IMG/VR virus record: IMGVR_UViG_3300043621_000012
Span: 1 to 25,541 of that record
From: a virus
Reading direction: 5' to 3' (one strand)
Length of the DNA: 25,541 nucleotides
Shown here: positions 1 to 25,541 of the stretch, piece by piece
Position numbering within the stretch: the first letter of the stretch is position 1
Layout of the letters: each line of letters begins with the position of its first letter
Translations under genes and position numbers: made by a program
Notes under the pieces: generated by a model
The model's input: the letters and a program-made list of their open reading frames with translations, nothing else
Told to the model about the DNA's origin: nothing
Databases searched by the model: none

Positions 1-124
1 GCTTAGGCGCGGACTCTACGTGTTCCCTGACGGCTCGTCCAGTGCCAGTCCCGCGTTACGCATCGCCCGTTCGAGCAGCACGCGGTCGAGGTTCGGTGTC
101 GGCACCCGCGCCGACGCGGGCAGG
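1..124. repeat. Terminal direct repeat, left copy (circular overlap)
   Basis: These 124 bases are identical to 25418-25541. The repeat lies within coding sequence of the prohead protease, and reading across the junction gives a continuous and sensible gene order (protease, then capsid). This fits the overlap left when a circular molecule is written linearly, giving a unit of 25,417 bp. A true short terminal redundancy cannot be excluded from sequence alone, but a packaging end inside a structural gene would be unusual. Confidence 0.95.
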
Positions 125-678
125 TCGGGCGCGGGTGCCGACGCCTGGCGCACCGCGAGCACGTTCGCGCCCTGGTACGCGGGATCACCAGTTAGCGCGA
201 TGTGCCCGAGATAGGCGCGCGTGATCCGACGCGCTGACCGGTCGCCGTTCCACTGCTCGCCGCCCGGCATGGGCGCGAAGCCGACGCTGGCGTCGATGGC
301 GCCGTCAGCGGCGAGCGCCAGCATGTCGTCGCCGCGCGGTGTGCGGCTGATGCGCAGCTCGGCGACGAGCCCTTCCGGCCGGTCGGGATGCAGCGCCATG
401 GCGCGCCCGACGACAGCTTCGACGTTATGCGCGAGGTTCACTTTGACGCGGTTAGCGCGGCGCTCGACGCCTGCGAAGGCGCCCGGCGCGACCGACTCGC
501 GCACCATCCGCCCGCGGTCGCGCACGATGGTTTCTTCGTCGTAGGGGACGGCGATCATTTCGATGATGCGCTCGGGATAGTCGACGGTCATCGGGCCGGC
601 CGTGCGGTACAGCAGCGGGCGACGCAGCGCGTCGTCGACGTAGTCGGCCAGCTCTTCGAGTTCGTGCGCGTCGGTCAT
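16..678 (-). CDS. HK97-type prohead protease
   Basis: A 220-residue protein that should cleave the capsid delta domain during head maturation and then destroy itself. It resembles caudoviral prohead proteases (peptidase family U35/S78). The VNLAHNVEAVVGRA stretch supplies the likely catalytic His, an IDASVGF segment matches the usual S-[IV]-GF serine motif, and the C-terminal half has the characteristic LTGDPAYQGA motif. The ATG at 676-678 overlaps the portal stop (ATGA), and AGGGG lies about 8 bases upstream. The reading frame stays open far upstream inside portal, but that extension is Arg/Ala-rich shadow sequence. It lies between portal and capsid, the classic HK97 order. The final ~35 codons are duplicated at the window's right end only because the circle was cut here. 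Confidence 0.92.
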   Translation of the reverse strand: MTDAHELEELADYVDDALRRPLLYRTAGPMTVDYPERIIEMIAVPYDEETIVRDRGRMVRESVAPGAFAGVERRANRVKVNLAHNVEAVVGRAMALHPDRPEGLVAELRISRTPRGDDMLALAADGAIDASVGFAPMPGGEQWNGDRSARRITRAYLGHIALTGDPAYQGANVLAVRQASAPAPDLPASARVPTPNLDRVLLERAMRNAGLALDEPSGNT

Positions 679-2021
679 TTGAGGACCCCTGACAGTGTCG
701 AGTCGCCGGTCGTCGACGCCAGCCCGAAGCGCTCGGCTTCGCGCACTTCTTCGACGGTCACGACGCCAGTGCGAAGGTAGATTTCCCACGTCTGCGCCCG
801 TTCGAGCGGCCCGGGCCGCACGTACTCGTCGCGGTTCACTTCGACCGTCGTGCCGCGCGGCACCAGCCACTGCGACAGCGCCATCATCACGCGCTGCGCC
901 TTCGGCCGTAGCCCGCCGCGCCAGTGATAGTCGAAGATCGACGACACGTTCGAGTACGTCATCGAGTCGCCGCCCGACGGCAGCCCGAGCAGGAACGGCG
1001 GCACGCCGAGCGCGACCGACAGCTTCGCTTCCGTGTACGCCGCCAGCTCGGCCAGCGCGCTCGACAGCGGGTCGGTCTGCGTCGGCTTCCATGTGACGCC
1101 ACCCGACAGGATCGCCGGCAGCCCGAGCTTCGACATGCGGGCGATCAGCCACTGATCGTGTAGGTCGCCTGCCTGTTTCGCCGTCAGGTCGTCTTCGGCT
1201 TCGAGCACGCTCGACGGCACCGCGCCGCCCTGCACGAACTGCGTCAGGTAGCGCAGCAGCACCCGCGCCGCGACGAGCCGGGCGCCTGACGCGTCGAGCG
1301 GCCCTGTCCCGCGGGCATTGTCGACGGTCGTGCGGTAACGCAGGTGCAGCACGTCGTCGGGATCGAGCGGCAGCCCGCCGATCGAGTAGTCACGCAGCCC
1401 GCCGCGCCCGAAGTCGACGTTCACGGACCAGGGCGGCGCCACATGGAACCGCGCCGGCCATCCGGTCCCCGGGCCATTCGGTCCCGAGTAGCGCGCCGTA
1501 CAGATGACGAACGCTTCGCCGAGTTGAAAGTCCCACATCAGCGAGTGCGCGAACGTCGACCAGCTCGTGTACTGGTCAGGATCAGGGTTCGCCATCCATT
1601 CGTCGGGCAGCGTCGGCGACGCGCCGACGAGATAGGGCGGCATCGACGCGAAAACGGACGCGTTGAGATCGAGCCCCATCCATGCGACGTCGGTCAGCTC
1701 TTCGACACGGCCGCCCCATAGCGGCACGTTCCATTCGGACGGCCAGCCGTCCCACGCGCTCGGGTGAATCCGCGACGGCGGCCAGGGCGGCGCGGGCGTG
1801 TCGAAGCTGGCGCCTAACACGATGGCGGGCGGCGTCGCCGTCGGCGGCGTGTAGTCGTCAGGGCCGACGGTCGGCGGGTCGCCGGGCGGGTTGCCGTTCG
1901 GCAGGTCGGCGTCGCTCGCGGGCGCCGTCGAGTCGTCGGGTCGCAGGGATCGGGTGTCGAGTCGGGCGAAGCGACCGTGTGCGTCGCGCGGTGTTCCCTC
2001 GTGTCCCCCGTCTGCGGGCAT
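675..2021 (-). CDS. Portal protein (HK97-like family)
   Basis: A 448-residue portal subunit, forming the dodecameric ring at the head vertex through which DNA is packaged and the tail attached. Family signs are the region around residues 320-350 (EAKLSVALGVPPFLLG, then GGDSMTYSNVSS) and the C-terminal NRDEYVRPGPLERAQTWEIY segment followed by VVTVEEVREAERFGL, both typical of HK97-type portals. The first ~75 residues are a Pro/Asp-rich extension outside the family core. The ATG at 2019-2021 has no Shine-Dalgarno sequence but sits exactly 7 bases downstream of a TACTGT -10 box, suggesting a leaderless message. It ends by overlapping the protease start (ATGA). Some other member of the portal family is possible, but the role is secure. 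Confidence 0.93.
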   Translation of the reverse strand: MPADGGHEGTPRDAHGRFARLDTRSLRPDDSTAPASDADLPNGNPPGDPPTVGPDDYTPPTATPPAIVLGASFDTPAPPWPPSRIHPSAWDGWPSEWNVPLWGGRVEELTDVAWMGLDLNASVFASMPPYLVGASPTLPDEWMANPDPDQYTSWSTFAHSLMWDFQLGEAFVICTARYSGPNGPGTGWPARFHVAPPWSVNVDFGRGGLRDYSIGGLPLDPDDVLHLRYRTTVDNARGTGPLDASGARLVAARVLLRYLTQFVQGGAVPSSVLEAEDDLTAKQAGDLHDQWLIARMSKLGLPAILSGGVTWKPTQTDPLSSALAELAAYTEAKLSVALGVPPFLLGLPSGGDSMTYSNVSSIFDYHWRGGLRPKAQRVMMALSQWLVPRGTTVEVNRDEYVRPGPLERAQTWEIYLRTGVVTVEEVREAERFGLASTTGDSTLSGVLK

Positions 2022-2030
2022 CGAGGGAAC
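1993..2030. repeat. 9-bp inverted repeat enclosing the portal start codon
   Basis: GTTCCCTCG (1993-2001) and CGAGGGAAC (2022-2030) are perfect inverted copies separated by 20 bases. The portal ATG (2019-2021) lies directly next to the upstream arm, inside the loop. If transcription starts upstream of the ATG the RNA could fold with the start codon in the loop. If the message is leaderless, the repeat is more likely a DNA operator overlapping the -10 box. Chance occurrence is possible. Confidence 0.5.
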
Positions 2031-2058
2031 AGTACGCGCAGCGCGTGGGATGATGCGA
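2029..2058 (-). promoter_or_regulatory. Candidate leaderless promoter of the portal/head/tail operon
   Basis: On the minus strand TCGCAT (2053-2058), an 18-bp spacer and TACTGT (2029-2034) resemble -35 and -10 boxes, and the -10 ends 7 bases before the portal ATG (2019-2021). The same TANNNT-N7-start arrangement precedes the terminase, the HTH gene at 10433 and lsr2. No ribosome-binding site is visible here, consistent with a leaderless transcript. Confidence 0.55.
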
Positions 2059-2061
2059 CCT

Positions 2062-2136
2062 ATGACACCCGAAGAGCCCGAGACACCTGCCGAGCCCGAG
2101 CAGCCGGTCGAGCCCGAGCCCGAGCCGGCCGACTGA
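2062..2136 (+). CDS. 24-aa acidic Glu/Pro-rich peptide
   Basis: A very short plus-strand frame made almost entirely of Glu and Pro (begins MTPEEPETPAEP, ends EPEPEPAD), facing away from portal. GATGAT lies 7 bases upstream of the ATG, a possible -10 box in the same geometry as other starts in this genome. The next small gene begins 7 bases after its stop. The bias toward EP in this frame is shared with the following gene, which argues for selection on the plus-strand reading, but a frame this short is weak evidence. Function is unknown; such peptides are expected to be disordered or rod-like and strongly acidic. Confidence 0.45.
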   Translation: MTPEEPETPAEPEQPVEPEPEPAD

Positions 2137-2143
2137 CGCCGCC

Positions 2144-2305
2144 ATGTCGCTGCTGTGGATTCAGCCGAACAAAGAGTGCGTAAACGTCGGCCCGATCGTC
2201 GTGCGTAGCGGCGAAGAGCCCGAGCCGGAACCCGAGCCCGAGCCGGAACCTGAGCCGGAACCCGAGCCGGAACCCGAGCCCGAGCCGGAACCTGAGCCGA
2301 CGTGA
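2144..2305 (+). CDS. 53-aa protein with a (Glu-Pro)14 repeat tail
   Basis: The first 23 residues are a short globular-looking segment (MSLLWIQPNKECVNVGPIVV), followed by fourteen consecutive Glu-Pro dipeptides and a terminal Thr. The tail is encoded by a 42-bp tandem duplication. There is no clear Shine-Dalgarno sequence. It lies 7 bases after the preceding EP-rich frame, and its TGA overlaps the GTG of the next frame (GTGA), the coupling used throughout this genome, so the three look like one operon. A Glu-Pro rod could act as a stiff charged spacer, for example on a virion decoration protein or periplasmic linker, but the function is unknown. Confidence 0.6.
   Translation: MSLLWIQPNKECVNVGPIVVRSGEEPEPEPEPEPEPEPEPEPEPEPEPEPEPT
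2219..2299 (+). repeat. 42-bp tandem duplication encoding Glu-Pro repeats
   Basis: Bases 2219-2260 are repeated at 2261-2299 with no mismatch over the 39 bases of the second copy. The unit is itself built from GAGCCG/GAACCC hexamers. Fourteen codons per unit keep the plus-strand frame intact. Such arrays usually change length by slippage or recombination. Confidence 0.9.
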
Positions 2306-2382
2306 ATCACAGCCACGTGAACACGGTCGCGAACATCGTCACGGCCGTGTGCGCCGTGCTGCTCGCGATCAAGGTGCTCTAG
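2302..2382 (+). CDS. 26-aa single-helix membrane peptide
   Basis: A GTG at 2302 overlaps the TGA of the Glu-Pro gene (GTGA). The peptide has a short polar N-terminus with two His residues, then about 19 hydrophobic residues (VANIVTAVCAVLLAIKV) predicting one transmembrane helix, and stops with TAG at 2380-2382. The overlap geometry and a hairpin a few bases downstream support expression. It may be a membrane anchor or small toxin-like or holin-like peptide, but nothing identifies the function. Confidence 0.5.
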   Translation: MNHSHVNTVANIVTAVCAVLLAIKVL

Positions 2383-2390
2383 GCACTTCG

Positions 2391-2432
2391 CCGGCGGTTC
2401 GTATCCGAAACGTTCGCATCGCGAATCGCCGG
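2391..2432. terminator. Bidirectional hairpin between the Glu-Pro operon and terminase
   Basis: CCGGCGGTTCG (2391-2401) pairs with CGAATCGCCGG (2422-2432) over 11 positions with a single G-T wobble. A smaller CGAA/TTCG hairpin sits in the loop. It fills the 58-base gap between two convergent genes, where a shared terminator is expected. There is no strong T-run on either side, so its efficiency is uncertain. Confidence 0.6.
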
Positions 2433-2440
2433 CCAGATGC

Positions 2441-4195
2441 CTACCGGATCGCCGGGTTACGGCGCGGGCGATGCGCCGCGGCGAGCGCCCATGACGCCGC
2501 CCGCACGAGATCGCTGCGGGCGCCTGCGACGACGGCGAGCCCGCCGACGGCTTCGGTCACTCGCACGTCGGCGATCTGCTCGGCGATCTCGACGCTGTCG
2601 TGCACGAGCGCCCGGTCGGCGACCAGCTCGCGCAGCAGCGGCAGCGTCGAGCGGGTCAGCGTCGACGTGCCGGCCGACCCGCGGATGCCGGGCGGCAGCC
2701 GCACGAGCAGCGACGCGCCGACGGTCAGCCGGAAGCCGTCGTGTCCGTGCTGTAGCCGGCGCAGGTCGTCGAGCGCCTGCTGCCATGTCGACACGATCCA
2801 GCCGTCGAGCCCGAGCCGTTCGTCGGGCTGCACGCACACGGCAGCGATCGCCGCGCCCATGCCGGCGTGATCTTCGACGGCGACGAAGATGCGATCGGGA
2901 TCGTCGGCGACGTCGCCGCGCAGCGCGTCCCACTGCTCGACGTCGATCAGCGGGTCGCCTTTCGCCAGCCGTAGCCGTTTGCCCGGCCATTGATTTAGCC
3001 ACTGCGTGCGAAAGCTCGCGATCGGGTCGGGCTCGTCGACGTCGACCGATTCGCCGCGCAGGGCGGCGTCGAGCCGGGCCGCGATCAGGCGCTCGCGCTT
3101 GTCGGTCCAGTGCGGCGACGCCAGCCGCCAGGCGCGCCGGTCGTCGAGCGCGGCGTCGGGTGGCGCCGACCATTCGACGAGCAGCGCGCCGTCGCCCGTG
3201 TGCAGCTCGGCGAACGCTGACGCGCGCCGCCCGACCATCAGCGCCGTCGCCCGGCGATGCGCCGTCGACACGAGCAGAATCTGCGAGTCGGTCGCTTCGA
3301 CGGTCGTCGGCTCGATGCCGTCATCGACGACCGACGCAGGGACTTTCCACGCTTCATCGACGGTCGCCATCGTCGCCGTCACGCCGTAGACACCCTGCTG
3401 CGAGCGGATCAGCCACCGAGAGCCCGACCACAGCTCTTCGATTTCCTGCTGCCCGTTCACTTCGCGCACATGGAACGCGCCGGGTTCGCGCTTCGCCAGC
3501 GTGCGAAACGGGCGCTGCATCTGCACGACGACGTCGATGTCTTTGCCGGTCGACAAGATCGTCTGCTCGGCTTTGAAGAGCTGCCACGCTTCGAGCCGCC
3601 AGCCGCACAGCGCCGCCATCGCCCACGTCTTGCCGAGCTGGCGCGCCAACGTCAGCAGCGCCAGGTCCCACACGAGCGCGCCGTCGACGTCGTGTTCGAG
3701 CAGCCGTCGGAAGAGCAGCCGCTGCCACCAGCGCGGATGACGCCCGCGTTTGATGTACGCGAACGCTTCGACTTCCGCGCCGTAGCTGCCGACGGCGCGC
3801 GGGTGCGGGCATGTCATCAGCCGCGGCCAGGTGGCGTCGTCGGGCACGTGCAGCAGCCCGGTCAGCCACGGCACGTCGAAGCGCTCGAACGGGACGGGCT
3901 CGGGCTCGACGACAGGCACCAGCGACGACGGCGACACGACGGCGCCGCCGAGCGCCGCGCCGAGCTGCCCGCCCTGCTGCCGGGCACACGGCGCACAGCT
4001 CGGCACGAGCACGCAGCAGCCCGAGCCGGGCACGTGCTCGTGCAGGGCGAGCGACGGCTGATGGTCGGCTTCGGTCGCGACGGCCCGCCCGCAGTGCAGG
4101 CACGGCGGCCCGCCTTCGAGCAGCTCGCGCCGAGCCCGTTCGTACCCGCCGCGCCGGTAGTGCCCGGCCCGATTCGCCTGTGACGCCCCTGTCAC
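2441..4195 (-). CDS. Terminase large subunit with N-terminal HNH-like zinc module
   Basis: A 584-residue packaging motor. Residues ~30-75 form an HNH-like/zinc module: CLHC, then ADHQPSLAL, then CAPCARQQGG. The Asn of the usual CxxCN signature is Ala here. The ATPase follows: Walker A ARQLGKT (~residues 185-190), Walker B ATVDEAW (~277-283) and the coupling motif LLVSTAH. The C-terminal part contains IFVAVEDHAG, matching the first acidic motif of terminase nucleases. The frame extends upstream to a TTG at 4246, but GTG at 4193-4195 is preferred because a TACCCT -10 box lies exactly 7 bases upstream, as at other starts here. Most actinophages carry HNH protein and terminase as separate neighbours, and no small terminase subunit is recognisable beside this gene. 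Confidence 0.92.
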   Translation of the reverse strand: MTGASQANRAGHYRRGGYERARRELLEGGPPCLHCGRAVATEADHQPSLALHEHVPGSGCCVLVPSCAPCARQQGGQLGAALGGAVVSPSSLVPVVEPEPVPFERFDVPWLTGLLHVPDDATWPRLMTCPHPRAVGSYGAEVEAFAYIKRGRHPRWWQRLLFRRLLEHDVDGALVWDLALLTLARQLGKTWAMAALCGWRLEAWQLFKAEQTILSTGKDIDVVVQMQRPFRTLAKREPGAFHVREVNGQQEIEELWSGSRWLIRSQQGVYGVTATMATVDEAWKVPASVVDDGIEPTTVEATDSQILLVSTAHRRATALMVGRRASAFAELHTGDGALLVEWSAPPDAALDDRRAWRLASPHWTDKRERLIAARLDAALRGESVDVDEPDPIASFRTQWLNQWPGKRLRLAKGDPLIDVEQWDALRGDVADDPDRIFVAVEDHAGMGAAIAAVCVQPDERLGLDGWIVSTWQQALDDLRRLQHGHDGFRLTVGASLLVRLPPGIRGSAGTSTLTRSTLPLLRELVADRALVHDSVEIAEQIADVRVTEAVGGLAVVAGARSDLVRAASWALAAAHRPRRNPAIR

Positions 4196-4202
4196 GCCGC
4201 GC

Positions 4203-4208
4203 AGGGTA
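4203..4208 (-). promoter_or_regulatory. Candidate -10 box for leaderless terminase transcript
   Basis: TACCCT on the minus strand, 7 bases upstream of the GTG at 4193-4195. No convincing -35 hexamer was found, and no Shine-Dalgarno sequence precedes the GTG. The identical spacing at portal, the HTH gene and lsr2 is the main support. Confidence 0.45.
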
Positions 4209-4300
4209 CGCGACGACGCACGTCCGTCGCGGCCCCTGCACGGCAAGGGCTACGTTTCGTGCGTGCCTGACAGCGCTGCCGAGCCGCCGTCCGATTGCGC

Positions 4301-4330
4301 GGCGACCGACACAGGATTTCGTCGGTCGCC
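4301..4330. promoter_or_regulatory. Perfect 10-bp inverted repeat in the divergent region upstream of terminase
   Basis: GGCGACCGAC (4301-4310) and GTCGGTCGCC (4321-4330) are perfect inverted copies around a 10-base spacer. The element lies between the terminase start and the divergent small-gene cluster at 4384, a ~190-base stretch without genes. It could be an operator for the two opposed units or part of a terminase recognition (cos) region, which in many phages lies just upstream of the terminase genes. Confidence 0.5.
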
Positions 4331-4383
4331 TACCGTGTCGGGTTGTAAACCGCGCCGGTGCGGCACAAGCGTAGGCGCCGCCG

Positions 4384-4539
4384 ATGGCTGACGAACCGGT
4401 GTCCGATTCCCTCACGATCGTGATCCACCTACCGCAACGGTTCGACCGGATCGTCGCCGTGATGCGCGTGCTCGGCGAAGAGTGGCCCGACGCGACGACC
4501 AACGGGCTAGCCCGGATCGAGATCCCCGCTGATGAGTAA
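4384..4539 (+). CDS. 51-aa protein of unknown function
   Basis: ATG at 4384, stop TAA at 4537-4539. The sequence has a plausible globular composition (SLTIVIHLPQRFDRIVAVMRVL, ending IEIPADE), resembling a small alpha/beta fold, but no family is recognised. It is the first gene of a plus-strand cluster of small frames joined by overlaps, divergent from terminase. Its first nine codons are imperfectly repeated in the mini-frame at 4532. The start has no clear Shine-Dalgarno sequence. Confidence 0.6.
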   Translation: MADEPVSDSLTIVIHLPQRFDRIVAVMRVLGEEWPDATTNGLARIEIPADE

Positions 4540-4567
4540 CGAACCGCTGATCGATTCCCAGCCATGA
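4532..4567 (+). CDS. 11-aa linking mini-ORF (MSNEPLIDSQP)
   Basis: This tiny frame overlaps the end of the 51-aa gene by 8 bases, and its TGA overlaps the ATG of the next gene (ATGA). Its start matches the start of the 51-aa gene nearly codon for codon (MSNEPLIDS against MADEPVSDS), so it looks like a duplicated, truncated gene start. It may serve only to carry ribosomes to the next gene, which lacks a Shine-Dalgarno sequence. The peptide itself may be non-functional. Confidence 0.35.
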   Translation: MSNEPLIDSQP

Positions 4568-4767
4568 CCGACGACAAGCGCCCGACGCATCTGCTCGTCG
4601 AGCCGGGCGACCGGCGCACGCTGTGCGGACTCGACGCCCGCGAGACGTTCCCGCAGATGCTCGCCCGTCACCTGCCCGCCCACCGCGCCGGGCACGCCAG
4701 CGTCGGCCGCACGAAGCTCGTGTGCGAAGACTGCGAGCGGGTGGCGACCGAATCGGGCGCCACGTGA
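4564..4767 (+). CDS. 67-aa small Cys-containing protein, possible zinc binder
   Basis: ATG at 4564 (overlapping the mini-ORF stop) to TGA at 4765-4767. It has THLLVEPGDRRTLCG near the N-terminus and KLVCEDCERVA near the C-terminus. The arrangement of one Cys then a CxxC resembles many small actinobacterial and phage proteins of unknown function that probably bind zinc. Its stop overlaps the GTG of the next gene. Confidence 0.7.
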   Translation: MTDDKRPTHLLVEPGDRRTLCGLDARETFPQMLARHLPAHRAGHASVGRTKLVCEDCERVATESGAT

Positions 4768-4985
4768 CGCGCGGCCCCATGCGCCCGAGTGAGAGCTTCG
4801 AGCGGTACCGGCAGCGCTACGCACACGAGCAGGCACGGCGGGCGCTGCTCGCCCATCGACGGCTCGCCCGCTACGCCGAACGGCGCGGGATGCTGTCGCA
4901 GCTCGTCGCCGTCAGCGTGTGGATGCTCGAACGCGGTGGCGCCGACGCCTTCGCCCGCTTCGAGCGCAGCCTGCCTGACGTGTGA
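4764..4985 (+). CDS. 73-aa helical protein of unknown function
   Basis: A GTG at 4764 overlaps the previous stop (GTGA); an ATG at 4779 is an alternative start five codons in. The protein is rich in Arg and Ala with strong helical character (ESFERYRQRYAHEQARRALL, later SQLVAVSVWMLERGG). It is last in the small plus-strand cluster and ends 237 bases before the convergent early operon. No family is recognised. A small basic helical protein near terminase could be a DNA-binding factor or a diverged small terminase subunit, but that is speculation. Confidence 0.6.
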   Translation: MTRGPMRPSESFERYRQRYAHEQARRALLAHRRLARYAERRGMLSQLVAVSVWMLERGGADAFARFERSLPDV

Positions 4986-5080
4986 CGGGCGTCACGGCCG
5001 AATTTGCGTTCTAAGGCTCGCAGCGGCCCCCATGGTCCCTGACGTACCCACCGGCAGGGAACGCGGCGCTACGGGCGAAA

Positions 5081-5110
5081 CTCGGGCCGATCCGGGCCGA
5101 TCCGGACCGA
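5081..5110. repeat. Three tandem 10-bp repeats
   Basis: CTCGGGCCGA, TCCGGGCCGA and TCCGGACCGA follow one another without spacing. They sit in the convergent gap at 4986-5222. Purpose is unknown; simple replication slippage is the plain explanation. Confidence 0.6.
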
Positions 5111-5172
5111 ACGGCGACGAAGCCAAGAGGGTACGAAGCCCGACTAGGGGGCAGTGCGGCTGTGGGCGCCAG

Positions 5173-5193
5173 AAAAATCCGAACGCGCGTTCG
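5173..5193 (-). terminator. Intrinsic terminator of the early operon
   Basis: Read on the minus strand, the palindrome CGAACGCGCGTTCG (5180-5193) is followed by GATTTTTC (T-run at 5173-5177), a textbook rho-independent terminator 30 bases downstream of the last early gene (stop at 5223-5225). Confidence 0.75.
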
Positions 5194-5222
5194 ATGATCG
5201 CGCGAGTCGCGCGTCGCGCGCG

Positions 5223-5408
5223 TCAGTCGACGATCGCGATGATCGACAGCACCAGCGCGACGAGCGACACGATGACGGCGCCGAGTGCGACGAGCACGGG
5301 CGTCAGGTCGGCACGCATGACGAAGCTGTCGGTTGCCAGCAGCTCGACGTGCCCGTGATCGTCAGGGGGACCGACGGCTTGCGGCCCTTCGGCGTCGGGT
5401 GTCGTCAT
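5223..5408 (-). CDS. 61-aa C-terminally anchored membrane protein
   Basis: ATG at 5406-5408 overlaps the preceding stop (ATGA). About 35 polar, acidic residues come first, then one long hydrophobic segment (LTPVLVALGAVIVSLVALVLSIIAIV) up to the C-terminus, predicting a tail-anchored protein with the N-terminus inside the cell. It is the last gene of the early operon, 30 bases before an intrinsic terminator. Function is unknown; membrane proteins in early operons can act in superinfection exclusion. It is not the main holin candidate, since a two-helix protein lies beside the endolysin. Confidence 0.7.
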   Translation of the reverse strand: MTTPDAEGPQAVGPPDDHGHVELLATDSFVMRADLTPVLVALGAVIVSLVALVLSIIAIVD

Positions 5409-5611
5409 GGCGTCGAGTCTGTCACGGCGTCGCCGCGGTCCAGCTCGTCGAGCAGTGACAGCACGCCGTCGGCTAGCTCGAAGGTGACGCACGGGTGACG
5501 GCAGTAGCTGCACTGTGCGCACCTGCCCGGCCATGCGTCGTCACCCTGTTGCGCCGGATCGTGCGCCCGCCGCATCTCGTATGCCAGCAGGTACAGCGCG
5601 GCGTAGCTCAC
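5405..5611 (-). CDS. 68-aa zinc-ribbon-like protein
   Basis: A GTG at 5609-5611 overlaps the previous stop (GTGA). The mid-region has CAQCSYCRHPC (residues 31-41), a dense Cys cluster likely to bind zinc, followed by a helix LADGVLSLLDEL. One of several short CxxC proteins in this operon. No family is recognised. Confidence 0.7.
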   Translation of the reverse strand: MSYAALYLLAYEMRRAHDPAQQGDDAWPGRCAQCSYCRHPCVTFELADGVLSLLDELDRGDAVTDSTP

Positions 5612-5844
5612 GGCTCGGCTCGCATGGCATCCAGTGCAGCGGGCGTCAGCAGCAGACGCACGCACACGAGCGGCACGCCGTACGCGGTCAGCTCGACGAC
5701 GACGGACTGCACGTCCCGAGCGTCGAGCCCGTAGGCGTCGAGCACGCGCTGCCCGAGCGCTCGCACGGCGGCGTCGGATGCCGGCCCGTGCGGCCCGTCA
5801 TCCACAGCGAAACCCACAGCGTCGACGCATGGGACACGGCACAT
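5608..5844 (-). CDS. ~78-aa protein of unknown function
   Basis: The core (DAAVRALGQRVLDAYGLDARDVQSVVVELTAYGVPLVCVRLLL) looks like a small alpha/beta protein. The start is uncertain: the ATG at 5842-5844 lies within the 15-bp repeat array upstream, so a GTG at 5815-5817 or 5803-5805 may be the real start, giving 69 or 65 residues. No Shine-Dalgarno sequence is convincing. The stop overlaps the next gene (GTGA). No family is recognised. Confidence 0.6.
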   Translation of the reverse strand: MCRVPCVDAVGFAVDDGPHGPASDAAVRALGQRVLDAYGLDARDVQSVVVELTAYGVPLVCVRLLLTPAALDAMRAEP

Positions 5845-5884
5845 GGCACACGGGGATACGGGACACGGGAAGACGGGACACGGG
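5826..5884. repeat. Four tandem ~15-bp iteron-like repeats (candidate origin)
   Basis: Units at 5826-5840, 5840-5854, 5855-5869 and 5870-5884 share the core GG(G/C)ACACGG. The last two match at 13 of 15 bases (GATACGGGACACGGG, AAGACGGGACACGGG). The array begins 2 bases downstream of the replication-protein stop codon. Regular direct repeats next to an initiator gene are the usual form of initiator binding sites, so this is a candidate replication origin. Confidence 0.65.
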
Positions 5885-5886
5885 AT

Positions 5887-6393
5887 TCAAGATCCCTTGT
5901 CACCAGTGTGCGCATCGGTGTCGACACTGATGTCGACATCAGTGCGGATGCCCGCTGACCTGCGGATGTCGCCCGCTTCGTCGGGTATGTAGCCCGCCGA
6001 GCGCAACCATAGGTCGACCGGCATCTGCTCGACGACGGCACGCCGCAGCTCGGGCGAGCTGACACGCTGCCACTGTCGCCACATGCCGACGATGGCGCTC
6101 GGGTTGCGCGGCGGATCGTGCTTCGTGATCGTGCGAATCAGCAGCTCGGCCGTCTGCTCGTCGACGAGCACGAAGCGCCGTTCGGTCAGCAGGTCGAGCG
6201 CCTTGCCGATCTCGTCGATGTGGACGTGAGCGACGCCCGACTGCCAGCGGCGCGGCGTGAACGGCACGACGCCGAGCAGGTTCCGGTCGGGCGACGACAG
6301 CAGCACGATGTACAGCCACTGCGCCGGCATGTCGAGCTGCCGGAAGTCCGGATCAGACCAGGCGCTCGACTGCACCTTGCCGAACGCAGCCAT
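5887..6393 (-). CDS. Replisome-organizer-like replication protein
   Basis: A 168-residue protein. It begins MAAFGKVQSSAWSDPDFRQL and continues with MPAQWLYIVLLSSPDRNLLGVVPF and a helical region (DEIGKALDLLTERRFVLVDE). This is the pattern of the winged-helix N-terminal domain of phage replisome organizers, which bind origin iterons and recruit the host helicase. The ATG at 6391-6393 follows GAAGGTGG and shares one base with the preceding stop (TGATG). The C-terminus is Asp/Thr-rich and short compared with many organizers, and no helicase-loader domain is evident. Repeats at its 3' end suggest that the origin lies there. No polymerase or helicase is encoded, so host enzymes are presumably used. 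Confidence 0.75.
   Translation of the reverse strand: MAAFGKVQSSAWSDPDFRQLDMPAQWLYIVLLSSPDRNLLGVVPFTPRRWQSGVAHVHIDEIGKALDLLTERRFVLVDEQTAELLIRTITKHDPPRNPSAIVGMWRQWQRVSSPELRRAVVEQMPVDLWLRSAGYIPDEAGDIRRSAGIRTDVDISVDTDAHTGDKGS
5918..5944. repeat. Perfect 20-bp palindrome overlapping a 10-bp palindrome
   Basis: Bases 5925-5944 form a perfect 20-bp palindrome centred on GTCGAC, and GTGTCGACAC (5918-5927) is a second palindrome overlapping it. Both lie in the last codons of the replication gene, coding for an Asp-rich tail (TDVDISVDTDAH), about 40 bases from the tandem repeats. The combination suggests a binding or unwinding element of an origin, although the repeated GTCGA words could also arise from Val-Asp repeats. 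Confidence 0.6.
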
Positions 6394-6575
6394 CAGGCGC
6401 CACCTTCGAGCAGGCGCCCACAGCCGGCACACACGCCGTTCACGTCGGGCGCCGGGTAGTCGCAATCGCACCAGAGCCGCACCGCGTGATAGCCCGAGCG
6501 GATGCACGGCCGGCACAGCTCGGCGACGCACATGCGCCCGCACGCGGCACACGGCGACAGCCGGCGCGTCGTCAC
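6393..6575 (-). CDS. 60-aa Cys-rich zinc-ribbon protein
   Basis: A GTG at 6573-6575 overlaps the previous stop (GTGA). Nine Cys residues are arranged as CAACGRMC, C-P-C-I, CDCDYP and CAGCG, enough for two zinc sites (double zinc ribbon). It overlaps by one base the replication gene that follows, and the two are probably translated together. Function unknown; single-stranded-DNA or RNA-polymerase binding would fit the fold. Confidence 0.75.
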   Translation of the reverse strand: MTTRRLSPCAACGRMCVAELCRPCIRSGYHAVRLWCDCDYPAPDVNGVCAGCGRLLEGGA

Positions 6576-6748
6576 GGCCGTGCCCTGTCGGCCAGCTCGA
6601 AGAGCATCGCCCGCAGGTCGAGCAGCACGTCGCAGACGTCGCAGCGATGGTCCGACGTGTGCGCCGCCATCGTGTGCCCGCACGTCGGGCATGGCGCGTT
6701 CAGCTTGACGCCCGGCCCGACGGCGGCGCATCGGTCGGCGATGATCAC
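6572..6748 (-). CDS. 58-aa zinc-finger-like protein
   Basis: A GTG at 6746-6748 overlaps the preceding stop. CPTCGHTMAAH followed by CDVCDVLLDL gives two CxxC knuckles about 14 residues apart, a classic zinc ribbon, then a C-terminal helix. Both ends are joined to neighbours by GTGA overlaps. No specific family is recognised. Confidence 0.75.
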   Translation of the reverse strand: MIIADRCAAVGPGVKLNAPCPTCGHTMAAHTSDHRCDVCDVLLDLRAMLFELADRARP

Positions 6749-6966
6749 GGCTCGACCTGCCCGAGCCCGACGTGCTCGCACACGGCGGTTAGCACGCGGT
6801 GTGCGGTGCCGAGCCCGTCGGTCGTCTGGTCCTGCGCTTTCACCAGCTCGTCGATCACCTGGTCGAGTTCGGCGTGATAGCGCCGATGCAGCAGGGCGTC
6901 GCCGTACACGCAGCCACAGCGCCGGCACGTGCGATCTTGCAGGTCGCCCGTGTCGAGCAGCGTCAC
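6745..6966 (-). CDS. 73-aa CxxC protein of unknown function
   Basis: A GTG at 6964-6966 overlaps the preceding stop. It carries a CRRCGC knuckle near the N-terminus, a helical middle (HAELDQVIDELVKAQDQ) and a His/Cys near the C-terminus (VCEHVGLG). One of the run of small zinc-binding-like proteins in the early operon. Confidence 0.7.
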   Translation of the reverse strand: MTLLDTGDLQDRTCRRCGCVYGDALLHRRYHAELDQVIDELVKAQDQTTDGLGTAHRVLTAVCEHVGLGQVEP

Positions 6967-7139
6967 GGCTCGCCCGCGTTCGCTTCGCGCCGGGCGATGT
7001 CGCCGTATGCCGACAGGGCGCGGGCTGCCGCGGCGTCTGCCTTCCCGCGTTCGATACGGCGTCTGATCTCGACGCACATCGGGCAGCCGGCGCCGTCGTG
7101 CAGCACGCCGTCGAGCAGGTGATCGTGTTCGAGCGTCAT
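6963..7139 (-). CDS. 58-aa small protein with a CPMC knuckle
   Basis: Begins ATG at 7137-7139, overlapping the previous stop (ATGA), and ends TGA at 6963-6965, overlapping the next GTG. The N-terminus has HDHLLDGVLHDGAGCPMCVEIRRRIERG; the rest is a basic Ala-rich helix. His residues preceding the CPMC could complete a zinc site. The frame exactly fills the space between two well-supported genes, which is the main argument for it. Confidence 0.75.
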   Translation of the reverse strand: MTLEHDHLLDGVLHDGAGCPMCVEIRRRIERGKADAAAARALSAYGDIARREANAGEP

Positions 7140-7636
7140 GTCGGCGACGGCCCGCGTTTGATCACGAGCGGCGCGTCGTCACGCGAGCGGTAGCGGCGCC
7201 AGTCGGGCAGGTGTCGGCGCAGCCCGCCCGTGCGCCACTTCGATGACGTCAGCTCGGGCGCATTGCAGCCGGGCAGCACGTCGACGAGCACGTCGACCGG
7301 CACGGCCTGCACGGGCTCGCCGTCGAAGGTGATCAGCCGCTCGGCTAGCTCGGCGATGACGTCGTGGCCGCGCCAGCGCTCGGGCGCATAGCCGGGCGCC
7401 AGGTGCACGACGTCGCCGTACGCGGTTTCGTAGTCGGCTCGCGGGTCGTCGCGGTCGGCGAGCCGCACGGCCGCGTCGTCGGCGACGAGCTTCATCAGCT
7501 CGCCGAGGGTGCGCTGCACGTGCCCGAGTTCGAGCCACAGCGTCACGACGTCGTCGACGTCGTAGTCGGCCGTGCGCCATTCGCCGTCGATGTCGAGCAG
7601 TGCGTCGAGCACGACGTCGGTACGACTTAGCGCCAT
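7136..7636 (-). CDS. 166-aa early protein of unknown function
   Basis: ATG at 7634-7636 lies 10 bases inside the end of the lipoprotein gene. The first ~60 residues look helical (MALSRTDVVLDALLDIDGEW..., LELGHVQRTLGELMKLVADD); the second half holds LITFDGEPVQAVPVDVLVDVLPGCN and ends in a basic tail (WRRYRSRDDAPLVIKRGPSP). No enzyme motif was recognised. Its place between annealase/lipoprotein and small zinc proteins suggests an accessory role in phage DNA metabolism, by inference only. Confidence 0.75.
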   Translation of the reverse strand: MALSRTDVVLDALLDIDGEWRTADYDVDDVVTLWLELGHVQRTLGELMKLVADDAAVRLADRDDPRADYETAYGDVVHLAPGYAPERWRGHDVIAELAERLITFDGEPVQAVPVDVLVDVLPGCNAPELTSSKWRTGGLRRHLPDWRRYRSRDDAPLVIKRGPSPT

Positions 7637-8082
7637 GGCGCGAGCCCCATGCGTCGGTACGCCGCGGCAGCACACGCGACGTTCGTGTCGGCGTCGGTCA
7701 CGTTCGCCGTCGTCAGCCCGCACCATTCACGCCAGCGCCCGGCGCCGGCCCGCAGGTTGAGCCCGAGCAGCCCGCCCCCGAGGTCGTCGCTGTCGACGAC
7801 GAAGCTCGTGTGATCGCAGCCCGACTCGCGCCGGGCGATCCGCACGAACGTAGCGACGGGCAGCCCGTGCTCGACGAACAGGGGCACATACGACTCGCAG
7901 TCGCCGGGCGTCACCGCGTGCGTCGTCGGCTGATCGGCGAGCAGCGCCTGCCCTTCGGCCGTATCAAGATACGCGATGGCGGCGTCGGGATCGTCGGCGT
8001 GCCAGCCGAGCCACGCCCGCACCTGCGCGGGCGTGCACGCGGTCAGCGGCACGAGCAGTAGCAGCAGCAGCACACGTTTCAC
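7627..8082 (-). CDS. Lipoprotein with lytic-transglycosylase/lysozyme-like domain
   Basis: A 151-residue exported protein. Lys2-Arg3, a run of Leu and the lipobox LTAC (Cys16) form a clear lipoprotein signal peptide. The mature part has IARRESGCDHTS with Glu86 in the position of the catalytic acid of transglycosylase/lysozyme-like domains, then GGGLLGLN, CGL, NVACAAAAYRRMGLAPW, closely paralleling the usual RESG-GLFQI-YGW layout. GTG at 8080-8082 follows AAGGGGG and overlaps the annealase stop. It is unexpected in the middle of a replication operon, far from the lysis genes. It might remodel peptidoglycan during infection or block superinfection at the cell surface, as other phage lipoproteins do. 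Activity is inferred only; downstream transglycosylase motifs are diverged. Confidence 0.8.
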   Translation of the reverse strand: MKRVLLLLLLVPLTACTPAQVRAWLGWHADDPDAAIAYLDTAEGQALLADQPTTHAVTPGDCESYVPLFVEHGLPVATFVRIARRESGCDHTSFVVDSDDLGGGLLGLNLRAGAGRWREWCGLTTANVTDADTNVACAAAAYRRMGLAPWR

Positions 8083-8822
8083 GGGTCGCCCCCTTCGGCG
8101 TCGAGTTCGGCTTGCCGGGCTTCGGCCAGCCATTCGGCGTCGAGCGCGTCTTCGGCGTCGAGCATCTCGGCGGCGATGACATACGCAGGGCGCCCGTCGT
8201 CGTCGGGCTCGTCGATGTCGACGCCGACGTCGATGTAATCGAGCGACGCCGCCGACGTCGAGCCCGCTTCGAGCGGGTCGGCGTCGTAGGCGGGTCGCAG
8301 GTCGAAGCGGGACAGCTCTTCGGGCGTGTAGCCGACCGTGCAGTCGGCGAAGATCAGGCGCGCCAGGCGCGACGTCGCCCGGGCGACGAGCATGTCGGAC
8401 GGGTACTTTTTCCACACGTCCTTGGTCAGCAGCCCGGCGCGCTGTGCGTCGGCAATTTCCCACACGACACGCGCCGAGCCGAGCCCGTCGGCCCGCTTGC
8501 CTTCGACGATGCAGCGCTGCGACGACGTCTCGACGAAGTGCAGAGCGTGCCCGTTGCGGTAGATCAGGGCGCGCATCAGCTTCGCCGAGCACGACGGCGT
8601 GCCTTCGATGATGAAGACTTCGCGCAGCGCCGTCATCGGTCGAAGCCCGAGTTCGTGCCCGTAGACCATGACGGCGAGCGCGGCGTCGGGTCGGCCGCGC
8701 AGCGCCTTCGGGACCATCTCGCTGTGCGTCGTGCGCTGCGCCAGCCGGTACAAGAAGTCCACATGTGCCAGCTCGGGCGATCGCTCGGGCTGCTCGGGCA
8801 CGGCGGGCAGGTCGTCACTCAC
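8079..8822 (-). CDS. RecT-like single-strand annealing protein
   Basis: A 247-residue protein. The segment GHELGLRPMTALREVFIIEGTPSCSAKLMRALI, then a beta-rich stretch, WKKYPSDMLVARATSRLARLIFADCTVGYTPEEL, follows the core of RecT/Redbeta-type annealases, which pair complementary single strands in phage recombination. The last ~60 residues are acidic and probably flexible. GTG at 8820-8822 overlaps the preceding stop (GTGA), and the stop overlaps the lipoprotein start. The possible nuclease encoded immediately upstream would be the expected exonuclease partner. Confidence 0.8.
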   Translation of the reverse strand: MSDDLPAVPEQPERSPELAHVDFLYRLAQRTTHSEMVPKALRGRPDAALAVMVYGHELGLRPMTALREVFIIEGTPSCSAKLMRALIYRNGHALHFVETSSQRCIVEGKRADGLGSARVVWEIADAQRAGLLTKDVWKKYPSDMLVARATSRLARLIFADCTVGYTPEELSRFDLRPAYDADPLEAGSTSAASLDYIDVGVDIDEPDDDGRPAYVIAAEMLDAEDALDAEWLAEARQAELDAEGGDP

Positions 8823-9511
8823 AGCGGCCAGCCGTAGCGGTAGTTCGAGTTCCGGTCGCTGGCGTCACACGCCGCGCACGGCACGCCCGGCGCTTGCCCG
8901 GCACAGCACACGTGCAGCGGGCAGCCGTCGCCGTCGGTCGACCAGGCCGGACGCCCGCACACGGCGCACGGCCCGAGCGCGGCGCGCCCGGGCTCGTGCC
9001 CGGCACTGTTCAGCACGGCGCCGATCGGCAAGTCGGCGACGTCGATCGCGGCGAAGTCGCTCGATCCGTCGCGGTTCACGCGGCGCTGCCAGCGCCCGCC
9101 CGTGTCGAGATACTCACGCAGCAGCGCCAGGTTCAGCAGCGCCCACGGGTACAGCCGATCGGCGTCGGGCTCGGCTTCCCACCCGTAGATCATGAAGTCG
9201 CCCCATCCCTGACGCAGCTTCGCCATCTCGGTCGTCGCGCCGTTCGGGCGTGACAGGCGCACAGTGAACTGCCGCAGGTACTGCGCCAGCCGCAGGTTCG
9301 TCGTGCCGTCACGCATCAGCCGGCGCCGAGCCCGGCACGCGATGCGCTGCCCGTTGCCGAGCGTGCCGACCATCATGTCGGTGTTGCGTCGAGCGTCGTC
9401 GTCCCATGACGCGACGGCGACGCGCACGACGCCGAGCGCAAGCTCTGCGTACTGGTCGCGGAAGCGCTGCTGCCAGGCGAAGTCTTCGACGTACAGCGCA
9501 TCAGTCGTCAT
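8819..9511 (-). CDS. 230-aa protein, possible nuclease domain with C-terminal zinc ribbon
   Basis: ATG at 9509-9511 preceded by AAGGGGCG at good spacing. Residues ~40-115 (ARRNTDMMVGTLGNGQRIAC, later FTVRLSRPNGATTEMAKLRQ, GWGDFMIYGWEAE) contain ordered Asp/Glu/Arg positions that recall PD-(D/E)xK-like phage proteins, but I cannot confirm the active site. The C-terminal ~60 residues have CAVCG, CPLHVCC and CAACDASD, a likely zinc ribbon. Lying directly upstream of and overlapping the RecT-like gene, it is the natural candidate for the recombination exonuclease. It could also be a non-enzymatic accessory protein. Confidence 0.7.
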   Translation of the reverse strand: MTTDALYVEDFAWQQRFRDQYAELALGVVRVAVASWDDDARRNTDMMVGTLGNGQRIACRARRRLMRDGTTNLRLAQYLRQFTVRLSRPNGATTEMAKLRQGWGDFMIYGWEAEPDADRLYPWALLNLALLREYLDTGGRWQRRVNRDGSSDFAAIDVADLPIGAVLNSAGHEPGRAALGPCAVCGRPAWSTDGDGCPLHVCCAGQAPGVPCAACDASDRNSNYRYGWPL

Positions 9512-9698
9512 CGGTCGCCCCTTCGATCTGGCGCTGCTGGCGCCGCTCGGCTTGCGTGATCTCGGCTCGGCGTCGGGCTTCGCCGTAGATGATTCGGTCG
9601 ACGGCGATCACGAGCCCGAAGCCCGGCGCCGACGTATCGATGCGCCCGCGGTCCCACACGTCAGCGCACGTGCAGGTCGCGCAGTGCAGCCGGCGCAC
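9501..9698 (-). CDS. 65-aa CxxCxC protein
   Basis: A GTG at 9696-9698 lies 2 bases after the preceding stop. It opens RRLHCATCTCADVWDRGRID and ends in a basic helix (EARRRAEITQAERRQQRQIE). It overlaps the next gene by 11 bases. The Cys motif suggests a metal site; function unknown. Confidence 0.7.
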   Translation of the reverse strand: MRRLHCATCTCADVWDRGRIDTSAPGFGLVIAVDRIIYGEARRRAEITQAERRQQRQIEGATDDD

Positions 9699-9700
9699 GG

Positions 9701-9940
9701 CTACAGCTCGAAGGTCGACGTCACGTGACGCAGACGGCGCACGCCGTCGTCGTCTTCGATCAGCTCGATCGGGCGCACGACCTGCTCGACGGTCACGAAG
9801 GCGTGACCGTGCTCGTCGTCGTCGATGATCAGCTCGACGACATGATCGACCGGCACGCCGACGCGGGCGAGCAGGTCGTCGGCGATCCGACGTGCTTCAT
9901 GGTCGCGCCGGTAGCTCTCGACGTCGATCACGCGCCGCAT
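9701..9940 (-). CDS. 79-aa protein of unknown function
   Basis: ATG at 9938-9940, overlapping the previous gene by 13 bases. An N-terminal basic helix (VESYRRDHEARRIADDLLAR) is followed by beta-rich, acidic sequence (VVELIIDDDEHGHAFVTVEQ, later RPIELIEDDD). No family is recognised. Confidence 0.7.
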   Translation of the reverse strand: MRRVIDVESYRRDHEARRIADDLLARVGVPVDHVVELIIDDDEHGHAFVTVEQVVRPIELIEDDDGVRRLRHVTSTFEL

Positions 9941-10161
9941 GGCTGCGCCTTCGGCCCGTCGACGATCAGCTCGAAGCGCAGGTGCCCGCCGACGGCGTCG
10001 ACGTGTCGATCTTCGGCCGCCTGCGTCGTGAAGACGGCGCCGCACGCCATACAGCGCGTGTGATACGGCGCCCGGGCGACCTTGTGCGTCGAGCGTGTCG
10101 ATGCCGGCACGGCGACGCCGAGCGCCTTCGCCTCGGCGCGGGACAGACGGGCCGCGGTCAC
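9928..10161 (-). CDS. 77-aa C2H2-like zinc-finger protein
   Basis: A GTG at 10159-10161 overlaps the stop of the HTH gene (GTGA). It has a basic N-terminus (LSRAEAKALGV), then CMACGAVFTTQAAEDRHVDAVGGHLRFEL, which places CxxC and two His residues as in a C2H2 finger. The protein may bind nucleic acid and is the second gene of the early operon. Confidence 0.75.
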   Translation of the reverse strand: MTAARLSRAEAKALGVAVPASTRSTHKVARAPYHTRCMACGAVFTTQAAEDRHVDAVGGHLRFELIVDGPKAQPCGA

Positions 10162-10433
10162 GACGCGCGGTCGAGATAGGCGTCGATGTCGGCCGGACGC
10201 ACCTTGCGGCGCCCGTTCACGTCGAGCCCGCGCAGCGTGCCTTCGTCGAGCATCCGGCCGACCGTCCAGCGCGACACGCCGAGATACCGGGCGACCTGCT
10301 CGATCGTCATCAGCGGGCGGTTGTCGACGATCATCTTCGTGCGCTCGACCATCCGCTCGCGGCTCGCCGCCTTCGACGCCTTGCGCGCCGTGCCGGTCTG
10401 CGGCTGCGTGTTCCCCCGTGTTCCCTGCACCAT
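10158..10433 (-). CDS. Excisionase-like MerR/HTH_17-type DNA-binding protein
   Basis: A 91-residue protein with an N-terminal Gln/Thr-rich basic stretch, then PLMTIEQVARYLGVSRWTVGRMLDEGTLRGLDVNGRRKVRPADIDAYL, the winged helix-turn-helix of phage excisionases and related DNA-binding proteins. The frame opens earlier (GTG at 10466), but ATG at 10431-10433 is preferred because TACCGT lies exactly 7 bases upstream with TTGCGT 18 bases further, the best leaderless promoter in this genome. As the first gene of the early operon, opposed to the repressor, it may be excisionase, Cro-like regulator or both. Confidence 0.8.
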   Translation of the reverse strand: MVQGTRGNTQPQTGTARKASKAASRERMVERTKMIVDNRPLMTIEQVARYLGVSRWTVGRMLDEGTLRGLDVNGRRKVRPADIDAYLDRAS

Positions 10434-10440
10434 GGTCGCC

Positions 10441-10470
10441 ACGGTAGGCACACGCCAGGCGGGCACGCAA
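10441..10470 (-). promoter_or_regulatory. Early-operon promoter (leaderless)
   Basis: On the minus strand TTGCGT (10465-10470), 18 bases, TACCGT (10441-10446), then 7 bases to the ATG of the HTH gene. This is the best-matched promoter in the window and faces away from the repressor gene. Transcription would begin at or next to the ATG. Confidence 0.6.
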
Positions 10471-10636
10471 GCGTCAGCCGCGCGAAGGTGGTAGCCCGTG
10501 ACGCAGGCAGACTCTTGCGAGGGACAGTGAACGGGTCTACGGTCGGCCGTGTGTCACGAAGAGCGGGCGCTTGCGGGACCGAAGGGGTACGGGCACGTGT
10601 CGAAACTGGGGGTTCAGAGTGAATCAGCCGCAAGCC

Positions 10637-10653
10637 GCTACGCAGTGCGTTGC
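10637..10653. promoter_or_regulatory. Candidate operator O1 upstream of the repressor
   Basis: GCTACGCAGTGCGTTGC. Its reverse complement matches the near-palindrome GCTACAGACTGCGTAGC ahead of the integrase (14378-14394) at 14 of 17 bases. It overlaps the start of the repressor -35 box. Likely an autoregulatory binding site. Confidence 0.5.
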
Positions 10654-10679
10654 ATCGTGTAGCAGATTTGTAGTTACAT
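10650..10679 (+). promoter_or_regulatory. Candidate repressor promoter
   Basis: TTGCAT (10650-10655), 18 bases, TTACAT (10674-10679), ending 9 bases before the ATG of the repressor. GGGGA lies between and could serve as a ribosome-binding site on a very short leader. Confidence 0.5.
10658..10674. promoter_or_regulatory. Weaker second operator-like site
   Basis: TGTAGCAGATTTGTAGT resembles the same motif (GTAGCAGA, TGTAG) but less closely, and lies in the spacer of the repressor promoter, 4 bases after O1. It may be a lower-affinity site. Confidence 0.3.
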
Positions 10680-10688
10680 GGGGAACGT

Positions 10689-11129
10689 ATGACGACAGCA
10701 TCAATCGGCGGCGCCGCAACCGCGATCGGCAACATGGTTCGCGATCGACGGATCGCTCTAGACCTGACGAAGTCGGAAGCGGCGCGGCGGGCGGGCGTGT
10801 CACGGCGCACATGGCACGAGATCGAAGACGGTCTGCGGGCGACGTCGTCAGCCGAGACGCTGGCGCAAATCGATCAGGTACTCGATCTGCCCGAAGGCAC
10901 GCTGTACGCGATGACGTCACGAAGCGCGCACGACAAGGTCGAAGCATTGCGACAGCAGGCGATCGACCTTGTGCGGCTGATGTCGAGCGACGAGCTACAG
11001 GTCTTCGTCGACACGCACGGCGTCGAAACCGTGCAGACGCTGCTCGCCCGACTCGAAGCGCAAGTCGAAGGGCTACGTCATGACGTCGCCGGGCGGACGA
11101 AGCCCGGCCGTCGCACGGCTAGCGCCTGA
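10689..11129 (+). CDS. XRE-family helix-turn-helix repressor
   Basis: A 146-residue protein. Residues ~14-70 form a Cro/CI-type helix-turn-helix (LTKSEAARRAGVSRRTWHEI, then TLAQIDQVLDLPEGTLY). The C-terminal part (residues 80-135) is helical with a probable coiled coil (HDKVEALRQQAIDLVRLMSS, later VQTLLARLEAQVEGL) and may dimerise; no LexA-like autoproteolysis motif is seen, so SOS induction by RecA-stimulated cleavage is unlikely. ATG at 10689 has GGGGAACGT upstream. It is divergent from the early operon and first in the lysogeny operon, the classic position for the immunity repressor. Confidence 0.85.
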   Translation: MTTASIGGAATAIGNMVRDRRIALDLTKSEAARRAGVSRRTWHEIEDGLRATSSAETLAQIDQVLDLPEGTLYAMTSRSAHDKVEALRQQAIDLVRLMSSDELQVFVDTHGVETVQTLLARLEAQVEGLRHDVAGRTKPGRRTASA

Positions 11130-11247
11130 TGACGTTCCCGATATCGAGCAGGTCGCCTTGCTCGTGCGTAGTGCCCGCATCCTGTGGGATGCGCGCCACA
11201 TCGACGGTCACGTGCTGCCCCTAGGACAGGTGCTGAATGGCGGTTGA
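11080..11247 (+). CDS. 55-aa protein of unknown function
   Basis: ATG at 11080 with AAGGG about 9 bases upstream; the first 50 bases overlap the end of the repressor gene in another frame, and the last 11 overlap the start of the 311-aa gene. The core (APDDVPDIEQVALLVRSARI, then DGHVLPLGQVLNG) looks structured. The good ribosome-binding site and the way it bridges its neighbours support a real gene. No family is recognised. Confidence 0.6.
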   Translation: MTSPGGRSPAVARLAPDDVPDIEQVALLVRSARILWDARHIDGHVLPLGQVLNGG

Positions 11248-12172
11248 AATGCGCGTGGCGACACCCGCGGGCGACGAGCTGCCGGTCTACAGCGACGCAC
11301 AGCTCGCCGAGCTGCTCGGCCCGCACGACAAGCGCGTGCTCTCGGCGAATCTGTCGCTGTCGTGGGTACGCGGACCGATCCTGCTCGCGCTGTACTGCGA
11401 AGGCGCGGTCGAGGATGCTTCGGGCCGGGCATCAGGCGTGCTCTTCGAGCGGGCGAAGCGCTACGGGCTGCGCGCCGACATCAAGTCGACGGCGATCTCG
11501 AATGCGCTCGACGCGCCCGCCTTCGATTTGCTCGTCGAGCGCCGGAAGGGTCCGCGCAAGACGTACAGCATTCGTCTTGTCGGGCTCGCCGAGCGATGGC
11601 TGCGCTTCCTACCTGACGACGACGAGATCGAGTCGGCGCCCACCGCGGGCGCCGACGCGACGGGCTCGGACGACGCCGCTGCAACTACGGCGCCCGAGCC
11701 CGAGCCGGAAGACTGCCCGGGCGGGACAGTCGGCGAGCCCGGGGACGCGTCCGCCCGCGTCGCCGGGCTCGCGCCGGCACCTTCGCCGGTCGAGTTCGAG
11801 CTGACGAACGCCGTCGCGACGGCGCTACTGACGCAGGTCGTCGAGATCATCAGCACGGGCGCGGGCGCGGGCCCACAGCTCGGGCGGCTACAGCTCGACG
11901 TGCAGGCGCTCGAAGAGCGGCTCGGCACGCAGGTCGCCTACGTCGACAAGCTGCGTCGGCAGGTACGCGAAGCGGGCGACGAGATCACGGCGCTGCGTGT
12001 CGAGCGTGACGGGCTGCGTCAGCGGGTCAAGAGCGCCGAGCACAACCTGACCGTTGCCATGTCGGCCGACGCGCAGCGCATCATCGACGCCGAAGTGCAG
12101 CGCCAGCTCGATCGCATCATGCGCCAGTCGCCGAACGGCGAGCACTCGAAGCGGGCGTCGTCGATCGCATGA
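11237..12172 (+). CDS. 311-aa protein: winged-helix-like N-terminus and coiled-coil C-terminus
   Basis: Residues ~18-125 (SDAQLAELLGPHDKRVLSAN through RKTYSIRLVGLAERWLRFLP) read like a winged-helix DNA-binding region. An acidic Ala/Pro-rich linker with EPEPED follows (~125-180). The last ~110 residues form a long helical, coiled-coil region (LQALEERL, VDKLRRQVREAGDEITALRVERDGLRQRVKSAEHNL). The ATG at 11237 lies 11 bases before the end of the 55-aa gene; its stop overlaps the next ATG (ATGA). DNA binding plus oligomerisation would suit a second regulator, a partition adaptor or a nucleoid-type protein. No named family is recognised. Confidence 0.75.
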   Translation: MAVEMRVATPAGDELPVYSDAQLAELLGPHDKRVLSANLSLSWVRGPILLALYCEGAVEDASGRASGVLFERAKRYGLRADIKSTAISNALDAPAFDLLVERRKGPRKTYSIRLVGLAERWLRFLPDDDEIESAPTAGADATGSDDAAATTAPEPEPEDCPGGTVGEPGDASARVAGLAPAPSPVEFELTNAVATALLTQVVEIISTGAGAGPQLGRLQLDVQALEERLGTQVAYVDKLRRQVREAGDEITALRVERDGLRQRVKSAEHNLTVAMSADAQRIIDAEVQRQLDRIMRQSPNGEHSKRASSIA

Positions 12173-12429
12173 CGCATCAGGTCGAGATCGTGCGTCAGGA
12201 ACACGGCGCTGTGCGGGCGAAGCGTTACCGTGCCGAATGCTCGTGCGGATGGATCGGCGGCGTCTGCGATCACCCGAAGACGGCCGAAGCCGACGGCGTC
12301 GATCACCTGCGCGACACGGTCGAATGCACCTGCCCCGATCGCTTGATCGACAGCGTGCGGCGCACGGTCGGACACCCGTACATCATGTGCCCGTTCTACG
12401 GGCAGACGACGCCGCTCGACGTGTCGTGA
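12169..12429 (+). CDS. 86-aa Cys/His-rich protein
   Basis: ATG at 12169 overlaps the previous stop (ATGA). CSCGW, CDHPKTAEADGVDHL and CTCPDRL, with HPYIMCPFYG near the C-terminus, give several potential metal ligands. The WIGG/AEADGVDHL part resembles small actinobacterial proteins of unknown function. It belongs to the lysogeny operon and is coupled to the next gene by a GTGA overlap. Confidence 0.7.
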   Translation: MTHQVEIVRQEHGAVRAKRYRAECSCGWIGGVCDHPKTAEADGVDHLRDTVECTCPDRLIDSVRRTVGHPYIMCPFYGQTTPLDVS

Positions 12430-12596
12430 TCGAGCTTTACCCGCGGGTGCCGGTCATCCTGCCGCGGCACCTAATCCCGAGCGTCGTCGTCGTCGTGCTC
12501 GCATTGGTCGGCCCGAGCTTCGCGCCGGCCGATCCCTGCCAATCGACGGACGGCCCGCAGTTCGCCTGCTGGATTCGTGATCACACGGCTACGTAA
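12426..12596 (+). CDS. 56-aa small membrane or secreted protein with two cysteines
   Basis: A GTG at 12426 overlaps the preceding stop (GTGA); the frame ends TAA at 12594-12596. An N-terminal basic/polar stretch, a hydrophobic segment (LIPSVVVVVLALVGPSFAPA) and then a short polar tail with two Cys (DPCQSTDG, FACW) suggest either a signal peptide with an Ala-Pro-Ala type end or a signal anchor; the cysteines could form a disulphide outside the cell. Located in the operon expected to be active in lysogens, it is a candidate superinfection-exclusion peptide. Confidence 0.6.
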   Translation: MIELYPRVPVILPRHLIPSVVVVVLALVGPSFAPADPCQSTDGPQFACWIRDHTAT

Positions 12597-12606
12597 TCCG
12601 TCGCAC

Positions 12607-12612
12607 TAAGGT
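12607..12612 (+). promoter_or_regulatory. Candidate -10 box upstream of lsr2
   Basis: TAAGGT lies 7 bases before the lsr2 ATG, the same TANNNT-N7 arrangement as at portal, terminase and the early HTH gene. The AAGG could instead act as a weak ribosome-binding site. No -35 box is clear. Confidence 0.35.
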
Positions 12613-12619
12613 CGCCAGC

Positions 12620-12949
12620 ATGGCATTGCAGACGACACGTATCGACGACCTGACCGGCGAGCCCGACGCGACGTCGGTCGTCATTACCGTCAACGGCGAA
12701 GGCGTCGAGATCGACCTAGCGGCGAAGTCCATCAGCGCGCTGACGAAGGCGCTGGCGCCGTACTTCGATGCGGGCACGGCGTCGAAGTACGGCGTCGAGC
12801 GCAAGGGATTCAGTAAGCGCCGCATCGATCGGCCGCCGAGCGACGTCGACCCGAAGCTCGTGCGGGCATGGGCCGACGCGAACGGCATCGACGTCGGGCG
12901 GCAGGGGCGCGTGCCGAAGGCGATCGTCGACCAGTACCTGCGCTCGTGA
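12620..12949 (+). CDS. lsr2: Lsr2-family nucleoid protein / xenogeneic silencer
   Basis: A 109-residue Lsr2 homologue. The N-terminal half is the dimerisation domain: TTRIDDLTGEPDATSVVITV and EIDLAAKSISALTKALAPYF match the family's DDLDG, beta-strand and EIDLS-K layout. After a basic linker (KGFSKRRIDRP) the C-terminal domain VRAWADANGIDVGRQGRVPKAIVDQY carries the RQGRV hook that inserts into the minor groove of AT-rich DNA. Lsr2 bridges and silences foreign DNA in actinobacteria, and phage copies are known and thought to affect host silencing or phage lysogeny. It is last in the plus-strand lysogeny operon, perhaps with its own promoter, followed by a strong hairpin. Confidence 0.92.
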   Translation: MALQTTRIDDLTGEPDATSVVITVNGEGVEIDLAAKSISALTKALAPYFDAGTASKYGVERKGFSKRRIDRPPSDVDPKLVRAWADANGIDVGRQGRVPKAIVDQYLRS

Positions 12950-13025
12950 CGATCGGGCGCCGATCGCCCGCACCCTAGTGACCCCCCACCATTGCGTCAT
13001 GACGAAACAATCGCCTGATGACGCG

Positions 13026-13061
13026 ACGAAGGCGCCCGGCCCACGTGCCGAGCGCCTTCGT
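13026..13061. terminator. Long hairpin between convergent lsr2 and integrase operons
   Basis: ACGAAGGCGC (13026-13035) and GCGCCTTCGT (13052-13061) are perfect inverted copies, extended inward by CGGC/GCCG. It is placed between converging transcription units. There is no strong T-run, but stem strength and position suggest a bidirectional terminator. Confidence 0.7.
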
Positions 13062-13075
13062 ACGGGCTGTCACGT

Positions 13076-13089
13076 TCGCCCGCGGGCGA
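13076..13089. terminator. GC-rich palindrome after the integrase operon
   Basis: TCGCCCGCGGGCGA is a perfect 14-bp palindrome just beyond the stop of the 30-aa membrane peptide. It may reinforce the longer hairpin at 13026-13061. Confidence 0.45.
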
Positions 13090-13091
13090 CG

Positions 13092-13184
13092 CTAGCGATC
13101 TCGCCGACGCGCCTCGCGCATCCCGACGAAGAGCGCCAGTCCGAGCGCCAGCACGAGCACGATCGACGCCGCGAGCGCGCTCAC
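13092..13184 (-). CDS. 30-aa single-helix membrane peptide coupled to integrase
   Basis: A GTG at 13182-13184 overlaps the integrase stop (GTGA), and the frame ends TAG at 13092-13094. It contains one hydrophobic segment (LAASIVLVLALGLALFVG) followed by a positively charged tail (MREARRRDR), the signature of a small membrane peptide with a cytoplasmic C-terminus. The overlap, regular composition and downstream hairpins support a real gene. Function unknown. Confidence 0.6.
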   Translation of the reverse strand: MSALAASIVLVLALGLALFVGMREARRRDR

Positions 13185-14320
13185 TTCGGGCCGCCGATCT
13201 CGACGACGGCGCCTAGGTACGGCGTCGTGTCGACGTCGTCGCCGCGCATGTCGTGCGTGTAGGTCGTCGCGAGCACGGTCGAAGTCTCGCGGTGACCGGC
13301 GAGCCGCTTCTGCACGGCGAGCGGCAGCCCGCTGTCGGACAGCATCGACAGGAAGGTGTGCCGGTAGCCGTTCGGCGAGATCAGCCGCGTGTCGGTGTCA
13401 CGGGCGATCGCCCGGGCGCCGTGTTCGATGACGTAGCGCGACAGGAAGGCGCCGTGCTCGTCGGCGAAGACGTAGGGCGTGATCATGCCGGCAGCGTGCT
13501 GCTCGTCGAGCTGCCGGCGCAGCACGGCGACCAGGTCGGGCGGCAGCGGGATCGAGCGCTTGCCTTCGTCGCCGTAGCGCGACGTCTTGACGTCGTCGAC
13601 GACGTGCTCGGCGCCCGAGTCGTCGCGCTCGACCGATCGGCGCACGTGCAGCCGGGCGCCCGGCAGGTCCACGCAGTCCCATCGCAGCGCCCGCACTTCG
13701 CCCGGGCGCAGACCGGCGAGCAGCATCGTCAGGAACGCAGCGCGCAGCGTCGTGTGATCAGTGACCAGGAAGCGCCGCACGGTCGCGAAGTCGGCCGGCA
13801 TCAGGTGACGCGTCGGGCGCTGTGCCTTCGGCGCGCCGGGCGTCTTCGGCGGCATCGGGCTCGCCGCGATCCATTCAGCGTCGACGCAGTAGTCGAGCAC
13901 GCGCCCGAGCACGGATCGCAGCTTCGCGATCGAGCCGGCGCCGTAGTGCTTCGTCCACGCGGCGAGCACGCCGCGCAGCGACGCCCGTGTCAGCTCGGCG
14001 ACAGGCTTCGGCCCTAGCTCGTCGACGATGACGTCGAGCGCCCATGCGTAGCCCTGCACGGTCGCCCCGCGCCGGCCGACGACGGCGATCGCTCGCCAGG
14101 CTTCGGCCGCTTCGGCGACGGTCTGCTCGACGCTCGGCTTCGAGCCCTGCTGCAAGGCGACCTCGGCCGCGGCGATCGCTTCGGACTGCGACGGCCGTGT
14201 GATCGATGCGCGCTTGCCGTCGATCGTGCCCTGCCAGCGCCATGCGCCCGAGTCGAGCAGCTCGACGGCGCCGCGCCCATAGCCGAGCGCCACACGCTTC
14301 GTCTTCGTCTTCCTGGTCAT
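13181..14320 (-). CDS. int: Tyrosine-family phage integrase
   Basis: A 379-residue integrase that should recombine phage attP with the host chromosome. An N-terminal arm-binding region (GAWRWQGTIDGKRASI) and a SAM-like core-binding domain (~70-150) precede the catalytic domain: Arg205 in GLRPGEVR, a Lys in the KTSRYGDEGKRSIPL region, Arg320 in NGYRHTF, His343 in AGHRE and Tyr354 in TTYTHD. The residue normally His in the HxxR motif is Asn317. The frame reaches ATG 14348-14350, but ATG 14318-14320 is preferred because AAGGGA lies 7 bases upstream. It converges with lsr2 and its stop overlaps a membrane-peptide gene. Hairpins around the start suggest post-transcriptional control. Confidence 0.9.
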   Translation of the reverse strand: MTRKTKTKRVALGYGRGAVELLDSGAWRWQGTIDGKRASITRPSQSEAIAAAEVALQQGSKPSVEQTVAEAAEAWRAIAVVGRRGATVQGYAWALDVIVDELGPKPVAELTRASLRGVLAAWTKHYGAGSIAKLRSVLGRVLDYCVDAEWIAASPMPPKTPGAPKAQRPTRHLMPADFATVRRFLVTDHTTLRAAFLTMLLAGLRPGEVRALRWDCVDLPGARLHVRRSVERDDSGAEHVVDDVKTSRYGDEGKRSIPLPPDLVAVLRRQLDEQHAAGMITPYVFADEHGAFLSRYVIEHGARAIARDTDTRLISPNGYRHTFLSMLSDSGLPLAVQKRLAGHRETSTVLATTYTHDMRGDDVDTTPYLGAVVEIGGPK

Positions 14321-14339
14321 GTGCAATCCCTTCGAGTCG

Positions 14340-14364
14340 GCATCGCACATGGTCTGTGCGATGC
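14340..14364 (-). promoter_or_regulatory. Hairpin in the integrase leader
   Basis: GCATCGCACA (14340-14349) and TGTGCGATGC (14355-14364) form a perfect 10-bp stem with a 5-base loop, ending 20 bases before the integrase ATG. A second possible pairing, CATGTGC (14318-14324) with GCACATG (14345-14351), would sequester the start codon and cannot coexist with the first stem. Confidence 0.7.
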
Positions 14365-14377
14365 GGGTCGAAATGAT

Positions 14378-14394
14378 GCTACAGACTGCGTAGC
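14378..14394. promoter_or_regulatory. Candidate operator O-int upstream of integrase
   Basis: GCTACAGACTGCGTAGC has perfect GCTAC/GTAGC half-sites and matches the reverse complement of O1 (10637-10653) at 14 of 17 bases. It overlaps TAGCAT (minus strand, 14375-14380), a plausible -10 box for integrase. Confidence 0.5.
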
Positions 14395-14537
14395 ACGGTC
14401 GAGTGAAAGTGCAGGTCAGCGGGCATTTCCGCAGGTCGCAGGACCTCTGTCGCTTCTATCTTCTGGATGTCTGATGCGACGCGTTCGGGCAGGTCAGAGC
14501 GCTACGGCGTCGAGTGACTGCACACGGACATGTGCGA

Positions 14538-14810
14538 TCAGGGCGCGTCGGGCGGCGACGGCGGCTCGTCGTCGTCTCGTGCTGCGTGCCCCCGCGACCC
14601 GCGCCCGCCGACGAAGCCGACGATCGCGCCGATGATGACCGACAGCAGGTCGGCGACGTGCTTCGCTTCGTCGGCCGTGTCGGCTGCCGGGTTGACGGCT
14701 TCGACGACGACGATGCCGATCGTCGCCAGCACGATCACGACGCAGACGGTCAGCGCGAGCCCGAGCACGACCAGGTCGACCGTCTCGCGCTTCGACGGGT
14801 CGATCGACAC
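14538..14810 (-). CDS. Holin (two transmembrane segments)
   Basis: A 90-residue membrane protein with hydrophobic segments VDLVVLGLALTVCVVIVLATIGIVVVEAV (~11-39) and LLSVIIGAIVGFVGG (~55-69) and a charged Pro/Asp-rich C-terminal tail. Size, topology and location immediately after the endolysin are as expected for a holin, which opens the membrane so that the endolysin can reach the wall. GTG at 14808-14810 begins 5 bases after the endolysin stop. It is the last gene of the structural and lysis block. Confidence 0.8.
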   Translation of the reverse strand: MSIDPSKRETVDLVVLGLALTVCVVIVLATIGIVVVEAVNPAADTADEAKHVADLLSVIIGAIVGFVGGRGSRGHAARDDDEPPSPPDAP

Positions 14811-14815
14811 GACGC

Positions 14816-15007
14816 CTAGCGCGGCCCCTGCTGCGCGAGCAGGGCGTCGACGTCAGCCTGCGAGTAGGTCTCGACGGGCGCGTCGCTGATCAGCGCGAAG
14901 CGCTGCCCCGCTTCGTCCCATCCGGGCGGCAGGGCGCCGATGCGGACGCCGTCCCACGCGTAGACCGTCGGGTTGTCGCCGCCTTTGATGAGCTGTGCCT
15001 TCGGCAT
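14816..15007 (-). CDS. Possible internally initiated wall-binding fragment of the endolysin
   Basis: Within the endolysin frame ATG at 15005-15007 is preceded at 8 bases by AAGGGG (15016-15021), identical to the strongest ribosome-binding sites in this genome. Translation from it would yield a 63-residue protein containing only the C-terminal domain. Endolysins that use such an internal start to build mixed complexes are known from other phages. That it is used here is inference. Confidence 0.5.
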   Translation of the reverse strand: MPKAQLIKGGDNPTVYAWDGVRIGALPPGWDEAGQRFALISDAPVETYSQADVDALLAQQGPR

Positions 15008-15667
15008 GTCGTCATCCCCTTCGTCGGGTTCGGGTACGTAGCTGCCGCCCGCGGCCCGGGCGATGCATTCGGCGATTACGTCGGACTGCCGCCAGGTGCC
15101 CGACGACGTCGAGCTGCTCGGGCACCATCCGCCCTGCACGGACGTTGCCCGCGCCGGGTCGATCTTGCGGGTCGGCGCCCACGTCTGATGATTGAAGACG
15201 TCGCTCGGCGGGTTCCCGAAGCGGGCATTCAGCGCGTTGCTTCCGGCGAAGTAGGCGTCGACCTGCGCGACCGGCCACGCCTCGCCGACGCCCGAGTTCG
15301 CCGCTTCGATCGCAAACGTGCGGGCGTTCGCGCCGTCGAGCGGGACCGTGCCGCGTGACATGGCGAGCGGCCCGCCCTTCCCGGCCGTGTTCGCGGCGCC
15401 GGCAGCGATCGGCCAATAGCAGCCCGTGCGGTCGAGCAGCAGGTTGCCGACCGGCCCGTCGGGACAGGACACGATCATCCACGACAGGTCGTTCGCCGGG
15501 CTCGTGCTCGACGCCGTGTGATGCCACTGCACGCCGAGCGGCGCCGAAGGGAAGCCGCCCGAGCTTCGTGCTCGACGCTGCCAGCCGTTCGTCGTCGAGT
15601 TCTCGGCGACCCGACAGCCCGCGGCGCGCAGCACGTCGAGCATGTCCGTGTAATACAGCCCGGTCAT
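14816..15667 (-). CDS. Endolysin, N-acetylmuramoyl-L-alanine amidase
   Basis: A 283-residue lysin of the Amidase_2/PGRP type, cutting between MurNAc and the stem peptide. Zinc and catalytic positions: WHHTAS (His49/50), FAIEAAN (Glu121), FNHQTWAPTRKIDP (His160, Lys168, Asp170). A linker rich in Pro/Glu/Asp (~210-220) leads to a ~60-residue C-terminal region (AQLIKGGDNPTVYAWDGVRI to ADVDALL), probably the wall-binding domain. ATG at 15665-15667 follows AAGGGGC and overlaps the previous stop. An internal AAGGGG and ATG at codon 221 could give a separate C-terminal fragment. No signal peptide is evident, so export depends on the holin. Confidence 0.9.
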   Translation of the reverse strand: MTGLYYTDMLDVLRAAGCRVAENSTTNGWQRRARSSGGFPSAPLGVQWHHTASSTSPANDLSWMIVSCPDGPVGNLLLDRTGCYWPIAAGAANTAGKGGPLAMSRGTVPLDGANARTFAIEAANSGVGEAWPVAQVDAYFAGSNALNARFGNPPSDVFNHQTWAPTRKIDPARATSVQGGWCPSSSTSSGTWRQSDVIAECIARAAGGSYVPEPDEGDDDMPKAQLIKGGDNPTVYAWDGVRIGALPPGWDEAGQRFALISDAPVETYSQADVDALLAQQGPR

Positions 15668-16050
15668 GCGAGCGCCCCTTGCCGGCGCAGCCACCCGATC
15701 ACGAGCGCCATCAGGTCGATGCCGATCTGCCGGTCGTCGGCGTCGAGCGCTTCCCACGCGGGCAGTCGGCTCGAAGCGATGTAGCGCCGGGCGTTGTGCA
15801 GCGTGCGGGCGAGCGCTTCGGGCTCGTCGGGCTCGGCGCTGACGATGTAGCCGACGATGGTTTCGCCGAGCGCGAGCGCGAGCTGCTGCTCGGGTTCGGT
15901 CAGCTCGTCCCACGTCGGCAGGTCGGCCGCGCCGGCCAGGGCGTCGATCTCGCGGCGCAGCCCGTGCAGCCGGTACGTCACCTGCTCGGGCGCGGGCGGC
16001 TCGTGATCGAAGGCGTCGTCGACGTCGAAGTCGCCGAAGACGTCGGTCAC
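15664..16050 (-). CDS. 128-aa late protein of unknown function
   Basis: A GTG at 16048-16050 overlaps the preceding stop (GTGA), and its own stop overlaps the endolysin start (ATGA). The first ~25 residues are acidic; the rest is helical (VTYRLHGLRREIDALAGAAD, EQQLALALGETIVGYIV, IGIDLMALVIGWLRR). Phages of this type often carry one or two small helical proteins between the tail tip and lysin; the role may be virion assembly or lysis control, but no family is recognised. Confidence 0.75.
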   Translation of the reverse strand: MTDVFGDFDVDDAFDHEPPAPEQVTYRLHGLRREIDALAGAADLPTWDELTEPEQQLALALGETIVGYIVSAEPDEPEALARTLHNARRYIASSRLPAWEALDADDRQIGIDLMALVIGWLRRQGALA

Positions 16051-16313
16051 GGCTCGGGTTCCCACGGATGCGCCTGCACGGCTGCTGTCAGCATCCCGTC
16101 GGTGATCACGGACTCATCGGCGCCCGGGTTCGGCACGCCGCCAGCGACGGCCGACGCGTACGGCCCGGACACTGACGGGTCGGACGCGATCGCCCATCGC
16201 ATCGCGTTCCACGCGGCGTCGGGACGCGTGACGCCTTCGGATGCGTAGGCCGCCATCGTGCGCGACGCGAGCGCCTGATCGCTCGTGCTCAGTGCGATTG
16301 TTGCGAATGACAT
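16047..16313 (-). CDS. 88-aa late protein of unknown function
   Basis: ATG at 16311-16313 with AGGGGGC upstream. The sequence (MSFATIALSTSDQALASRTM, then VTRPDAAWNAMRWAIASDPS, ending VITDGMLTAAVQAHPW) resembles small proteins commonly found after minor tail genes in actinophages. The repeated ISD/ITDGML-AAVQ pattern looks structural. It is coupled to the next gene by a GTGA overlap. Confidence 0.75.
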   Translation of the reverse strand: MSFATIALSTSDQALASRTMAAYASEGVTRPDAAWNAMRWAIASDPSVSGPYASAVAGGVPNPGADESVITDGMLTAAVQAHPWEPEP

Positions 16314-16323
16314 TGGTTGCCCC

Positions 16324-16809
16324 CTAGGCGATGTCGGTCCGTTGGACGAAGAAGATGCCGGTCGCCGAGTAGTAGATCGTGATCGGCGTCGCTTCGGATG
16401 TCGTGAAGATGGTGCGCGTCCGGAAGCCTGCGTTCTGCCCGACGGGCACGTCGTAGGCGCTCGGGATCGTGATGTTCTGGTACGTCGCTTGGCGGGCGAA
16501 CGTGTCGAAAGAACTCGCGACCACCACCGAGTCGTACACGCGGACGATGTCGCCGTGCCAGACGATGCCACTGCCGCCCCAACCTCCCGACGCCATCGCC
16601 AACACGGTCACGCGCACGGGGAACGTGAACGGTCCGAGGTTCTGCTGACCGTTGTCGAAGGTGCCATACACGGGCGACGAACCGCCCCCGTGAAAGAACG
16701 TGTTCCACACTTCGAGGCGCTGTCGCGCGAGTTCGTCGACGACCGCGTTGCCCCATACGCTCGTGATCAGCTCGCCCGACGCGACGTGCGCCGGCAGTCC
16801 GGAAGCCAT
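16324..16809 (-). CDS. Minor tail / possible receptor-binding protein
   Basis: A 161-residue beta-rich protein. It starts MASGLPAHVASGELITSVWGNAVVDELARQ, a short N-terminal segment seen in many small phage tail-fibre-like proteins, and continues with alternating hydrophobic and aromatic strands (FTFPVRVTVLAMASGGWGGS, ATPITIYYSATGIFFV). ATG at 16807-16809 is preceded by AAAGGGGA. It lies directly downstream of the tail-tip gene, the usual place for host-recognition proteins. Confidence 0.7.
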   Translation of the reverse strand: MASGLPAHVASGELITSVWGNAVVDELARQRLEVWNTFFHGGGSSPVYGTFDNGQQNLGPFTFPVRVTVLAMASGGWGGSGIVWHGDIVRVYDSVVVASSFDTFARQATYQNITIPSAYDVPVGQNAGFRTRTIFTTSEATPITIYYSATGIFFVQRTDIA

Positions 16810-16822
16810 CAGCCGTCCCCTT

Positions 16823-19405
16823 TCACACGGGCGTCGCCCATGTCGCTTGGTCCCAGTAGGCGCCGTCCCATCGCCCACCCGCCGCGGCGTACGGCGCGGC
16901 GAGATCGAGATTGATGTCAGCCGACCAACTCGACGGCGTCAGCTCGTGCACGACGCCCGTCGCGAAGTGCTCGGCGTCGAACACGAGCCCGCGCGGCTCG
17001 GGATATTGCAGCCGGCAGCGGTAGCGGCTCGGCGTGAACACGTCGACCGTCGCCATCAGGTCGAGCGCGGCATCGGTCGTGCGGGCGTCGAGCGACACGG
17101 ATCGGATGCGCGGCGCCGACAGTGCCGAGCGCACGCGAAGGATGCGCTGCCCCAGCAGCGTGATCCTGTCGTCACGCTCGGTCAGTAGGTCGGTGCGCTC
17201 GAACGGCTCGATCCCGTACAGCGTCTGCCCTTCGGGATCGTCGAGCTGCTGCGCCGTCGCCTGGTCGCGCCCGATGATGACGCGGGTCGCCAGGTCGGCG
17301 CGGGCGAATGGTCGTTCCCACTGCGTCGGGCAGACGTCGGCGAGCACGCCCGGCACGACGACGTCGGGCACGGCCGGCACCTTCGGCACGATGGCGCCCG
17401 CGGCGAGTGCCCACGTGCGCCCGCGCGGGTCGACGTAGCTCGTGCCCGTGCCCGGGTAGTCGTTCGCGTCGAAGCGCCACACGAGCGCGTCGGCTTGCGG
17501 CTGCACGATCGTGACGCCTGTCGTCTGCCTGACCGTCATCGTCTGCCCGGTCGTGGCGCGGAACGTCGTCGCGCTCGACGGGTTCGCCGCGTTGTCTTCG
17601 TGCACGTCGAGCACGGCGGCGCCGCCGATGCCGTTGCGCACGATGGCGCGAGCGATGCGCCCGCCGAACGGGTTGTTACCCGTGCTCGGCAGCCCGAGCG
17701 TGACGGGCACGGTCGACGCGAACAGGGCGCCAGCCGGCGTCGACGCCGTGCCGAGCGACGACCACGTCGACGGGACGGTGTCGCTGTCGGGCGCCGTGTA
17801 CATCGTGACGGCGCCGGTCGCGGCGACGCGGGTGATCCGCACCCATCCGAGCACGCCGTCGGACACGCCTGCGAGCGCGACGCTCACGAAGTAGCCCGTC
17901 GCGCCGTCGATCGAGACGCCGAGCTGTAGCCCGGTCGCCGTCAAGAAGACGACCCATGATCGCGAGCCGGGCGTGCCCGTGCCCCACTTCGCGAACGGCC
18001 CGACGGCGACGGCCGGCGCCCAGCTCGGCGGCGCCAGGCGCAGCGCGATGTCGATGTCGCCGGGCACGTTCAGCGGCGCGGCGCTCGGCGTCGACACGTC
18101 GTTTCCGGCGACGCCCGGGAACACGAGCCGCGCCCGTAGCCGTTCGAGCTGCGCCCAGTACAGCCGGCCCGTGCGCCCGGCGATGATTCCGCCGAGCAGC
18201 ACGCTCGCCGTCGTGTCAGGGATCGCGGGCGGCGTGCCCCACGCCCGAGCTGTGCGCACGCCGTCGACGATCGACGTCGCTGGCAGCGACCCCTTCGACA
18301 GCTCGACGCCGACCGTGTGCGCGACGCCCGTCGACAGCGTGCCGCTCAGGGTGAGCGACGGCGCCCCGCCTGTCGTGTCGGTCGTCGAGCCGAAGGCGAC
18401 GGCGCCCGACGTAAAGAGCATGTACTCGCGTTCGGTCGTCCCGCCCGGCCCTTGCTTCGAGACGACGCTCGGAAAACCCGACGCGGGGAAGGCGTCGAAG
18501 CGAGCCCGCACGGTCAGGCGCAAGGCGACGACGCCCGACATGTCGGACGTGTCAGGCGTCGAGACGGCGCCCTTCGTGAAGTCGAGATACCCGTCGACTT
18601 GCGGCGTGCCCGGGACCGTGTACCCGGGCGTGTCGGTCAGGTCGACGTTCCCGATCGTGCCGTCGGGCGGCGTGCCGGGCATGTAGACCTGCCAGTCGCG
18701 CGCCCGGTACACGACGTTTCCGTCGAGATCGCCGAACACGTTGCCCCCGCCCGAGTCGGCTGCCTGCCCGAGCATGTCGGCGAGCTGCCCGCCCATCGTC
18801 GTCGCGATCAGCGTGTCGCCGGTCGGCTGTAGCTGCGTCTTCGATTCCGGCCATGACGCCGCATCGAGCAGCCGGGCGATGCGCACGTCGACCGGATCGC
18901 CCGCGTACAGCGGATCGGGCAGGGGCAGCAGCTTCGCCCGGTTCACTTCGCCGAGCGCGTCGATGCACGACAGCTCGACCGTGTCGACGTCGGTCGGGCT
19001 GTACACGGGCGTCAGCGCGTCGATGAAGCCACGGAAGAGCCACCGCGTCCCGAGGTTCACGTGCTCGACGCCGACACGGATCGCCCGGCCCGGGCGCATC
19101 GTCAGCGTGCCGGGCTCGTCGGCGACGTTCGGGTCGGCCCAGCCGGTCGCGTTCCACACGACGACCGACGCCTGCCCGACGACGAAGCGATCGGTCGAGC
19201 GCTGCCGGCCGTACTCGCATCGGAACGTGAACGTGTCGCAGGCGACGTCACGCCATGCGGGCTCGGCGCCGCCCCACACGTCGCCGGGCGTGTCCCACCG
19301 CGCCTGGTCCCACAGCGCCGAGCGCTCGTCGACGTACGCGTACCCGATCCCGATCTGAATGATCGGACGGGCACGGTCCGTCCACGTGAATCGCGGCGTC
19401 GCCAT
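16823..19405 (-). CDS. Tail-tip (tail-associated) protein with two inserted lectin-like regions
   Basis: An 860-residue minor tail protein forming part of the baseplate or tip below the tape measure. Residues 1-250 and ~690-860 look like the two halves of a standard siphophage tip protein (N-terminal DTFTFRCEYGR and DLDGNVVYRARDW; C-terminal CPTQWERPFARADLATRVII, RCRLQYPEPRGLVFDAEH, and final WDGAYWDQATW). Between them are two beta-rich regions (~270-430 and ~440-675) that read like concanavalin A/LamG modules (VVALRLTVRARFDAFP, GRTGRLYWAQLERLRARLVF; IDIALRLAPPSWAPA, GGRIARAIVRNG). These would give sugar binding. ATG at 19403-19405 shares one base with the tape-measure stop (TGATG). Confidence 0.85.
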   Translation of the reverse strand: MATPRFTWTDRARPIIQIGIGYAYVDERSALWDQARWDTPGDVWGGAEPAWRDVACDTFTFRCEYGRQRSTDRFVVGQASVVVWNATGWADPNVADEPGTLTMRPGRAIRVGVEHVNLGTRWLFRGFIDALTPVYSPTDVDTVELSCIDALGEVNRAKLLPLPDPLYAGDPVDVRIARLLDAASWPESKTQLQPTGDTLIATTMGGQLADMLGQAADSGGGNVFGDLDGNVVYRARDWQVYMPGTPPDGTIGNVDLTDTPGYTVPGTPQVDGYLDFTKGAVSTPDTSDMSGVVALRLTVRARFDAFPASGFPSVVSKQGPGGTTEREYMLFTSGAVAFGSTTDTTGGAPSLTLSGTLSTGVAHTVGVELSKGSLPATSIVDGVRTARAWGTPPAIPDTTASVLLGGIIAGRTGRLYWAQLERLRARLVFPGVAGNDVSTPSAAPLNVPGDIDIALRLAPPSWAPAVAVGPFAKWGTGTPGSRSWVVFLTATGLQLGVSIDGATGYFVSVALAGVSDGVLGWVRITRVAATGAVTMYTAPDSDTVPSTWSSLGTASTPAGALFASTVPVTLGLPSTGNNPFGGRIARAIVRNGIGGAAVLDVHEDNAANPSSATTFRATTGQTMTVRQTTGVTIVQPQADALVWRFDANDYPGTGTSYVDPRGRTWALAAGAIVPKVPAVPDVVVPGVLADVCPTQWERPFARADLATRVIIGRDQATAQQLDDPEGQTLYGIEPFERTDLLTERDDRITLLGQRILRVRSALSAPRIRSVSLDARTTDAALDLMATVDVFTPSRYRCRLQYPEPRGLVFDAEHFATGVVHELTPSSWSADINLDLAAPYAAAGGRWDGAYWDQATWATPV

Positions 19406-21783
19406 CAGTCGCGCACGCCCGTGATCCGGATCGACTGCCCGACGACGATGTCGACAGGGATGCGCGGGCGCCCGATCATCTGCTGAATCTCGCCAGCCGT
19501 CGGGTAGTCGGCGACGTACACGGTCGCCGGTACTCGCGGGCGCATGGCGCCCACGCCGTTGATGGCGTCGACGGCAGGCTTCGTGTCGGCCGTGAGCGTC
19601 ACCTTCGGCGCCATCGCCTGCGCGATCGCGCTGATGATTGCCATGGTGATCAGGGCTGCCGCGATGTTCGCGTTGACGTCGATGATCGGCTTTGTCTTCG
19701 TCGCCGTCTGGTCGACCTGCCCGACGGCGGCGAGCCCCTGCTTCGGGTCGCCGTCGATCGGGACGGTCGCGTCAGTGCCTTCGGCCGTCTTGGCGACGCC
19801 GTCGACTGCCTTCGTCGCGGCGGTCGGGTCGCCTTCGATCGGCTGCACGGCCGGATGCGCCGCGGCGTAGCTCGACATAAACGCGTTCGCTTCGGCGATC
19901 GCCGCGGGATCGGTCACGGGCTCGAACGGCACGTCGATGCCAGCTTCCTGCGCCTGCCAATTCGCGATGGCTTGCGCGGCCGACGCCGACAGCGTGCCGG
20001 CGTCGATGGCGAGCCCGATCGACGCAGTGAACGGCGTCTCACCCGACACGCCCGTCACGGCGGCGATCGTCGCCTTCGCCCGGGCGATCGCATCCTGCGA
20101 CACGGCCAGGTCGATCGTCGCCTTGACGTCGCCGAGCCCGAGCATCTCGGCGACCTGCTCGGACGTGAACTTTCCATCGAGCGCCTTCGTCACCTGGTCG
20201 ACGTAGTCGGACGCCATCGTCTGCGCCGCTTCCGGCCCGCCTGTCGCGAAGGCGTCGGCGATGCGCTCGCGCACCTGCCCGCCGATCGAGTCGAGCTTGT
20301 CGAGCAGGGCGTCGGCGCTCGTCGCGTTCGCGAGCACGTCGCCGACATTCACCTTCGACAGCTCGGCGGGCAGCTCGCCGATCGCGATCGCGATGTCGCG
20401 GACGTTGCTCTTCGCTTCGGCGAAGCCTGCGACGTCGCCGAGCAGCGACGTCATGATGCCCCCGCGCTGTGACCACACTGACGCCTGCGTCACGAGCGCG
20501 GCCAGCTCGTCGTTCGCGCCAGCCACGGCGATGGCGTGCTGCTTCGCGGCTTCGGTCGCCTGCTCTTGCGCCTGCCGGGCGTCGTCGAGCGCCTGCTTTT
20601 CCTCTTCGAGCCGCTGCTTTTTCTCGTCGCTCGACTCGCCGAAAAACTCATTCATGACCGTGTCGTTGGCGGTCGCCTTCGCGTGATCTTCCTGCGCCTG
20701 CGTCAGCGTTTCGAGCATCTGTTTCTGCTCGTCGGCCGACAGGTTCGTGTGCGACAGCGCTTCGGCGAACTGCGCCAGGGCCGGCGCGCCGCCTTCGATC
20801 AGCGCCGTCCAGCGGTCGACGGTCACGCCCGCGTCGGCGAGCGCCTTCGTCATGTCCTTCGTCTCGTCGGTCGACAGCCCGAGCAGGTTCGTCAGCAGGT
20901 GCACGCCGACGCCCGTCGAGTACCAATGCGAGTCGAGTTCGGCGACCGTGTTGCCGAGCATCGACTGCGCCCGCGTGACGTCGAGCGTGACCTTCCCGAG
21001 ATCGCGCAGGGCGTCCGCGTAGTTCTCGGATGCGTCGCCGCCCGACTGCAAGGCGTCTTCCCACATGCCGACCGACTGCGCGCTGCGTTCCTGCGAATCC
21101 GAGAAACGGCCCATGATGTCCGATAGGCCCTTCGTGATCAGCGACAGCGCGAGCATCGGCCCGGCGACGGTCGCCATCGACTTGAACGCTGACGCCAGCC
21201 CTTCGCCGTCGAGCGTGGCGTCGGCGAAGTACTCGCCGAGCTGACCGATGCCGACGCCGAGATCGCCGACGACGCCGACGGCTTCGCCCATCGACTGCGC
21301 CGAGTTCCCGACCATGTTCGCCAGCGCGCTGCGCGAGCTGTCGGCGGACTTATTGACATCGTCGAGCTTCGTCGCCAGCCCGGGCGCGATCGAGTCCAGC
21401 TCTTTCACGCCTTCGGCGCGCACGTCGCCGAGCCCCTTCAAGCTGACGGCGAGCTTGTCGGCATCCTGCGTGATCTCGTCGAATGACAGCCCCATGCGCG
21501 ACAGTGAGGTCAGGGCGTCGCCGACTTCGAGCCCGCTGCCCGCCGCCTTTAGGGCGCGCTGTAGCTCTTCGGCCGCGATCGCCGCCGAGTTCAGGTCTTC
21601 TTTTGTCTGCGAAGCGACCTTGTCGAGCGACGCGGCGAGCTTGTCGCCCGCGGTGGCGCCGTCGCCGAGTTCGTCGTCGACCGTGCGCATCGCCGAGCGC
21701 ACGGACGTTTCGAGCTTGCGCAGCCCGGCAGCGGCGTCGGATGCGTCGATGCCGATCGTGTAGGTCAGGTCACGCGTCGCCAT
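19405..21783 (-). CDS. Tail tape measure protein
   Basis: A 792-residue, largely helical protein, the longest virion protein but one. It opens TYTIGIDASDAAAGLRKLET, typical of tape measures, then long Ala/Leu/Asp/Glu helices, a hydrophobic patch (VAGPMLALSLITKGL) and another near the C-terminus (ANIAAALITMAIISAIAQAM). At the usual ~1.5 angstrom per residue the tail would be about 0.12 micrometre. ATG at 21781-21783 shares one base with the preceding stop. No peptidase or lysozyme domain was found. It precedes the tail-tip gene as in nearly all siphophages. Confidence 0.9.
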   Translation of the reverse strand: MATRDLTYTIGIDASDAAAGLRKLETSVRSAMRTVDDELGDGATAGDKLAASLDKVASQTKEDLNSAAIAAEELQRALKAAGSGLEVGDALTSLSRMGLSFDEITQDADKLAVSLKGLGDVRAEGVKELDSIAPGLATKLDDVNKSADSSRSALANMVGNSAQSMGEAVGVVGDLGVGIGQLGEYFADATLDGEGLASAFKSMATVAGPMLALSLITKGLSDIMGRFSDSQERSAQSVGMWEDALQSGGDASENYADALRDLGKVTLDVTRAQSMLGNTVAELDSHWYSTGVGVHLLTNLLGLSTDETKDMTKALADAGVTVDRWTALIEGGAPALAQFAEALSHTNLSADEQKQMLETLTQAQEDHAKATANDTVMNEFFGESSDEKKQRLEEEKQALDDARQAQEQATEAAKQHAIAVAGANDELAALVTQASVWSQRGGIMTSLLGDVAGFAEAKSNVRDIAIAIGELPAELSKVNVGDVLANATSADALLDKLDSIGGQVRERIADAFATGGPEAAQTMASDYVDQVTKALDGKFTSEQVAEMLGLGDVKATIDLAVSQDAIARAKATIAAVTGVSGETPFTASIGLAIDAGTLSASAAQAIANWQAQEAGIDVPFEPVTDPAAIAEANAFMSSYAAAHPAVQPIEGDPTAATKAVDGVAKTAEGTDATVPIDGDPKQGLAAVGQVDQTATKTKPIIDVNANIAAALITMAIISAIAQAMAPKVTLTADTKPAVDAINGVGAMRPRVPATVYVADYPTAGEIQQMIGRPRIPVDIVVGQSIRITGVRD

Positions 21784-22256
21784 CAGCCGGCCGCCTTCGT
21801 CATGGCGGCGTCGGATGCCCGCTCGACGACGTCGGACAGCTCGGCGTCGAGCCGGTCGGTCGCCTGCCCCCAGTAGTCGTGTCCGCTCGTCGAGCGGCGA
21901 TGAGCGTGGGCGCCGATGACGTCACCCTTCGCCGCGGCGAGCACGTCGCGCCGGCGCGGCTTGATGTCGTAGGCGCGGTGTCCGCGGGTCACGACCGTCC
22001 ACGGGCCGGCCGGCGCCCCGTACAGCTCGACGACCGACGTGACGGCCGTCGCGGTGACCCGAGACTTGACGCCGAGCCGCGTGCCCATCATGCGCAGCCC
22101 CTTCGGACGCGAGCGGCGCACGTCGTCGAGGATGACGCGTCGCGCTTCGGACGCGACAGCCTTGCCGGCGTCACGCTGTGCCTGCTGTGCGCCCCGTTCG
22201 AGTTCGCGGGCGACGCCTGCCAGGTCAGGGCCGGACTTCGCGACCGTGAAATTCAC
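21783..22256 (-). CDS. HK97 gp10-like head-tail/neck protein (tentative)
   Basis: A 157-residue protein. An N-terminal helical stretch (LAGVARELERGAQQAQRDAG) is followed by SVVELYGAPAGPWTVVTRGHRAYDIKPRRRDVLAAAKGD, reminiscent of the WxWxxxGT-H-IxPR core of HK97 gp10-type proteins. Those usually lie between connector and major tail protein, whereas this one lies between major tail protein and tape measure, where tail-assembly chaperones normally are. ATG at 22254-22256. The assignment is moderate. Confidence 0.6.
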   Translation of the reverse strand: MNFTVAKSGPDLAGVARELERGAQQAQRDAGKAVASEARRVILDDVRRSRPKGLRMMGTRLGVKSRVTATAVTSVVELYGAPAGPWTVVTRGHRAYDIKPRRRDVLAAAKGDVIGAHAHRRSTSGHDYWGQATDRLDAELSDVVERASDAAMTKAAG

Positions 22257-22260
22257 ACGG

Positions 22261-23022
22261 TCACGGCCCCTTGCCCGTCGCCCATGCCGTGCCCGACCAG
22301 TGCATCTCGCCGCCCGTGCCGGCCGTCGAGCCCTGCACGTACTGACCGGTCGTCCACGCGCTGGCGGGCGATGCGGTGACGCCTGCCGACGTCGCGCCGG
22401 CAGCGTTCGCGGGTGGCGTCGAGCCCGACGGCGTCCACGTGCCAGGCGTGCCCGCGGTGGCGCCCGTCGCAGCCGTCGAGCCGGCGCCCGTGATCACGCG
22501 GTTTGTCGTCGCGTTCCCGACCCACATGTCGGGCTTACGCGTGACGGGCAGCGACAGCGTCGCCGTCAGCGTCACGCGGGCGTCGCCGCCGAAGGCGCCG
22601 GCCACGATGCGCGCACGGCCGATCGCAGCGGGCGGGTTCCCGTCGCCGTTCAGCCCGAGATAGAAGTACGCCTCGCGGGTGTCGTGCTCGAACAGGTACG
22701 CGGTTACGGCGTCGAAGGTCGGGTCCTGCAAGACGGTCGCGTCGAGTGAGTAGCTCGTGACGCCGACCGACGTCGTCGTGACTTCCGGCCCGCAGAATGT
22801 CGCGGGCGTCGTGTCGGTCGTCGTGTTCGGCGACGCGGTCAGCGCGGCCGACGTGACCTGACATGACAGGTCTTCGCCGGTCGCTGCGCTCGCCGTGTAG
22901 TCGGCGATCGTGACGGTGTCGACGCCTACGCCGCCCGGCGCCTGCCATGCGGCGTCGTCGCCCGAGCCGACGAGCGTCAGCGCCAGCACGCCGTTTTCGA
23001 TCTTGAAGACGTTGCTACTCAC
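22261..23022 (-). CDS. Major tail protein with C-terminal appended domain
   Basis: A 253-residue tube subunit. The N-terminal ~190 residues are beta-rich (VFKIENGVLALTLVGSG, SYSLDATVLQDPTFDAVTAY, REAYFYLGLNGDGNPPAAIG, ARVTLTATLSLPV), the usual tail-tube fold. The last ~60 residues (PGTWTPSG to SGTAWATG) form a separate module, also present in the 95-aa protein at 23803-24090, and are likely displayed on the outside of the tail. GTG at 23020-23022 overlaps the terminator gene stop and has GAAGGGGC upstream. Confidence 0.85.
   Translation of the reverse strand: MSSNVFKIENGVLALTLVGSGDDAAWQAPGGVGVDTVTIADYTASAATGEDLSCQVTSAALTASPNTTTDTTPATFCGPEVTTTSVGVTSYSLDATVLQDPTFDAVTAYLFEHDTREAYFYLGLNGDGNPPAAIGRARIVAGAFGGDARVTLTATLSLPVTRKPDMWVGNATTNRVITGAGSTAATGATAGTPGTWTPSGSTPPANAAGATSAGVTASPASAWTTGQYVQGSTAGTGGEMHWSGTAWATGKGP
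22333..22359. repeat. 27-bp direct repeat, copy in major tail gene
   Basis: These 27 bases recur exactly and in the same orientation at 23875-23901, inside the related domain of the 95-aa gene. Surrounding sequence is similar but diverged. Confidence 0.9.
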
Positions 23023-23435
23023 AGTCGAGCCCCTTCCGCGGTGACTAGTGACGGCGCGCACATCGTGATCGCCTGCACAAACATTTCGACTCGCAGCGCA
23101 TGGGCGCGCAGCGACGGCCCGCCGACGTCGAGCGCGATCGGGCGTGACGTCTGCGGGTCGCCGCCCGCGCGGACTGCTGCCGTCCACACGCGCCCGAGCA
23201 GGTCGTCGAGCCCTTCGACTTGCGGACGAACGGCGCCGTCCCACACGAGCACGACAGGGAAGGTGCACAGCACGATGCCGGCGCCGATCGACGTGTCGAT
23301 CGACAGCTCGACGGCGTCGAGATACACGCACGGCGCGACGAGCTGCGCCGGGCTCGTGCGATGCACACGCCAGGGCGTCGGCGAGCTGGCGACCAGCGCG
23401 TCGTACAGCTTCGTGCGCTCGTCGGCGACCGTCAT
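23019..23435 (-). CDS. Tail terminator protein
   Basis: A 138-residue protein placed between the head-tail connector and the major tail protein, the canonical position. The sequence (DERTKLYDALVASSPTPWRV, then APCVYLDAVELSI, FPVVLVWDGAVRPQVEGLDD, VWTAAV) has the alpha/beta pattern of tail terminators that cap the tail tube. ATG at 23433-23435 overlaps the preceding stop (ATGA) and the stop overlaps the next GTG. Confidence 0.75.
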   Translation of the reverse strand: MTVADERTKLYDALVASSPTPWRVHRTSPAQLVAPCVYLDAVELSIDTSIGAGIVLCTFPVVLVWDGAVRPQVEGLDDLLGRVWTAAVRAGGDPQTSRPIALDVGGPSLRAHALRVEMFVQAITMCAPSLVTAEGARL

Positions 23436-23806
23436 GCGATTCCCCTGCGGGCGCGGTACTTCGCGAGCTGCGAACGCACACCGCGGAACACGTCCGACGA
23501 CAGGCGCAGCACGGCGCCGTCGACCGACCAGGAATCGGTCACGCCGAACGGCGCGTCTTTGCGTCGGTACAGCTCGACGGTCAGCGTGACGACGGCGTCG
23601 GTCACGGCGACGGCGAGCGTCGTCGGCACGTCGGCGGCGTCGTAGTCGAGCTGCTGTGACGCCAGGTCGATCGCGACGACGGCCGCCTGCTCGATCCGGT
23701 CGGCGTCGATGTCGGCGGAATCGAGTCGCAGCACGGCGAGCGCGGCGTCGGCGACGGCTTGCGCGTCGAGCGGCAGCGGCGCGGGCGGCGTGACCGTGTT
23801 CGTCAT
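23432..23806 (-). CDS. Head-tail connector (adaptor) protein
   Basis: A 124-residue protein with a helical N-terminal half (AQAVADAALAVLRLDSADIDADRIEQAAVV) followed by VTDAVVTLTVELYRRKDAPFGVTDSW and a short C-terminal segment, a layout common to gp6-type head-completion adaptors, in which paired helices pack against portal. ATG at 23804-23806 overlaps the stop of the 95-aa gene (ATGA). Confidence 0.75.
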   Translation of the reverse strand: MTNTVTPPAPLPLDAQAVADAALAVLRLDSADIDADRIEQAAVVAIDLASQQLDYDAADVPTTLAVAVTDAVVTLTVELYRRKDAPFGVTDSWSVDGAVLRLSSDVFRGVRSQLAKYRARRGIA

Positions 23807-24090
23807 GGCGCGACGCCGCCCACCCATCCGGTACCCGACCAGGTGACCCGACCGGGCGCGCCTGCGAGCGCGGTCTGCACGTACTGACCGGTCGTCCACG
23901 CCGACGTAGGCGACGCGGTGACGCCCGTCATGCCGGCCAGGTTCGGCGCCGGATCGCTGCCGGCAGGTGTCCACGTGCCCGGGATGCCGGCCGTCGCGCC
24001 GGTTGCCTGCGGCACGTTGTCACGGTCGGCGCCGCCCCATATCGGCGACAGCCCGACGCACTGCCGGTTCGGGTCGTCGTACATCGTCAC
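23803..24090 (-). CDS. 95-aa virion-associated protein sharing a domain with the major tail protein
   Basis: A short N-terminal part (MYDDPNRQCVGLSPIWGG) followed by PGTWTPAGSDP, VTASPTSAWTTGQYV and WSGTGWVGGVAP, nearly the same module as the C-terminus of the major tail protein. It follows the capsid gene by 7 bases (GTG at 24088-24090; ATG at 24082-24084 is an alternative). Similar modules occur on other actinophage head and tail proteins, and a head decoration or surface-adhesion role is likely but unproven. Confidence 0.7.
   Translation of the reverse strand: MTMYDDPNRQCVGLSPIWGGADRDNVPQATGATAGIPGTWTPAGSDPAPNLAGMTGVTASPTSAWTTGQYVQTALAGAPGRVTWSGTGWVGGVAP
23875..23901. repeat. 27-bp direct repeat, copy in the 95-aa gene
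   Basis: Second copy of the exact repeat at 22333-22359. It encodes the SAWTTGQYVQ portion of the shared domain. Perfect nucleotide identity over this core suggests recent duplication, gene conversion or strong constraint. Confidence 0.9.
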
Positions 24091-24097
24091 GACGACG

Positions 24098-25324
24098 TCA
24101 CGCCTTGGTGATCTTGACGATGCCGGTCGGCTGCAAGATCGGCAGCGCGAAGTGCCCCGCGTAGGCGACCTGCGTGCCGAGCACGGACGGCTCGACGACC
24201 TGCAACGCGCCGATCCGATCCTCGTAGCACTCGACCGCGTTCGAGCTGATCACGAGCGCGGTGCCGGCCGCCAGGGCGCCCGACACGACAGGCGTGATAC
24301 CCGAGATCGACGGCGCCGGCCCTTCGCCGAAGAGCCCGGCCGACATGCCGGCCGACTGCGAGTTCTGCGGGTTGACGCCCGGGAAGAGCGGCCCGAGCAG
24401 CCCGAGCATGTCGGGCGCCACCGCGAGGACCAGTCGGCCCATCGGCGTGCGTGCCGTCCACATGTTGCCGAACACGAGCCCCGCCGCGGCCCACAGCGCC
24501 GCGGCGATGTTGTCGGCTGTCGGCGCCGCGGGGATCGTCGGCCCGGCCGTCGCGGCCGCGGTGAGATCGACGCCCGTCGCCTCTTCGGTCTCGAATGCAT
24601 ATTCGGATGTCAGGTCGGCGATCACGATATCGAGCACCTGCGGGACGGACCAGTCCACGTTTTGACGAGAAATATTCACGTAGCCGCCATATGTGTCGCC
24701 GTCGAGCGCGATCTTGTCGATCACCATTTTGCGACTTGCCAGCTCGGTCTTCTCGGCAGATTGTTTCGAAACTGAAGTATGTTGCGTCACCCGCGGGCGC
24801 GACCAGCTACCGGCCGGAAGCTGCTGCACGCCGATCGCCGTCACGAGCGGGCGACCGAAGTCGAGACTCTGCAAGATCGGCCCGAGCAGCCGCTCGGGCA
24901 GCAAGCCCGGGTTATCGCTCGTCGTCTGATGCGCGGCGGCGCGGTGATACACGTCGAGCCGACGCACGACGTCTTCGTCGTGGGACAGGTGAGCGCGAAT
25001 GTGATCGCGCATGTACTCGCCAGCCGACCGGTACTCGATCGACGTCGGCAGGTTCGCCGGGTTACGGGCCGCGGCGAAGGCTTCGGTCAGCTCTTGCGTG
25101 CGACGTGTCGACTCGACGGCGATACGGGCGCCGTCGCGCAGCGGCACGAGCTGCTGCTCGATCGCCGTCATGCGCTCGGCGGCGCGCGTGTACAGCGCCA
25201 TTTCCTGCTCGTTCAGGTCGCGCCTAGCTTCCTGCGCCGACTCGACGAGCTGATCTTGGAACGCGCGGCGCTCTTCGAGTTCGGATTGCAGCCGCGCGAG
25301 CATCGCGTCTTGTGCGCCGGGCAT
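24098..25324 (-). CDS. HK97-fold major capsid protein
   Basis: A 408-residue capsid subunit. Residues ~1-115 form a helical/coiled-coil delta domain (LARLQSELEERRAFQDQLVE onwards), presumably removed by the prohead protease and acting as built-in scaffold. The mature part follows the phage_capsid pattern: LVTAIGVQQLPAGSWSRPRV, YGGYVNISRQNVDWS, then the AAALWAAAGLVFGN/LVLAVAPDMLGLLG region, and final YEDRIGALQVVEPS to GIVKITKA. ATG at 25322-25324 has AAGGGGGC upstream. It is expressed after portal and protease through the circle junction, with a 108-base gap. Confidence 0.93.
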   Translation of the reverse strand: MPGAQDAMLARLQSELEERRAFQDQLVESAQEARRDLNEQEMALYTRAAERMTAIEQQLVPLRDGARIAVESTRRTQELTEAFAAARNPANLPTSIEYRSAGEYMRDHIRAHLSHDEDVVRRLDVYHRAAAHQTTSDNPGLLPERLLGPILQSLDFGRPLVTAIGVQQLPAGSWSRPRVTQHTSVSKQSAEKTELASRKMVIDKIALDGDTYGGYVNISRQNVDWSVPQVLDIVIADLTSEYAFETEEATGVDLTAAATAGPTIPAAPTADNIAAALWAAAGLVFGNMWTARTPMGRLVLAVAPDMLGLLGPLFPGVNPQNSQSAGMSAGLFGEGPAPSISGITPVVSGALAAGTALVISSNAVECYEDRIGALQVVEPSVLGTQVAYAGHFALPILQPTGIVKITKA

Positions 25325-25432
25325 GGGCGCCCCCTTCGTGAGATCGGTACGTCACACGTCGGTCGCCCGCTGCTGCGCCCGGTCCCTGACCGTCACACCT
25401 GCGCAGGTAGCGCCATCGCTTAGGCGCGGACT
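25325..25432. other. Gap between protease and capsid
   Basis: No gene is seen. It contains the perfect palindrome ACCTGCGCAGGT (25397-25408) and the capsid ribosome-binding site. The palindrome could lower or tune read-through from protease to capsid; there is no T-run. Confidence 0.6.
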
Positions 25433-25541
25433 CTACGTGTTCCCTGACGGCTCGTCCAGTGCCAGTCCCGCGTTACGCATCGCCCGTTCGAGCAGCACGC
25501 GGTCGAGGTTCGGTGTCGGCACCCGCGCCGACGCGGGCAGG
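25418..25541. repeat. Terminal direct repeat, right copy (circular overlap)
   Basis: Exact second copy of bases 1-124. It holds the end of the protease gene (stop at 25433-25435, equivalent to 16-18) and 15 bases of the spacer that follows it. It should be dropped when the circle is closed. Confidence 0.95.
25433..25541 (-). CDS. Prohead protease, 3' part (copy created by the circular overlap)
   Basis: This is the same C-terminal coding sequence as 16-124, repeated at the right edge of the window. It is not a second gene. In the circle it continues into the rest of the protease at 125-678. Confidence 0.9.
   Translation of the reverse strand, partial: LPASARVPTPNLDRVLLERAMRNAGLALDEPSGNT

Follow-up and report, generated by a model that had tools for sequence, protein, structure and literature searches.

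A predicted lipid-anchored protein of the lysozyme superfamily encoded next to a RecT-like gene in an environmental phage genome

Introduction

The enzymes with which phages attack the bacterial cell wall are usually viewed as tools for entry, when borne by the tail, or for exit, when they act as endolysins. The locus described here raises the question of what purpose a wall-acting lipoprotein might serve when its gene is embedded among genes for DNA replication. The window, that is, the whole stretch of DNA analysed, is a viral contig of 25,541 nucleotides (IMG/VR record IMGVR_UViG_3300043621_000012). A short gene adjoining that for a RecT-like annealing protein had been predicted, from the sequence alone, to encode an exported transglycosylase-like lipoprotein which might block superinfecting phages or soften the wall.

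Results and discussion

The lipoprotein gene and its operon

The open reading frame was found exactly at 7627-8082, as originally predicted, and on the minus strand (8082 to 7627), a point on which the original prediction was silent; the plus-strand reading of this interval is interrupted by a stop. The gene and its surroundings comprise the following features, all on the minus strand.

7627..8082, minus: lipoprotein with a lysozyme-superfamily domain, 151 aa, GTG start (open reading frame, 13-member family, structure models)
8035..8082, minus: predicted signal peptide and lipobox, residues 1-16, with KR n-region and Leu-rich h-region (sequence)
7963..8037, minus: anchor/linker module, residues 16-40, CTPAQVRAWLGWHADDPDAAIAYLD (same module in other viral lipoproteins)
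7633..7899, minus: predicted lysozyme-like catalytic domain, residues 62-150 (AlphaFold model, Foldseek, profile match)
7825..7827, minus: putative catalytic Glu86 codon, in RESGC (invariant in 13/13; catalytic-Glu column of SLT-type and lysozyme-type alignments)
8089..8095, minus: ribosome-binding-site-like AAGGGGG within the 3' end of the RecT gene and 6 nt upstream of the GTG (sequence)
8079..8822, minus: RecT-like ssDNA annealing protein (phrog_4171, E 2.9e-29; actinophage RecT matches)
7136..7636, minus: next gene of the operon, 166 aa, function unknown, overlapping the lipoprotein stop (sequence)
5887..6456, minus: replication initiation protein, same operon (phrog_8064, E 2e-29)
10158..10466, minus: HTH_17/excisionase-like protein at the operon head (PF12728, E 1e-11; phrog_66)
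14816..15667, minus: endolysin (Amidase_2), a separate lysis gene about 6.7 kb off (PF01510, E 2e-9; phrog_880)
14538..14810, minus: small membrane protein adjoining the endolysin, holin candidate (sequence and position only)

The end of the RecT-like gene, whose identity was correctly foreseen, overlaps the lipoprotein start by four bases (GTGA, 8082-8079), and the TAA of the lipoprotein gene in turn overlaps the ATG of the gene that follows (ATGGCGCTAA, 7636-7627). Because of these overlapping ends and starts, and of the ribosome-site-like run, the three genes are taken to form one tightly packed unit. The operon as a whole extends from the HTH_17/excisionase-like gene (10466-10158) through recT to the gene for the replication initiation protein (6456-5887); a scan of it for promoters and terminators recognised none, and searches for Rfam families and tRNAs across the window gave no match. 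The lysis cassette at 14538-15667, consisting of the endolysin gene and the holin candidate (the latter with no PHROG match), is separated from the early operon by an integrase gene (14320-13181) and a repressor block of opposite orientation, which bears out the claim that the lipoprotein gene is coupled to recT and not to lysis genes. The 166-aa protein encoded downstream of the lipoprotein likewise had no PHROG match; a relative 47% identical to it is encoded in the related viral record L002, where its gene does not adjoin that for the lipoprotein.

The lipoprotein begins with VKRVLLLLLLVPLTAC and continues, after the lipobox cleavage point, with TPAQVRAWLGWHADDPDAAIAYL. The KR n-region, the hydrophobic stretch, and the residues L13-T14-A15-C16, which agree with the lipobox pattern [LVI][ASTVI][GAS]C and place cleavage between LTA and C16, are those of a signal peptidase II lipoprotein. 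Given this lipobox, which is kept in most relatives, the protein is predicted to be exported and lipidated, as originally proposed. Its middle portion runs from YVPLFVEHGL through VRIARRE86SGC and VVDSDDL to GGGLLGLN, the C-terminal part is CAAAAYRRMGLAPWR, and the final residues are NVACAAAAYRRMGLAPWR. The Glu of RESGC is residue 86 (codon GAG, 7827-7825), again as predicted.

A family of viral relatives

On its own the window protein had no credible match in Pfam, PHROGs, NCBIfam or the PDB sequences, and no Pfam family reached E<=1, which is why a family of viral relatives was built. This started from the protein of L002 (64%), continued with a scan of the DNA of viral contigs for coded R-I-A-x-R-E-S-G-C, and was completed by an alignment-based scan. 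The resulting family has 13 distinct viral members, the window protein included. Ten residues are invariant in all 13 (E86, C62, C89, C121, C137, D100, G107, N109, W117 and W150), and the lipobox cysteine is kept in 11, being absent from L020 and L040:5830. Comparison of the window gene with that of L002 gave dN 0.27 against dS 1.15, as expected under purifying selection. That E86 and the cysteines are kept in the 13 viral members, and that dN lies well below dS, indicates that the window gene is more than a chance reading frame.

Searches beyond these environmental viruses were unproductive at the sensitivity applied. The proteins of L002, L014, L020 and L029, used as queries against isolate phages, found nothing, and neither did the window protein against plasmids; tblastn matches to isolate phages (Microbacterium phage IndyLu gp27 and a Mycobacterium phage gp36) were weak and partial, their translations contain no related domain, and they were set aside as chance. 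Two scans of prokaryote contigs, with one genome per species, revealed no relative; since they were keyed on short exact peptide patterns, cellular homologues may still exist. An actinobacterial host is likely, because many of the isolates with relatives of the RecT-like protein are actinophages, and a Thermobifida phage has the closest one. No description of such an anchored enzyme family was found in the literature covered, most subscription journals and preprints lying outside that coverage.

A divergent lysozyme-superfamily domain

The structure comparison envisaged in the original prediction favours a lysozyme-like fold. An AlphaFold model of the catalytic domain, based on 17 related sequences, had a mean pLDDT of 92.8 and a pTM of 0.83, and shows the expected helix ending in the putative catalytic Glu, followed by a beta-hairpin and further helices. 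When compared with the PDB by Foldseek, its neighbours were MltE, Slt, hen lysozyme and alpha-lactalbumin, with a probability of about 1.0 and a TM-score on the query of up to 0.76, at E-values of 0.006-0.1, so 6e-3 at best. An earlier model of the full-length protein (pLDDT 72) had the same PDB neighbours, and its neighbours in BFVD were phage SLT-domain proteins. A profile of the family (alignment A3) run against all PDB sequences matched alpha-lactalbumin at E 4e-4 and c-type lysozyme more weakly; in the profile alignment E86 falls in the catalytic-Glu column of lysozyme, and C121 and C137 coincide with the two columns of one disulfide of lysozyme, which we take to be C76-C94 in hen lysozyme numbering. 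Comparison by hhalign gave 99.7% to the SLT-type sister lipoproteins described below and 98.7% to secreted SLT relatives; three of the sister lipoproteins, and some of the secreted relatives, pass the Pfam SLT cut-off. Two larger alignments, A4 (26 rows) and A5 (25 rows), in which the GLLQ/GLLG motif was mis-registered, were left out of the folding. Because family conservation, profile comparisons, the AlphaFold model and its Foldseek neighbours all agree, the predicted membership of the lysozyme superfamily is strongly supported.

The label transglycosylase-like therefore stands as a statement about the superfamily, and fails as an assignment to the SLT family. The ES motif with the catalytic Glu is present, as RE86SGC, in 13/13 members, but the window protein does not reach the gathering score of PF01464, as the sister lipoproteins do, and it lacks the Gln of SLT motif II. 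This motif is GL[LM]Q in SLT enzymes and in the sisters, all of the SLT-type sisters having the Gln, whereas the window family has GLLG, GLFG or variants of the type SRFG; Gly107 stands in place of Gln in 13/13, and Asn109 is equally invariant. MltE of Escherichia coli, the top structural neighbour, is likewise a lipoprotein, a lytic transglycosylase of the same fold with its catalytic Glu at a helix end, but it is a cellular protein with only about 18-20% identity to the window domain. Enzymes of the MltE type are anchored in the outer membrane of Gram-negative bacteria, and belong to the SLT superfamily with the motif II Gln.

The c-type lysozyme/alpha-lactalbumin family (PF00062, GH22) provides the best sequence-profile match, and shares the Glu column, one disulfide position and the overall fold; however, the Pfam model does not match the window protein, and of the four disulfides only C121-C137 finds an equivalent, C62 and C89 having no lysozyme counterpart. 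As to the GH22 catalytic pair, in alignment and model Glu35 corresponds to E86, and the Asp pair D97/D100 (D100 being invariant) is predicted to lie in the turn of the beta-hairpin, as a candidate counterpart of Asp52 that is one or two residues off that column. The Rpf-type domain PF06737 (Transglycosylas) gave no match either. Judged on its alignments, the family is thus a divergent branch of the lysozyme superfamily with a Gln-less site, matched by no Pfam, PHROG or NCBIfam model. The window domain is likely to be catalytically active, although its chemistry may be altered or weak, since the motif II Gln is replaced by Gly in every member.

It has also to be considered that the fold might be catalytically dead or serve only for binding, holding wall fragments or inhibiting something. 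Alpha-lactalbumin, which has the lysozyme fold and has lost lysozyme activity, would be the model for this; it is the best PDB sequence match, and the motif II Gln is lost in all 13 members. In the alignment, however, alpha-lactalbumin has T at the catalytic position, where all 13 viral proteins have Glu, and the window gene is under purifying selection; a dead enzyme is therefore regarded as very improbable.

One anchor, several catalytic domains

The segment that follows the lipobox, CTPxxxxxWxxWHxxDPxAAxxF, is an anchor common to other viral lipoproteins. Viral contigs were scanned for coded W..WH..DP.AA and all matches were inspected. Every match preceded by a lipobox ends in a lysozyme-superfamily domain, which is of the window type, the Rpf type or the SLT type; matches without a lipobox were unrelated proteins. 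The Rpf type (PF06737) was found at seven loci: L082, L085, L086, L103, L106 and L108 (E 1e-17 to 3e-29), and L040 (4e-18). These proteins have the identical CTP-WH-DPAA anchor plan, predicted export and a glycosidase domain, but this domain is not that of the window protein. The SLT type (PF01464 and/or SLT_3) was found at four loci: L089, L091, L101 and, weakly, L088. Weak matches of the anchor region to DUF4880 and MTB_hemophore were judged to be chance likenesses of a short helix.

As one anchor has been joined to three different wall-cutting domains, cleavage of glycan would appear to be the conserved property, and selection thus seems to keep an anchored glycan cutter rather than one given domain. 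What is surprising is this domain-swapping anchored family, together with its linkage to recT; exported lysozyme-superfamily enzymes of phages are already known.

Recurrent linkage to recT

A window-type gene lies on the same strand as a gene for this type of RecT in all seven of the records that have that RecT, at distances of 0, 0.3, 0.3, 0.4, 1.0, 1.2 and 4.1 kb. Compared with random placement, the linkage gave a Fisher p of 1.6e-4 with six independent records. The early-module location claimed for the window gene is therefore real and recurrent. In L002, L026, L027 and L028 the early operon opens with an HTH_17/excisionase-like gene, which the window-type gene follows directly or one gene further on; L027 has genes for an exonuclease and a DNA polymerase downstream, L026 one for a RecE-like exonuclease and L034 one for a replication initiator. 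An Amidase_2 endolysin gene is located elsewhere in 12/12 of the records that have one.

The Rpf-type lipoprotein gene of L106 overlaps by four bases a gene for a RecT of another family (phrog_148, E 1e-41), and the SLT-type genes L196/L197 have a phrog_148-type recT 1.0-1.3 kb upstream. Since other types of domain are here paired with another RecT family, the coupling to RecT would seem to have been re-made, or kept, with different catalytic domains and different RecTs. Early timing does not extend to the superfamily in general, because the SLT-type gene L101:7663-8136 lies between those for the prohead protease and the major capsid protein, an odd site for a wall enzyme, and those of L089 and L091 are near lysis genes.

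Proposed role and alternatives

The reading preferred here, which is given about an even chance of being right, is that the lipoprotein is a peptidoglycan glycosidase which is made early, is tethered to the membrane and conditions the wall of the host, most likely helping the late amidase endolysin. It would be exported by the Sec system and processed by signal peptidase II to become a lipoprotein on the outside of the host's cytoplasmic membrane, where the CTP..WH..DP.A module, as a short helical stalk, would hold the domain near the membrane, at the inner side of the wall, by nascent peptidoglycan. With E86 as acid/base it would cut glycan strands locally, either as hydrolase or as transglycosylase. 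As a product of the replication operon it should accumulate early, so that the wall might be loosened or turned over locally during infection, and the host not killed; at the end of infection it might act together with the late amidase endolysin, as is thought for kayvirus Tgl. The main reason for preferring a wall-directed role is that the anchor is constant while the catalytic domain is exchanged.

Kayvirus Tgl is a secreted enzyme with a PF06737 domain and an early-type promoter, which destroys staphylococcal walls without causing premature lysis and has been proposed as a helper of LysK (PMC7150955). Like the protein proposed here, it is encoded by a phage, exported and directed at wall glycans; its domain belongs to the lysozyme superfamily, its expression is of the early type, and it is distinct from the principal endolysin (PMC7150955). 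It differs in having a type-I signal peptide and no lipid anchor, a domain of the Rpf/IsaA type, and a gene close to lysK within the lytic module, whereas the window gene is outside any lytic module, with the integrase gene and repressor block intervening.

The lipoprotein might instead exclude superinfecting phages, as the original prediction suggested, an early surface protein stopping incoming phages through altered wall glycans or by binding to their tails (tape measure). This is possible, if on the unlikely side. The protein would be in the right place, and there is a precedent in Ltp of phage TP-J34, a phage lipoprotein at the host surface that prevents the injection of DNA and has the tape measure protein as its target (PMC3952083); phage-excluding proteins also exist in mycobacteriophages, one example being Fruitloop gp52 (cited in PMC7474061). 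In G003 and G011, both of them records with a family member, tail-like proteins of about 990 aa contain the same lysozyme-type domain, so that competition for a wall site can be imagined. Ltp, however, is no enzyme, has another fold, and is encoded in the lysogeny module and expressed from the prophage (PMC3952083), whereas the window gene lies between recT and a gene of unknown function in the early replication operon. None of the window's own tail proteins matched the lysozyme-type domain, about half of the 24 records with anchored enzymes show no integrase (many of them are fragments), and the invariant catalytic Glu would be superfluous in a protein that only binds. Exclusion is thus unsupported so far, the data pointing to no phage target, and softening of the wall, the other effect originally suggested, appears to be the better fit, given three different wall-cutting domains on the same anchor.

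A further proposal is that the enzyme trims glycans in the manner of Rpf, allowing slow or dormant actinobacterial hosts to resume growth and so to support phage replication. The anchor shared with viral Rpf-type proteins, the overlap of one such gene with recT in L106, and the occurrence of an Rpf-type gene beside a window-type gene in two records (G011 and G013) would all agree with this, as would the induction of Rhodococcus rpf genes on infection by phage WC1 (PMC10986025). Nevertheless, the window protein has no Rpf domain, to our knowledge Rpf biology is established for cellular proteins only, and the literature covered, which again did not include most subscription journals and preprints, yielded no paper on rpf genes of phages. 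Resuscitation is considered improbable.

A broader view of the family would be that actinophages possess an early, membrane-tethered class of protein in which one anchor carries interchangeable Rpf, SLT or Gln-less domains, coupled to RecT, and which serves to re-shape the wall rather than to lyse it, excluding other phages or reviving slow hosts; stated in this general form, the idea is unlikely. Were it true that a lipid-anchored wall enzyme is made together with the replication proteins, this would constitute a third, mid-infection use of such enzymes, and the family would offer a testable set of proteins for work on lysis timing, superinfection exclusion and phage-driven resuscitation in actinobacteria. 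The anchored relatives in other environmental viruses suggest an undescribed early action of phages on the host wall.

Additional observations

Wall enzymes of the Rpf type and the window type are encoded side by side at L040:5333-6228 and in G011 around 74236-74864. Secreted SLT-type enzymes are encoded in many viral contigs (loci L043-L072), and in L043, L044, L049, L060, L064, L068 and L072 a peptidoglycan-binding-like segment precedes the catalytic domain. In the tail-like proteins of L074 (G003, 22133-22285) and of G011 (47385-47513) there is the same lysozyme-type block of motifs as in the lipoprotein of that virus, that of L074 reading YRESHW..DSDDVGGGLLGIN. The notion that the lipoprotein mimics the tail lysozyme of its own phage was rejected as a general explanation, since the tail domain is present in only two of 14 records.

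Within the window, the prohead protease gene stands at the start of the contig (16-678) and the major capsid gene at its end (24098-25324). As these genes are normally consecutive, the contig has the appearance of an almost complete genome, circularly permuted and about 25.6 kb long, from a small temperate siphovirus. A short Glu-Pro repeat frame (EPEPEPEP) lies at 2144-2305 on the plus strand, between the genes for the terminase and the portal protein; it may be no more than a simple repeat. A small early protein encoded at 9928-10161 contains a zinc-finger-like Cys-x2-Cys...His motif (YHTRCMACGAVFTTQAAEDRHVDAVGGH), and L002 encodes, at the corresponding place in its operon, a protein 73% identical to it.
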